From the NCBI GenBank assembly GCA_015039465.1, contig MU130695.1, forward strand, positions 159,603 to 223,602: a stretch of DNA of 64,000 nt. The letters are read 5' to 3'. The notes under the pieces are model-generated. The model was not told the origin of the DNA. It saw nothing but the letters and a program-made list of their open reading frames with translations, and searched no databases. Made by a program: the position numbers and the translations under genes. Of this stretch, positions 1 through 64,000 are shown in pieces. Each line of letters opens with the position of its first letter. Within the stretch, counting starts at the first letter, position 1. This DNA comes from Phlegmacium glaucopus. Its lineage: Eukaryota; Basidiomycota; Agaricomycetes; Agaricales; Cortinariaceae.

Positions 1-447
1 TTAATATGATTACATTACTGTTTGAATGTACCTGTTTGAGACTCTCCGACCAGGTCAATGGCCTGAATGATGTCAGTGATGATTGACCTACAACTGGGTT
101 GAGTACCCTCATGGTTAGTGTTGCCACTGGTGTGGCTCAGAGCCATGAGCTGTCAAGCCAAGCCACTATTTTTGGCAGGCTGCACCAGTAAATTGGCTCA
201 GAGCCACCCTGAGTGGATCAAGTCATGCCTTCAGTCACATAAGACTGGTAAGAGGTAATCTATTGAAAAAACTTCTTGGAACATTAGAATACAACTATAT
301 TAGACAATCCAAGTATTAATTTTACTGTAAATTCTGGTATCCCATCCCTAGAGCCAGGCAGCTGCCTCCTATGATCATATTTGGTTCTATCTACAAAAAG
401 ACAAACAAAGCCAAAGTTGAGCCAAAGATTTTTATGTTACACAGATA
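1..447. other. AT-rich non-coding DNA
   Basis: No open frame with coding character and no recognisable domain in either strand. The stretch is AT-rich and ends at the left edge of the palindromic element that starts at 448. Confidence 0.5.
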
Positions 448-889
448 CACTGCTGGCACCAGGTGGTGTTTCCCATAGAAAAACTTATTTTTAGATATGT
501 TTTGTCATTTCCAAATAATTTTTCTCATGAAAACACAAAAAGTATTTCTAAAGGAAAATTCTAAAAATACATCAGGTGTTTCTCATGTGTTTCCCAAAGA
601 TAAATCTTATGTTTTTTCAAGGTTTTCCTTTCAGACAGAAACAGCAGAGAAACACCTATTCCACTCAGTGATTGGTGGAACAGGGGTTTCTCTGCTGTTT
701 CTGAAAGGAAAACCTTTAAAAAAACATAAGATTTATCTTTGGGAAACACATGAGAAACACCTGATGTATTTTTGGGATTTTCCCTTCAGAAATACTTTTT
801 GTGTTTTCATGAGAAAAATTATCTGGAAATGACAAAACATATCTAAAAATAAGTTTTTCTAAGGGAAACACCACCCAGTGCCAGCAGTG
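448..889. mobile_element. Palindromic foldback element, copy 1
   Basis: The two halves are near-perfect inverted complements over the full 442 bp. The element opens with CACTGCTGGCACC and closes with its complement ending in CCAGCAGTG; the arms meet near 670 (GTGATTGGTGGAACAGG). A second copy lies at 27572-28008. It has no transposase and any ORF inside is a by-product of the palindrome. The flanks, CAGATA on the left and ATATCTG on the right, extend the symmetry, so I cannot define a clean target duplication. The class is a non-autonomous MITE-like foldback of unknown superfamily. Confidence 0.85.
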
Positions 890-1724
890 ATATCTGACTC
901 TAGAAGATATTACAGCATGTTTTTTGTTATAAATATAGTGTACACAACTTGAATTATGGTTAAAATGTATAACTGAGGCTTAGCACACAAGTAGGACCAC
1001 ATGTGAACAATCTTGGTGATCCTAAATTGGCTCAGCTGCCCAGAGAAGCTCAGGGCAGCTCTGGGGTCATTATAATCAGCTTAGGTGCCTGAGCTGGGCC
1101 ATGAGTGAGCTGGGCAAAGCCTTGGAAACTCTACTCAGGGTAAAACATATGTGAAGCACATTTGTAGTTTGTTCCATCTAGAACCTACCTACTTTTGTAT
1201 CACAAGTTTACTCTGATCTAATCCATGTACTAGATACACTCAGTTCTTTAAAAAATGGTTGAAGGACCAAACTGAACCAAACTTTGGTAACACTATTAGA
1301 GAACTCAATTAGGAGTACAGATACAATGGAATCCCTAGTCCTCCACAGAAAACTCCATTTTTGGGTCAAATTATTATTGATCTATGTGTAAAAGAACTAT
1401 ATATATAATAGCTAGGTCCATCCATTAGTGTAGGGTTGCTTGAAATCACCAAAAAGGCCTTTTCTCCATTTAATTGGCAGATACTTTGGAGAGGTGCATG
1501 GCCACTAACCAAACCCAGTCACTTATTAAGTTTCACAGCCACAGAATTTGTGGCTAATCTGTAGATAGCCACTATTATGGTGGAGAATGGCAATAAATAA
1601 CATCTTCCCTCTTTTTTTTGCTTCTGAAATTCCAGCTCAGCCTTGAGTTCTTCGATATCATTTGTAAATGTTGATATGAAAGCATTATTGGTGTCATTTG
1701 AGAGATGGTTATGTGTTTTTGGTG
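890..1724. other. Non-coding, no feature recognised
   Basis: AT-rich sequence without a supported gene. The open frame at 1643-1840 runs into the end of the next element and is not supported as a gene. Confidence 0.5.
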
Positions 1725-2019
1725 GGATTTCACTGAACTTTACACTCCCCCACGTCTTCCTCCAGGAATTCCTGATAAATGAGAATATTCCTCACGGATT
1801 CCAGGTGGATTCTGGGTGGATTCCTGGGATTCCTATCTAATTCCTGGCAGATTCCTAGTTAATTCCTGGTGAGTTCCTGGTGGAATTCTGGTGAAATCAG
1901 CTAAGTCATTGACTTGTTTTATTTAATTTAATTTTTCCTTGATTTTTGTTATTGCAAGATATATATTGAAAATTATATACAAGTACATTAATTACTTATT
2001 AATAACCTATTAAATAAAC

Positions 2020-2880
2020 TAAATGTACCCCCGTGAGGGGGTTATATGATTGTAGTATATTAAAATTAAAATGAACCCTGGTGAGGGGGTTGTTGTTGTT
2101 GTCATGTGAGGGCTGTAATAGTATATTAAATAGATAAACCCCCCGTGAGGGGGGGGTTGTTGTGTGCATGTGTCATTGTTTGTATGTGTTTTATTTGTAC
2201 ATGTCCTTGTTTGTATGTGTCCTTGTTTGTATGTGTCATCATTTGGATGTGTTGTTTGGGTGTTGTCAATGTGGGTCCTCATCGTCATACCTGTCGTCAG
2301 AGTAATTAAACGAAGAATAGAAAAATAAAAAATAAAAATAACCCCCCCAGTGAGGGGGGGTTGTCATTGTACGTGGTGGTGGTAGTTGTCGTGCATGGTG
2401 GTCATCATCATCGTGCATGGTGGTTGTTGTCGCGGTAGTTCTCCTAGTAGACTACATCAGGACTAAAAAAAAGAAATAAAATAAATAAAAACCCCCCCAG
2501 TGAGGGGGGGTCATCATCGTCGTCGTCGTCGTCATGCTGGTTGTCATTCACGTGTTGTTGTTGTTGTAACATTTTAATAATAAAAAAGTAAACCCCCCAA
2601 AGTGAGGGGGGTTGTTGTTGTTGTTGTTGTTGTGGCCATTGTGACCGTGGTTGTTGTCGGTGGTGGTGGTGGTGGTTACCTCGTTGTTGTTGTTGCCCCT
2701 CGTTGTTGTCATTGTTCCTCATTGTTGTTGTTGTTTGTTGTTGTTCCTCATCATTGTTGTTGTTCCTCGTTGTTGTTGTTGTTCCTCATCGTTGTTGTTG
2801 GTTGTTGTTGTCATCCATTCTCGTCCTCCTGTGTCATCCTGGATCTCATGGTGGTGAGTGGTAGTTGTGAGAAGACAAAA
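2020..2880. repeat. Compound microsatellite with recurring C-run/G-run hairpins
   Basis: Six copies of a small hairpin (runs of 5-7 C, then a short GTGAG-type loop, then 5-7 G) occur near 2026, 2076, 2140, 2341, 2490 and 2591. They alternate with AT-rich runs and trinucleotide tracts of TTG, GTC and GTT. The long open frames here are only repeated Val, Gln, Asn and Asp codons. It lies inside the element that starts at 1733. Confidence 0.85.
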
Positions 2881-3213
2881 TAATGTTTGTTGATTTGTGA
2901 GAAGTGCGTCACATGCGGTCACATGACCATACCTCGCAGCCTGAACAAAATTCAAAATTCCAATGGTGGCAAGGCATTGCCACCATTTATATATATGAAT
3001 TACACTTAGATATGATTATTTAAATTTTGAATAATATTTAAAAGTAAGAGCCTGTTCAGTGCGGATTATTTTTGGATTATTCCGAGATTATGTTGCATAG
3101 ATTATTTGTGACCAAATGTGACAGTATTATTAGTCAGCCCATATCTTATCACATCACGTCCTTAACTTGTTTTTATATCGCAACAAAACCACGCTTGCTG
3201 CATTATCTCACTC

Positions 3214-4837
3214 ATGGCAGCTTCAGCTCATTGGTCTGGTGATGCCGTCATTGCTTTACTCAATTTTGTTCTCTCCAAGAAGGCCACAGCTGGTGATGGA
3301 ATGTCATTTAAAACTGTAGTTTGGAACGAGGCAGCAACCATCGTAAATCAAATACCTAGGGTCAAGGGAGGACTGAAGACATCTGGTAGCTGCAAGAATA
3401 AGTTTGCGAAGGTATTCATGTACTTTACAGTCCCCCACGTTATCCGGCCAGAGTCCAGCGGACTGCCAAAAGTCCGGTGGAAGTCTGGCGGACTCCACTG
3501 AAATTCCGGTAAAAGTCCGGTGAGAGTCCGGTGAGAGTCTGGTGAAAGTAGAAAAATGCCTGGACTGTATGTCTGGTCACAGTCCGCCGGACTTTTGATA
3601 GAATTTAGGGTTATATTTAGATTTAGAGGTTAGGCTTAGGGTTATATTTAGATTTAGGGCTTAGGATTAATATTTAGGGATGGGGATATTTTCTGTCCGC
3701 GTGGTAGCGCGTTCTTAGGTTAGGAGGGGATACAGGCATGTTTTGTACTTCCACCGGACTTCCACCGGACTCTGACCAGACTTTTCTGGAGTCCGGCAGA
3801 AGTCCAGCGGAATTCCGGCTGGACAATGTGGGGGAGTGTAAAGTCCTCAGGTATTCTTATATTTATCTTCCATGTTTAACAACTCAAAAAAAGATTTAGT
3901 TGAAGGAAACATTTCATATTGTTGCAGCTATTAAGGCTCAGTCAGGCTTCAAATGGGATGACAAAAAGGGAGCGGATATTGGCCCGGAAAGCGAGGCTGT
4001 GTGGGAGGCATATGAAAAGGTGTGTGGTATATTTTATTCTAGTTTTCGAGGATCTCAGCGCTCTCTTTTTGTTTGGCAGAAGAATAAAGGTGCTTCAGCA
4101 TTTAAAAACAAGGGATGGCCATGGTACGACAGGATGCTGCCCCTAATGCCGACTGCACCTCGGGGAGCAAATACTTATCAGCCAATATCTGGATCTCAGC
4201 TTGTACAACATTCTTAAACTGATGAAGCGGAAGAAACTCAAGAAACACAGTCTCAGCCTATTTCTAATTGGGTAAACACTTTTATTTTCATTCTATAATT
4301 CTTATGCTAATACCCTGAGAGTCTCCTTCACCACCACCAGAGGATAGAACAGCTTCCAAAGCTGCCGAAGACTTTGAAGACGAACCGAGAAAAAATCAGA
4401 AGCCTCCTGAAACGCCCAATGTCAAGACTGGAGTCAAGCGCCGACAATCAGCTCTTCAAGTTGGTGAAGCCTCATCATCAAACAAGCGTCAGCGAGGATT
4501 TGAGGCACGGCCTTCAGGCGCTCTTGCACTTCATGGAATGAGAGAGGGCCTGGAGGAATTTACGGAGGTCTTTCATGATGTGATGACAGGTAAAAAATCA
4601 AACCTTGATGCTACTCCTATTCAAAAGTCAATGGCCATGAAGTGGGCTCAAGAACTCGAGACGGATCTGAGTGATAGGTGTATTGTCGGTCTTATTGATA
4701 TGTTTCAGGCAGATGTAACGGTGGCAGATGCATATATGTCTCTCTCTCGTGAGAGCATTAGGAAGAAGTGGGTCAGTGTTTGGGTTAAAGATATTAAAGA
4801 AGAAGAGGAAAATGAGGTAGTTTCAGACAAGGAATAA
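3214..4837 (+). pseudogene. Harbinger ORF1, Myb/SANT-like DNA-binding protein, one stop codon
   Basis: This is the accessory DNA-binding protein of the Harbinger element. Exon 1 is 3214-3409 (AHWSGDAVIALLNFVLSKKA...), exon 2 is 3900-4019 (KETFHIVAAIK, GFKWDDKKG), and exon 3 starts at 4080 (KGWPWYDRMLPLMP). The last exon encodes a basic linker (GVKRRQSALQ) and a C-terminal region (QELETDLSDRCIVGLIDMFQ) that ends at 4837. The trihelix-like W..D..V..LL pattern fits Myb/SANT-like ORF1 proteins. A TAA at 4215-4217 interrupts the frame, most simply from CAA by C-to-T. The foldback element at 3418-3848 sits in the first intron and duplicated the donor site. Confidence 0.75.
3418..3848. mobile_element. 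Word-repeat foldback element (GTCCGG word), nested
   Basis: The element has termini ATGTACTTTACAGTCCCCCA and GTGGGGGAGTGTAAAGTCCT(C) and an 8-bp duplication AGGTATTC at 3410-3417 and 3849-3856. The arms are built from variants of the 10-bp word GTCCGGCGGA and its complement. The centre is a run of TTAGGG/TTAGAT-like sequence. It is closely related to the element at 42378-42860. There is no coding capacity. The duplicated octamer contains the 5' splice site of the host intron (AAG|GTATTC), so the insertion sits inside an intron and leaves two candidate donors. Confidence 0.9.
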
Positions 4838-4864
4838 ATGTAGTAATATCCATATTCATTCCAT

Positions 4865-6164
4865 CTACTCTAACCCAATTCCACGTATTGCTTGATAACT
4901 TCTCCACATCGCATCAGCAATTCTATCTTGTCTTGAAGTTGCTCGAACAATTTCAGCTCGCCTTGCTGGTCCATCACTGAGTTCACCATACATACCAGGT
5001 TCAGGGTCAAAAGGTTCTTCAAACTCCAAGATTTCATTTGGATCTTTTTCGTGGATAAAGTTATGAATGGCGGCAAGGGCAGGGGGGAGGCGAGCCTGAA
5101 TTTCCATACTGTATTCAGGTGGGTGGATGAGAATAGCAAAGCGACGCTTGAGGATACCAAAGATCCGCTCAACAACATTGCGAGCTGGAGCATGGCGTAA
5201 ATTGTACAACTCTTCTTTGTTTGCAGGTCTAATTTAATATAATTTCAGCCACAGAAATGATCAGAGAAAAAAAAAATACTTACCTTACAGCAGCCCGACC
5301 CCACTCAGCCAAATGATATTGTACTCTGCGATATGGGATAAGGAGTGTGTCACACATTCCAAAACCAGCATCAGCTAGATAGTACTTTCCACAAGGAATA
5401 GCAAGATCAAGTTGACGGGCAATATTATACATACTTGCATCAGCTGTGCACCCATCAAACCCACTGAGAATGTAGTGAAAGCGCAAGTCAAACCCACAAC
5501 ATGCCAATGTATTTTGAGAAACACCACCTTTACAATCACGGGCAAGATGCCGCTCATGAGAAGGAGGGAAGCAGTTGACATGGGTTCCATCCATTCCACC
5601 AATTGCATCTTCAAAAAACAGGAACCATTTGGGATTATTCAATATTTCAGGTGGAACAGAGTCATGGATGGTTGGAAGATGGACATATTTTGTATAGAAT
5701 GGAGGAGAGGAGAGTGCATATAGGATGGTGCAGAAGGATCTGAAAATAAATTGTTTAAGACTTTTTTTTTACTTAAGATTAGGTACATACTTTGATATTG
5801 TTGCATTTGCATGCTGAAAACATTCCCCAACATGCCATATTGATAGGCCAGTCACACTTGTATACAGAAAAATGGCAAGTTGTTCTTCCAAGGTGATACC
5901 CTTTGTTCCACTTACACCCACAGCCTGCAGAGCAGTGACAAGTGAAAGGAATACATGAAGCCTCATGCCCAATTCACACTTGATTCTGTCTGGATGCCCA
6001 TTGATTAACTCCTGTACCCAAGCATGGCCAGTAAGGGCTGATGTATGGTATGGTGTCTTGTTGTAAAATGGTTCTGAAAATATCTGAGAGGCAGAGATAA
6101 CAGTGCTAACAACGAATGCAGCTGCTGCAGCTGCAAATCGATGTTTGGTTTCAGGTGATGACAT
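4865..6164 (-). CDS. PIF/Harbinger DDE transposase (three exons)
   Basis: This is the DDE_4-type nuclease that cuts and pastes the element. Exons are 6164-5791, 5739-5284 and 5228-4865, with introns 5790-5740 (GTATGT..TTTCAG) and 5283-5229 (GTAAGT..ATTAG); the phases fit. Exon 1 holds the helical N-terminal region (GITLEEQLAIFLYTSVTGLS). Exon 2 holds the first aspartate in GGMDGTHVNCF and the second in YYLADAGFG. Exon 3 holds the glutamate in ARNVVERIFGILKRRF. No internal stop or frameshift is visible, and about 400 residues is normal for the family. It converges with ORF1, their stops lying about 30 bp apart. It may still be active. Confidence 0.93.
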
Positions 6165-6572
6165 GTGGGAAAATTTACATAATTGTCACACTAAAATAAT
6201 CTACGCAACATAATCTCAGAATAATCCAAAAATAATCTGCGCTGAACAGGCTCTAAGAGTTGAGTTCATACCTGGAATTCCCAGGATTCCGGATGGATTC
6301 TGGGTGGAATCTGTGTTGGGGATTCCCAAGGAATTCTGGGAATCCTGGTATCAATTTCATTGTGTACCAGGAATCCACCTGGAATCCTTCTGGACTGGGA
6401 AGAGCCAGGAATGTCAATTTCAGGGGAAATTGGCTGGTGGGAAATTCCTCCCGGAATCCTGGTATTCCTACCAGGAATGGTAGGATTCCTCCAGGATTCC
6501 AGGAGGAATAGGTAGGAATCCACCAGGATTCCTCCAGGAAGACGTGGGGGAGTGTAAAGACCTCGGATTTCA

Positions 6573-7650
6573 CTGTGTTTGCTCAGATGAGGTTCTCCTT
6601 GCAAGCAGCCTGCTTTTTCCAAGAGTTTTTGGACTTTTTCTTGAGAGATTTAGACATTAGAGAAGGTATTTCAAAGCTTTTGTGGCTCCATAGCAGAGGT
6701 CTCATTGGAGGGTAGGGCATTTTGAGCATATTGACATGTCTAGACATGTCTTACATAATCATTTAAATGAGGTTTTTGGTGCAAGGAAACACGCAGAAAA
6801 AAGAAGTGAGAAAGTAAGGTGGCACATTAAAACCTCTGAAAATGCCTAAAAACCCTAAGGGGGAAAAAAAGGCAATTCTGTGAGGGAAGCTACCATGGGT
6901 GCAGGAAGGGTGGGTTAAAGAAATAAAGTGTGAAGAAACGGAACTAGAGCACAAGAACAGTAGTTAACAGGGATACACAATGTAGACAGAAAAGCATGCC
7001 CACCTAGAGCACAAGAACAGTAGCTAACAAGGTTGTTCCTGAGCCCAGGTGAGCTTATATAAAGCAGATGTGAGACCAAAGATGTCATAATAAAGACAAG
7101 TGAGACATGTAATGCTAAAGGCATGGCTTAGTGGCTGGAAGGCCCTTGCAGCATGATTAGCCTAGAGTAAACTGAGTTTAAACATCAATTAAATGAGGTT
7201 TTTGGTGCAAGGAAACACAGACCTATTTTTCTCCACCACAACATTTTTACATGTCAAACAAGTTGAGTTGCATCCAGTGAGCTGCACTTTAGGGAAGTGT
7301 TGCAGTGATTCTTTTTGTTTGGGCTTGCAAGTTGTAGTTCTTGGGTGCTTCCTTCTTGAATCTACATGTTATTGACCAAATTTGAAAAAACTGCTGCAAC
7401 ACTTCCCCAGATAAATGTAAATAATTTCAATTGGCAGTTTAATTTTACTGATATAGGTGCAAATGCATTCAAAAAATTGATTTGCCATGAATTGTGGTCA
7501 AGTCAGAGAGGACAAACAATGACAAACAGCCAGCTTCTCTAACATCATGCACCTAGATACTTGGAATCATCACACTGATCAAATGACATTTATCACATTT
7601 CCTTGGATTGTTTCTCTAAAATGTGTATATGTACCTGGAGATCCTGAACA
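6573..7650. repeat. Non-coding DNA with two pairs of direct repeats
   Basis: A direct repeat of about 30 bp (TTAAATGAGGTTTTTGGTGC..) occurs at about 6764 and 7189. A second pair of about 28 bp (CTAGAGCACAAGAACAGTAG..) occurs at about 6943 and 7002. The larger pair may be remnants of short terminal repeats. No supported gene. Confidence 0.5.
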
Positions 7651-7659
7651 CACAGTGCT

Positions 7660-9150
7660 GAGCCTTCAAAGAATGCTTGACAAGTTGAAAAAAAGGCTGA
7701 ATGTGTTAAAATTTTTGGGATGTTGGGTTGAAGTACATGTTCTAGCAGGAGAGTGCTAACACAGTGGGCTTATAGCTAGAGGGAGAATATGTCATGTATT
7801 GGTTCAAATTGATAGAGAGTTCTGTCTCTAATGGTTTACTACTTATACACTTTGGGTTGTGGCTATGCTTACACTTATCTACAAGCCCTATCCGCTATAG
7901 GTCAATATTCCTCCTATCTACTCTGGTCCATATCCAAATGTTTGGCTTGTACCGAAATATTCCAACAGAATGGGGGTGAGAGATAATCAGATATATTGTG
8001 GGCTAACAGGAACAAGAAATAGATAGATACATCAGGATAACATAATTTTAGTTTCCATCCTCAAAACCCAGGTCCATTTCTGCAGAAACTGAGGTATGGG
8101 TATATTTTCAGAAACCTTGGAAACCTAACAAACCAGCAACTATAAATATTAAATGTTACAATATTTAACTAAAATAGTAGTATTTACTACAACTGGCCAA
8201 CACCAGTGGGGGATTGGGTCAAGAGAGATGGTCTTTATATAAGTAAATTGCCTCAGGGTTTGTGCCAAGCCCAGAATAATCCAGAACAGTTACATAATTG
8301 ATGGAATATTCTGGGTCCCAACTGTGACCCTGAGGCCATTTATAAAGGCAACCACATTACACTCAATCCCACCACTAGCACTTGCTAGTGGTGGTATGAT
8401 TAATCATTAAAGTAGCAAGGTTCTATAAATATATCCCAATAATATGTAAATAATTTGCCAGGTTTCTTGGTTTCCAGATTTCAAGGATTCAGGAATCCTT
8501 ATCTGATAAAACCTTGAACATCACTATTGAAAGCTCTTGATGAGATAAACATGATTATATTTGCTGATTTGAGTTTAGACTCTCACATTTATAGTCCACT
8601 TGCAAGCCAAGAGCAACTAAGAACAGTAGGTTGTCTCTGCTTCAATATCCTCTACATTAATCTCTAGAAAATACCAAATTCTAACTCCAACTAAGTGAGT
8701 ATCATTACTATTGATATGAAAACAGCTGCAACACTGCCCTACCAACACAATCTGGCAATCTAATGCTGCCACATGGGTTGTTAGGAAACAAAAACAACAT
8801 TGGCAGGGTTTCTAATAGAGCAATGATATTAACTGATGCTGTTCTGAACTGAGGTCCCACACATTTTTTTACAACTTTTGGTCCAAAAAATTTGGCCACC
8901 ATAAAGCAACCATCAAGGGTCATGGGAGGAAACTTCAGAAACATCAGAAACATGGTTTTTGACATATTTCAACCCACTGAATCCAAATTTGAACGGGGAG
9001 GGAAGGGGAAGGGGGAAAAAGAAAAAACTCCTAATAAATAAAATATATGTAAAAATCATCTATGACAGAGTGGTGCATGATGTGTTAAAAAAAATTGACG
9101 TGGCGGCACATGCATGAATAGGGGCAAAGGGAATTTGGAATAGATAAAAT
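7660..9150. repeat. Decayed duplicate of the 3' flank of the 48-52 kb gene
   Basis: Short blocks match the region just below the intact gene at 48321-52681 in the same order: a GAGCCTTCAAAGAATGCTT block (7661 versus about 47610), an ATATATTGTGGG block (about 7990 versus 47658), and a GGGGAAGGGGGAAA..CTCCTAATAAATAAAATATA block (about 9008-9050 versus 47880-47930). The segment between them holds unrelated sequence. It is the tail of the duplicated gene segment described next. Confidence 0.6.
8196..8390. repeat. Small inverted-repeat (MITE-like) block
   Basis: ACCAGTGGGGGATTGGGT and TAAATTGCCTCAGGGT on the left are mirrored by ACCCTGAGGCCATTTATA and CAATCCCACCACTAG on the right. The arms are imperfect. 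No target duplication is evident. Confidence 0.4.
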
Positions 9151-11183
9151 AGGATCAAATCGCACTTCGTCTCTTATCCGCAGGTGTTCCTCTTCCAGTC
9201 ATCTTCAGCCCACCCATTTCAGATTGCCGGAGTATAAATACTCTTACAGCGTCCAAACGGGGTGGTGGGAGTGGTAGAATCCTAACTGAGAGTTGAATGA
9301 GTTGTTGATGGTGGTGGGTAATGTGGATGATGAGAGGCGGGGTGGAAAATGGATTTGCATTGATAGAGTGTGGTTGTCATTGTCATTAGTGTTGTCATTG
9401 GCAGCGGTGGTGGTGATAGCGTGGTCAATGATGTCAGTTGTTGAAGTTGGCGTTCCTTCCGATGTTGAAGTTGATGGAGAAAGCGGATTCGTAGATGAAT
9501 CCAGCGGTGAAGGAACCAAAGTCGGCGCTTCTTCCTCCAGCTGCTGCTGCTGCTCTTGTTGCATCTGCATCATCTGCATCTGCACATGTGGAGGAACAGG
9601 CGGGATATGGAAAGATGACACGAAAGATTGCGGTTCATTACCCACAACAGCGGTAGATTTGACTTTGACTTGGAGGAGGCGGTAGAAGAACTGGTAGGAG
9701 AGGTAGACGAAGTAGGCGGAAAGGAATGTTCAGCATTGAACGAAGGATCTTGGAATGGTTCAATGTCAATCTCCATTTCACCTTCTGCGTCTTGGTCTCG
9801 GTCTTGATCTTCACAGGGAATTGTAGCAATAGACGAAACAGTGCCTTTCTTCTTCCCATGGCCAGATATCGGCCTGATCTCCTTCAGCGTTCGTGATAGA
9901 CATCGTTGTAATTTTCGTTATCATCATCCTCTTCATAATTCTCGAACCCAAACCCATCATCTTCAAACCCTTCATGCCTCCACTCGTCCCCAATCCACCT
10001 ACAAACCCATCCATATCGTCATCATCATCCACCAATTCAAACGAATGCGTCTCCTCATTCATAAATTCATCGTGTCTACGTGACGGCGATGAGCCTGACG
10101 ATATGCAGCATCCGAATCCGAAGTCGAAAAAGCAGCTGCAGCCGATTTTGAATCTGAAGTTGAAGAACTTTCACCTACTCCTTCCACCATTTTCCGCCCA
10201 TTCCTCCACCACCGCTTTCTACCTCTAACAGGAACTGAACCACATCCAAGCGGAAACCCATGAACAGAGTAATAATCATGTGCTTCTTGAGCTACCACTG
10301 TACGGATCCACTTTCCATAAACTCCTTTCTTTATCGATTTTAGGGGTCCATTCTGGGGTTTGATAGTTCTGGTGTTCAATTTTCTTTTGGTATTGCCTAG
10401 ATGAGCAAGGAGCCGGAGGTTGAGATTGGATCTGTGGGAGCGCTGCGAGTTGAGGAGGTGGAGGTTGTTGTTGAGGAGATGGAGCTTGGGATGCAGGTCC
10501 AAGCAGAGGCGAACAAAGATGCAACTCATCTCCTTGAACTTGACTTTGATCTCCAAAAGACAGTACTGGAATCGAAAGCCCAATGTCCATCCCTTGCTCT
10601 AGCCCAGCTGTGAGTGCTGCTGCCGCCGGTCGTCTGCCATATTCACATCTATCGTATCCCACCCTTTCATCCTACGCTCATGCTCATCCACCATCATCGC
10701 CGCCGGTGGTAAAGAGGGCAGTCGCTGCGGCGCAGGAGGAGGAAAACAAACAACCTTCAAAAAAAAGCGATGAATAGGTAGGCAGCGTGGGGTTTGGATA
10801 CATCGGTGAGGTAGGTGCCGAAGTGAGATATGTCGGTGACATTGGAGATGTCGAAGAGTTGGACGTGGGTTGAGATATGTCAGATACGCAAATTGATATC
10901 GCTGGTCTGATATTGTAGGAATAGTAGATGTGGGATGAACACATGATTGTGGTGATGGTGAGTGTAGGGGTGAAGATGGACGACCAAGAGAATGAGAATG
11001 AGATGACAATGATATATCAGACGAAGATGTGGTAGTCGTAGTTTCATTTGTGGTTGGCCCAGTAGGGGCTAGAATAGGTGCCATCGAATGCTGCGACAGC
11101 GGCCGTTTCATCCCAAATGCCCATCTAATTGGGTGACCATGAGAATTCCTGGAACGATTGAGGTGTGTCGTGCCTAACAGCAA
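9150..11183 (-). pseudogene. Degenerate paralogue of the AT-hook-type nuclear gene
   Basis: This segment aligns in order with the gene at 48321-52681. It contains the block TVVAQEAHDYYSVHGFP (about 10250-10310), the acidic FELVDDDDDMDG block (about 10010), EGEMEIDIEPFQDPSF-like residues (about 9770) and Pro/Ser-rich exon 2 sequence. It is broken. The part equivalent to about 48000-49220 of the intact copy is missing, with the junction near 9152. Intron 2 and its exon borders have been lost through a deletion at a GGATCCGT/TATCCGT microhomology near 10310. Several frameshifts split the rest. I infer a segmental duplication followed by decay. Confidence 0.85.
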
Positions 11184-12724
11184 GCAATTGTTCTACATCC
11201 GCAATCGCGTTATAGTTGCCACTACTGATATATTCCAGTGGGCTGGGAAAATCTGCAGGAGGAAGATATAGCGTGCATTGCGTCAGAGAATTAACAAGAA
11301 TTTCCGCAAGCTTTATGTCAGCGCAGTCGGGTCGACGAAGTCAGAGTTATTATCAACGTTATTGAATGTGATGTCGATGTCGCCGCCACGAGGGCTGCAC
11401 TTGTACATGAGAAACTCAGAAAGCCAAGGAGAGCTATTTGCTCGTATTTTCCAAAGCCCTGACTCAGATGGTCCTCAAACTAGCATCGATCCCATCGAAG
11501 CTAGTATACTGGGCCTTAAATTTGAGCCAGCGTTAGGCTAACATGGTTCATGGTTACCTTGACGCAGTCCACCATCCACTGCCACCTCGGTTCGCCTTTT
11601 TAATTCTGACTGTTCCTCTCCTCCAATTTATTTTTATTTCCTCCTCTGACACCAGTATCGGGCCCGTTTTTCGGCTTCCTCATTGCTTCCTGAGATATAA
11701 CAAACCACCATGTTGAATCACCAGACGACAACGTCCTTTTGGTTCTCATTTTGCTCTGATTTTCGCTCAGGATTTGAATGTGCTAATAACCTGGAGGGTT
11801 CAACAATGCAGAATACTGGTCCTTTGGCTTGAACTCGTGCTCTTCTTGTAGAAACCCGGTAATTCATGGCATTTATCTGGCCTTCCAGAAAACCATTCGT
11901 CAATGGGTATGGCTGCAGCAGGTCTCCCGTTGTATGGTTACCAGGTTGGGCTAGGATGGCATCTTGTAGAGTTAGAGACGACCATTTTACCCCCCATCCA
12001 CGGTTCCAATCTTCGCAAACGATATCACGCTGCCTTAAATGTCTTGCGATCAATGTCTTGCGATCAATCTCGAGCGCTTATGTCCGTATTTTGCAACCTA
12101 CCAGATTGACACCCTCATGAAGCTGCTACAGAATGGAAAGCACAACATTAGCAGTTCTTCGCTCCTAACAAGCGGCTTACTGTTATAGGGTGGCTTATTG
12201 TCAATGTCCGGCTCCTCTCCTGAACTGTGCCGATTCTTCTGGAGCTCGACCATCAATCATTAAGTGTGCATATTCCATCTTATACCAGGCTTCAACTTTA
12301 ACTAAATCAGGATTAGCACTTACTTTTGCTACGCCTCATTAACCATTCTTTTATCATGGCAAAAATTGAATCAACATGCCTTTGTTACTCCTTCATTGGA
12401 ATCCCCTGAGCCGTACCTGTGGTATTTTTAGCCTTCTGAGTCATGCGTAATTCAGAATGCCAGCCTTAGAATTATGTAAAGGTAAATTGAATGAATAGAC
12501 TCACGCTATGGGCCAGTATGACCGAAATCAGAGTTTGCTGGTGGTACTTACATCACAGAGCCTCGTTCTGGTTTAAGCACGCTTTCAAGTTGTACGGGTT
12601 TTGTCTATGCTTCGAAACTCTTTCCTTTCTCCTCAGCCTAGGATGTTCTTAAAGCTGGCAGTAGCTTCGAATATCCTCTAGCCAAGATCGTTCCTTTCAC
12701 CGAACACAAGGTCAAAATCCGGAG
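11184..12724. other. No supported gene
   Basis: Several short frames exist, for example 11718-12053 on - (LTLQDAILAQPGNHTTGD) and 11278-11541 on +. None has a recognised domain, a clear intron structure or a paralogue in the window. They may be fragments of decayed genes. Confidence 0.4.
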
Positions 12725-13700
12725 GGGCAGCGTTGCATCTACAGTACTTCAAGGTACGCTCATTCCCCTACCCATCCATACTAATAATGACTTTTCCAGA
12801 AATTACTCACTCTGGCACGCTCCAGGACCCAGGGCCATTCTCATTTCTGCCTGTAGCAATATCGGTTCCATCATCTAAAACAACAGCGCCTGGGGTTTAT
12901 GCACTTCCGTTCATTTTGCTTCCAATTGCAGGACCTAAGGAATTTGACCTAGGGGTGTCGACATTTTTCCCTGTTTAAAATCAAACACTTTCTGATTATA
13001 ATATAGGATCAAGAAAAGCTTCTCGAGCCGCCACAGTTCTTACCTGCAACTAAAGCGCATTGTCATTCACCTTACGCATGTGGGGATTCTCTTTTGTCAC
13101 TCTGCATACGTGTTGGGGCCGTGACTATCAGTGGCAACATGGATATACGAGGTAGTGGACAAAGTTTGGTTTACTTTTCGATTTAATCTGTAAAAGCTGA
13201 GGCCAATTCATCTGAACTCTAGACCACCATTGGTCGATAATTAAAACAAGAAGTATTTTTCATGGAGCATTTGGGATAAAAACGAGCAAGGCGTCGTACC
13301 TATGTTATCAGTCGGTTATCAGTCGAGTCTCGTCCACTTCGTTGGTCGCGGTGCTAGACCCTACTAAGGGGCTTTGGTGCTAGGTAGCCTGAGTGCCAGA
13401 CCGCACACCAACGGTGTTGCGAGAGGAGATTTTCAGAGTCTGGAGAGAATTCCCGCGTGATTTTCGCCCCCCCCCCTTGCGAGTTTACTTACAGCTTATC
13501 CCACTAAGGAGCTTGAATGTTCTTGACCGCCGCGATGGTCACCCTCCAACATTCTCCACCGTTCAATGGCTTTTGTTCTTCGGTAATTAGGATTCTAATA
13601 ATTCTGCTTAGTTGTCACAAAAGTATTCAGTTATTTATGGGCCATATGACAGTCACAATCATGATGTACTTTGACTGACCGGGTATACTTGCTACTCAAC
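12725..13700. repeat. Segmental duplication, copy 1
   Basis: This stretch is collinear with 18760-19790 in the same orientation. Shared landmarks include GCGTTGCATCTA, CATACTAATAATGACTTTTC, ATTATAATATAGGATCAAGA, CTATGTTATCAGTCG, TGTTGCGAGA and GTACTTTGACTGACCG. A GTACGCTC..TTTTCCAG stretch resembles an intron, so the ancestor may have been part of a gene. I recognise no product. Confidence 0.75.
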
Positions 13701-13721
13701 CTAATTATTATCAGTAATCAA

Positions 13722-14476
13722 TTACCATGCCCCCCGTTTCCTGCCAAGCAGCTCGATGATGTCAAATTTTCTTCCGGAATGCGGATAAAAGCATGCCATA
13801 ACGAGTGGAGAGAGAACGACAAACGGAATGGTAGATATGATTGAAACGAGTATAGGTTGCCTCGTCCAGACATATATCACCAGACCAATCAGAAACATGC
13901 CCACCCCGCATGCTACTATTGGAATGCCTGAAAAAAGAGCGGTGGCGATGATAGTATCCCCGAAGGAAGAAAATGACTGTCGTGGCTTGCGGTGAAAAAG
14001 GGATTTCCGATCAGTAGACCATTCTTGATTGAACTTTTCAGCTTCTTTAGTGTCAAGTAACTCTAACCATCGCGCCGTGATAAAGGCTTGCACTGCGCCA
14101 ATGACATCAAGGAATAGCCCTGCAAGCCAAAAAGCATTGACAAGTTTAGCAGCAATGGTAGAGTTCTCCGAGAGCGACACAGACAATGTTTGTGCCTGGA
14201 GGCCAGCAAAGAATGTGGCCTGTTTCGATTAAGTGGAAGCACTCTTTAAGGTGTAATAGTTGTGCTCACGAGGATGCTCAGCGATCTGAATCCTTCCACT
14301 GTAATTTGACGGTGGTCAACTGTCGTAGCAAGGTGTTGGTCAGTAGAACTTGAACCTGGTGGTTGGAACTTTGAATACTACGAAATCTGAGGATAATGAG
14401 TTCGAGAGGATTTACCTAGAGCACCGCGTTCCGGCTTTGTGGTTGGACCCGTTGCAGCATTCTCTTGGTAAGACAT
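13722..14476 (-). CDS. Small multi-pass membrane protein, function unknown
   Basis: Three exons with consistent phases: 14476-14416 (starts MSYQENAATGPTTKPERGAL), 14355-14271 then 14270, and 14219-13722. Introns are 14415-14356 (60 nt, GTAAAT..CACCAG) and 14269-14220 (50 nt, GTGAGC..AACAG). The protein is about 215 residues. It has a soluble N-terminus, then hydrophobic segments around AFWLAGLFLDVIGAVQAFI, IVACGVGMFLIGLVIYVW and VSIISTIPFVVLSPLVMAC. The charged stretch LLDTKEAEKFNQEWSTDRKS probably lies on one face between segments. The pattern resembles small membrane proteins common in mushrooms, but I know no function. It lies directly beside a segmental duplication. Confidence 0.75.
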
Positions 14477-15920
14477 TGAGATTGACAACAGCGGGGTGCG
14501 TGACAAAAAATACAGGCGTCGATGTCTGTGTCCCTGTGGCGAACTAGGTTTAATACTGGAATGAAGAAAGAGAAGGTGTGTCTATCGGATAAGGCTATCC
14601 AGAAACCCCCGTTTCCAAGAATAACTGGTTTTGAGTGGGCCATTGCCTTCAGCAGATCCGAGTTCTGTCGGATCAGAGGTCGAACAGATATCTTACGATA
14701 CTATCAGGGGAACTCACTTCCGCATATCCCATGTCAACGCCATGACTTTTATTTTAAAGCTGATCCAGGCACATGCAGTTGAGGGTGGGGTGGATGAGAG
14801 TCGTCCATGCTCCTCCAATCGACTGGAAGCTTTCTAACTGGATTCCTAGGGCTCTGCAGATGACGCCTGTTAGTTTCGAGAGATTTCGTGGAATGGAAGA
14901 CCCTTGTTCGACGACAGCCAAAATATATGTTGGCACTTCATCTGACTTGGAAATGAAATTGCACTGGCCTCAAACCTTAATTCCGGATTTGGAACCGCAC
15001 TATTAGTATCAGTATTCTTACCCGCCTTGCGATTGGCGCACGCGCTCTTCCATGCCCTTGATTCTCTGCCAGCTGTTGGAAGAGTACTCGGAGGTGCGTG
15101 CGCAGATTTTGCTCGTCGTAATAAAATAATCTCCCACTACAGCAGGCTACAGCGCGTTATATATATAGCTATCATGCAAACGCTATCAGTTAAGTGATAA
15201 CAAGAATGTATGAACATACGCAGTCGGACGCCGGAGGGTTTCAATAAGCTTGAGCCACCTTGAAAGAAAGGGAGGTTCGCGATAAGAAGTAAACCAACAT
15301 CAAGGCTTGAAGCAAAGCAATGTGAACAATGGCCTGGACTCTTGTATTATGGTTCAAGTGGCCCATCATTGGAATTAGAAGTCCACTTCAGAGCTTTTGT
15401 CTGTCTTGCAGGGTGGCAGAACATGGGAAGAAACCTCTCACGCTCAACCTATAAATAACAAAACATGACCATGTGGTTCACTCAACGACCTTATTCTTCG
15501 CTAAGACGAGAATATTGAACCATCGAGTCTGCACTTAGACGCGCCAACCTAATAAAATTTCATGTGCATTTATTTTCTGACTCACTGAAACGAGAGCCGC
15601 GCGTAGTTTGGTAATATGGCTAGGAACTCCTCTTCGGCACTCAGCATCCCCGCTCCCTACCTCCTGGCAGCAAATACCATCATCCCCTATGGCTGCTCAC
15701 ACCTCATCCAACTTCGCCCCACTCAATTCATCGGCTTCTGGCGTCTTTCAGTATCATTCCGCTCCTCCACCAAAAAATCGAACCAAAAAGCGTCTGAACA
15801 ATGAAAACCCGAGCTCGAACAGCCTGATGATCATTCACAGCAGCTGGGAACACAGACATCAAATCTCTCAATAGAGATTATTTGAATAATAAGACGCTAC
15901 CTGGGTACCTTCTGGCAAGT
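14477..15920. other. No supported gene
   Basis: There are short frames on both strands (for example 14754-14936 on -, containing LSKLTGVICRALGIQLESFQ) but no convincing gene model or domain. A partial decayed gene on - at 14540-15000 is possible. Confidence 0.35.
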
Positions 15921-15929
15921 TTGGAGGTA

Positions 15930-17500
15930 GGAGAAGGATGCGATGCGATGAGGGTGATGATGTCGTTAGCACAGATAATCATGATCAGGAAGAGCCTCAG
16001 CAGGGAAGGAGGAAGAGGACCTCCCCATCAAGGCCTTCGAGAGTAGCAGCACCAGCCGCTTTCGGTATATCTCCAGAAAGATCCCGACTCCGTCTAGCTA
16101 CTTCATCAGCCATCTTCTCCAATTCTTCGACTCATTCGCTGTTGGAGATAGCCATACAACCGAGCACAGGATCTGGAGTGAAAGAATGATTGGGTGTGAG
16201 TTGAGGACGGGGGGAGTATATCACGGCGTTGGGAGCGGGGGAAGAAAGGTTTGGAACTGGATTAACAAAACTATCCATCAGAGGTGTTATTTTAGGCGGA
16301 ATGGCATGCATGAAAACTGGTTCTTGTAGAGACTCCACAATGGGGGTTTGATAGGAGGTAATCCGAGAACAGCCTCGGGAATGAATGAATGCGGTGGTGG
16401 CGGAGGATGACCGTCTGCTGGTGCTTGCATAGGATGAAACTGCTGAAACGGTGGTAGTAATTGAGTGAAGTCGCATAACCATGCGGATATCCTTGAGGTA
16501 AAGGCAGACGTGGTTCCATGGGTGGTAACCATGGCTGAATCTGTGTAGGGTCGATAAATGCGCCTTGATTGGAGTAATAGGATGTATAATCTGCGTATGG
16601 CGTAAGTTCAGGTACGGGTGCGTGGTTCGCATAGGTATACGGCGTTTGTTGTTGTTGGACAAACGAGTCTAGTATTGGCTGTTGTGGAACGGCCATGGGA
16701 TGAACCACATCCATGGGGATTTGGAGATTGATATCTTTGCTATTGAAAAAATAATCATCATCAAGACCCGGTTCAGAGGTAGAGAATTTAATGAACAGAC
16801 CTGCCGATAATACCCATACCTAATTTGACTTCGACTTCACACCGGATCTCAAAAAGGCTCTCGGTTCGCCTAGGTTGTCCTCCATCTTTTTTGCTTTCTC
16901 CGTCTAAGGTACAGCCTTGAACCCCTCGGGCAAGTTTAGGAACATCAAAGACCAGATTGGCGACACCTTCCGCACCAGGGGGGATAATATACTCTGAACC
17001 GCGGAGTGGAACTTCAACAGTTGTTAGAGTGTCCGAGATTTGAACTGTAGCTGGTTGCTGTAGTTGTTGTTGACCAGGGAGGTAAAGTGTATTAAGCTAG
17101 AGTTCTATACAACTATTATCAGCTTTATAATAAAGGAAGGAAGAAAAAAAGAGGAATCACCTTTTTATTAGAATGATTCTTGACTTGAAGTTCCAAATAA
17201 ACGGTTCCGCCAGCTACTACGGGTCCGCCAATCATCCTTCCCTGCATCCACAATTTCCCATTATCGCCTACCACAATAGCTTCAGGTGGAGATTTCTCAT
17301 AGGGATATGCCTCGATAACATCCACAGTCTTATTATCAACAACCAACTTCTTCTCATTCTTCCAAGTTCATACCTCACTTTTGCCAAACCGGATGCAAAA
17401 GAGATGGAAGAAGGAGATGAGATTGGGATGGGTATATGGAATAGAAAAGTTGATTTTGGCTTGGCTTGGTAGTAATGCTGTGGCAGAGGAGGTCGCCTAG
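15930..17500 (-). pseudogene. Arrestin-like domain protein, decayed
   Basis: The order on - is YNARRPPLPQHYYQAKPKST near 17490, then KLVVDNKTVDVIEAYPYEKS (about 17340-17280), an intron 17162-17103, then GSEYIIPPGAEGVANLVFDV and QPRRTESLFEIRCEVEVKLG (about 17096-16812). Another intron is followed by KDINLQIPMDVVHPMAVPQQ and a Pro/Gln-rich tail. This is the layout of fungal arrestin-related proteins, which act as trafficking adaptors. It is broken by a small deletion and frameshift after VRYEL (about 17370), by frame changes in the Pro-rich tail (about 16440), and by a TGA before VEELEKMADEVARRSRDLSG (about 16130). The intron borders still fit, so the decay is recent. Confidence 0.65.
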
Positions 17501-17927
17501 CATTGTATATTGCTTGGACGGGGTTTGAGGGCGGTAGACCTGGACCTTGAAGAAAGGGACGATGACTGTGGAGAGGGGTGGAAGTAGCAGAGTGGTCGCG
17601 AGATGAAAGTTCTGTTGAATAATGTCATGATTGTGTTTATTCAGATACGTTTGACCAACGAACCTTGTATAGCAAACAGCTCAACTATAACTTAGTATAA
17701 GGATGCCAATACCTCTATCGGCTTTTTCCGGCAGGAGCCCGCGCAACGCGGCGCCTCCCATCGGTTTACGATTTTCACTCAATCACGCAAGACCTCTGGA
17801 ACATCGCGCTCTTGTTGAGCTGTCAGGCGAAGCGGCTTTAGACCAGTCTCCGCAAAAAAAACTTGAGTCTGGTGGTACCCGACTCCATATTTGATACCAT
17901 CGAACAAATCGAAGTTTTAACCAGTGT

Positions 17928-18416
17928 CAATTTTATAGTGACGTGCGGGCCGGGCTTGGACTCAAGTGTTTTCTCGAACTAGGTACAGCTAGATAGAAAA
18001 ATACATAAAGTAAGAAGAGAAGGAAGCGGGAGGGTGGGTAACCGAAAAAACGGTCTCGTACTACTAGACGCTCGAGTCTACGTGACACAATGAGCAAAGA
18101 GATCACGAAACAACGAAGAAAGAGAGGAAGACCGGGTCTTACCTGGGAGAGACAGTGAGGAAAGAGATACCTGTCGAACTGGCACGGATTCGTATAAGTA
18201 ATCCCCCACTGTCTCTCCCTGTGTTCTCTTGACGTCAGTGATAGACAGTCTGAGGAGATCGATGTCTCGGTTTTTCTGTCATTGTTTGTGTACACGTGAC
18301 AGGTCATGCCGCGTACCAGAGGCCCGTTGATGTCGTTCATTGGACTTGCGTAAAGAGTATCTTTAAACCCGATCAATTTTATAGTGACGTGCGGGCCAGG
18401 CTTGGACTCAAGTGGG
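17928..18416. repeat. Pair of 43-bp direct repeats
   Basis: CAATTTTATAGTGACGTGCG... occurs at about 17931-17972 and 18374-18416 with one difference, 445 bp apart and in the same orientation. The interval also holds a small inverted pair, GGGAGAGACAGTG and CACTGTCTCTCCC, near 18148 and 18205. This may be a remnant of a short element. No coding evidence. Confidence 0.6.
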
Positions 18417-18759
18417 CTTGGGCTTTTAACGTAGTCAACCTTGTGCACCGACCAAACAACAACTCGGTGACTCAGAACACTGAATGGCCGATCTCACATC
18501 GATGCTGCTATCGATTCTAACAGCATCATCAACTGCCTGCTCTACCCTCTTGTCCCTCAAAGTCTCAATCATTCCAGACTCGAGACTTTATATGCACAGA
18601 TTCCCGTTGAGGGTCATGTCCAGTACCTGTGCCATATTCGGAGAAAGCAGAGACTTGCGAGCGTTACCTCTCCTCGTCGATGCCTTCGTCCAAGGTTCCC
18701 AAGTAGTTGAATGTGATGGTCTATCAAGCGGTCACACAAAGCTGAACTTCACGGGGGAA

Positions 18760-19790
18760 TGGCGTTGCATCTATAATCAAGTACGCTCGTTTCCCGACCC
18801 GTCAACACTAATAATAATGACTTTTCAAGAAAATTCTCTGTCCTGAATCCGTAGCAGTCTCAGTCCACCTTCGAAAATAACAGGGCCTAGTATTGATGCA
18901 CTTCCATACGTTTTTCTTCCACTTGCAGGACTCTGACGGTTTTTTCCCCATTTAAAACCAAACGTTCTCCCTGATTATAATATAGGATCAAGAAAAACTT
19001 CTCGAGCCGCTACGGTCCTTCCCTCCAACTAAGGCGCGTCAACCCGACGCTACTGTTCGCCTTGCACTCTTTTGTTACCGTGTCATATGCGTTGGGCCGT
19101 GACTACCGAGATTGTACGAGCGACTCATGAACATGAAAAAGGTAAGCAATGTTTTTTTATTTTTTTGCTGCTTTGGGCCCGTCTCGAATTAATCAGCAGC
19201 GTTGTAGATATCCGAACATACCAGTTTAACGTTTAGTACAGCTGCTACAAGGCGAAGAACCGAATTTTTTTAAAGCAGACGAAGGAATTGAAGAAAACAC
19301 AGAAGTGGACACAGATAGGCACTAGCGATAATCAGTGCAGGGCGCTGCCGACTCAGATGACGAAGACATGAGATTTGGATTTTACACAAATGATCAAATA
19401 CATTGTTCGATTGAAGCTGAGGCCAATTCTACCTTGATCAACGACTAAAACAAGAAGAATTTGATAGAAACGAACGAGGCATCGTACCTATGTTATCAGT
19501 CGAATCCTGTCCACTTCTCTGGTCGCGGTGTTGGACACTACTATGACTATGAGGCCCTGGGGTTGCTGCTATAGCCTGAGCGGCCGGCATATCAACAATG
19601 TTGCGAGAAGAAATATTCTGATACTTTAGTCCAGAAAAAATTCCTGCGTGACTTTGGTCTCGCGAATTATTTACAGCTTACCCGCGGACGGAGCTATTCT
19701 TGGATTTCCGTAATATATTTATGTGCCACATATTGGTGACAGTTACAATGTACTTTGACTGACCGTGTGTACTCAACCTTATCGTTCCCA
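18760..19790. repeat. Segmental duplication, copy 2
   Basis: Collinear with 12725-13700 (landmarks given there). Here it forms the upstream region of the GTPase gene, which begins at 19855, while copy 1 lies downstream of the membrane-protein gene at 13722-14476. The copies share short indels and many substitutions, so the event is old. Confidence 0.75.
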
Positions 19791-19854
19791 TCTATGACTG
19801 ACCGTGTGTACGTACTCAACCTTATCGTTCCCATCCACGAGAGCGTCTTTTGCA

Positions 19855-22800
19855 ATGTCTACTTCATCGAAACCCCAACTCACTGCTGAGCAGATTCGGA
19901 AACTACAAGCAAGGTTTGCTCGATTCCGTATCCTCGTGATCGGGCGAGCCAACGCAGGCAAGACAACAATCCTGCGAAGACTCTGCAACACTACGGGAGA
20001 ACCTACGATTTTTAGTCCGAATGGTCAAAAGGTGAGGCATATGGTGAAAGTTCATCCCAGATACTGATATCCATCCCATGATCTCAGATCGAGTCCTCGG
20101 CCCTTAATCCATCGGTGGGGGTAAGCAGTTCCTCTACTAGTCTTGGTTATGATGTTATGGTTCGATTACTATCCTCATACGGCAGCGTGGAGGGCATGAC
20201 ATCCGGAATGAAATGATATTTGAGAGCAACCCTGGTTTTATCTTTCATGATTCCTGTGGTTTCGAAGCTGGCGGTGCTCAGGAGCTGAAGATGGTACAGG
20301 AGTTCATTAAGGAGCGTTTGAAGGCCAAAAATGTGAAGGAGCAGCTTCATGCAATCTGGTATGTTAGTACTCGTCTTTAGAGAACAAATTTCTTAACAGA
20401 GAAAAATGTTTTGGATAGGTACTGCATTCCAACGAGTGATGACCGACCAATCACAGCAGCAGAAAGGAAGTTTTTCAATGAATGCGGGACAGGGCTTGGT
20501 ATGTGTCATCTTATCAATATATTACTGTGAAGAATAAGCTTGTGAAGTACCAGTGATTCTTTTGTGGACCAAGACTGAGTCCCTTGATGTTGCTAAAATT
20601 AGGCAACTCATGAAGGAAGGTAACAGCAGATCTGAGGCAATGCAACAAGCTCCACAAAAAGCTTGGGTTGATTATGAAAGTATTATCTATCCACTCTTTG
20701 ATAGGTTTAAATATCCACCAAAGGCATATGTTGTATTTCGAAGTAAGTGTTATACTTGTTAATGATTGTTTGGCTAATTGTGTGGTATAGAGATGCATGA
20801 GCCTGGAGCTGATTGTAAAGACTTGATTGAAAAAACAACAGCTGCACTGTCTAGTGAAGATTTACAACAGCTCTTTCTTTCAACACAGCAAAACAATATT
20901 GAGGTGTGTATTAAATATGCGGTTAGAAGGTTGGGAACCATGTTATTTTTCAATTCCTGCATTGACATAATTCTTAGACTTTTGAATGAGAAGGAATCAA
21001 CTATGTTGGAATATTTCAAGAAGGTTAAAGGAGATTGGGCATATATCATGGCAATTGTTCTGAGATATTTTCCACAAATTGTGGTATGTATTTGATAAGA
21101 CTAAAGAAGGAATTGATAGCTGATTTTGTAGAGTTATCTTGAGCATTTAGTGCTTAATGATCTAGACCAACATATATTATGACAGCAAGTGTGTAGGAAA
21201 AGAGTCATTATCATGTTATATTGCTTGTCACCTAAATTTTTTAACAGATTGTAAGTGCAAAATCATCTCCATCTGCCTTGATTCTAGCTTACTCTTTTGA
21301 CAGGAAGTAAGTGCAAGACCATCTTGATCTGCCTTGGCTCTAGCTTACTCTTTTGACAGTGGGTAAACACAGGACCATGTTGATCTGCCTTGACTCTAGC
21401 TTACTCTTTCACAGTATGTAAGTGCAAGACCATATTTGTCTGCCTTGACCTAGCTTACTCTTTTGACAGTCTGTAAGTGCAAGACCATGTTGATCTGCCT
21501 TGGTCTCCAGCTTACTCTTTTGACAGTTGGTAAGTGCAAGACCATCTTAATCTACCTTGACTCTAGCTTACTTGTTTGACAGGGAGTAAGTGCAAGACCA
21601 TGTTGATCTGCCTTGATTCTAGCATACTCTTTTGACAGGAAGTAAGTGCAAGACCATGTTGATCTGCTTTGATTCTAGTTTACTCTTTTGACAGTTGGTA
21701 AGTGCAAGACCATGTTGATCTGCCTTGACTCTAGCTTACTCTTTTGACAGAGGGTAAGTGAAAGACCATCTTGATCTGCCTTGATTCTAGCTTACTCTTT
21801 TGACAGGAAGTAAGTGCAAGACCATCTTGATCTGCCTTGATTATAGTTCACTCTTTTGACAGAAAGTAAGTGCAAGACCATGTTGATCTGCCTTGATTCT
21901 AGCTTACTCTTTTGACAGTATGTAAGTGCAAGGCCATCTTGATCTGCCTTGACTCCAGCTTACTCTTTTGACAGGGGGTAAGTGCAAGACCATCTTGATC
22001 TGCTTTAATTATAGCTTACTCTTTTGACAGTTGGTAAGTGCAAGACCATGTTGATCTGCCTTGACTCTAGCTTACTGTTTTGCTGTTTTGACAGTATGTA
22101 AGTGCAAGACCATGTTGATCTGCCTTGTCTCCAGCTTACTCTTTTGACAGTTGGTAAGTGCAAGACCATCTTGATCTGCCTTGATCTGCCTTGACTCTAG
22201 CTTACTCTTTTGACAGAGGGTAAGTCCAAGGCCATCTTGATCTGCCCTGACTCTAGCTTACTCTTTTGACAGAGGGTAAGTCCAAGGCCATCTTGATCTG
22301 CCCTGACCTCTAGCTTACTCTTTTGACAGTTGGTAAGTCCAAGGCCATCTTGATATGCCTTGACCCTAGCTTACTCTTTTGACAGGAAGTAAGTGCAAGA
22401 CCCTCTTGATCTGCCTTGACTCTAGTTTATTCTTTTGACAGGAAGTAAGTACAAGACCCTCTTGATCTGCCTTGATTATAGCTTACCCTTTTGACAGGGG
22501 GTAAGTCCAAGACCATGTTGATCTGCCTTGAATCTAGCTTACTCTTTTGACAGAGAGTAAGTCCAAGGCCATCTTGATCTGCCCTTACTCTAGCTTACTC
22601 TTTTGACAGTTTGTAAGTGCAAGGCCATCTTGATCTGCCTTGACTCTAGCTTACTCTTTTGACAGGAAGTAAGTGCAAGACCCTCTTGATGTGCCTTCAT
22701 TCTACCTTACCCTTTTGACAGGGGGTAAGTCCAAGACCATGTTGATCTGTCTTGACTCTAGCTTACTCTTTTGACAGAGGGTATGTGTGAGACTCTCTTG

Positions 22801-24541
22801 ATCTGCCTTGACTCTAGCTTACTTTACTCTTTTGACAGAAAGTAAGTGCAAGACCATCTTGATCTGCCTTGACTCTAGCTTACTCTTTTGACAGAAAGTA
22901 AGTGCAAGACCATCTTGATCTGGCTCTAGCTTACTTTTTTGACAGTTGGTAAGTGCAAGACCATTTTGATCTGCTTTGACTCTAGCTTACTCTTTTGACA
23001 GGATGTAAGTGCAAGACCATCTTGATCTGCCTTGACTCTAGCTTACTCTTTTGACAGAAAGTAAGTGCAAGACCATCTTGATCTGCCTTGATTCTAGCTT
23101 ACTCTTTTGACAGGAAGTAAGTGCAAGATCATCTTGATCTGCCTTGACTCTGGCTTACTTGTTTGACAGTTTGTAAGTGCAAGACCATGTTGCTCTGCCT
23201 TGACTGTAGCTTACTCTTTGGACAGAGGGTAAGTGAAAGACCATCTTGATCTGCCTTGACTCTAGTTCATTCTTTTGACAGAAAGTAAGTGCAAGACCCT
23301 CTTGATCTGCCTTGATTATAGCTTACTCTTTTGACAGGAAGTAAGTGCAAGACCATCTTGATCTGTCTTTGACTCTAGCTTACTCTTCTAACAGTTTGTA
23401 AGTGCAAGACTATCTTTATTTGCCTTGACTCTAACTTACTCTTTTGACAGGATGTAAGTGCAAGACCATCTTGATCTGCCTTGACTCTAGCTCACTCCTT
23501 TGACAGTCTGTAAGTGCAAGATCATCTTGATCTGCCTTGACTCTAGCTTACTCTTTGGGCAGGCTGTAAGTGAAAGGCCATCTTGATCTGCCTTGACTCT
23601 AGCTTACTCTTTTGACAGAAAGTAAGTGCAAGACCCTCTTGATCTGCTTTGACTCTAGCTTACCCTTTTCACAGGAGGTAAGTGCAAGCACAGAAGAGTC
23701 TCTATTATTCTGTCACCTTATTTTATTTTTATTTGGACAGTTTGTAGGTGGACCAATGATATCTTCACTTCTGCTTACCTGATTGACTTATCTTTTGGAC
23801 AGCATGTATGTTGACCATTTAATGTTATTTACCAATTGCTCCATGACTTACATTTCTCAATAGCATGTATATGCAATACTTTCTGATCTGTCATTTTTCT
23901 CTGCTTACCTAGTAATATCTTTGCTTATAGATGGTAAGTATCATTACTCTTTACCCTTTTTTTTAATCTCTATAATAACATATCACTTGGTGATTTTTTT
24001 CTGCCTTATTTCTATCTTTGTACTTACTTTTCATCCAGTTTTTATTAATGTCAATGTACAGGCTTCTGTCTCTAAAATTATGTTACCAACTGTGAGTGTT
24101 TGTTTGGAAGCATAGTATCTAAATTTCATCTTACAAATTCTCTTAAGCTTTCCAACCTATCTACCAAATACAACTTAAAAGAAGCCACATACTGTGCAAT
24201 TGGCATGCATCTCATTCAATCTTTTTCCATCCTCTCAATATTCACTTTTACTATTAGTTGCAGCTATTATTGGCCACTTGTCTTTCTTTCTTCATCACCA
24301 ATCGCCAAGTACCAAAAACTCTCTAGCAAGAGCTGCTGAAATGTATCAGCAATCAACTTCTGATGCCTCTGTCAAACAAGCAATTGACAAGATTTTTGAA
24401 CTTGAAAATCTTTTCATAAACATAAACAGTCATGTCAAATACCTTTTGGGTGTTGATAATGTCAATCGTAAATTACTGGTTAAGGAGGCTGTACAGACAG
24501 CATTGAATAATCTGTTGTGTATGGATTCAATTTTTATTTGA
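19855..24541 (+). CDS. P-loop GTPase interrupted by a one-codon-exon array
   Basis: Intron-rich gene for a GTPase-fold protein of a family that is multicopy in mushrooms. Exons with matching phases are 19855-20031, 20088-20120, 20186-20358, 20419-20498, 20554-20742 and 20791-21083. Motifs are the P-loop GRANAGKTT (G1), HDSCGFEAGG (G3, DxxG) and WTKTES at the G4 position. NIEVCIKYAVRR and DWAYIMAIVLRYFPQIV follow. Next come 49 three-base exons at 21186-23933 (separate entry) and a 30-nt exon 24062-24091 (ASVSKIMLPT). The C-terminal exon ends at 24541 and contains ARAAEMYQQSTSDASVKQAI and RKLLVKEAVQTALNN. The join between 24091 and that last exon is not resolved. The family role is unknown to me. 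The array would add about 49 mostly charged and aromatic residues between the G domain and the C-terminal part. Confidence 0.8.
21186..23933 (+). repeat. Tandem array of 49 near-identical introns separated by single-codon exons
   Basis: The unit is about 56 bp: a 53-nt intron (GTAAGTGCAAGACC...CTTGACTCTAGCTTACTCTTTTGACAG, with a CTTAC branch-like motif 12-13 nt before the AG) plus exactly three bases. Start and triplet of each: 21186 CAA, 21248 ATT, 21304 GAA, 21360 TGG, 21415 TAT, 21470 TCT, 21527 TTG, 21583 GGA, 21639 GAA, 21695 TTG, 21751 AGG, 21807 GAA, 21863 AAA, 21919 TAT, 21975 GGG, 22031 TTG, 22095 TAT, 22151 TTG, 22217 AGG, 22273 AGG, 22330 TTG, 22386 GAA, 22442 GAA, 22498 GGG, 22554 AGA, 22610 TTT, 22666 GAA, 22722 GGG, 22778 AGG, 22839 AAA, 22895 AAA, 22946 TTG, 23002 GAT, 23058 AAA, 23114 GAA, 23170 TTT, 23226 AGG, 23282 AAA, 23338 GAA, 23395 TTT, 23451 GAT, 23507 TCT, 23563 GCT, 23619 AAA, 23675 GAG, 23741 TTT, 23803 CAT, 23864 CAT, 23931 ATG. 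Of the 49 following donors, 43 are GTAAGT and all start GT; every acceptor is AG. No triplet is a stop. The first entry is the least certain. Confidence 0.85.
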
Positions 24542-25617
24542 TGAGCAGTACTAATTGGAAACTGTAGCAGGGAAATAAGCCATTGCATACTTAAATCATC
24601 ACACTGTTATGAATGGACCCCTATGTTTCTTTGCCTTTGCCTTTTCCATTTACTCTTCTCCAGTTATCCTTTCTTCATCATATCACCCTTCTGTATTCTC
24701 ACCCTCTTTATTGATTCACCAGTGTACTATATTTACTCCTTGCCCTTTTCCCTTTGTCCTGCCCCAACCCTTTGTGACTCATAGTATCAATATGTATGTT
24801 GAATAAACCAACTGTATGTAATATCAATTATGCCCATCATCCTCCTGTTTCCTATTTATTTTATCTCTTTGTCTCATGATCACCTTGTGTGACTGTTAAC
24901 CGTAGCTCTCCAAGAATGGAGAAGATTTCATGTACTTATACTTGATGCTTCATAGTAACACCTCAGTCTATTTTACCAAGACTGAGGTCAGTACTTATAT
25001 TACCTATCTCAACAACAAAGACTTACAAACAAGTAGTATACTATTGTTCTATAGGTACAGCTTAAACAATATTAGTCTATTTTACCAAGACTGAGTATAC
25101 TATTGTTCTATAATGTACCACAGCCTCAATGACTCACCATTGTGTATATAAGGAGCCATAACCCACAGTAGTTGTCCCTTAGTTTAGACCTTCTGTACCA
25201 CTATGGTTCTAATCTATAACTGCCTTGCTCAAACTTGCCCTTAGTCTTGTAAGGAGATAACAATAGCTTGGATATTATGGATCTTCATTACCTGGTCCAT
25301 TTTGCTCAGTACTGAACATGAGTGCAGGCTTATAGTCGCTGTAACACACACTCTATGCAAAGAACCAAAAACAGAAATATATATATCTTGTGGGCAGTGA
25401 GGAAGAGCTTGTTAGGGGACATTAACTAGAGTGAGTAGCCACTGGTTAACTTAGAGAGGATGAGGTCACCAGTAACCAAGTTTATACTAAGGTGTTGTCT
25501 ACAGACGACACCTGCTACCTTATATACAGGAGGACCTAGGTAACTACCCTGGGTCCTGATAACAATCATATAGTAAGCTATAGAAATAGAACACACGTTC
25601 CATGAGGAATGTGTGAT
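24542..25617. repeat. Solo-LTR-like repeat in otherwise non-coding DNA
   Basis: About 24893-25345 begins TGTTAACCGTAG and ends TATAGTCGCTGTAACA. It resembles 45393-45952 in several blocks (TATATAAGGAGCCATA, TTAGTTTAGACCTT, GCTTATAGTCGCTGTAACA) and so looks like a solo LTR. No flanking duplication is clear. The rest of the interval has no supported gene. Confidence 0.5.
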
Positions 25618-27465
25618 TAGTGTTTGGAAGTCCAGTTGCAGGACTGGAAAGAGACTGTAAAAATACCAGACCAGCAGTCCGGTATAAATCATTGTTTGTG
25701 TTGTTATATAACACCAACCAGAGAGCAGTGGACCAGTCTTCAGGTCAAGAGACTCCCTGTTGTTTGTTTAGGGAAGGTATAACCTTGACTTATAACATAC
25801 TTGAAAGGTGATTGAGGCACAAGAGTAAGGAAGAGGATGAGGATGAAAATGAAAGAGTCTTTTGCAAGACTATAGCAATTGACAGTAAGGGACAGTAACA
25901 GATAAAAGGTTGAAAAAGGTGAACTTGAGGGAGGAATTCACTGGAATTCCACTGAGAAGATGACTGTTGGGGAGTAAGAATGAATTGGGAGAAACTGGGG
26001 GAAACTGCCTATCCTGGTACAAAAGAGCAGTATTTATACCCTAAGGATAAGGCTATGTAGAACAATAAAAAAGAAAGAAGTACGCACTGTCAAAATGAGA
26101 ATGATGAAGAGAGGACAGCTGCAGGAAGAAAAGAACAATGGAAAAGAAGAAGGAACAATAAAAAAAATCTGTAAAGTGTCAAAGTGCGAGAGAAAAGAAG
26201 AGAAGGCAGTGTACACAGTCCAATAGCAAAAATATATCAACTCCATAGGTGTGTGGTCATGTCAAAAATGTGAAAGGTCCTGAGTCAACACTTGAAAGGT
26301 GCAGCCTTGTTCCTGAGAAAATACTACTTGCCCATGATCCCATGTCGCGCAGCCTTGATAACACTTGACACACTGCGAGAATAATCCTCTGCTGCTGATT
26401 CATCTGCAATTCCTGCTTAGTTGTGATCCTCCTGGACTTCCTAAGTTGTCATAAAGAGGGTGGGAAGGCTTCAGGTACCACGTGAATGATAAGATAAGAG
26501 GTAGATAATCGAGGATAGGGGACTGAGTGAGATCCAGGAGTGAGGTATGGCAAGATAGATAGCTGATGGGAAGACTTGTGGGTCCATAGCCACAACAACA
26601 ATGACAAAGCCTTTTACATAATGGGAGATGTAGCTGATGCATCCATAAAGGGGCTGTTCTTGAAATGATGGGCCAAAGATACGATCAAACACAAGCCGAT
26701 GATGGATGCAAATAGTAGATTGATCACTTTGTTGTATCGCTAGCCAAGGAACAAACAGATGGTAGATGTTTAGGAGCATGTCGACAGTGTAAATGATAGA
26801 TAGCATAGTGTGAGACATTGAGAATATGATGAGCGATGAGGGATGATAACATTGAATGAATGATTTGTTGACCAGGAATGCGATTCAGGGCTGCTTCCAA
26901 AATAGGTAAGTGAATTCAAAGTCCGCTTATTTTCATGATGGCAACTTTTAAGCTTTCTTCTCATGCTACCAATCAATCAGTATTGGTGCGCGATACCGGT
27001 TTTTTGGTTTTTGAGAAGCAAAGACTGGAAAAAGACCGGTATTCGGCCCTAGGACCGGTCTGAACCGGCAGTTTTGTAGCCCTTATTTTTCCCTTTAAAA
27101 CAACATAAAGACTGTATTTATTGGTCAAATATTCACTGAGAAAAAAATAAAACAGTAAAAATGTACACAAAATAGTAGGAAACAAATAATATCATCATAA
27201 AATTGACAATTACCAATGGAATTTAATGTTCTTGGGCTTATTCTAAAGGTATAGATCACATCTACATATTTGTCTGAGGTTATACATGAAAAAATGACCA
27301 GTATTTGTCAAAAGTCTGGTCCAGGACTGCAAAAAACCGATGTGGACCGGTCCCAATTGGTCCAGTCTGGTCTTTTGACCTTCTAGAAGCTTAGTGGACT
27401 GGTTGCAGTCCTGGTCCTGTCCAAAAATACCAAAAAACCAGACTGGACCGGACTTCCAAACACTA
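25618..27465. mobile_element. hAT-like non-autonomous element (GGTCCAGTC/ACCGGTC word)
   Basis: The termini are TAGTGTTTGGAAGTCC and its complement GGACTTCCAAACACTA, flanked by identical octamers TGTGTGAT (25610-25617 and 27466-27473). Near the ends are many copies of a GACCGGT/ACTGG word. There is no transposase. Eight-base duplications with short TA-starting inverted repeats fit the hAT superfamily. The termini resemble those of 34611-35177. The middle holds AT-rich non-coding DNA. Confidence 0.85.
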
Positions 27466-27571
27466 TGTGTGATAAGTATCTACTTGGAGACACATGTGTG
27501 TAACTACTTACTAATAGATGGTGGGTGGTAATCCCATGAGTCCATGCATATCAGTGTTTGTACACCATCAT

Positions 27572-28008
27572 CACTGCTGGCGCTGGGTGGTGTTTCCCTT
27601 AGAAAAACTTATTTTTAGACATATTTTGTCATTTCCAAGTAATTTTTCTCATGAAAACACAAAAGGTATTTCTGAAGGAAAAATTCTAAAAATACATCAG
27701 GTGTTTCTCATGTGTTCCCTAAAGATAAATCTTATTTTTTTAAAAGGTTTTCCTTTCAGAAACAGCAGGGAAACACCTATTTCACCAATCACTGAGTGGA
27801 ATAGGTGTTTCCCTGCTGTTTCTGAAAGGAAAAGCTTTAAAAAAAATATGATTTATCTTTAGGAAACACATGAGAAGCACCTGATGTATTTTTAGAATTT
27901 TTCCTTCAGAAATACTTTTTGTGTTTTCATGAGAAAAATTATTTAGAAATGACAAAACATGTCTAAAAATAAGTTTTTCTAAGAGAAACACCACCCAGTG
28001 CCATAGTG
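27572..28008. mobile_element. Palindromic foldback element, copy 2
   Basis: Same element as 448-889, with both arms present and the axis near 27785 (TTCACCAATCACTGAGTGGA). A second feature of the copy is a slightly eroded right end (CCATAGTG in place of CCAGCAGTG). Confidence 0.85.
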
Positions 28009-28465
28009 TGAGGGCAAGATGGAGTGTGTAAGCATGCATGTATGTACCTACATAGTGTCCTCTTACAGAGCTCAGCTCCTGGATATCTTTGCTTCTAATT
28101 GTAATTTGTGGAATGAAAGTATATTGTTTTCACCTATCACATCACCTTTTCCACTGTTCTCCTCTTGTGACAACACTGTATTCATGTTTTTAAGTTCATT
28201 CTCAGGTATACTTATCCTCAATGGTTGTAAAATAACTCCAAATCTGCCTGGAAATGCCTGGTGCATAGGAATGAGTATATATATTCAATTAACAGTTGTC
28301 ACCTGGCAGACAGGAAATATTTGTTTGGCAGATTGGAATTTTCAGTTTAACTTTTGGAAATTTGATTGAAATGCTATATAATTTTTAACAAAGTGAAAAA
28401 CAGTGGTCCCCCAAATGTCCCTTTAGCTCTGCTCATCAGCAAATTCAGGAAAATCCTATAGTGTG
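28009..28465. other. Non-coding, no feature recognised
   Basis: No supported gene. A weak open frame overlaps the foldback end. Confidence 0.4.
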
Positions 28466-28567
28466 GAGGTCTTTATGGTCCCCTACCCTTTCTAATTGGA
28501 ATTGTTGGAAAGCCAACTTCCTAATCAAGTAATTAATCACCTGACTTGTAGAGGTCTTTACACTAAG
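28466..28567. mobile_element. Fragment of a GAGGTCTTTA-ended word element
   Basis: GAGGTCTTTATGGTCCCCTA at 28466 matches the inverted right end of the family at 3418-3848 and 42378-42860. It is followed by TTGGAA-type words as in the fragment at 30553. A second end-like GAGGTCTTTACACT lies at about 28552. No paired end or target duplication is visible, so this is a truncated copy. Confidence 0.5.
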
Positions 28568-28611
28568 CCTGATGGACTTGGCTAGGTGTTAAGTTTTAAC
28601 AAAGGGGTATT

Positions 28612-30417
28612 GTCGGAGTAATTCCAGAATGGACAGAACGGAACCGGAACAAGTAACGGAAAGGACTATGGCCTCAGCATATGTGCTGTGCCGCCAACTC
28701 CTATAGTGTCCTTATTTTGGAACTGGAAGAGAAAGGAATAAGATGGTGATGTACCTGCGGTGGGAGCAGACCGCAAGTAGTAACATAGTTTGGAGGGGTT
28801 AATGTAGATTTCCTCAATAGAATTAAAGAGAAGTTCGCGGTATTGAAATATGCAAGAAGAGTAGACCACGAAGATAGCGAGGTTCGCAAACAATAATGTG
28901 GTACACAAAGTAGCTTAACAAATGAGACTATTGACTTAGAATGTTGCTGCAAAGTTTATGGGATCAAAACTCTGGCTGTCTCTTGTTCACCTGGCCTCCT
29001 ACTTGCTACAGGTACTTAATACAAGAGTAATAAACTAACCAGGTGCAGATATGTGAAACAGTAATGTAAAAATTGAGCTAATGCGAAGTCACATGGGCCC
29101 AGTAGTTTGGTAATGAAGGGATAGGAGATAAAGTAAAAATAAAGGTGATGAGTAAGGAGGTCAGTTGAATGACCTCCTGTTTTGAAAGAATGATAAAAAT
29201 ATATATATGGAAAGATGAAAGAAAGTAAATGCAAAACAACACGGACCATGATAAAACCGAGGTCTTTGCTGTGATCCACCAGATCTGATCAGATCTGAGC
29301 AGATTTGGCAGGCATTCTGAGCAGATCTGCTCAGATGGTCAGATCTGAGCAGAATGGAAACTATATACCTCCCTAACCTTAATAAAACCCTAACCAAACC
29401 TTAACCCAAACCTTAACCAAACCTTAACCAAACCTTAACAGAAGTAGCTAGTAGGTCTCTATTTGCTCAGATCCACTTGGATCCACTCAAAATCCAAGCA
29501 GAATCTGAGCAGATCTGAGCAGATCTGAGCAGAACTGGTCAGATATAACAATTCTGATCAGATCTGATCAGATCTGGTGGGGGACAGAAGAGTACTGATA
29601 AAACCAATGCAAAGGATGCACGAAGAGGTAAGGAATGCATATGCGAACCGTGAAAGACTGCGAGATTAGATAGTGGCTGTGTGAAGATGCAGTTGCAAAG
29701 GAGTGAATATGGCTAAGTCCACTGCAGCTAATGAGAGCTGTAGATATGTTGAAGTATGAAGCGCGAAGAGGAATGAGGGTGCTTTGAATAGTTATGAGGG
29801 TCATAGAGGTGATGTGCAAGACATGTGCAAAGAGTAGGCAATATTGTAGGACATGCAAATGATAGTGTGAGGGTTACTGACAACCATGGCTGAGAATGTG
29901 AGTGATAATGGTAACCGTGAGGTATCTGCGAGTGTCTGCAAAGTTGTTAAGTCGCAAAAATAACCTATTTACGAACCTAGAGGTTATATGGATCCTATCA
30001 ATGGAAGCCTCGGTGACTTAGAGGACGAACAAGAGGAGGAAACTAAGTTGATATTCAAAACTGAGCAAAACATACAAGCTTCGAGTACTTAAATAATAAT
30101 AAGGAATAGCAACCAAAATATAAAAGATAAATATAAAGTGCTGCATTCTGCTTCTGGAAGGTCCTGCATTCTTGGGTGAATAATCCAATACTGGTGTGCT
30201 GACTGATAATGGGAAAGTGATGACAAAGATATAGTTGTTATGGTGATGATGAGGGAAACAGGTTTGGAGTAGTGTTGGAAGAGCCGGAATGATATGGAGA
30301 AGTCTTGGAGTTGGATGTAGGAATCTGGATACAAGGGAAAGTACTGGTATGGAGTACAGACTACCAGAAACAGCTCCAATGGAGCCAGACCGGAGTAACA
30401 TATGATGGAATGTAACA
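28612..30417 (-). repeat. LTR-like repeat, long copy with insertions
   Basis: The left part (CAGCCTCAGCATATGTGCTGTG, about 28670) and the right part (about 30010-30417, ending GGAATGTAACA) match 33917-34476 in order and orientation. The copy here contains about 1.3 kb more, including the word-repeat element at 29259-29597. TGTTACATTCC on - as one end suggests an LTR. No internal retroelement genes adjoin it. Confidence 0.5.
29259..29597. mobile_element. Word-repeat foldback element (AGATCTGAGC word)
   Basis: The left end GAGGTCTTTGCTGTGATCCA and right end GGTGGGGGACAGAAGAGTAC match, in inverted orientation, the termini of 3418-3848. The flanking octamers ATAAAACC (29251-29258 and 29598-29605) are identical. 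The arms are repeats of AGATCTGAGC. The centre is a run of CCCTAACC/AACCTTAACC, the complement of the TTAGGG-like centre of the related elements, as expected from the inverted orientation. Confidence 0.85.
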
Positions 30418-30552
30418 CTAGGATTCCTAAGGAATCCTAGGAATCCACCAGTACTGAATTAGGAATGAAGAAATTTCTTATATTATTCCTAGTTCATTTC
30501 TGGTTGAGTCCTGTTCCATTTCCAGTCCAGTTCTGATAAGACCAGGAATGAC

Positions 30553-30710
30553 CAATACTTTACAGTCCCCCACCCTTTCCAATTGGAATTCTTTGGAAAC
30601 ATTTGGAATCCTTGGAATCCTTGGAAGTCCTTGGAATTCCAAATGTTTCCAAGTAATTCCAAATATTTCCAACTTCATTCCAACTGTTTCCAAGTAATTC
30701 CATTGATAAT
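30553..30710. mobile_element. Left-end fragment of a word element (TTCCAAGGA word)
   Basis: CAATACTTTACAGTCCCCCA at 30553 is the family left end. It is followed by repeats of TTGGAATCC/TTCCAAG. No matching right end is found nearby. The sequence before it (30418-30490) contains ATTCCTAGGAATCC words of the same style. Confidence 0.55.
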
Positions 30711-30901
30711 AAAATCACAATGTGATACACACTTTGATACATGTTATATGCGAAATAGTGCAGAATATACAGTAAAATAATGCACCCTATGCTTATGTAA
30801 GGAATGGAAAATCTTTGCACATGGATTACAAACATCACATCATGTGACCTATGTCACTTATCACCTTCTTTGATTTAGTAACCTCAATTGGCCTCTATTA
30901 T

Positions 30902-32424
30902 TGGGGGTGACCAGTGCCCGAGTTACGTGACATCATGTCACACAGGCGTCACGTAGGTGTCACACATGAAATATTGAGACATGGCTCTCATTCCTCACAC
31001 AACATTTAATAGGATGTTTTTAAGTTGAAAATGGTACATAAAGAGTAGTTTGAATCAGAAACAGCAAGTTGAATACAACCAATATATCTCTTTGTGGCCA
31101 TAATGATGATTCCCCTGCTAAATCTGAGTGCTGAGATGTCTACCCTTTATAACTCTCCAGCACCTCAAATATGAGACTTGTTTTGCTGGAATAAATTATT
31201 CTAAATGTTATTATGAACATTTCTATCAGGTTAGAAATTTTATATTTGTCCATTGAGGTCATTATTTAAAGGTATATGCATCATTATCTTATGCTTACAG
31301 TGTGAAATTAAAAATTCTGAGCTGATAGGCATGTTAAGAATCAAAAAATACATATATTATGTCACCAAAACTAGTTGCAAAAGTGCATTGGTGAAATGTT
31401 ATAAGAGCCACTACTTTTTCTGGTGGGCACAGCCACCCCAAAAATGAACATGGCTGTATGCAACACATAGCACCTTTGCTTCATGGCTTAATCTCCTTTC
31501 CTCTCAAACCACCATATATCTGAGCCAAAACTCCATCTCCACATCCATTATCCAACTTCTTTATTGAATAAATACTTCTGTGCCCACCTAAAATGGGCAG
31601 AAAAAGTAGTGGCTCTTATAACATTTCACCAATGCACTTTTGCAACTAGTTTTGGTGACATAATATATGTATTTTTTGATTCTTAACATGCCTATCAGCT
31701 CAGAATTTTTAATTTCACACTGTAAGCATAAGATAATGATGCATATACCTTGAAATAATGACCTCAATGGACAAATATAAAATTTCTAACCTGATAGAAA
31801 TGTTCATAATAACATTTAGAATAATTTATTCCAGCAAAACAAGTCTCATATTTGAGGTGCTGGAGAGTTATAAAGGGTAGACATCTCAGCACTCAGATTT
31901 AGCAGGGGAATCATCATTATGGCCACAAAGAGATATATTGGTTGTATTCAACTTGCAGTTTCTGATTCAAACTACTCTTTATGTACCATTTTCAACTTAA
32001 AAACATCCTATTAAATGTTGTGTGAGGAATGAAAGGCCATGTCTCAACATTTCATATGTGACACCTATGTGATGCCAGTATGACATGGTGCCACATAACT
32101 CAAGTATTGGTCACCCCCCAACTTAAAGGGACAGAAGATATTTCAGAGTCTGGGGAGGAATTTGACTTCTCAGAAGAAGGAAATGAGGATATGGGAGTCA
32201 TGGGATGATGATTAGGTAGTTTATGTCACTTTAACTTAGTTATTTGGACAATAAATTATGATTTTAAAGCTTCTAATATATTTTAACACTTTTTTACACT
32301 AAAAAGAATCAAGGTAAAGCATGCAAAACTGAGTGAGCAACAAAAGATTCACAGTTTGTCACGCTTTTGGCTGTGTGACGTGATGTGACGCTCCCGCGGC
32401 CATAACAGGAGGTGGCCATCCCCA
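30902..32424. mobile_element. Foldback element with TGGGGRTG ends
   Basis: Arms of about 520 bp (30902-31425 and 31595-32124) are near-perfect inverted copies around a spacer of about 170 bp. The left end is TGGGGGTGACCAGTGCCCGA. A further right end, GTGGCCATCCCCA, lies at 32412-32424. With that end, the flanks show the 7-bp duplication CTATTAT (30895-30901 and 32425-32431). GTCACAT/GACATCATGTCACACAG motifs sit inside both ends. Similar motifs occur at 39841-39941, next to a candidate transposase pseudogene. There is no coding capacity of its own. Confidence 0.65.
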
Positions 32425-32439
32425 CTATTATCTGTGGCA

Positions 32440-33660
32440 TACATCAGCAAACTCTGATTTTTAATCATAACATGCCATAATAAATAGGCTAAGCCTATAG
32501 CATCCCATAGTGTGGGAGCGTTGTCTAGTACTATACAGACAGCTGGTGTTGCTCTGTAGTGATGACAGGGGACTACACTGGACTACATAATACTTTGTAG
32601 CTGTAGACTTATATACACACCATATCCAGTTTATGTAAGCTTCATTTTTTTTTCTTATTTCTTTCAAGTTCAACAGCCCAGCCCTAAACCTTTCAACAAT
32701 GTCACCACATCACCACATCACAACAACAAATCACCACTTTCACCTGCCACATCACCTGGGACAATGACAACAATGGATGTGACAATGGTAAACACTCACT
32801 TTGGGTTTTTCTTTTCTTTCTTAGGCCATGGCACTGACAAGGACAACCCCCCTTATTCTTTAATCCTAATAGGCATTACTCTGACAATGGGGAACAGCAA
32901 CAATGAAGACCAACTATGTGCATTTTTTCTTTCTTTTGTAATTCTCTTTATTAACTACAAGCAACTACAAGCACAACCATCTCACCACATTGCTGGCATC
33001 TACCACATTGTATGACCACATAGGATGACCTACCACAACATACAACAGCGTACAATGGCATACAATGGCATATGACAGCATATGGCAGCATATGGCAACA
33101 TACAACAACATACAATGACATACAACAACATATGGCAACATATGGCAACATATGGCAATGTACAACAACATACAGTGACATACAACAACATATGGCAATG
33201 TACAATGATATATGGTGATGTACAATGACATACAGTGATGTACAATGACATACGGCGGCATACAGCAGCATACAACACACAAATGACATACAACAAATAA
33301 TGAACAACATAGTATAATGATTTTTATTTTTATGTGTAATTAGACAAGTACATTGTAGGTAGTTGGACAATATACATAGAGTATTTTTTTTTTCAAGTAC
33401 TTGGCTTTGAGTAGGAGAATGGTTTGAAAAATCACTCAGAAAAAAATAAACCAATACTATTTGAGCAGCAAATTGAGCTCAGTACAGAGTGCTATGGAAT
33501 AACAAGGAGCTATTATGGAGTGCTATGAATTCCCTAGGTGATGCTATGTAGTACTATATAGTGTCTGCTGGACACTACAGAAATAGGGACCCACACTATG
33601 GCACTATGGTGCTATAGAGCGTTACATAATGGTCCATAGCAGGGCCCGGGTTTGCTGATG
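32440..33660. repeat. Word-repeat region with possible CAGCAAAC ends
   Basis: CATCAGCAAAC at 32449 and GTTTGCTGATG at 33650 form short inverted ends. CTATAGCATCCCATAG (about 32490) and TGCTATGGAGTGCTATG words (about 33500-33620) lie near them. There is no convincing target duplication. The middle contains the minisatellite at 33010-33290. Plausibly another non-autonomous element. Confidence 0.4.
33010..33290. repeat. 10-bp minisatellite (CATACAACAA / CATATGGCAA)
   Basis: About 28 tandem copies of a 10-bp unit, CATACAACAA, CATATGGCAA or CATACAATGA. Open frames on - with Cys, Tyr, Met and His repeats are created by the repeat. Confidence 0.9.
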
Positions 33661-33792
33661 CACATTGTTCTAGTTAGTATAAATACAGTAGAAAACTACA
33701 TAGGATACATTGATCCCTTTCCCCTGATATACTATAACCCCAATAGCCCCGAAATACTGTATTCTGAACCCACACCTTTTACCTATCTTACA

Positions 33793-34605
33793 CTTATAAA
33801 TGAGCTGAACATTACGCACCTTATACTGATAGAACCACATTCCTCCCAGCTTTCAATATATATATAAATCATGTGAATGCAGCATGTCTGGTGCATGTTC
33901 TTACTGTTAAGTTCAAGGACTCTATTCCGGAGTATCAGACAGAGTTTAATGGAATGGAACCACGGAACGGATAAGGACTTCAGCCTCAGCATATATGCTG
34001 TGCTACCCTAAATCTTCATGTCCTAATTTTGGAGTAGGAATGGAACAGAGTGGAACTGGAAGTCGCAGGGACTTAGAGGATGAACAAGAGGAGGAAACTA
34101 AGTTGATATTTGAACTGAGGAATACATACAAGCTTCCAGTACTTTAAATAATAAAAGGAATAGCAACTGAAATATAAAAGATAAATATAAAGTGCTGCAT
34201 TCTGCTCCCGGAAAGTCCCACATTCTTGGGTGAATAATCCATAGCAGGTGTGCTGACTGATATTGGGAAAGTAATGACAAAGAAATAGTTGTTATGGTGA
34301 AGGTGTGGTAATGGGTTTGGAGTAATGTCGGAAGAGCCAGAATGATACGGAGAAGTCTCGGAGTTGGACATAGGAAGAGTAGATCCGGATACAAGGGAAA
34401 GTACTGGAACAGAGTACGGACTACCGGAGGCAACTCCAACAGAGCTGGACCAGAGTCACGTATAATGGAATGTAACACTTACACATTTTATATGTTTTAA
34501 GTTTTGAAAAGGGCTTACATTCCCATGCTCATAGTATGGTTATATTCCCTAGTGGTGTAGCTTTCTATCAGTATAAGGTGTGTCATGTTCAGCTCATTTA
34601 TAAGC
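33793..34605. repeat. 42-bp inverted repeats around an LTR-like copy
   Basis: CTTATAAATGAGCTGAACAT at about 33793 is mirrored by ATGTTCAGCTCATTTATAAG at about 34584, and the match continues through CACCTTATACTGATAGAA. Between them, 33917-34476 is the short copy of the LTR-like repeat also seen at 28612-30417. A further inverted pair links about 30727-30777 with about 35186-35221 (ACTGTATATTCTGCACTATT), so this stretch may be the debris of a larger palindromic element. Confidence 0.55.
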
Positions 34606-34610
34606 ATAGG

Positions 34611-35177
34611 TAGTGCTTGAAAGTCTGGTTAGGTCCGGTTATTGGGTGCCCAGGGGCTTTAACCAAGAATGAGACTGGTTAGCCTTTGTTCCAGAACCAA
34701 AAATAACCTAACTGGACCACAACTAACCAGTTATAGTCAGTTATTTGCAGTTATTAACCAGTTAGGACCAAAAAACTAAAATTTGGCAAAACACAAGCAA
34801 ATATGTCCATATATGTATTGGTAAATATTATTCTCACTTATTTTAGCTTTAAAACGAGCCCAAGAACGCTGAATTTGGTGATGAATTGACATATTTATGA
34901 AAATAATCTTAAAAATCTACTATTTTGACTAATATTTAGAGATTTGACAATAACTCAGTCACATTTTGAGTGTTTTTGATGTTCTTAGGAAGGGGTAAAA
35001 TAGGGGCAGTTATAACCGGTTATAACTGGTTAGTTAACAGTTAGTTAACTGCAAAATAACTGGTTATTTTATTTTCAAAATTGACTAACCCTGACTGCAG
35101 TTTAGGTTAGCTTTGCAGTTAGGTCACAGTTAGGTCACAGTTATTTTTCAGTTAACTAACCTAACTTCCAAGCACTA
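34611..35177. mobile_element. hAT-like non-autonomous element (AACTGGTTA word)
   Basis: The left end TAGTGCTTGAAAGTCTGGTT and the right end AACCTAACTTCCAAGCACTA are inverted. The flanks AGCATAGG and AGCATAAC agree at 6 of 8 positions. The arms are runs of GGTTA/AACTGG words. It is related to 25618-27465 by its termini (TAGTGYTTGRAAGT). A second, broken copy is at 46652-47480. Confidence 0.75.
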
Positions 35178-35274
35178 AGCATAACTGTATATTCTGCACT
35201 ATTTTGCATATAACATGTATCAAAGGCCATAGATCTATGGCTGTGATATGGGTCAGTCAAATCAGAGGAATTTC

Positions 35275-35675
35275 TGTTACAACTTTGAATGGTTCAGAGG
35301 ATTCTGACCGTAAACAGTCATATAAGAAGAGTTTGTCAGTTTTGTGAGCTCCAAAGAATACCAAGAGAACATCTCGAGGAATTGTCTTTAGGAGTTTGAG
35401 AGAGATCAAGGAGTAAAGTAACCAGGTATGATTCTCAAGAACTAGCTAAGGAATACATGTAGTGTAAATACAGTATTTATAGTAAATAAGAGAGTTGTGC
35501 ATAAGGTGAGTCATCCACATGTAAGAAGTGTTGCATAGGTAAAAATATATGAAACAATGAAAAGAATGAGGTGAACATATGTAGATGGAAATGAAAAGGA
35601 AATGTAAAGTGCATGTAAGTAAAACAGTTATTGTGTTTGGTGGAGTTCAAGAAAGAAAAATGATTGTTTGTAACA
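35275..35675 (-). repeat. Gypsy 3' LTR
   Basis: 401 bp, TGTTACAACTTTG..GTTTGTAACA, directly repeated at 44885-45284. Because the genes run on -, this is the downstream LTR. It abuts the polypurine tract at 35676-35686. Confidence 0.93.
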
Positions 35676-35686
35676 TTACCCCTGTT
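35676..35686 (-). other. Polypurine tract
   Basis: On - the sequence next to the 3' LTR is AACAGGGGTAA, a purine run positioned where plus-strand DNA synthesis is primed in LTR elements. Confidence 0.7.
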
Positions 35687-35689
35687 TTA

Positions 35690-35935
35690 TGTTGATGACT
35701 CCAGGATCAACTCAGATTCAATGTCTATTTCTTCTCTCTCTCCAAGTGGGCAGTGACGCCATCCGTGACCTTCTTCTTGACAATTGTTATAGTGTCGGTA
35801 TTCATTTGGCAGTCGTTCATTTTGCAAGACAATGGGTTCTCCAGTGACAGATAGGAAACATTGTCAGGAAGAATGACCATCGATGTCGCAAATGGAACAG
35901 TGTCGTTGTTGTTGAGACAACACAACTGCTCAAGC
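35690..35935 (-). pseudogene. C-terminal coding remnant of the gypsy element
   Basis: An open stretch on - (LEQLCCLNNNDTVPFATSMV, then KKKVTDG) leads, after a frameshift near 35745, to EEIDIESELILESST and a stop just before the polypurine tract. It is the 3' end of the element's last reading frame. I cannot assign a domain. Confidence 0.5.
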
Positions 35936-36111
35936 TCTTGATCATTTCCCTTGTTTTTTTTTGTATAATACTCTTCCTTTAGCCTTGATACATCATATTA
36001 CTGTTGTACTTAGTATATAAACTCAGAAATAATTGCTAAAAATGAACCAGAATGATGCAAGTTCAATATAATATACATGCTCTCAAATATAAGTGATAAA
36101 TGCAATGTCTC

Positions 36112-39056
36112 TCAGTTGTCATCTTCCCAACCACTCTCATCCTCCTCCTCTGAATCATCACTACCTTCCTCTGTATCTGATTCGAGTAGCTATTTACCAT
36201 CTTCATACAAATCAATTGCATCAGATAATGCCTTCCGGATGTCAGCAACCTTGGTTGGCAGCTTGGCAGTCATCAAATTTGGAGCTCCAGCATTCTTGAA
36301 TACTTTCAATTGATCCTTTAGAAGTGTACCCTTGAGTGCTAAAGCCTTCACTTTGTCTAGAATGATGCCTGTTGCTGCAATCCGATCTGCTGTCTCCTTT
36401 GCCTTTTGTTCATGCTTCTCCTTTCATGCTGTCTTCTCTGCCTGACGCCTATCACAGTGTTCAACAATTTCCTTTCATCTTTGTTTCTCATCTCCTTTCT
36501 CCCTTCCAAGTTTGTGCAGATGTTGGTAGTCCACTGCCTCAGTGATTTTTGCAGCCATAAATGCTTGAGTGTTGTTGCGGAAAAACATTGCTAATGCATT
36601 GTGATTGAGCAATGTGAGCTGAGGTTGGTACAACATAAGATGCCTAAATGATCCAAGAGCACCTTCATTCACATCATTGGTGGCAGGCATCCATGCAAGC
36701 TCTTTCTCCTCAGTTGTAGCCTCATCAATAAGACCACCAGGGGCAAACTCAGAGGTGAAGCGTTCCCATGTTTCAGCAGCACCTTTAAAAAATACAAGAA
36801 GTAGATCTCGAAGATGTGGAAGGGTAGGTGAAAGTTCATGAATCTTCTTGACAACAGCAGGATTTTGCCACTCTTCTCCATCCAGTGTTGCAGATGAGCA
36901 TGATACATCATTGCCAAGAAGAATATCTGGATTACTGATAATCTTCTGCATATGTTCATAAACATGATGATGAAGAGGGCCAAGATCAAGCATATTCTGA
37001 TCTGTGTCATGAGATGTACAAATTGCCTTCATATATGGATATGAGATAGCCTCTGCATAGATTGCAAGGACAGCAAGCTCGGTTTTTGTAGAATCACATT
37101 GAAGGGCATTCATAAGATTCTGTTCCATGTGGTTGAGTTGGGAGTTTGTTTTATTGATGCGGAGATTATGGAGAAAGTCAATGAACTGTTGGGAATAAAG
37201 AATAAGAGCACCTGAAGAGCACCTGCTGCATCACAGTAGAATTGGAAACAATTATTGGAAGTGTCAGGAAATGTGAATAGTGTCCCAACATGTTCCCACC
37301 ACCAATAACGGAAGATGTCATGGTGTCCCTTCTTATCATCCTTGTGATTGAAAATTGCACCATGTGTTGACTGATTAAAAGCTCGCTCTTGTGCTGATGT
37401 TGGTATGTTACCTTGCTCAATTGCTGCAATTCGTTCTTGAACAACTGGATTATTGTCACGGTTGGCAAGAAGAACAGGGCCTTCCAATCCATTTTCCTTC
37501 CACCAGCCCATTATTGCAAGATACCCACCTCAGACAGTATTAAGGTCCTTATGGCAGCCACATCCAGCCCATATAAAGAGGCGGAGAAGGTGCTTCTCTT
37601 CATCTGATAGCTTTTCAAATGCCTCTTTCCCCAATTCTGAAACTGTCTTCTCCAGCATCAGTGCTTGTCTCTCTGCCTTTGCACCATCAGACAGTGCATC
37701 CCACTTCCGCTGGCTACCTACACTTTTGATCATTTCTGCCTCTGCCCTCTTGAACATTGCATCAATATCCTGCAAGGACATCTCCAACATTGCTTCCTCT
37801 CCAAGAGACTGATCAACTGCCCATGCTTTTAATTCTTCTAAAAGTCAGGCATCTTTCTTCTCCTTTGCACAATGATCACTGTGAATGCCCATGAGTTTGA
37901 TCAAAAGATCGACAAACTTGAGAAGGCTGCCCTGGCGCTTCCCAAATGGACTCTCATTATAGAGATCAATTACATCCTTCAAAATTTTATCCCAGTTCTT
38001 CACTGCCTCTTCACTGGAGCCATCACATGTTGATTGGATTCCAAAGAAGCAAGTTGCATGCTTCAAAGTATCGGAATCAGATGATGTATAGTCTTCAACA
38101 AGGAGATTAACATGTTGTGAAGTGTAGTTGATGCTTTGATGGCTAGTACCATCAGCACTGAATGTCATGCTCTTTGTATTTTTCATCTCATAACCAAGCT
38201 GAATTTTGGCAGCAAAATAGCCTTCATGAAGGATACGAGCAATAGGTGGACAGCTGATAGTGCCAACGGTCTCAATTCCAGCAGAGTGAAGAACTGCAAA
38301 AATGACTTGATTGATATATTTATAGGAGCAACCAGCTTTGACCAGAAGATGAACTACATTCCGAGTTTCCTCAGTGAAGACTCCCTTGTCCATCAAGTGG
38401 TGAACAGACTTTTCCTTTAGGAGTTTTGCTCTAACTGAGGCAATTGCATGTTCCTTGCCAGATTTTATTGAAGCAGAGTGCTTTCAAAGTGCAGTGATCT
38501 TCTTCTGCAAAGCCTTGCAATTGGATTGTGACTTTTCCAACTTTGACCGTGTCTTGTGGAGTTGTGAGGACCACTGTGTCATTGAATCAGATAATTCACC
38601 TTGGAGGTCCTCATTAGCCTCCATAAGTAAGGCAATAGCCTTTTCTGCATCCTTGGAATCCTTCAAAAGATGAGCAGAATCATTTGTCTCAGCCTTTTTA
38701 AGGATGGCAATCTGCTCTGTCAGCTGTGCAACTTTGTCTTGTCCACGTTTTGTGGTCTGACACTGCATACGGAGCTTATGATATGTATCTTTGTGCTTTG
38801 ACTCCCACATAGAGAGATCAGCTGCAAGCTGAGAGCACTTCTTATTGGACTTATCAAGCTCAACTTGCAATTGTTTGCACTCAGAGCTTTTCTGGATAAT
38901 CTCAAGCTCAAGCTCAGTAATACGCAATTTTGCAGACTGCAAGGAGCTCCAGAGATCATCCAGAGCAGATTCAGAAGATACTTGGGCTTGCTTTTCAACC
39001 TTAATTTCTCTGCCCTTTGCTAAATTCTCAGTTAGTGTTGCTCTATTTGGAGGCAT
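36112..39056 (-). pseudogene. Large protein of a multicopy mushroom family, candidate transposase, broken
   Basis: Apart from one 11-bp duplication, the frame runs through 978 codons with no intron. It starts MPPNRATLTENLAKGREIKV, then a coiled coil (to about 38490), then KAGCSYKYINQVIFAVLHSA, MTFSADGTSHQSINYTSQHV, LRLFIWAGCGCHKDLNTV, AIFNHKDDKKGHHDIFRYWW, LDLGPLHHHVYEHMQKII, WMPATNDVNEGALGSFRHLM, and an acidic end SGWEDDN. As I recall, proteins with HKDLN and NEGALG blocks occur in very many copies in agaricomycetes, without known function. Widely spaced D, D and E residues (SADGTS, KDDKKG, NEGALG) would fit an RNase-H-like transposase, which is inference. Six stops (38484, about 37842, 37530, and three near 36470, 36415 and 36190) and an 11-bp tandem duplication near 37206 break it. 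Confidence 0.75.
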
Positions 39057-40250
39057 GCTAAGAGATTTGGGGATGGGCCTGATTGGTTTAAAAGTTGTTA
39101 GATAGATCTATCAGCTTATAAAGAATTTATACTTAATAGTTATGCACTATTTCTAATTAAAAAACATAAACAACCTGAAATATGGAGCTTTTATTGTTTT
39201 ATTTAGTTAGCTATTCTTAAAAGAGTTTATTTAACTCATACCTGGTTGTTTTGGCAGTTTCTTAGCAAAAACTATGTAGAAATGGTGAAATATAGGGTGT
39301 TATGAGCTCCATAGTGGAGGTGTAGGTGTAAGAATGTGCATGCAGCAGCTGCATGGACTCCATGGGCTCATTTTGGCATGAGATCAGTGGCTGTGCCTGC
39401 CAAATATGGGTGCTAAATAGTGCTCAGGCTGTAACTTTGCAACAAGAGCACTTTGGGACTAGTTTTGCAGACCAAAATTGCTTTACATTTTCCTGGCAAG
39501 AGGGCTATAAGAGTAGAATTATTATTTTTTGTCATATAAGTACATAAACTGCATGTTTTACACACCTATCTTGTGATAGGGGGCATATTTTAAAAATTTG
39601 CTCTTATAGCTCGATTTATATTACAATTCTAAGCAGAAAGCATCCAAAAACAAAGCCAATACATGGAGTCCTTCATAAGATATGGCCCAAACACTTTGGA
39701 GGCTCATATTTGGCTGGTGTTTGCATGTGACTGCACATTTTCCAGACAAATATTGCACAATTAAACAAATGGCTCTTATAGGGCGATGTAAAATGATATT
39801 ATTGAGGTATATACAGTAGAATATTTAACAGTTCACTGTTGTAGCAAGTAGAAACTCAATGTCTCACAAAATGGGCAGTGTCACATCATGTCACATTGAT
39901 GTGACCTGTGTCACACTTATCAAGGATTGTTCATCCCCATTAATAGCAGCTCTCCTTATTGAGAAAACAGCAAAATTCTTTCCTGGATGCGGCGGTTAAA
40001 GATTTTCTAGCAAAATTCATGAATTCTAAGGGACTCCCAGGGCCTCCTGATGTGATTTAATCCAGATGGTCAATGCACCAGGATACACTAAAGGTGTCCT
40101 GAGAAAATAGGTGACACTCAAAACTTTATCTATGCTGTCCTAGGTTGTCCTGAGGTGTCCTTGGATAAGTGTGTAACACTCAAATTTTACCTGTGCTGCT
40201 CTAGGATGTCCTGGGATGTCCTGAGTAGTGATGTGATAGTAACAAATTAC
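39057..40250. mobile_element. Terminal region of the candidate element and a GTCCTGAG word repeat
   Basis: At 39841-39941 the sequence GTGTCACATCATGTCACATT.. leads to GTTCATCCCCA. This resembles the right end of the foldback at 30902-32424 and is a plausible terminus of the element carrying the 36112-39056 gene; the partner end is not visible. From about 40085 to 40235 there are repeats of the word GGATGTCCTGAG ending GTGATGTGATAGTAACA, probably one end of another word element. No gene. Confidence 0.45.
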
Positions 40251-40356
40251 CCAAGGCTACCTAGGGCCAAAATCATTTTTCCTGATGCTACCAGATTGAC
40301 AAATAAGGAATCTGGGAGCATTGTGATGTCTTCGTTGTCGTTATCGTCTTTGGGAC

Positions 40357-40909
40357 TAGGGTTACCAAAGTTCAGTTCAGGTTCAGGCTTTTAGAGATTT
40401 ACGGTTCATGCAGTTCGAACTGAACTGAACTGCTGAACCGTTAGGTCCCAGAAGGCCAGGCAATTCTCTTCTTTTGACTTAACATTGTATGGAAAGTGAT
40501 CCTTCAGTAATTTATGAACATTGGAATGGTTTGGCAGTCCTTTTGAGCATGAAATAATGGCTAAGGAAGGAGGTAATGGCCAGACTTGGTATGTGATGTT
40601 ATTATGTCAGCATAGATCAGTACTGCCTATTTAGGAAAATAAATATAAAACAATGGTTTTCTGTGTTCAAAAGGAGTTCTGAGATCATATATGAGTGGAA
40701 ATCAAGTGGCTAAGGGCTAAGGAAGGTCTTTGTACAATAAATTTTCAGAAAAAGGTAAAATTTCAGATTTTATAATGGTTCTTCAGTTCAGTTCAGTTCG
40801 AACCAGTTCTTAAATGGTTCAGTTCAGTTCAGGACCATATGCAAACAGTTCAGTTCAGTTCAGGCTGAGGAGGTGAAGAACTGAACTGAACTGAACTTTG
40901 GTAACCCTA
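40357..40909. mobile_element. hAT-like non-autonomous element (CAGTTCAGTT word)
   Basis: The ends TAGGGTTACCAAAGTTCAGT and ACTGAACTTTGGTAACCCTA are inverted. The identical octamers TTTGGGAC (40349-40356 and 40910-40917) flank the element. The arms consist of GTTCA repeats. Removing it and one octamer joins the gypsy RNase H reading frame cleanly (DTLS.. to DNEDITMLPDSLF). Confidence 0.92.
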
Positions 40910-42377
40910 TTTGGGACAGAAGTCAGGTCATCGGGATAAAGTGTCAGATTGGATCACCTTGTTTCTGGGTAAATGGGTAAATGGATGAGATTGACATTGA
41001 ATTTGGAAAGGAATAACAGCCATCAAGCTTGTCATCTGTTCAATTTCTGTGCTGTTTGGTAATAAGTCAAGTTTTTGTGATCAGAATAGACTGTAGTTGT
41101 GTGTTCGGATCCAAGGATATAATGTCTCCAGTCAGTTAAAGCTCATATGATTGCCAGGAGTTCACAATCATAGATTTCGTAGTTTCGTTCAGTTGGTGAA
41201 AAGCTTTTCAATAAGAAAGCCATGGGGTGTCGGTCTCTGTTCATGTCTGTCTGTGTAAGGACTGTGCCTGATGCATACTTCAAAGCATCAGATTCAATCT
41301 GGAAAGGTTGGGTTGGGTTGGGCATTCATAAGACTGGTTCTTTGGTAAAGTGTTGTTTCAGGAGTTCAAATGTTTCTTGGCATTTATCGGTCCATTCGAA
41401 GGGTGTATCTTTCTTCAGAAGATTATTCAACGGTTGGCATAAATCAGAGAAGTGTCAGATGAATTGTTGATAAAAGTTTCCAAATCCTAAGAAGGATCAT
41501 ACTTCTTTCACGGGTGTAGGGGTTGGCCAGTCTTGGATAGTTTTGAGTTTGGTTGGGTCCATAGAGATCTTGCCTTCTTCGATGATCATTCCTAGATATT
41601 CGACTTTCTTCTTATTGAATTCGCATTTCTTTGGTTTCAAATAGAGATTGTTTTCCCATAGACGTTGTAAGACTTTTTTTGTGATTTCTTCGAGATCCTT
41701 TTCATTCTTTGCAAAGATTAGGATGTTGTCCATGTATACAATGATATAGTTGCCTTCGATAAGATCTTCAAAAATAGAATCCATCATCGCTTGGAATGTT
41801 GCCAGTGAGTTACACATTCCAAAGAACATTACTGTCGGTTTGAATAATCCTCGATTTGTTTTGAACATGGCTTTCCATTTGTCTCCTTTAGCAATCCAGA
41901 CATTGTTGTAACCTCTGAGGACATCAAACTTGGTGAAACAAGTGGCGCCTTTGAGTTTGTCCATGATTTTGGTGATAAGTGGGAGTGGATAAGTGTTTTT
42001 AATTGTGTGATCGTTCAGGTATTGATAGTCTTGACAGGGTCAAAGTTTTCTGTCTTTCTTGGATACAAAAAAGAAAGGTGATGCCATCAGGGATTTTGAT
42101 TTTCAGATATATTTGCGATCGAGGTTTTCTTTGAGGAATTTGTCCAATTCAATTTGTTCTGCTGGTGTGAGGTTGTACGTTTTGAAAGATTTCAGTTCAA
42201 AGTTTGGTTTTATTTCAATCTTGTGGTCCCAGGGTCATGGTTCAGGAAATATGTCCACCTTTTTCTCATCAAATACATCTAAGAATTCATGATACTCGGG
42301 TGGTACAATTTCTTCAACAGGGATGTCAGGCTTTATGTCGTATTTCATAGCCAGATCTTGTGAAGCAGAGGTTTTTG

Positions 42378-42860
42378 GTGTACTTTACAGTCCCCCACGT
42401 TGTCCAGCCGGAGTCCGCCGGACTGCCAAAAGTCCGGCGGAAGTCCGGCGGACTCCACTAAAATTCTGGTAAAATTCCAGTGAGAGTCCGGTGAGAGTCC
42501 GGTGAAAGTAGAAAAATGCCTGGACTGTATGTCTGGTCACAGTCCGGCGGACTTTTGATGGAATTTAGGGTTATATTTAGATTTAGAGGTTAGGCTTAGG
42601 GTTATATTTAGATTTAGGGCTTAGGCTTAGGGCTTAGGATTAATATTTAGGGATGGGGATATTTTCTGTCCGCGCGGTAGCGCGTTCTTAGGTTAGGAGG
42701 GTTAGGAGGGGATACAGGCATATTTTGTACTTCCACCGGACTTCCGCCGGACTTCCACCGGACTCTCACCGGACTCTGACCGGACTTTTCTGGAGTCCGC
42801 CGGACTCCGGTCAGTCCGGCGGAATTCCGGCCGGACAATGTGGGGGAGTGTAAAGACCTC
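42378..42860. mobile_element. Word-repeat foldback element (GTCCGGCGGA word)
   Basis: Sister copy of 3418-3848, with octamers GGTTTTTG (42370-42377 and 42861-42868), the same ends (GTACTTTACAGTCCCCCACG and GTGGGGGAGTGTAAAGACCT) and a TTAGGG-like centre. It is longer by extra copies of the word and of GGGCTTAGG. It split the gypsy frame between protease and reverse transcriptase. Confidence 0.93.
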
Positions 42861-43713
42861 GGTTTTTGCATTGATCCAATATTTGTTGTCCATTTTGCCA
42901 GTAATAAAAGCGACGAGTACTGATATTTCATCATTGTTGGTGGGGTTCTGTGTTCAATTGAGATATTCTTCAATATTGTATTCTTCTTCAACAGTAGCAG
43001 GGGTAGAGGGTGTCCTAAAAATCGGTTTCCATGGTTGTTCTTCTTCCATTTGTTTATGTTTGCACCATGTAAGGGTTTCTTTCTTCCAATCAATTTCAGG
43101 GTTGTTTTCTTTGAGCCAGGTTGCTCCAAGAATAATCTTGTGTTTCCCTAATCCAGTGACTAAAAGTCGGTTCATCTTCTTTTGTCCAAGTACATTTATC
43201 TCAAGGTTTACATAATGTTTGATCGTGCCTTGCTTTTGAGAGTACCGTCAACGTTAAAAACTTTGATGGGAACATGTAAGGTTTTGATTGTAAATTTTTG
43301 TGTTCTCACAAAGTTTTGGTCAATGAATTTTCCATCTGCGCCAGAGTCAATAAAGGCTTGTTTGATGATTTCTGGATCTCCTTGCATTTTGCTTGTTATA
43401 GAAATAGGTATTTTCATTTGGTGTATGTTTCAAGGTACTAAGCAATTAGATATGGATAGTGTGGGAGAAACTGACATCGATTCAGATCTCTGCTTTAAAA
43501 ATCCTCATCTTCGACTTCAACTATCTTTTCATCTTCATTAATGCCAAGTTGGAGGTTGGCGAGTTTCTCGTGTTCATCTTGGCTCAGTCCTTTGATTAAG
43601 GAGTGGATATCTTTTACAGAGAGTTTCTTCTGCTGGTTCTGGTTGTTTTGGTTGTTGTTCAAGGATCCTTGGTTTTTGTTTCCTTGGTATCCTCCCTTCT
43701 TCTCTTTGCAATC

Positions 43714-44705
43714 TCATGATATGTGGCCAGGCTTGTTGCATTTAAAGCATAGGCCCTTGCACATGTATTCTCCTTGTTTCTCATAGCTCATTGCGTCAAT
43801 GTCCATAGCATCTGGGTTGTTCTGTCGAGAGGACCAGTTTTGTCCTTCATATTTCAGTTTCGCTTTGTTGTATTGTGGGGTTCTTCTCATTGATGGTTCT
43901 CCTAAGATTGCCATTGCCATCCTGTATTGTGAATCATATTGAATGGCTCTTTCGATCCATCCTTTGATTGTCTTGGGGACGGTTTTGGCAAGTACAATCT
44001 TTCTCATAAGAGATGGGTTCAAAACTTTTCAGTACATCTGAATCAAATGAATGTTGTCTGATGTTGTTTTGTCACCCAGTCCTGCTTGTGCTGCAAGGAA
44101 AGAGAATTCGGTGGAGATCTGTTCTGCTGACTTCTTTCCTTGTTTCAGGAGGGTAAGTTTGTGTAAAGAGTCTTGGACTTGGTTTGTTTCTTTGAAGTGG
44201 TCTTATTCACAACTTTTAAGACAGCGTCATAGGTTGGGAGTTTGAATTCTCCGGTTGTGGCATCAGTGATGCTGTTGAGCCACATTTCTTTCCATTGCCC
44301 TGCTTCTTTTTTGTTCATGAACAAGAGGACAAAGGCAATCCTTGATTCTTTGGTGTCATAAATCTTGTTGTTTACTGCAAGATAAATGTTACATTCTTGA
44401 AAGAATGTTTTGACTTTTTGTCTGTCTCCGTCAAAGGGTTTCAGTTTGTTGATGTTCAGTTCTCTAGTACCAGTGGTAGTAGTCATTGCAACGTCAGCGG
44501 TGGAAGGTGCCATCATTTTTGTTGTCTGGGTCAGATATGGATTAGTCCAGGGATCAGGTTCTGTTCGAGTTTTGGTTGGGTTGGTGAAAGATAAGAAAGA
44601 GTTTGATGTTTCTCGTGCCCAATCTAAAGGATTCTTTGATGCACTGACTGCTGCAAGTTGTTCATCAGTAAGTTTGGGTGTTCCACTTCTGGGAGTAGCA
44701 AACAT
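43714..44705 (-). pseudogene. Gypsy gag with zinc knuckle (broken)
   Basis: Starts MFATPRSGTPKLTDEQLAAV at 44705. The capsid-like part (INKLKPFDGDRQKVKTFFQE) is followed by a frameshift or indel near 44145. A second block is 44022-43714 (VLAKTVPKTIKGWIERAIQY), ending in the CCHC knuckle CFKCNKPGHIS, where the next codon is TGA in place of the usual Arg before DC. Encodes the nucleocapsid-like structural protein of the element. Confidence 0.85.
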
Positions 44706-44884
44706 GTCTTCGCTGTTGCTATCAATTGATCTAGAGTAAGACGTCTTTGCTCTGTACTCTTATACTGGCTCAGGTATTTCTCCTTTCACAGTATTCATTT
44801 GGTTTTGGTTTTGGTTGTCGGTTTCAGCTAAGTATAGCTAATGCTTCTAAGAAGAGTGTATAGAAATACAGTAGCTAGTTCTTT

Positions 44885-45284
44885 TGTTACAACTTTGAAT
44901 GGTTCAGAGGATTCTGACCGTAAACAGTCATATAAGAAGAGTTTGTTGGTTTGGTGAGCTCCAAAGAATACCAAGAGAACGTCTCGAGGAATTGTCTTTA
45001 GGAGTTTGAGAGAGATCAAGGAGTAAAGTAACCAGGTACAATTCTTAAGAACTAGCTAAGGAATACATGTAGTGTAAATACAGTATTTATAGTAAATAAG
45101 AGAGTCGTGCATAAGGTGAGTTGTCCGCATGTAAGAAGTGTTGCATAGGTAAAAATATATGAAACAATGAAAAGAATGAGGTGAACATATGTAGACGGAA
45201 ATGAAAAGGAAATGTAAAGTGCATGTAAGTGAAACAGTATCATGTTTGGTGGAGTTAAAGAAAGAAAAATGATTGTTCATAACA
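44885..45284 (-). repeat. Gypsy 5' LTR
   Basis: 400 bp, direct copy of 35275-35675 with few differences. Because transcription is on -, this LTR carries the promoter. The sequence just inside it (AAAGAACTAGCTACTG on -) does not begin with TGG, so I cannot name a primer tRNA. Confidence 0.92.
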
Positions 45285-45289
45285 ATTTC

Positions 45290-46305
45290 AGTATGGTGAT
45301 GGCTTGGCTGAGCTCAGATCAGCTAAATGAAGCTAAATCCAAGGATTCCAAGCTCAGATTGAATTTTAGATGTTTTCTTGTTGCTTGATGTCTGTTAGGG
45401 CAACTGCGGTACTGACTTAGTCAGACTAGCAGGGGATCCAAAGTTAATAATATTTATAAGTAATAGGTTACATCAACTCACCTAGCAGGGGATCCAAAGA
45501 GGAAAGGATGGGGATCCCTGCTAGGATGGTGGGGTATTTGTTATGAACATCTGGTACGCTCAACAGCCCCTTTATTCTTTTCTCCCTTCTTCCCTATCAT
45601 TCCCTTACACCATCACTCCCCAACCTACCCTTTGCCCTGAACTTGTACTATATATAGCTACCGCTTCCGCTCTCCTTATCTTTGACTTGTACTGACTCAT
45701 ACTTAGCACGGACCATGGGCACTGCCCCTATCTCTGACTCGACCCTCTCATATATAAGAGCCATACCCATAGCTACAATTTTTAGTTTAGACCTTCGTAC
45801 TCATATGGTCTTAATCTATACTTGCTTGCTCAGAATCTGCTGTCCTTAGTCCTACCTGTGGGAATATGATTGCAACTGTACAACAGTCCCTAGTTACTTG
45901 GTCTATCAGGCCCAGCACCAAACACAAGTGCAAGCTTATAGTCGCTGTAACAGTATTTAAGTACTAATATGGACATAACAGAGATATGTAAATAAATAAA
46001 GAAATGGTGTGATAATAAAGATAATAAAAATGGTGTCATGTGAAGATAAAATAAAATAATAAAATAAGAAGTCGAAATCAGATCGGGAGTTGGGCCGATT
46101 GAGATTCAGGAGTTGGACCAGGACCAATTGTGATTCGGGAGTTGAATTGGTTGGTTCGGGTCAATCTTGTTGGTGAGGTGGAACATACCGAGTCACAGTC
46201 GGGTCTTGATTCCGGAGTAGAATCGGGAGATGGTTCGGAGTCGGGACTGGGGTAGGGTTCGGGCCCGATCAGGAGTCAGTACTTCAGTCAAAAATCGGGG
46301 GTCCC
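45290..46305. repeat. Solo-LTR-like repeat and GATTCGGGAGT word repeat
   Basis: 45393-45952 (TGTTAGGGCAACTGCGG..TATAGTCGCTGTAACA) is a relative of 24893-25345 and looks like a solo LTR. 46077-46305 consists of imperfect GATTCGGGAGTTGG words, a further repeat-rich block. No gene. Confidence 0.5.
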
Positions 46306-46651
46306 TTAACAATGTCACTAACAGTAGACTGCCAAACTGTATTTTACAGCATATGGTTGGAGAGTATCCAACCATACCCATACTGTGGGAGCTTTGACAT
46401 ATCTTTGAGAAGATGAGAAGTGTGTCATGTGCATATTCTCCTTCTCTCTTCATTCTTGCTGGTGTGGAAGTGCTTGATAAATCCTGCATCAAGCTCCTAC
46501 TGCTTTACTCTGTTCTTTTTCATAGGAATCTATCTAAATTCATATATCCTTTTCATACATCATATACTAATAATCTCACACTGGCATGTGCCTAATTCCC
46601 CATGCATTATGTCCATCTGGTAGCAGAATAGTGTGTAAGCAGACTGGGCAA

Positions 46652-47480
46652 CTAGTACTTGAAAGTTAGGTTAGTTAACTGGAAAATAACTGAGACCAGA
46701 TTTAACTGCAAAGCTGACCTAATTGCAGTTAGGGTTAAAATAAAATAACCTGTTATAACCAGCCCTGTTTTACCCCTTCAAAACACACCTAAGGATGTCA
46801 AAAACACTCAAAATCTGACTTGAGTTATTGTCAATCTCCAAACATCAGTCAAAATATAGTCTCCTGTAGGCAACTCTGATGATGATGGTGATGACAGTCG
46901 ATCTCCATCATATGGAGTCTGCTTTTAGTCGCGCACCTCAAACCGTAGTAAAAAATAATGATCACGTGCTGTTCCCATGGTCGCGTCATTTTCACTAATT
47001 AGTATTGCCGATGATTATTTCTAACGCGTTACCGGGAAGATCAGACACGTTGGATGTATAAAAACTCCCAAGAGGAGCCCTTAAAGTACAGCAGTCCTTC
47101 CGGATGGAGGATTTGCTGCAAAATCGTCCAAGAAAGGCTCCCTTTTGGACCTCATGAGATGTAATTTGCATTCGGAGTTGTCCAGAGAGGCTGAAAAGAG
47201 TGAAAGGGTGTCCCAAATGACATTGGAGTCATGTTTGGTGTATACTGAGGGTGTTCATCGCGGGACATGGCTGCGGATGCCTTTTACTATTCAAAACCGA
47301 CGCGTCGCGTCTCGTCGAATTAAATCCGATTAGCGTGTTTCTCACTCTCACATGACTTAAACGTGGGAATAAAGGGCATCAATTTTTTACTACGGTTTGA
47401 GGGGCGCGACTAAGCGCAGACTAGTCAAAATAGTAGATTTTTAAGAATATTTTCATAAACTATATTCTATCTCTTCACAA
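46652..47480. mobile_element. Broken copy of the TAGTGCTTG hAT-like element with a nested insertion
   Basis: TAGTACTTGAAAGTTAGG at 46652 and the following 210 bp match 34611-35177. The match resumes at about 47425 (AGTCAAAATAGTAGATTTTT). Between them, 46915-47422 has long inverted ends (AGTCTGCTTTTAGTCGCGCA and its counterpart ending GCGCGACTAAGCGCAGACT, with ACCTCAAACCGTAGTAAAAA inside). AGTCAAAATA appears on both sides, suggesting a duplication of about 10 bp as in Mutator-like elements, although about 50 extra bases sit between the left copy and the inverted end. Confidence 0.6.
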
Positions 47481-47740
47481 TGCAATTGTACCTCACTTCA
47501 CTATAGAAACAAAACCTTTCTCCATTTAATTAGTGGGATACATCAATACTGATCACGTGACGTTCGCCGCTACCTTACCTCGGATTGTTTCCTTATAGAG
47601 ACGTGCCGAGCCTTCAAAGAATGCTTCCAAGCCATGAATGGGGAGGAGATAATTCAGATATATTGTGGGATAACAGAAGCAGGAAAGATAAATAGATATA
47701 GATGCATGGGATGATTGAGAGAACTTTAAGACAGACAGAG

Positions 47741-47778
<38 letters not shown>

Positions 47779-48320
47779 CATGTTATAAAACGATGATGAT
47801 GATGAAAAAAAGAAAAAGAAAAGAAATTTAAAAACGGATAAAAAAAAATACAAACACAACAACAACAACGGGAAGGGGAAGGGGAAGGGGGAAAAGAAAG
47901 AAAAAAGCTCCTAATAAATAAAATATATGTAAAAATTATATGACAGAGCAGTGTGTGAGGTGTGATGTGTGTTTTTTTAAAAAAAAGTGACGTGTGCAGA
48001 TGCGTGAATAGGGTAAAAGGATAGATAAAATAGGATAAAAGGATGAATATAAAAGATGTGGGGTAGATAGAGAGTATATACTTATAAATCCTTTTTTTAA
48101 AATTGATATGATATATAAAAGCGATCCATGCCGTTAAGGGATCAAAAACAATTTAGTAGTAGTAACTGAGAATCCGTTGAAAAGAACTAGACAACCCCGT
48201 AGACGAAATGCAATTAAATGCATTGTGATGAACGATGATGAAAAATCGGTGATGGGGTAAGGGTGTTGATGATTTGACATGTGGTGGGTTGATGAATAAG
48301 AAGATGCAGGAGGTCGTTGG
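47480..48320. other. 3' flank of the AT-hook-type gene, with a (GA)n tract
   Basis: The 47740-47772 stretch is a GA microsatellite. The rest is AT-rich and partly duplicated at 7660-9150. No gene. Confidence 0.6.
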
Positions 48321-48742
48321 TCACCCGAGAGCATAGCTCAACGTGCTTGAACCATCCGGACCAACAGGGAAATTAAAACCTTCAAGAGCCAAAGCATCAC
48401 TCGGGCAGGTACCAGAAGATCCAGCACCAACGCCGTTCCTCCCTGATCCACCAACACCACCACCATTCTCACACACTCCATCCCCAAACCACGTGTTCGA
48501 ACCATCACCAACACCCCCCTGATCAAACAAAAACATCCCACCCGACGAACTTTCTAAAGAAGTAGGCGACGACGACGGCGGACCCAGCCGCGGTGTAATA
48601 ACGCCCACATCTCGACGATGCCGATATCGATTTGAAAGATGATGATGATCGTTATCAAGATGAAGTAGAAGCTGCTGTTGTCCAAGGGTAGTAGTATCGC
48701 TATCAGCAGCGATAATAGAGGATTCAAGTGTTCCCTCCTCAC

Positions 48743-48777
<35 letters not shown>

Positions 48778-51700
48778 GGTTGACTCTTGTCATCTAGACT
48801 TGCCAAGAAAGCGTCCCAGGTTTGGTCAGTTGCTACGAACGATGACGATGACGGTTTGTGCGTGGTTCCATCACTGTCGTCATTGTTGTCGTTATTAGAC
48901 TCGGTAATATCACATTTGAATCCGTTAGGAACAATTGGCATCCGTATATCCCCGTTGGTATCACCATCATCATCAGGTAAACTCAACCTCAACCTCGACT
49001 TAGCCGCTTCTTCTTCTTCTTGTCGACCACGTCCTCGTCTAGGTTCAGGTTCTTCAATATCATCATGATCAGCAAGCATCAACCTCAACCTCGGTCTACC
49101 CCTCTTCCCACCCTCATCTTCTGAATCCTGTTCATCTTCACTCTCGCTCTCTCTCCCATCATCTAACCCTCTCTTACTCCCACTCCCACCGGTAGCAGCA
49201 GCAGTAAATCCGCCACAACCCCAAATCGCACTGCGTCTCCTATCCGCAGGTGTTCCTCTCCCAGTCATCTTCATCCCACCCATTTCAGATTGGCGGAGTA
49301 TAAATACTCGTACAGAATCCAAACGAGGGGGTGGGAGCGGTAGAATGCTAGGTGACAGCTGGATGAGTTGTTGGTGGTGGTGGTGGTAGTGTGGATGAGG
49401 GGAGGCGGGTGGAAGGTGGATTTGCATTGACGGAGTGTGGCTGTCACTGTCGTTAGTGTTGTCGTTGACAGCGGTGGTGGTGGTAGTGTGGTCCATGATG
49501 TCAGTTGGCGTTCCTTCCGAAGTTGACGTTGATGGAGACAGCGGAGTCGTAAATGAATCCGGCGGCGAAGGAACCAAAGCCGGCACTTCTTCCGCCAGCT
49601 GCTGTTCTTGTTGCATCTGCATCATCTGCATCTGCACATGTGGAGGAACAGGCGGGATATAGAAAGACGACACGAAAGATTGTGGTTCACCACCCACGAC
49701 AGCGGTAGATTTAGACTTTGACTTTAACTTGGAGGAGGCGGTAGCAGAATTGGTAGGAGAGGTAGGCGAAGTAGGCGGAGAGGAAAGTTCAGCATTGAAC
49801 GAAGGATCTTGGAACGGTTCAATGTCAATCTCCATTTCACCTTCTGCATCTGGGTCTTGATCTTGATCTTCACAGGGAGTGGTAGTAATCGATGAGGCAA
49901 CGCCTTTCTTCTTCCCATTGCTAGATATATCGGTCTGATCTCCTTCAACTTCCTCAACTGCGTCGTCATAGCCATCGTCGTAATCTTCCTCATCATATAA
50001 ATCCTCATCTTCGTCTTCATCATCATCCTCCTCTTCATAATTCTCGAACCCAAACTCATCATCTTCAAACCCTTCATACCTCCACTCATCCTCCATCGTC
50101 CTCAATCCACCAGTACCAACACCACCTACTAGCCCATCCATATCGTCATCATCATCCACCAATTCAAACGAATACGTCTCCTCATTCATAAATTCATCAT
50201 CTCTATGTGACGGCGGTGGGGTCATCACCATCGATGAACCTGACGATGATGCAGAATCCGAATTCGAAGTCGAATAAGCAACCAAATTTGAATCTGAACT
50301 GGCGCCCGCTCCTTCCTCCATCTTCCGCCCATCCCTCCTCCACCACCGCTTCCTACCTCTAACAGGAATTAAACCATATCCAATCGGAAACCCATGAACA
50401 GAGTAATAATCATGTGCTTCTTGAGCTACCACTGTACGGATAGTGTCTGGTGTATAACGTTTTGTACTGTCAAGTGGATTTGATTAATATTGACAACGAA
50501 ACAAAAAAAAGGAACCAACTCACATCTCCCATACACGGATCTTACATGCTACTTTCCATAAACTTCTTTCTTTATCGATTTTAGGAGTCCATTCTGGGGT
50601 TTGATAGTTCTGGTATTCAATTTTCTTTTGGTATTGCCTAGATGAGCAAGGGGCCGAAGGTTGAGATTGGATTTGTGGGAGTGCTGCGAGTTGAGGAGAT
50701 GAAGCTTGTTGTTGAGGAGACGGAAGTTGGGGTGCAGGTCCAAGCAGAGACGAATGATCTTGCTCTTGCTCCAGCTCCTGCGGTTGAGCAAGACGCAACT
50801 CATCTCCTTGAATTTGATCTCCAAAAGACAGTACTGGAACCGAAAGCCCAATGTCCATCCCTTGCTCCATCCCCAGCTGTGACTGCTGCTGGTGGTGTTC
50901 GTCTGCCATATTCATATCTACCGGATCCCACTCTTTCATCCTATTCTCACGCTCATCCACCATCATCGCCGGCGGCAAAGACGGCAGCTGCTGCGGTGCA
51001 GGAGGAAAACAAACAACCTTCAAAGGCGATGAATAAGTAGGTGAGGTGGGGTTTGGATACATCGGTGAGGTAGGTACCGAAGTGGGATATGTCGGTGACA
51101 ATGAAGAGTTGGATGTGGGTTGAGATATTTCAGAAATGCAAATTGATATCGCTGGTCTTGTAGGTATCGTCGAAGGGGTAGTAGATACACATGATTGTGA
51201 GTGTAGGGATGAAGATGGACGATCTAGAGAATGAGAATGAGATGACAATGATATATCCGACGGGGATGTGATAGTCGTGGTCTCATTCGTGGTTGACCCA
51301 CTAGGGGCTAGAAGAGGTCGTTCGCCATTTATAAGCACTGCTTCTTCCCTCTCTGTCACATTTCTTTTGCCTTCCTCTCCCTGTCCTTCCTCTCCACTAA
51401 ACTCCTCTTGGGGCTGAAACCCAAACCCTAGCTCGCTCTCTGAAGGTGCCAACGTCGTTGACATACTGCCGGTGGACATTGACAGATTTAACGGCATGGA
51501 AAGGGACATGCTCAAAGGCATATTCAAAAATGACATATTCAGAGGCATTGAGAGAGACGTAGGATTTGAGAGAGGTACGTTCAAAAAGGACATGGGCAAC
51601 GAGGACATCGACATAGATAAAGGCATAGATAGAGGATTCGACATGTGTGATGAAGAGGCGACAGTGGTGGAGGTTGAAGGTTGCGCATCGTTAGTGATGG

Positions 51701-52681
51701 TAGTCGAGGGTTGTATATCGTTAGTAGATATTGTGGGGGCTGGATTGATGACGTTAGTAGTATCGGAACCGGATAAGGATGGTAATGACGCAGGTGTTGG
51801 AAGTGTAATTGTGATGGGAGCCGCCTTTGATGTGGTAGGTGTATGCGCCGAACCAGTCAGCTGTGCTTGGGCGGTGGCACCTAGTTTCTTCATAGTCCTC
51901 GTCATCATCCTCGAAGATGCGGTGAAAGAGGAAGACGCCGAGTTGGAAGGCAAGGAAGGAGACGGATCACTCAAAGGACCATTTGAAGGTTCCGAATGGA
52001 CCACCACCTCCGCCGAGCCATTTTCCAAAACTTTCTTCAACCGCAGCTGTACTGGCTTGGACTTTGAATTCGAGTTGGGCAAGCCCAGTGACAGCGTCGA
52101 TTTCGAAGATCTTGTAGTCCTCAACGGTCGTGATTGGGCGGGGCTCTTGTTGTCATGTTGGCGAAGCTATTGTTCAGAGGAATGAACACAAGATAAACAA
52201 TAGGGACAAGAAAACAAGAACACACGTTTTTGCCACCCCGCTGCCTCGTGTCCAAATTGACACTTATTTTAAGCAAAGAGGTAGTCGCAGTGTCGGGAAG
52301 AGTATCATTGAGGATATTCTCCTTCCTCTTCTTTTTGACGACTCTATTATGGTTGTCCGGTTCGTGGTGATGTTGATCATCAGGGATCATAGATTTGCGT
52401 TTCCCAGCCCTCGTTTTGACATTATCAACAGGAGGAGAAGAGAAGGAACCATCCAAAGTCTTTCGTCGTTTACAAGCCCTTATGGACCGAGGAGTAGTAG
52501 GTTCTGGTGTAGTTAACGACGAAGAGGAGGATGGGAGTTGGTCAAATGATGAGTCAGAGACCCTGGCACGTTTCCGCGAAGGGGAACCTAATCTTGCAGA
52601 GCGGCGTACAGCGGTTGTAGATAGAGGGGTCGTCGGAGCAGATGTAACAGCAGAACCTGGAAATAAGCGATGGACAGCCAT
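48321..52681 (-). CDS. Large low-complexity nuclear protein with AT-hook-like and basic motifs
   Basis: Three exons with consistent phases: 52681-52226, 52166-50524 and 50466-48321. Introns are 52225-52167 (59 nt) and 50523-50467 (57 nt, GTGAGTT..TTGACAG). About 1,400 residues. The N-terminus is rich in nuclear-localisation-like clusters (SPSRKRARVSD, ACKRRKTLDG, VVKKKRKENIL). Exon 2 is Ser/Pro/Met-rich. The one conserved-looking block spans the second intron: YQTPEWTPKIDKERSLWKV, then IRTVVAQEAHDYYSVHGFP and PVRGRKRWW. Exon 3 has acidic runs (EEEDDDEDEDEDLYDEEDYD), a GGKRGRPRLRL AT-hook-like motif, PRRGRGRQ and a polyglutamine run. I recognise no named family. A chromatin or transcription role is inference. 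A decayed paralogue lies at 9150-11183. Confidence 0.8.
48744..48776. repeat. CTG/CAG microsatellite coding polyglutamine
   Basis: About ten tandem CTG triplets inside exon 3 of the gene above, read as CAG (Gln) on -. Length variation would change the Gln tract in frame. Confidence 0.9.
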
Positions 52682-54645
52682 CTATATAAAAACAGAGGTG
52701 GCTAAGAGACTGAGAACCCGTCCAGAAGAAGTCACGAACCTTAGATTAAGGCAATCCTGGTGGCTTAGAACGAGGGGCAATTTCACACGTTATTACAATA
52801 CACACAACAATAAGGTCACGTGCACAAACAAGGCGGTGCTCAGCACGTGCACTATGTACAAAGCTTCATTGTGCTGCTTGACAATAATCCCCAATTTCAC
52901 GTCTTTAATTCTGTGGTGATATTGAAGGTAGTCTATTAATAAATTGGTTGCACACGATGAGATCAAAATGAGATAGACCAGAGTACTAATAAATACATCC
53001 GTATTACTGCTCGCGCTTCATTTGATAATTTTCTGACACCCACCTACTCCCTTCCCATGGGCCCATCTGCCTCCATCTGCTTATCCGGATTTGACTCGAC
53101 TCGCCCGACACGGGGATTCCCGGAAATTCTGATCGCCCAGGATCATCAATTACAGTATGTACTGTTTTCAGTTTCGCTCAACAAGTCAAATCACTCCCCA
53201 CTTGTACAACCATTCGTTGATTCCTATCTTATTCCATCTGATAAGCCTATAACGTTCTCTGACTCTGATCTCAGTATTCAATAACCATCGCCCCCTGCTT
53301 TCAAGAAGAGCAGCATGTGGTCCACCAAAATATCGCCGTATGTTCAACAACGCGACCAATACGAAATTCCTTGTCCTAAGTTACGGCGCAGCGCCAACCG
53401 ATAAAGTTTTATTCTTTGTCCTTATCTTAAATATGAATATGCCTTCCTTTACTAAAAACAGGATCCAGAAATTTCAGAAAACCCAAACTTCCTTCACCCA
53501 AACCAGGTGTTTAGTTAGCGAACGAAGGACCGTCCGAGTGTTTCCAACCTAGGGGTGACACTGCTCCTACAAACCCATCCCGTAAAGGAAATTCAAATTT
53601 TCCTGACACCAGCCCTACTTACTGGGAGGCTTAAGACTCGTATTGTCGATTCAACATACCTGGAGGTTCAGAGGATTGCCTTTTCCTAAAGTATATCTTC
53701 ATGTCGATTGGGATTGCGCTATATACTGATGGCAATTGTGGTAGCGTCTACGTTCCTGGCAATTTGGGAGAAATGAACCTTCCGGTTGTTTTCTGGATAC
53801 TACCAGCTCGTTTATCTACTGACAACTTCGCCTTATCGATCTGTATATTTGCTAGAGGAAGGTATCCCGGGAGCAACGCAATGATAATGATTTAATGTGT
53901 GAGGCTGGGTGGCAGAGCCTCACTTCTACTTGGGGGTTGTGGAATGGTGCTACCGAGTTACTGTTCAACGCGACAGATGCGGGTGCTCCGCACATTCGCT
54001 CATTCACGACTTCAAGTGTACTGCTGGAACGACGCGAGTCTTTGTCTTTTTCTTTTCTCAGAAAGTCGATGCTATATGAATTCCAATAGGTCCTGGGAGT
54101 GACGCTTGGCAAACATAATTGCTTGTCGTATGTTGTTTTTCTTATCATCTTGATACTCTTGAGCCCCCGAACTTCGAAGCTGTAGATCGTGACCTTGCAC
54201 GTGTCCTCATATATGCGTTGCAGACATTACTACGCTGGGGCCGCCCGCCCATTGGACATCTTGTACACCTTCTCCTGGCTAAGGTACATGCCAACCCCCA
54301 GCAAAAATCATCTTGCAGGAATGACTCGCTTGCTGGCTGTTTCATCATTCATCTTCCTGGGACCAACAGCTCTTGAATTATGGAAGCTGACACTCATTCT
54401 AATCAAATCACCAATCTTTAAATAAGCTTACAACCTCTACAGCCTCTGTGGCCACTCAGGTTGCCACGACTCACTATAGAGGGGGGCTCTAAAATTGAAC
54501 TTGAATTTTTTCAAATCACATTGAGCTGCCATGCGAGACCGAAAGACAATGCCATAAAATATTATTGACTTAGATGGAGTGTGATTTAAATAATTATTCA
54601 AACGAAAAACTGTTTGCCTTCGATATTATCACCACAGAACCACAA
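52682..54645. other. No supported gene
   Basis: Short frames such as 53057-53284 (+, LSGFDSTRPTRGFPEILIAQ) and 54119-54376 (+) lack domains and clear introns. The first may be a fragment of a real gene. The interval includes the upstream region of the divergently placed AT-hook-type gene. Confidence 0.4.
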
Positions 54646-54963
54646 CTAGTTTTTGCTAGCTACATATTCGTTCCAGTGTTTAACGTATTTCTTCTCGTCG
54701 TGTTGTACAAACTTAGTACCCAAATGGTTGTCCGACCACGCGTCCAACTTCGGCGGGACGAACGGCGGCATAACAGGAGGCCCAGTCGGAGTTGGGACTG
54801 GACCGTCTGCACGCCCCCACAACGCACGAGTGACGAGTACTTGGATAGCTGAAGGCTCACGGGCGTCCATTAATACGTCATCATTGAGTGGGACAGGCAC
54901 AGCGAGCACGGTGGCCTGCGCAATGAAAGATAAAACGAGTACGAGAGATGGGATAGTAAGCAT
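54646..54963 (-). CDS. Small secreted protein 1
   Basis: 105 residues. A signal peptide (MLTIPSLVLVLSFIAQATVL, cut near A|VPVPLND) is followed by a mature chain with a Pro-rich middle and a conserved tail PPKLDAWSDNHLGT. There are no cysteines. The start at 54963 is chosen because a 5'UTR intron (55020-54965, GTAAAC..TTTACAG) ends one base before it and because the paralogue at 59009-59393 starts at the same place. The coding part has no intron, unlike the paralogue. Function unknown; small secreted proteins of fungi are often effectors or cell-surface proteins, which is only a general expectation. Confidence 0.8.
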   Translation of the reverse strand: MLTIPSLVLVLSFIAQATVLAVPVPLNDDVLMDAREPSAIQVLVTRALWGRADGPVPTPTGPPVMPPFVPPKLDAWSDNHLGTKFVQHDEKKYVKHWNEYVASKN

Positions 54964-55070
54964 TCTGTAAACATTTTTGAGTGAATCGGTTACCACACTA
55001 TATTGGATGGTGAAGTTTACCTGAAGGATTGGAAGACCAGCTTGAAAATCCTAACAGGCGTTCGAAAGTC

Positions 55071-55080
55071 CCTTTTATAC
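55071..55080 (-). promoter_or_regulatory. TATA box of small secreted protein 1
   Basis: GTATAAAAGG on -, about 110 bp upstream of the start codon and 50 bp before the 5'UTR intron donor. The same box is conserved in the paralogue at 59492-59500. Confidence 0.65.
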
Positions 55081-55224
55081 TGAAAAAGTGTGAGAACATC
55101 GTATCCAACTTATCGATAGGCCACATGAAAAACACCCAAATCTTAACACTATTTCAACGTTATGATTGATTGATCACTTACCATAATAACACATGCGAGT
55201 TTATCACATGTTCGTAACAGCTTA

Positions 55225-55315
55225 CAGGCTTCTGAACAGGGGGTCAAAATTGGGTTAAAAACTCTTGAGCTGCTGGCTCTCGCTGAGAAATCTACCACTT
55301 CTGGTGGAGAGGGTA
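55225..55315. repeat. Shared upstream block of the two secreted-protein genes
   Basis: GAGCTGCTGGCTCTCGCTGA.. matches about 59615-59675, showing that the duplication of the secreted-protein gene includes about 600 bp of upstream DNA. Confidence 0.7.
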
Positions 55316-55394
55316 CCCTCGCTCATGCAGTTTGCGCAAATATTCCTGACACAGAAATCCAGTTGTGATCTCGTGAAATGTCACTAAGCTTGCG

Positions 55395-55575
55395 GAAACG
55401 CCCATCGTGGGATAATCTGTTGTTAAATGCCAAACCAGATGAGAGCCCTGCATATCTCACTACTGAGATAAGTAGTCAAACGAATGCATGAAAATATCTG
55501 ACGGGCCAGTTTTCTGCATTTAAAAAAGACTGATATTGAAATCCTGCAACCTCGCTGGCTCAAAAATGACGACGC
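55395..55575. repeat. Direct repeat of about 180 bp, copy 1
   Basis: Collinear with 57295-57475 (shared AGATAAGTAGTCAAACGAAT, GAAAATATCTGACGGGCCAG, AAAAAAGACTGATATT). It precedes the N-terminal half of the peptidase pseudogene; the other copy precedes the C-terminal half. Confidence 0.85.
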
Positions 55576-55577
55576 AT

Positions 55578-55780
55578 GATTCCACTCTCCTGTTACACAA
55601 GGAGAGGTCGCTTTCGACATTCCATCCGCAGGAAAGCCTTGCAATACATGGTATAAAATTGTTGGAGACCTCTTGCCAGGGAAACGCCCTCTTATCGCAC
55701 TTAATGGAGGTCCAGGATCCAATAGCGACTACCTATCCATTCTTTCTGACATCACTGCTGTCCATTCTATCAAATTACAG
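55578..55780 (+). pseudogene. Proline iminopeptidase-like, N-terminal half only
   Basis: Encodes QGEVAFDIPSAGKPCNTWYK and PLIALNGGPGSNSDYLSILS, the start of an alpha/beta-hydrolase of peptidase family S33, with the oxyanion-hole HGGPG-type motif as NGGPG. The sequence becomes unrelated after TAVHSI (about 55770), so the catalytic half is missing. No start codon in frame is obvious. Confidence 0.75.
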
Positions 55781-55789
55781 AGCAAAAGG

Positions 55790-56700
55790 AGGATCCACAT
55801 ACCAGACTAGGAGCGGCCGAGATAATGGAGCGCTCTGCAGCGTTTCATTAATTCCGAAAGCCAATGGTACCCGACCCGGGATGAACGAGCTGCGAAAGAT
55901 TTCAGGTCAGCTGAGCACATCCTGATAGACTTGCTCGAATATAATTAATTTGAGTGCATTGTTACTTTATCCGAGGGTTAACGGAAGGAAAATTGAAACG
56001 GAATCAATGCAAGATGAGAGAAAAAAATGGTGATCAAGTGCCAACCCACTCAGTGACGCCGGAGAGATGAGACAGAGACATAATAAGTAAAGAAAACAGC
56101 GCGTGGATCACGTTCGTCCCGAGAGGTTTGACCTTACCCATGGGAGGACGACGACGCAAAGCAGAATTTCGGATGTCCTCTGTCACTTGCGCGGACTTCG
56201 TGGCAGTGATTTGAATCGCATTGCAATTGAGTGCCCTCGTGCTGTCAGACAGTGCCAGTGTGGTTGGGACGTTCTAGGAAAAATGGACTTTGAATAGATG
56301 AGGCCCTCGAGGTCGGAGACGGACTTGGAGGTGAAATGAAATGAAAAATATTGGGAAAATAGGCGCACGAAAGAAAAGTGCAAACATTGCCAGAGCGCAA
56401 CGATGAGAAGGAGTTGCGTTATGGAAAGGCAACATCTACCAGACTACCATGTCCTTTCATTGTTTTAATGTAAATCGATCAGTGCTTCACCTTGTTCTAG
56501 CGATAAGTTACTACCAGGAATTCTGTGGAAAGTATGGAAGCCCGAAGCACCAAGTTCTGAAATCGAAGCCAAACAGCGAACGGAAGGCGATGCCGGGCAT
56601 CGTTGGCATTAGGAAAGTCGCTGTGGCAAGCTCTTCTGTCACACCGGCCGCCATGTTTACTTATTAATAAGTATATATGAATTTCAATGAACATTCTTGG
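55790..56700. other. No supported gene
   Basis: Short frames only. The interval separates the peptidase fragment from the gene at 56702-57292. Confidence 0.4.
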
Positions 56701-56701
56701 G

Positions 56702-57292
56702 TCAATAATTATAATTTTCCTGGAATCGTAACACCCTTGCCATTCTCTGAACTTTGAGGGGCCAATAACTGTTGTAATTCAGTACTGCCTTCTGAAATTT
56801 GGACGGACTAATACAATTCTGTTCTGAATTCGAATTGTGTGACACCTGCGAAGTGGGTGTTAAAGCAACAAGTAGAATATAAACATCGCTAGGAAGCCCA
56901 CCTTCTGCCTTAAGAAGCTCCCTGGCAACAGCCTCGCGTTCCCCCTCTTCGAATTTGGGTATCAATTCAGGATCCATCCCTTTCCATCCACGAAACAGCT
57001 TTGATTGCGTCACAACCATGTAGAGCCTATAGCTTTCAGGGCCGATCATAGTAAAGAAAGAATTGTATGGCTTTCTTTCAATCTTCCTCATAACAAGACA
57101 GAGAGCCGCCATAGAATCACGCCGTACTTCAGGATTCAGAGGCTCTCCCATGATGCGAGAGCCCCAGGCGACGCAGGCGGCATTATCGAGCACAAAGCCA
57201 CCCACGATGGAATTTCGAGGTGGATTCTCCCGAGATGGACCGCTCGGGTAAGGTGTTTGAGATTGTGCGTCTGGGTTAGAGGTCGGAGGCAT
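56702..57292 (-). CDS. Hypothetical protein, about 196 residues
   Basis: Begins MPPTSNPDAQSQTPYPSGPS at 57292 and runs without interruption to 56702. A hydrophilic Pro/Ser N-terminus is followed by IVGGFVLDNAACVAWGSRIM, SMAALCLVMRKIERKPYNSF and EGEREAVARELLKAEGG. No membrane segment or known motif. The last 40 residues (after VALTPTSQVS) look less coding-like and might be read through an intron. It lies between two copies of a 180-bp direct repeat, on the opposite strand to the peptidase fragments. Confidence 0.5.
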   Translation of the reverse strand: MPPTSNPDAQSQTPYPSGPSRENPPRNSIVGGFVLDNAACVAWGSRIMGEPLNPEVRRDSMAALCLVMRKIERKPYNSFFTMIGPESYRLYMVVTQSKLFRGWKGMDPELIPKFEEGEREAVARELLKAEGGLPSDVYILLVALTPTSQVSHNSNSEQNCISPSKFQKAVLNYNSYWPLKVQRMARVLRFQENYNY

Positions 57293-57294
57293 GT

Positions 57295-57475
57295 TACACT
57301 TTATCGTGGGATAATAATCTGTTGTCAAATGCCACTGAACCTGGCCCGCCAACCTTACCCAGATGAGAGCCTTGCATATTTCACTACTGAGATAAGTAGT
57401 CAAACGAATGCATGAAAATATCTGACGGGCCAGTTTTCTGCATTTAAAAAAGACTGATATTAAAATGACGCACGA
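57295..57475. repeat. Direct repeat of about 180 bp, copy 2
   Basis: See 55395-55575. It leads through GATTCCAC directly into the middle of the peptidase sequence. Confidence 0.85.
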
Positions 57476-58298
57476 TTCCACACGACCAGATTGGAACCGG
57501 ACTGTCCACACACCTCCAGGAGAAGATAGGTGATATGACTTTCTGGACAAATCAATTCTTTCTCGACGACCCCGACAACCTTCTTCGCCATCTCAAAATA
57601 CAGGACTACGACCTCATTGGACACTCTTGGGGGAGGAATACTCGCTGCTAGTCATGCAATCCAACAGCCTGCTGGATTTAAATGCCTTGTATTGATGTCG
57701 ACTCCAGCTGCTGTTTCGCTTTATCGCAAAGAAATGCCAAAATTACTGTCGGCGCTACCTGTCGGTGTCAGGGAGGTCATAGAGAAACACGCAAAGGAAG
57801 GTTTTGCCGATAGCAAGGAGTATCGGGATCCAGCCGGTGCCTTCTACTCTCGCTATCTATGTTCTCTCAATCCGATGCCAGAGTCTATCTTGGCTGGGTT
57901 CCATTGGATGAAAAAGGACCCCACTGTGAGCCACAGCATGTATGTTATTCGTTAAATTATTGAACGATTATGATAATCGTGTAAGCATCCCATGATTGTA
58001 GGCCCCCGCTTTGTTTAACTGGACTGGAACACTAAAAGATTGGACAATTGTCGACGACGGCAACGTTCCGACTCCACTAACGAATGAGAGTATGGATTAT
58101 ATAACTGATGCATGCATGTATCCATTCTTCAAGGAGATTCCCCCAAGTCAAATGGACAACTTTCTCTGTAAGTTATCAGTTCGAACTTATTTTTCAGCAT
58201 TAAATTTCAGTCTTTCCTTTCAGAAATCAGGACATATGGCACATTTTGAAGAAAGAGAGTCGTTCATGGAGATTGTTGGACAATTCTTGATCGCTTAG
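57476..58298 (+). pseudogene. Proline iminopeptidase-like, C-terminal part, frameshifted
   Basis: Begins DQIGTGLSTHLQEK and FWTNQFFLDDPDNLLRHLKI. The nucleophile elbow GHSWGG lies near 57620 with one extra G (five in place of four), shifting the frame before ILAASHAIQQPAGFKCLVLM. LFNWTGTLKDWTIVDD follows an intron (57940-58002). The catalytic His lies in SGHMAHFEERESFMEIVGQF after an intron ending at about 58224. The family is S33 prolyl aminopeptidase. The N-terminal part found at 55578-55780 is missing here. The residues around the catalytic Asp look altered (VPTPLTNESMDYITD). Confidence 0.8.
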
Positions 58299-59008
58299 AA
58301 GACTAATAGAAGAGCAGAATAAGAATTTAGCATTAGTCTCCAATTAGGTACGTACTACATACATCATTACTTTGAGAGTCTTTGACGCCGTGTAAGTTTA
58401 AGAAGGTTGAGAACGTCACCTGGTACCGATGCTCCTGATCACACCGCATTCCTGAATCCCAGGTACCTGCCCCCACCCAGCCTCATTAACCTTCAACTCT
58501 CGGAGATGTGACAAACTCGCTCCGGATAGAGCTCCCACTTCGCATATTGCGGCTGCCGTGGGTCGTGTGTTTCAAGCTTCCAGCCTCTCCATTGCCCCGA
58601 CACCTTTACCGATCACTGAGGAGCAGAGCAAGGTTGAAGAGCAAGGTGAAGCTGGTGAAAACGAAGCAGACGTCGGTTGGGGTGGAGCGACAACGGGACC
58701 AACGGATGCTTAGTCCGATGTTCTACTGCGCAAGGCCCACGAAGTTGATCAAACAGGCTTCCCAATTCGTCAACTCGTTCTCAGCTCGTACTTAGGACAC
58801 TTGCCTGAACACATAGAACATGTTCCGACACTATACTGTTGACGTCGAGGTGATCCCTGGTGCAGGGTCTGAATGTTATGGTAGACTGATATTATCTTTT
58901 ACATACTTTGGAAAGGGGTCAAAGGAATGAAGCTGTGGTATGTAGTTACATGGGCGACGATGGATGCAATTAGTAGTGGAAGGAGAGAGCCATGAGTGTC
59001 ACTAGCAA
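58299..59008. other. Possible small exon, otherwise no gene
   Basis: On + at about 58550-58732 one frame reads VGRVFQASSLSIAPTPLPIT, then EEQSKVEEQGEAGENEADVG. A related EEQ-rich block occurs near 60345. Product unknown. Confidence 0.3.
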
Positions 59009-59393
59009 CTATCGATCATAAACATGTGTCCTGGGTGTATGATCTTTGTTCCACTCATTCGTGTGATGATCAGTTGTCCATTTTACGGCGTTAGTACCAA
59101 TATGCTTGTCGGACCACTGGGCCAGCTTCGGCGGGGTGTACGCCGGCATAACACCCACAGGTTCTGGAGTGGGATAGGGCATTAGAAAGCAGACATCGAA
59201 ATCAAGCAAGCAATGTTGACATACTCGGAGTGTCATCACGCCGCCACAACGAACGAGTGACGAGTAGTTGGGCAGCTGAGGGCGCACGGGCGTCCATTGA
59301 TACATCGTCATTGAGTGGGACAGGTACAGCGAGCACCGTGACCTGTGCAAGGAAAGATAAAACGAGTACAAGAGATGGGATAGTAATAAGCAT
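59009..59393 (-). CDS. Small secreted protein 2 (one coding intron)
   Basis: Paralogue of 54646-54963. Exons are 59393-59225 and 59163-59009; intron 59224-59164 (61 nt, GTATGT..CTCCAG) keeps phase 1. Signal peptide MLITIPSLVLVLSFLAQVTV, then VPVPLNDDVSMDARAPSA, and a tail PPKLAQWSDKHIGTNAVKW. About 107 residues. A 5'UTR intron (59444-59394) ends directly at the start codon. Without splicing the frame ends early at DTPSMSTLLA, so the intron model is required for the shared tail. Confidence 0.8.
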
Positions 59394-59491
59394 CTAGAAA
59401 CATTTTGAGTGAACCTGTTGCCATAATAATGATGGAGAAGTTACCTGAACAGTAGAAGACCAGCTTGAGAATCCTAACAGACGTTCGATGT

Positions 59492-59500
59492 CCTTTTATA
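59492..59500 (-). promoter_or_regulatory. TATA box of small secreted protein 2
   Basis: TATAAAAGG on -, about 100 bp before the start, at the same place as in the paralogue. Confidence 0.6.
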
Positions 59501-61655
59501 CTGAAAAAGATCGTATGGAGTCGATAGGCCCGGGCCACACCCAACCTAACCTATGATCGATTGATCACTTTCCTTAGCAACACATATCACGCAACTTTCA
59601 AACGTTCAGGGGTCAAAACCTCCTGAGCTGCTGGCTCTCGCTGAGAAATTCACCACTTCTGGTCGGGAGGTCATCCCCCCCTCATCCAAAATGCCGGCCA
59701 AAGGTGAGACTTACAATCCGCTCATCTAAATTGGGGATATCGTATAACAACAGCGGTCTATTAATAAATTGATTGCAACTACATATGGATGCGATGAGGT
59801 GTTGACTCACTGGCATCAAAGGATACGAGAAGAACAGAGCCAACGTCGTTGACTGACTTCGCTGAACCACTCAAAGGAACCGCCATGAGGAGCCCCATGG
59901 TTCGAGGTCGAGTCTCCTCGAGTCCGGATGGGTTGCATAAGGGGAGAAAGGTGAAAAAGCGCAATCCTAAATCCCAAATCCGCACTGATGCTGACTAGAT
60001 GCTTTCAACTCTAGGTATGCCTAACTTTTTAATTTCTGTAAGTCGAACCTGAGTTTTTGATCCAGGTATTGGACATCCGACGAAAAGAACTTTTATCAAT
60101 CGTTTAATGATCACTCGATTAGGCATCAAGCTAGTCCATTACTTACCAAACTTGTAGATGTTAATCAATTACCTGCTAGGTGATAAAAGTTTCATTTCTG
60201 CAATGTGCAACATAATGATTAATTGGATGATTCTAGACGTTGGATAAAATGATGGGTCACTTGCAGATATACTTAAGCTCTAAAGTTGGCTCAGGATTTG
60301 GTCCACACATCTATTGACTAACCACGCCCTGCCGCAATCTATGAGAGGAGCAGAGCAACGTGAAGAACAAGGCAAAGCTGGTGAACAAGAAACACTATTG
60401 TGCCCGGCTGTGGTCCGCCAGATGCTATAGGGATTAAACGATGGGCACTTCAGCAAATATACAGTTTCTGTCGGAAACATATACCTGGATTATGGGTCTA
60501 CCAGAGGTAACACTGGTATCGATGTGGGCGCTGGGAATTCTGTGCATTTGAAAACGACAATGATACTAGAAAGCCAGTAAGTTATTCAATGCTATAATAG
60601 ATTATCGACACACAAATCCAAACCAGCTGGCGTAGAATTAAGCACGACTTCCTCCACATGCCACGGACCGGCTCGTTTGGATGCTTGTCAGCAAATTGGC
60701 GCCAACATGTTTGTCCAATTGCTGATCGAAACCGGCCAGTATCACGAGTTATCGAGTTGGCATAAGGGCTTGAAGTGGATATGTACCGCTCGTCATTTGT
60801 TGTCAGCCGGTTCTTCGTTTGTGAGCACCTCATCCAATACCACCTTCCTTGAGGCTAAACAGTACCGAGAATTGCCCTTCTGAAGCCATCGGAGATTGAG
60901 GCCACTTGAAGAAAGTTGAAGGGTTAGAGAACCCGGAACCTGTGGATGAGGACGAGCAAAGGGCGAGGAAGATGGGGGTGTGGATGATGATGACGAAGAG
61001 GAAGACGAGGAAGACAATGCAGAAACTCACCTGGAATCATGTTCGAACTTCGGATGCTTCCTTCCAAGATTGTAAGCAAGGAATCCGTATGTTTTGGGTT
61101 GCTTGACCAATTATCAACGCAACTGTCAAACAACGTAAAGTGAGCCAGTGAGAAATTAATGGTATACCTTATCATGTCCGCTTTCTCTTCTGGATTTTCC
61201 TTGTTGGAATCCTTGCTGCCGTGGATAGCCTTGCGTACTGCAGTGGCTTTTTGGCTGTGTTTCTTGGTGGCTGCTTGGTGGCTGCGTTTGCTTTTTTGGC
61301 CTTTTCCAGCAAGAGTTGGGCCGCCAAAATTTTGGAATGGGAGGAGGTGATGGGTCAGCCTTCCGAGGCATTAGTATTATAGATTACAGAGTATTACGAG
61401 GGTAATGAGGGCCAGATGCGTTCACGTCTGTTGATGGGTACTTAAAGCTCCGATTCAAATTGGTTTGCGACCACACTGCAATCAAATCTGAAGCATGTGA
61501 AGTTTCTGAAACGTCGTTTGAATCGGCCACTGCGTCAACTTTGGAAGTCCTAATCAAAGTTGAATCAGTTTCAAAATGGCCACTGCATTAACTTTGGAAT
61601 ACCCCCAGGCTACTTACGCTACCTTCTTTTCTTCCCAATACCCTGTACATTAGTT
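59501..61655. other. No gene assigned with confidence
   Basis: Candidate exons exist on -. 61371 begins MPRKADPSPPPIPKFW. In another frame, the same stretch reads LAGKGQKSKRSHQAATKKHS and DSNKENPEEKADMIRY, which has the basic, Lys-rich look of a nuclear protein. A Ser-run frame lies at about 61017-60793. I cannot assemble a consistent model. Confidence 0.35.
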
Positions 61656-62575
61656 ATGGCCGTTCTGGTGATCGACGACCAGGATCCCGCTCTTGTGTAC
61701 GGTTCTGGTTGGACTCATTATCAATATCCATCAGCGCATTACAACGATACTTCGTCGCTCAGTCGAGGCCAAGGATCGAGGGTTACTCTTCAGTTTAACG
61801 GTATAATCCAAATATTGTACACAAAAATTTAACCCAACTCTTTTCCGCAGGTATCTCTATCGCTGTCTATGGGAGCCCTGGTCCTAATACTACTGTCGCC
61901 TTTACTACTGTCGTGGATAGTGGTTCATCAGCACTAACAAACGTCCCAACTCCTACGGCACAGCAATATAGACAACTTTTTTTCCAGTCGCCACACCTAT
62001 CCGCTGGAAACCATTCCTTCGTGCTCACTAATGTCGATGACGACGACTGGCTTTGGCTGGATTACTTTGCTATTACTACCGATCTCCCAGGCTCAACATC
62101 GTCGACAGTCTCTGCACAAGTGATGATAACGACCTCACCACAAAGTACTAACCCACCTCAAAATAATACCCAATCATCATCAAACCACCCGCCAATTGCA
62201 GCAATTGTAGGAGAGGCGCTGGGAGGTATTGCAGTGATCTGCGTGCTTGTATTTTGTTTTCTCTATCTTCGTCGTCGTCGCCCATCTATTATTATTGATG
62301 GCGATAACCCTTCTACTCTTGGTGTGTTTCTTCTTCTCACATCACTCACTATGACTGTCTAATGATGTAACCCTACAGCCCAGCCTTTCATTCTAAATCC
62401 GTCAGTTCCTATGTGAAAATCCAGTTCCAGATCTGTACTAACCTCAAACACCAGTATAACACTTACACCGCCCATACCATCATCCTCAAACAAGAATGTT
62501 CGCACACACTCGCGTCCAGTTTTGGTTGGACCTCCACCCATTTACGAAGAACGTGCTCAAATTCATCTCCCATAG
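61656..62575 (+). CDS. Single-pass membrane protein with cytoplasmic PPxY-type tail
   Basis: Four exons with matching phases: 61656-61800, 61851-62321, 62379-62412 and 62455-62575. Introns are 50, 57 and 42 nt. The outer part has the beta-rich pattern VIDDQDPALVYGSGWTHYQ, GSRVTLQFN and GISIAVYGSPGPNTTVAF, ending WLWLDYFAITTDLPG, then a Ser/Thr/Pro stalk. The membrane segment is AIVGEALGGIAVICVLVFCF, followed by the stop-transfer LRRRRPS and a tail ending VGPPPIYEERAQIHLP. This architecture is common in mushroom genomes. The outer domain probably binds a ligand or sugar, which is inference. PPIY could recruit a WW-domain ubiquitin ligase. A signal peptide is not obvious at this start and may lie in an upstream exon. 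Confidence 0.75.
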
Positions 62576-64000
62576 AGTTTCCCCCTTGTTAGTTCGGGCT
62601 GGCTAATGCAACGAAGTAGTCATGAACGCAGGAAAAAGAACAGGCTAAGGAATCGGACTTTGTATGGTCACTTCTTTTATTTTACCTTCTCTCTTGTTCC
62701 ATTCTTTTATATTTATTCATTTAATGATCTTTTATCCTTGGCTTTTAATTAGTGCTATATCCATAACCATGTGGGAAAAAAATAAATACCAATGTCGCGG
62801 GCGCGACTTGTAGCAGACTTCATGGAAGTAATTGACTTATCTATCATCAATATGTGGAGTTTGCTTACAGGAGACTAATCAATTTTACTATGGCTTCTGT
62901 GGAATCTCCTTAATTTCTGGCGACGCAATCTATTTTTCTTTGAGTGATGTTGAACGTGTTGCACTGGTATGTTTTCTATTTTGTGCACAATTTACTGACA
63001 GTGTATATCACAGGAAAAATGACTCATTCTCCCTGAACGACAGTGCTGTAATGTCCCTTTTTTACTTCTTTAGCCTAGGCTTAATACCAACGCTGTTAAA
63101 TCAATTTTGGGATGTCATAAGATAACATCAAACGCGTGTTTGAGGGTGCCAGGAATATCCCCTAATTAATGAGAACATAACTGTGCTTCCTCACGGTGAA
63201 CATGCTTCAGTCGTTGTGTTTAAAGTGTCTCATGCACATGGTTTACCTCTGCCTTATCAATGTATTTGTAGTTTATGACTCGTCAAATTGAACTTGAGCA
63301 AATCACACCTTTTTCCCTGAAACTTTGGTCCCGTTCTTGACTAGTCTGAATCCTAAGGCACTGCCCGTTTGCTCACCCATCGGGCTCTGTGTTTTATTGC
63401 ACGACTTCTAGTTGGTAACATCATTTTTGAGGTTACTAGTAAAGCATACACCAACAAGGTAGCAATGTGCTGGAGAGCTCGCTGCTCTGGAGACTATGAC
63501 GAACGTTGAGACCTAGTACTATTCCTGTTCAGTCAATTTCGGGTAAAGCTTTTTTCTTCGTTGTTTCCATCGTTTTATTCTTGTCTTGGCAAATCATCCA
63601 TCGCCCCTAGATGAACTAAAGCTCACCTACCTTCTTTTGTCCAGTCAAGTACCATTTTCGCCAGTTGTACCTGTTTCATTTGCGATGGTTCCTGATTCTT
63701 TTTCGCATTGCTTTCTGATACTGCAGTAGCGGAAGATTTTGGTCGGTTCTGTTGCTTTATTTTGGTGTTAGATTTGATAGAATCCAGCATTTGGACCACA
63801 ACGAATACGAGAACTAATCGAAGTCTTCGTAGAAAATGCACCTGAGGTCAATATTCCACCGCTGAAATCGAACGGAATTCTAGATCGGCGACTATGAATT
63901 GTGTTCAAACTGGTCAACCGCGGTCCAGACGCTTTCAAAACTTCTTGGACAATAAAATTAGTACTTCAACTTATGAAGAGAGATATAAGTAATCCAAACG
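62576..64000. other. No supported gene
   Basis: AT-rich DNA downstream of the membrane-protein gene. Frames at 62832-63125 (+) and 63623-63841 (-, SNTKIKQQNRPKSSATAVSE) have no domain. The latter may be the edge of a gene running out of the window. Confidence 0.4.

What the first reader, a model, noticed from the sequence alone, without database searches (positions are those of the whole stretch)
21186..23933. An array of 49 one-codon exons separated by near-identical introns inside a GTPase gene
Every unit of this 2.7-kb tandem repeat is GT..AG delimited and leaves exactly three bases between the AG of one unit and the GT of the next. The preceding exon (ending 21083) closes in phase 0, and the next ordinary exon (24062-24091) can be read in phase 0, so the triplets would be successive codons. 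None of the 49 is a stop. The decoded segment is dominated by Glu, Lys, Arg, Leu, Phe and Tyr. Repeats inside introns are common, but a repeat whose unit is itself a complete intron plus one codon is not something I know described. It would let a protein segment grow, shrink or change one residue at a time by unit duplication.
Basis: partly seen in the sequence, partly recalled or inferred. Interest (0 to 1): 0.97.

Follow-up and report, generated by a model that had tools for sequence, protein, structure and literature searches.

The report
Genes with exons of one codon
In the mushroom Phlegmacium glaucopus, dozens of related GTPase genes carry long stretches in which near-identical introns of about 53 bases stand between single codons; these codons are likely spliced together, one amino acid per exon, into a highly variable piece of protein, a gene layout for which we found no earlier report.

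Summary
The same 56-bp unit (53-nt GT-AG intron plus 3 nt) fills arrays at the same place in dozens of paralogous GTPase genes. In 36 arrays parsed with exon length free, 1229 of 1242 exons are exactly 3 nt; 2 of these 1229 triplets are stops, about 119 expected (115 +/- 8 in within-locus shuffles). Each array encodes a different peptide; introns are alike. A short JGI contig from a relative, apparently spliced, runs through a 41-residue segment ending E-H-H-D into the conserved C-terminus; in paralog L040 those residues are four separate 3-nt exons. A GenBank model of this species strings twenty such triplets together. So the triplets are very probably translated. No transcript of this locus was seen. 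Literature searches found nothing like it.

The parts
19855..20031 (+). predicted exon 1 of the GTPase, G1 motif GRANAGKTT
   Evidence: GenBank relatives P0002-P0004
20088..20120 (+). predicted exon 2
   Evidence: matches P0002 only in part
20186..20358 (+). predicted exon 3, G3 region HDSCGFEAGG
   Evidence: (paralog exons 81-93% identical, no stop in the matched stretch)
20419..20498 (+). predicted exon 4
20548..20742 (+). predicted exon 5, G4 region LWTKTES
20791..20929 (+). predicted exon 6 (exon A)
   Evidence: P0001, P0002 skip it; paralog hits split there
20978..21083 (+). predicted exon 7 (exon B), ends in phase 0 at ..YFPQIV
21084..21185 (+). first intron before the array, GTATGT..ACAG
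21186..23933 (+). array of 49 one-codon exons (QIEWYSLGELREKYGLYLRRLEEGRFEGRKKLDKEFRKEFDSAKEFHHM) separated by 48 introns
21251..23688 (+). part of the array with introns of the 53-nt consensus GTAAGTGCAAGACCATCTTGATCTGCCTTGACTCTAGCTTACTCTTTTGACAG
23741..23933 (+). four terminal one-codon exons TTT, CAT, CAT, ATG with non-consensus introns shared with paralogs
23934..24061 (+). intron after the array
24062..24091 (+). predicted exon C1, ASVSKIMLPT, phase 0
24148..24202 (+). predicted exon C2, LSNLSTKYNLKEATYCAI; the following intron starts GC
24258..24541 (+). predicted last exon C3, (V)AAIIGHLSFFL.., stop TGA 24539-24541

Best explanation
The 2.7-kb repeat is a stretch of a GTPase gene in which each ~53-nt repeat has the form of a complete spliceosomal intron and each 3-nt remainder is very likely a codon, so that the introns would be removed one by one and the codons joined into a variable peptide of 49 residues between the GTPase part and a conserved C-terminal part. 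Shown by the sequence and calls: the GT-AG frames, the 3-nt spacing, the lack of stops, the same architecture in 36 arrays (the window's included) with different codon strings, the open flanking exons. Inferred: that the spliceosome uses each intron separately, by intron definition (GTAAGT donor in most units, short intron, a CTTAC box before the AG that looks like a fungal branch site, a motif I recall), so that no long exon is needed. Inferred: inclusion may be incomplete, since each exon is one codon and any subset keeps the frame. Inferred: the peptide is a hypervariable recognition or interaction surface; its codon string is unrelated between paralogs while the ends tend to be shared (I or V among the first two read codons in 28 of 36 arrays; Y/H-rich or E-H-H-D/T ends). 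Evolution: the introns look like copies of one master (star phylogeny), spread or homogenised independently of the codons they separate; how the codons are diverse from the start is the open question.
For: (1) Stops: 2 of 1229 triplets (both TAG), expected 118.7 under column independence; within-locus shuffles 115.1 +/- 7.8, none of 2000 as low; counting each distinct triplet once per locus, 2 against 35.7 +/- 4.6, lowest of 2000 = 21. TA[AG] 2 vs TAT 83 where other NA[AG] vs NAT is 212 vs 202 (p 1.7e-20); TGA 0 vs TGG 42 where other NGA vs NGG is 78 vs 83 (p 8e-11). GAG 115, AAG 27, CAG 9 are used, so an extra AG is not what excludes TAG. One of the two stops lies in L044, whose C-terminal exon also has a stop. 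(2) Exon length: 1229 of 1242 free-length exons are 3 nt; blind mid-intron profile 1109 of 1137; a second parse, which presumes 3-nt exons, gives 1328 units in 36 loci with the same two stops. (3) Position contrast: adjacent units differ at 14% of intron sites but 51-66% of triplet sites (812 units with 53-nt introns). (4) The matched stretches of the flanking exons hold no stop in any locus where found, except L044. (5) P0013 (JGI, 295 aa on a 1373-nt contig) runs without interruption through four places where P. glaucopus has ordinary introns and through the array position; its segment ends E-H-H-D and then aligns with the decoded tail of L040, where E, H, H, D are four 3-nt exons, gap-free over 49 columns; 7 of 400,000 shuffles of the segment end EHHD. 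It begins Y-V, as does L035. (6) GenBank model P0001 of this species joins K-I-E-E-E-E-K-Y-D-W-E-Y-S-L-R-E-Y-Y-Q-V, twenty of L009's one-codon exons in order, leaving out D, R, E and F; the first three of these stand before irregular donors GTAGTA, GTAACT, GCAAGT.
Against: No RNA of this locus, or with certainty of this species, was available. P0013 comes from an unnamed source; that it is RNA of a related species is my inference from the missing introns, and its segment could lie in an ordinary exon there. P0001 is a fusion of two neighbouring genes (L009 and L024) and may be pure gene prediction; at L024 it skips the whole array. P0005 (JGI) and P0002 (GenBank) end in ..VVCV / ..VVCI, as if the first array intron were retained. 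13 of 1242 exons are not 3 nt (1, 2, 4 nt once each; 6 nt four times; 9 nt six times, some of these look like misparses) and two arrays hold a TAG. The parser's weights were trained on units with 3-nt spacing. Some units have lost a splice site (for example one in L020). Third-codon C is absent (0 of 1229), but CpG loss before GT can explain that (CpG observed/expected 0.017 in the arrays), so I do not count it. Invariance of the AG and the first G is imposed by the parser; one search is the fair test. Three-nt exons are hard for the spliceosome, and a row of about 50 is without precedent in what I saw.
Confidence: 0.84

Rival explanations
1. Non-coding minisatellite: the whole interval 21084-24061 is removed as one long intron, and the GT..AG look of the units is left over from a duplicated intron.
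For: Both sides are phase 0, so skipping everything is also productive; P0001 skips the whole array at its L024 part; period and copy number are those of a minisatellite.
Against: Stops are avoided at these triplets; the 3-nt spacing is kept in 1109 of 1137 pairs although introns vary in length; the three triplet bases are the most variable of the unit, not expected of a neutral repeat; P0013 carries the terminal residues.
Confidence: 0.07
2. Combinatorial array (not exclusive of the best explanation): the triplets are exons but each transcript includes only some of them, so one gene yields a crowd of peptides, as proposed for schistosome micro-exon genes.
For: Any subset keeps the frame; donors vary (GTAAGT 967 of 1229, others GTGAGT 55, GTATGT 38, GCAAGT 16 and more); P0001 leaves out four of L009's codons, three of them before irregular donors.
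Against: No transcript set shows it; P0001 may be a prediction; GTAAGT in most units speaks for steady use.
Confidence: 0.3
3. Introner-like origin (a question of origin, not exclusive either): the 53-nt intron is a mobile or RNA-copied element that has been inserted or rewritten again and again between codons; the codon strings are older than the introns now standing between them.
For: Star phylogeny (mean pairwise difference between loci 8.46 in a random sample of pairs, sum of distances to consensus 9.25); 41 exact-consensus introns in 17 loci with 37 different codon contexts; codon diversity does not grow clearly with intron age (rho 0.28, p 0.11, 33 loci); in L010 five consecutive unit pairs have identical introns and codons CFFLR vs LEFED.
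Against: The 26 array places that I grouped from the listed part all lie beside the GTPase family, whereas introners insert in many genes (PMC9860276, passages); exact one-codon spacing needs a rule that known introners lack; adjacent codons are only slightly more often equal than in shuffles (147 of 1161 vs 114 +/- 9), so a 3-bp target duplication is not the simple answer; paralogs do not share codon strings away from the ends, which old codons would; L010 and L011, among the youngest arrays, contain runs of N.
Confidence: 0.45
4. Assembly artefact: near-identical units were collapsed or shuffled by the assembler.
For: L010, L011 and L023 contain N runs; repeats of 56 bp are hard for short reads.
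Against: Artefacts would not avoid stops in 36 arrays; the window array has no N; most introns carry private changes (mean 4.6 from consensus).
Confidence: 0.03

Closest known systems
Schistosome micro-exon genes (MEGs)
   Same: many very small symmetrical exons in one gene, alternative splicing giving proteins that differ by a few residues (PMC4350168, passages)
   Different: here every exon of the stretch is a single codon, introns are near-identical copies, and only one segment of a GTPase is built this way
Aphid bicycle genes
   Same: gene family recognised by its many small exons, rapid divergence (PMC9168663, passages)
   Different: internal exons there are of phase 2, here phase 0 and one codon; no repeat of intron plus codon mentioned in the passages
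Introners / introner-like elements
   Same: many near-identical introns of one family in a genome; fungal ones are reported without TSD or TIR and have been read as RNA-propagated (PMC9860276, passages)
   Different: here found, as far as listed, beside one gene family only, in rows with exactly 3 nt between copies
Single very small exons (1 nt in Arabidopsis APC11 and Fusarium CYP621A; 3 nt elsewhere)
   Same: show that exons of 1 to 3 nt can be spliced; intron definition with stepwise removal proposed (PMC4674806 passages; PMC12940212 passages)
   Different: isolated exons, not arrays of tens
MHC intron homogenisation with diverse exons (recalled, not looked up)
   Same: introns homogenised while coding sites stay diverse
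   Different: ordinary exons, between alleles

Membership tests
Micro-exon genes | small exons whose length is a multiple of 3 | tested here: met
   1239 of 1242 array exons are 3, 6 or 9 nt
Micro-exon genes | most of the coding region lies in micro-exons | tested here: not met
   49 of 472 predicted residues of the window gene
Introners | near-identical intron copies | tested here: met
   1162 matches in the genome, star phylogeny
Introners | copies in many unrelated genes | tested here: inconclusive
   26 of 26 places grouped by eye from the rows that one search lists lie beside hits, but only about 150 of 1162 matches are listed
Introners | target site duplication (present in part of the known families) | tested here: inconclusive
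   adjacent triplets equal in 147 of 1161, shuffles 114 +/- 9
Non-coding minisatellite | no constraint on codon content of the unit | tested here: not met
   2 stops in 1229 triplets
Recursive splicing sites (zero-nt exons) | AG directly followed by GT | tested here: not met
   lengths 0-30 were allowed and no zero-length exon was returned
Agaricomycete P-loop GTPases (MMR_HSR1-like) | G1, G3, G4 motifs and homology | tested here: met
   369 homologs at E <= 0.001; P0003 above the Pfam cut-off of MMR_HSR1. The shorter window query without exon 1 gave no Pfam hit above cut-off
Spliced one-codon exons | transcript of the same locus | not testable with these tools
   no RNA data of this species held

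The most novel reading that the evidence does not exclude
A diversity system at the resolution of one amino acid: a fungal GTPase family keeps well over a thousand one-codon exons, each between interchangeable introns, so that recombination in the introns and choice of splice sites can reorder, add or drop single residues without ever breaking the frame, giving each paralog its own recognition peptide.
Probability: 0.4. Interest if true: 0.98.

Novelty: categorically new. Interest (0 to 1): 0.95.

Why it matters
If transcripts confirm it, these are protein segments with one intron per amino acid, an extreme that tests how short an exon the spliceosome can serve and in what order it works. It would also be a case in which introns homogenise while the codons between them stay diverse, bearing on where introns come from. 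Public gene models stop at or skip such segments in the cases seen (P0002, P0001 at L024), so similar genes may be hidden in other fungal genomes.

Tried and rejected
Simple tandem duplication of intron plus codon: rejected as the main process, although true copies exist (same-locus pairs sharing 5 or 6 derived intron changes share a flanking codon in 50-75% of 43 pairs; L021 and L031 share their last units). Fast point mutation under selection in the codons: hard to square with L010, where introns are identical and codons differ. Absence of C at the third base as a splicing signal: dropped because CpG loss can explain it. Codon strings shared between paralogs away from the ends: none beyond chance (best score 10, shuffled best 12, 528 pairs). 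Association of shared intron variants with the neighbouring codon between loci: none clear. More sequences that reach the C-terminus: the P0013 region gave P0013 and two others that read like unspliced DNA; the P0024 region gave only itself. Amino-acid make-up of six JGI segments against the decoded arrays: r 0.64 only. Rfam on 18000-26000: nothing. Fold search with the model of P0024 (mean pLDDT 78.5; blocks of residues 301-370 between 42 and 66): hits to dynamin-like GTPases, G-alpha and GM4951 with TM 0.31 or less on the query in the 50 rows shown, not used. Dropped before counts: L001-L008 and L045-L046 (returned by searches, overlapping other loci), L023 (array runs into N). Loci analysed: 36, of about 44 places with a C-terminal exon hit.
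Full report
What was claimed and what is there. Searches confirm this: 49 triplets from 21186 to 23933, no stop. Seven upstream exons, the triplets and three downstream exons form one open frame of 301 + 49 + 122 codons, and the upstream part is homologous to fungal P-loop GTPases. The flanking ordinary exons meet the array in phase 0 on both sides.

Organism. The closest named protein hits are from Phlegmacium glaucopus, on contigs of 459859 and 880866 bases among others, the lengths of contigs C8 and C62 of the window's assembly; it is an agaric of the Cortinariaceae.

One case of many. The 56-bp unit has 1162 matches in the assembly. I grouped the roughly 150 listed rows into 26 places by eye; each lies beside a hit of the upstream or C-terminal exon of the same GTPase family. 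I fetched 36 further loci; of these and the window, 36 arrays could be read (L023 runs into N). They hold 8 to 97 triplets each, 1328 in all by the second parse.

Test of translation. The parser used splice-site weights, allowed exons of 0 to 30 nt and did not look at codon content. It returned 1229 exons of 3 nt, 1 of 1, 1 of 2, 1 of 4, 4 of 6 and 6 of 9 nt; its weights were trained on units with 3-nt spacing. Intron lengths are not confined to one frame (918, 193, 186 by remainder 2, 0, 1). A profile of the intron middle alone finds 1137 neighbouring pairs, 1109 with YAG-NNN-G[TC]. Among the 1229 triplets TAT occurs 83 times, TGG 42, GAG 115, but TAA 0, TGA 0, TAG 2. Shuffling bases within each locus gives 115 +/- 8 stops; counting each triplet type once per locus gives 36 +/- 5; none of 2000 shuffles of either kind came near 2. 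One TAG is in L044, whose last exon also has a stop; the other is in L021, whose matched exon stretches are open. This is the mark of selection on translated codons.

Test of splicing. Donors are GTAAGT in 967 of 1229. The breaks of a first simple parse that I looked at were mostly GTAACT or GCAAGT donors with the 3-nt exon intact; a few were other changed donors, and one unit in L020 had lost its AG and codon. The last three units before the ATG have other introns, shared by 19 loci (mean pairwise divergence 14-21%), with exons of 3 nt except for two of 19 loci that have 6 nt at the first of them. The absence of C as third base can follow from CpG loss: observed/expected CpG is 0.017 in the arrays.

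Transcript-like evidence. P0013 is a 295-residue reading frame on a 1373-nt JGI contig. It runs without interruption from the G4 region through exons A and B, a 41-residue segment rich in E, W, K and M, and exons C1 to C3, a stretch that takes about 4 kb in the window. In L040 the last codons of the array are GAA, CAT, CAT, GAT (E, H, H, D), then AGG, each flanked by AG and GT, then C1. P0013 reads E-H-H-D-L and aligns with the decoded L040 tail without a gap over 49 columns. 7 of 400,000 shuffles of its segment end EHHD. I infer that P0013 is from RNA of a related species; the database does not say so. P0024, P0030 and P0071 are further JGI reading frames with a variable segment in the same place and the conserved C-terminal helix after it. 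Of the 14 JGI proteins read, these four reach the C-terminal part; P0007, P0008 and P0017 enter a variable segment but not the C-terminal part; the other seven end without a recognisable C-terminal part, P0005 in the manner of a retained first array intron.

A public model. P0001, a GenBank protein of this species, matches exons of L009 exactly (residues 1-49) and of L024 exactly (73-343, apart from residue 137, whose codon is split by an intron); between them stand residues that spell twenty of L009's one-codon exons in order, without D, R, E and F. It is a fused model and may be a prediction, but it shows that the annotation of this species accepted such exons.

How the arrays evolve. Neighbouring units differ at 14% of intron positions and 51-66% of triplet positions. 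Pairs with identical introns from different loci share the codon in 7.6% of 896 cases; the background is about 6%. Within a locus the figure is 24% of 109 pairs, so some copies do carry their codon along. The introns form a near-star around one consensus; some loci are young (L010: 0.36 changes per intron), some old (L033: 8.05), yet codon diversity is similar. So introns are largely spread or homogenised independently of codons. Introner-like copying, or rewriting of introns with spliced intron as template, would fit; I cannot decide between them, and L010 and L011, among the youngest, contain assembly gaps.

What it may do. The segment lies between a GTPase domain with a helical extension and a conserved C-terminal helical part; in the model of P0024 it is mostly of low confidence. 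Its codon string shares nothing beyond chance between paralogs away from the ends. A recognition or interaction surface is a guess from this pattern.

Known things. Isolated exons of 1 to 3 nt, micro-exon genes, bicycle genes and introners are known (listings or passages only, no paper read whole). Searches for one-codon or three-nucleotide exon arrays found no report; the library holds open-licence papers only.

Verdict. What is missing is RNA from this species.

Noticed in passing
arrays in 36 loci, window 21084-23933: CpG is almost absent in the arrays (observed/expected 0.017; 0.00 in the window array, 0.15 in its C-terminal part, 0.55 in the upstream GTPase part), as in heavily methylated repeats (recalled).
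   Followed up: partly
L009 and L024 (contig C237): GenBank model P0001 fuses two neighbouring genes and strings one-codon exons of the first between exons of the two.
   Followed up: yes
L044 (contig C8): Array gene with a TAG triplet and a stop in the last exon, a likely dying copy.
   Followed up: partly
L016 and L020, terminal units: Terminal exons of 6 nt (TGC TAT; TAC TCT) in place of the usual single codon, in frame.
   Followed up: no
window 3605-3669 and 42565-42632: Nearly the same 31-bp unit TTAGGGTTATATTTAGATTTAGAG.. repeated about twice at two distant places, each near ACTTCCACCGG repeats, perhaps two copies of one mobile element.
   Followed up: no
window about 495-850: Long inverted repeat seen by eye, like a small foldback element.
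   Followed up: no
window 48321-50432, minus strand: Open reading frame of 703 codons, not examined.
   Followed up: no
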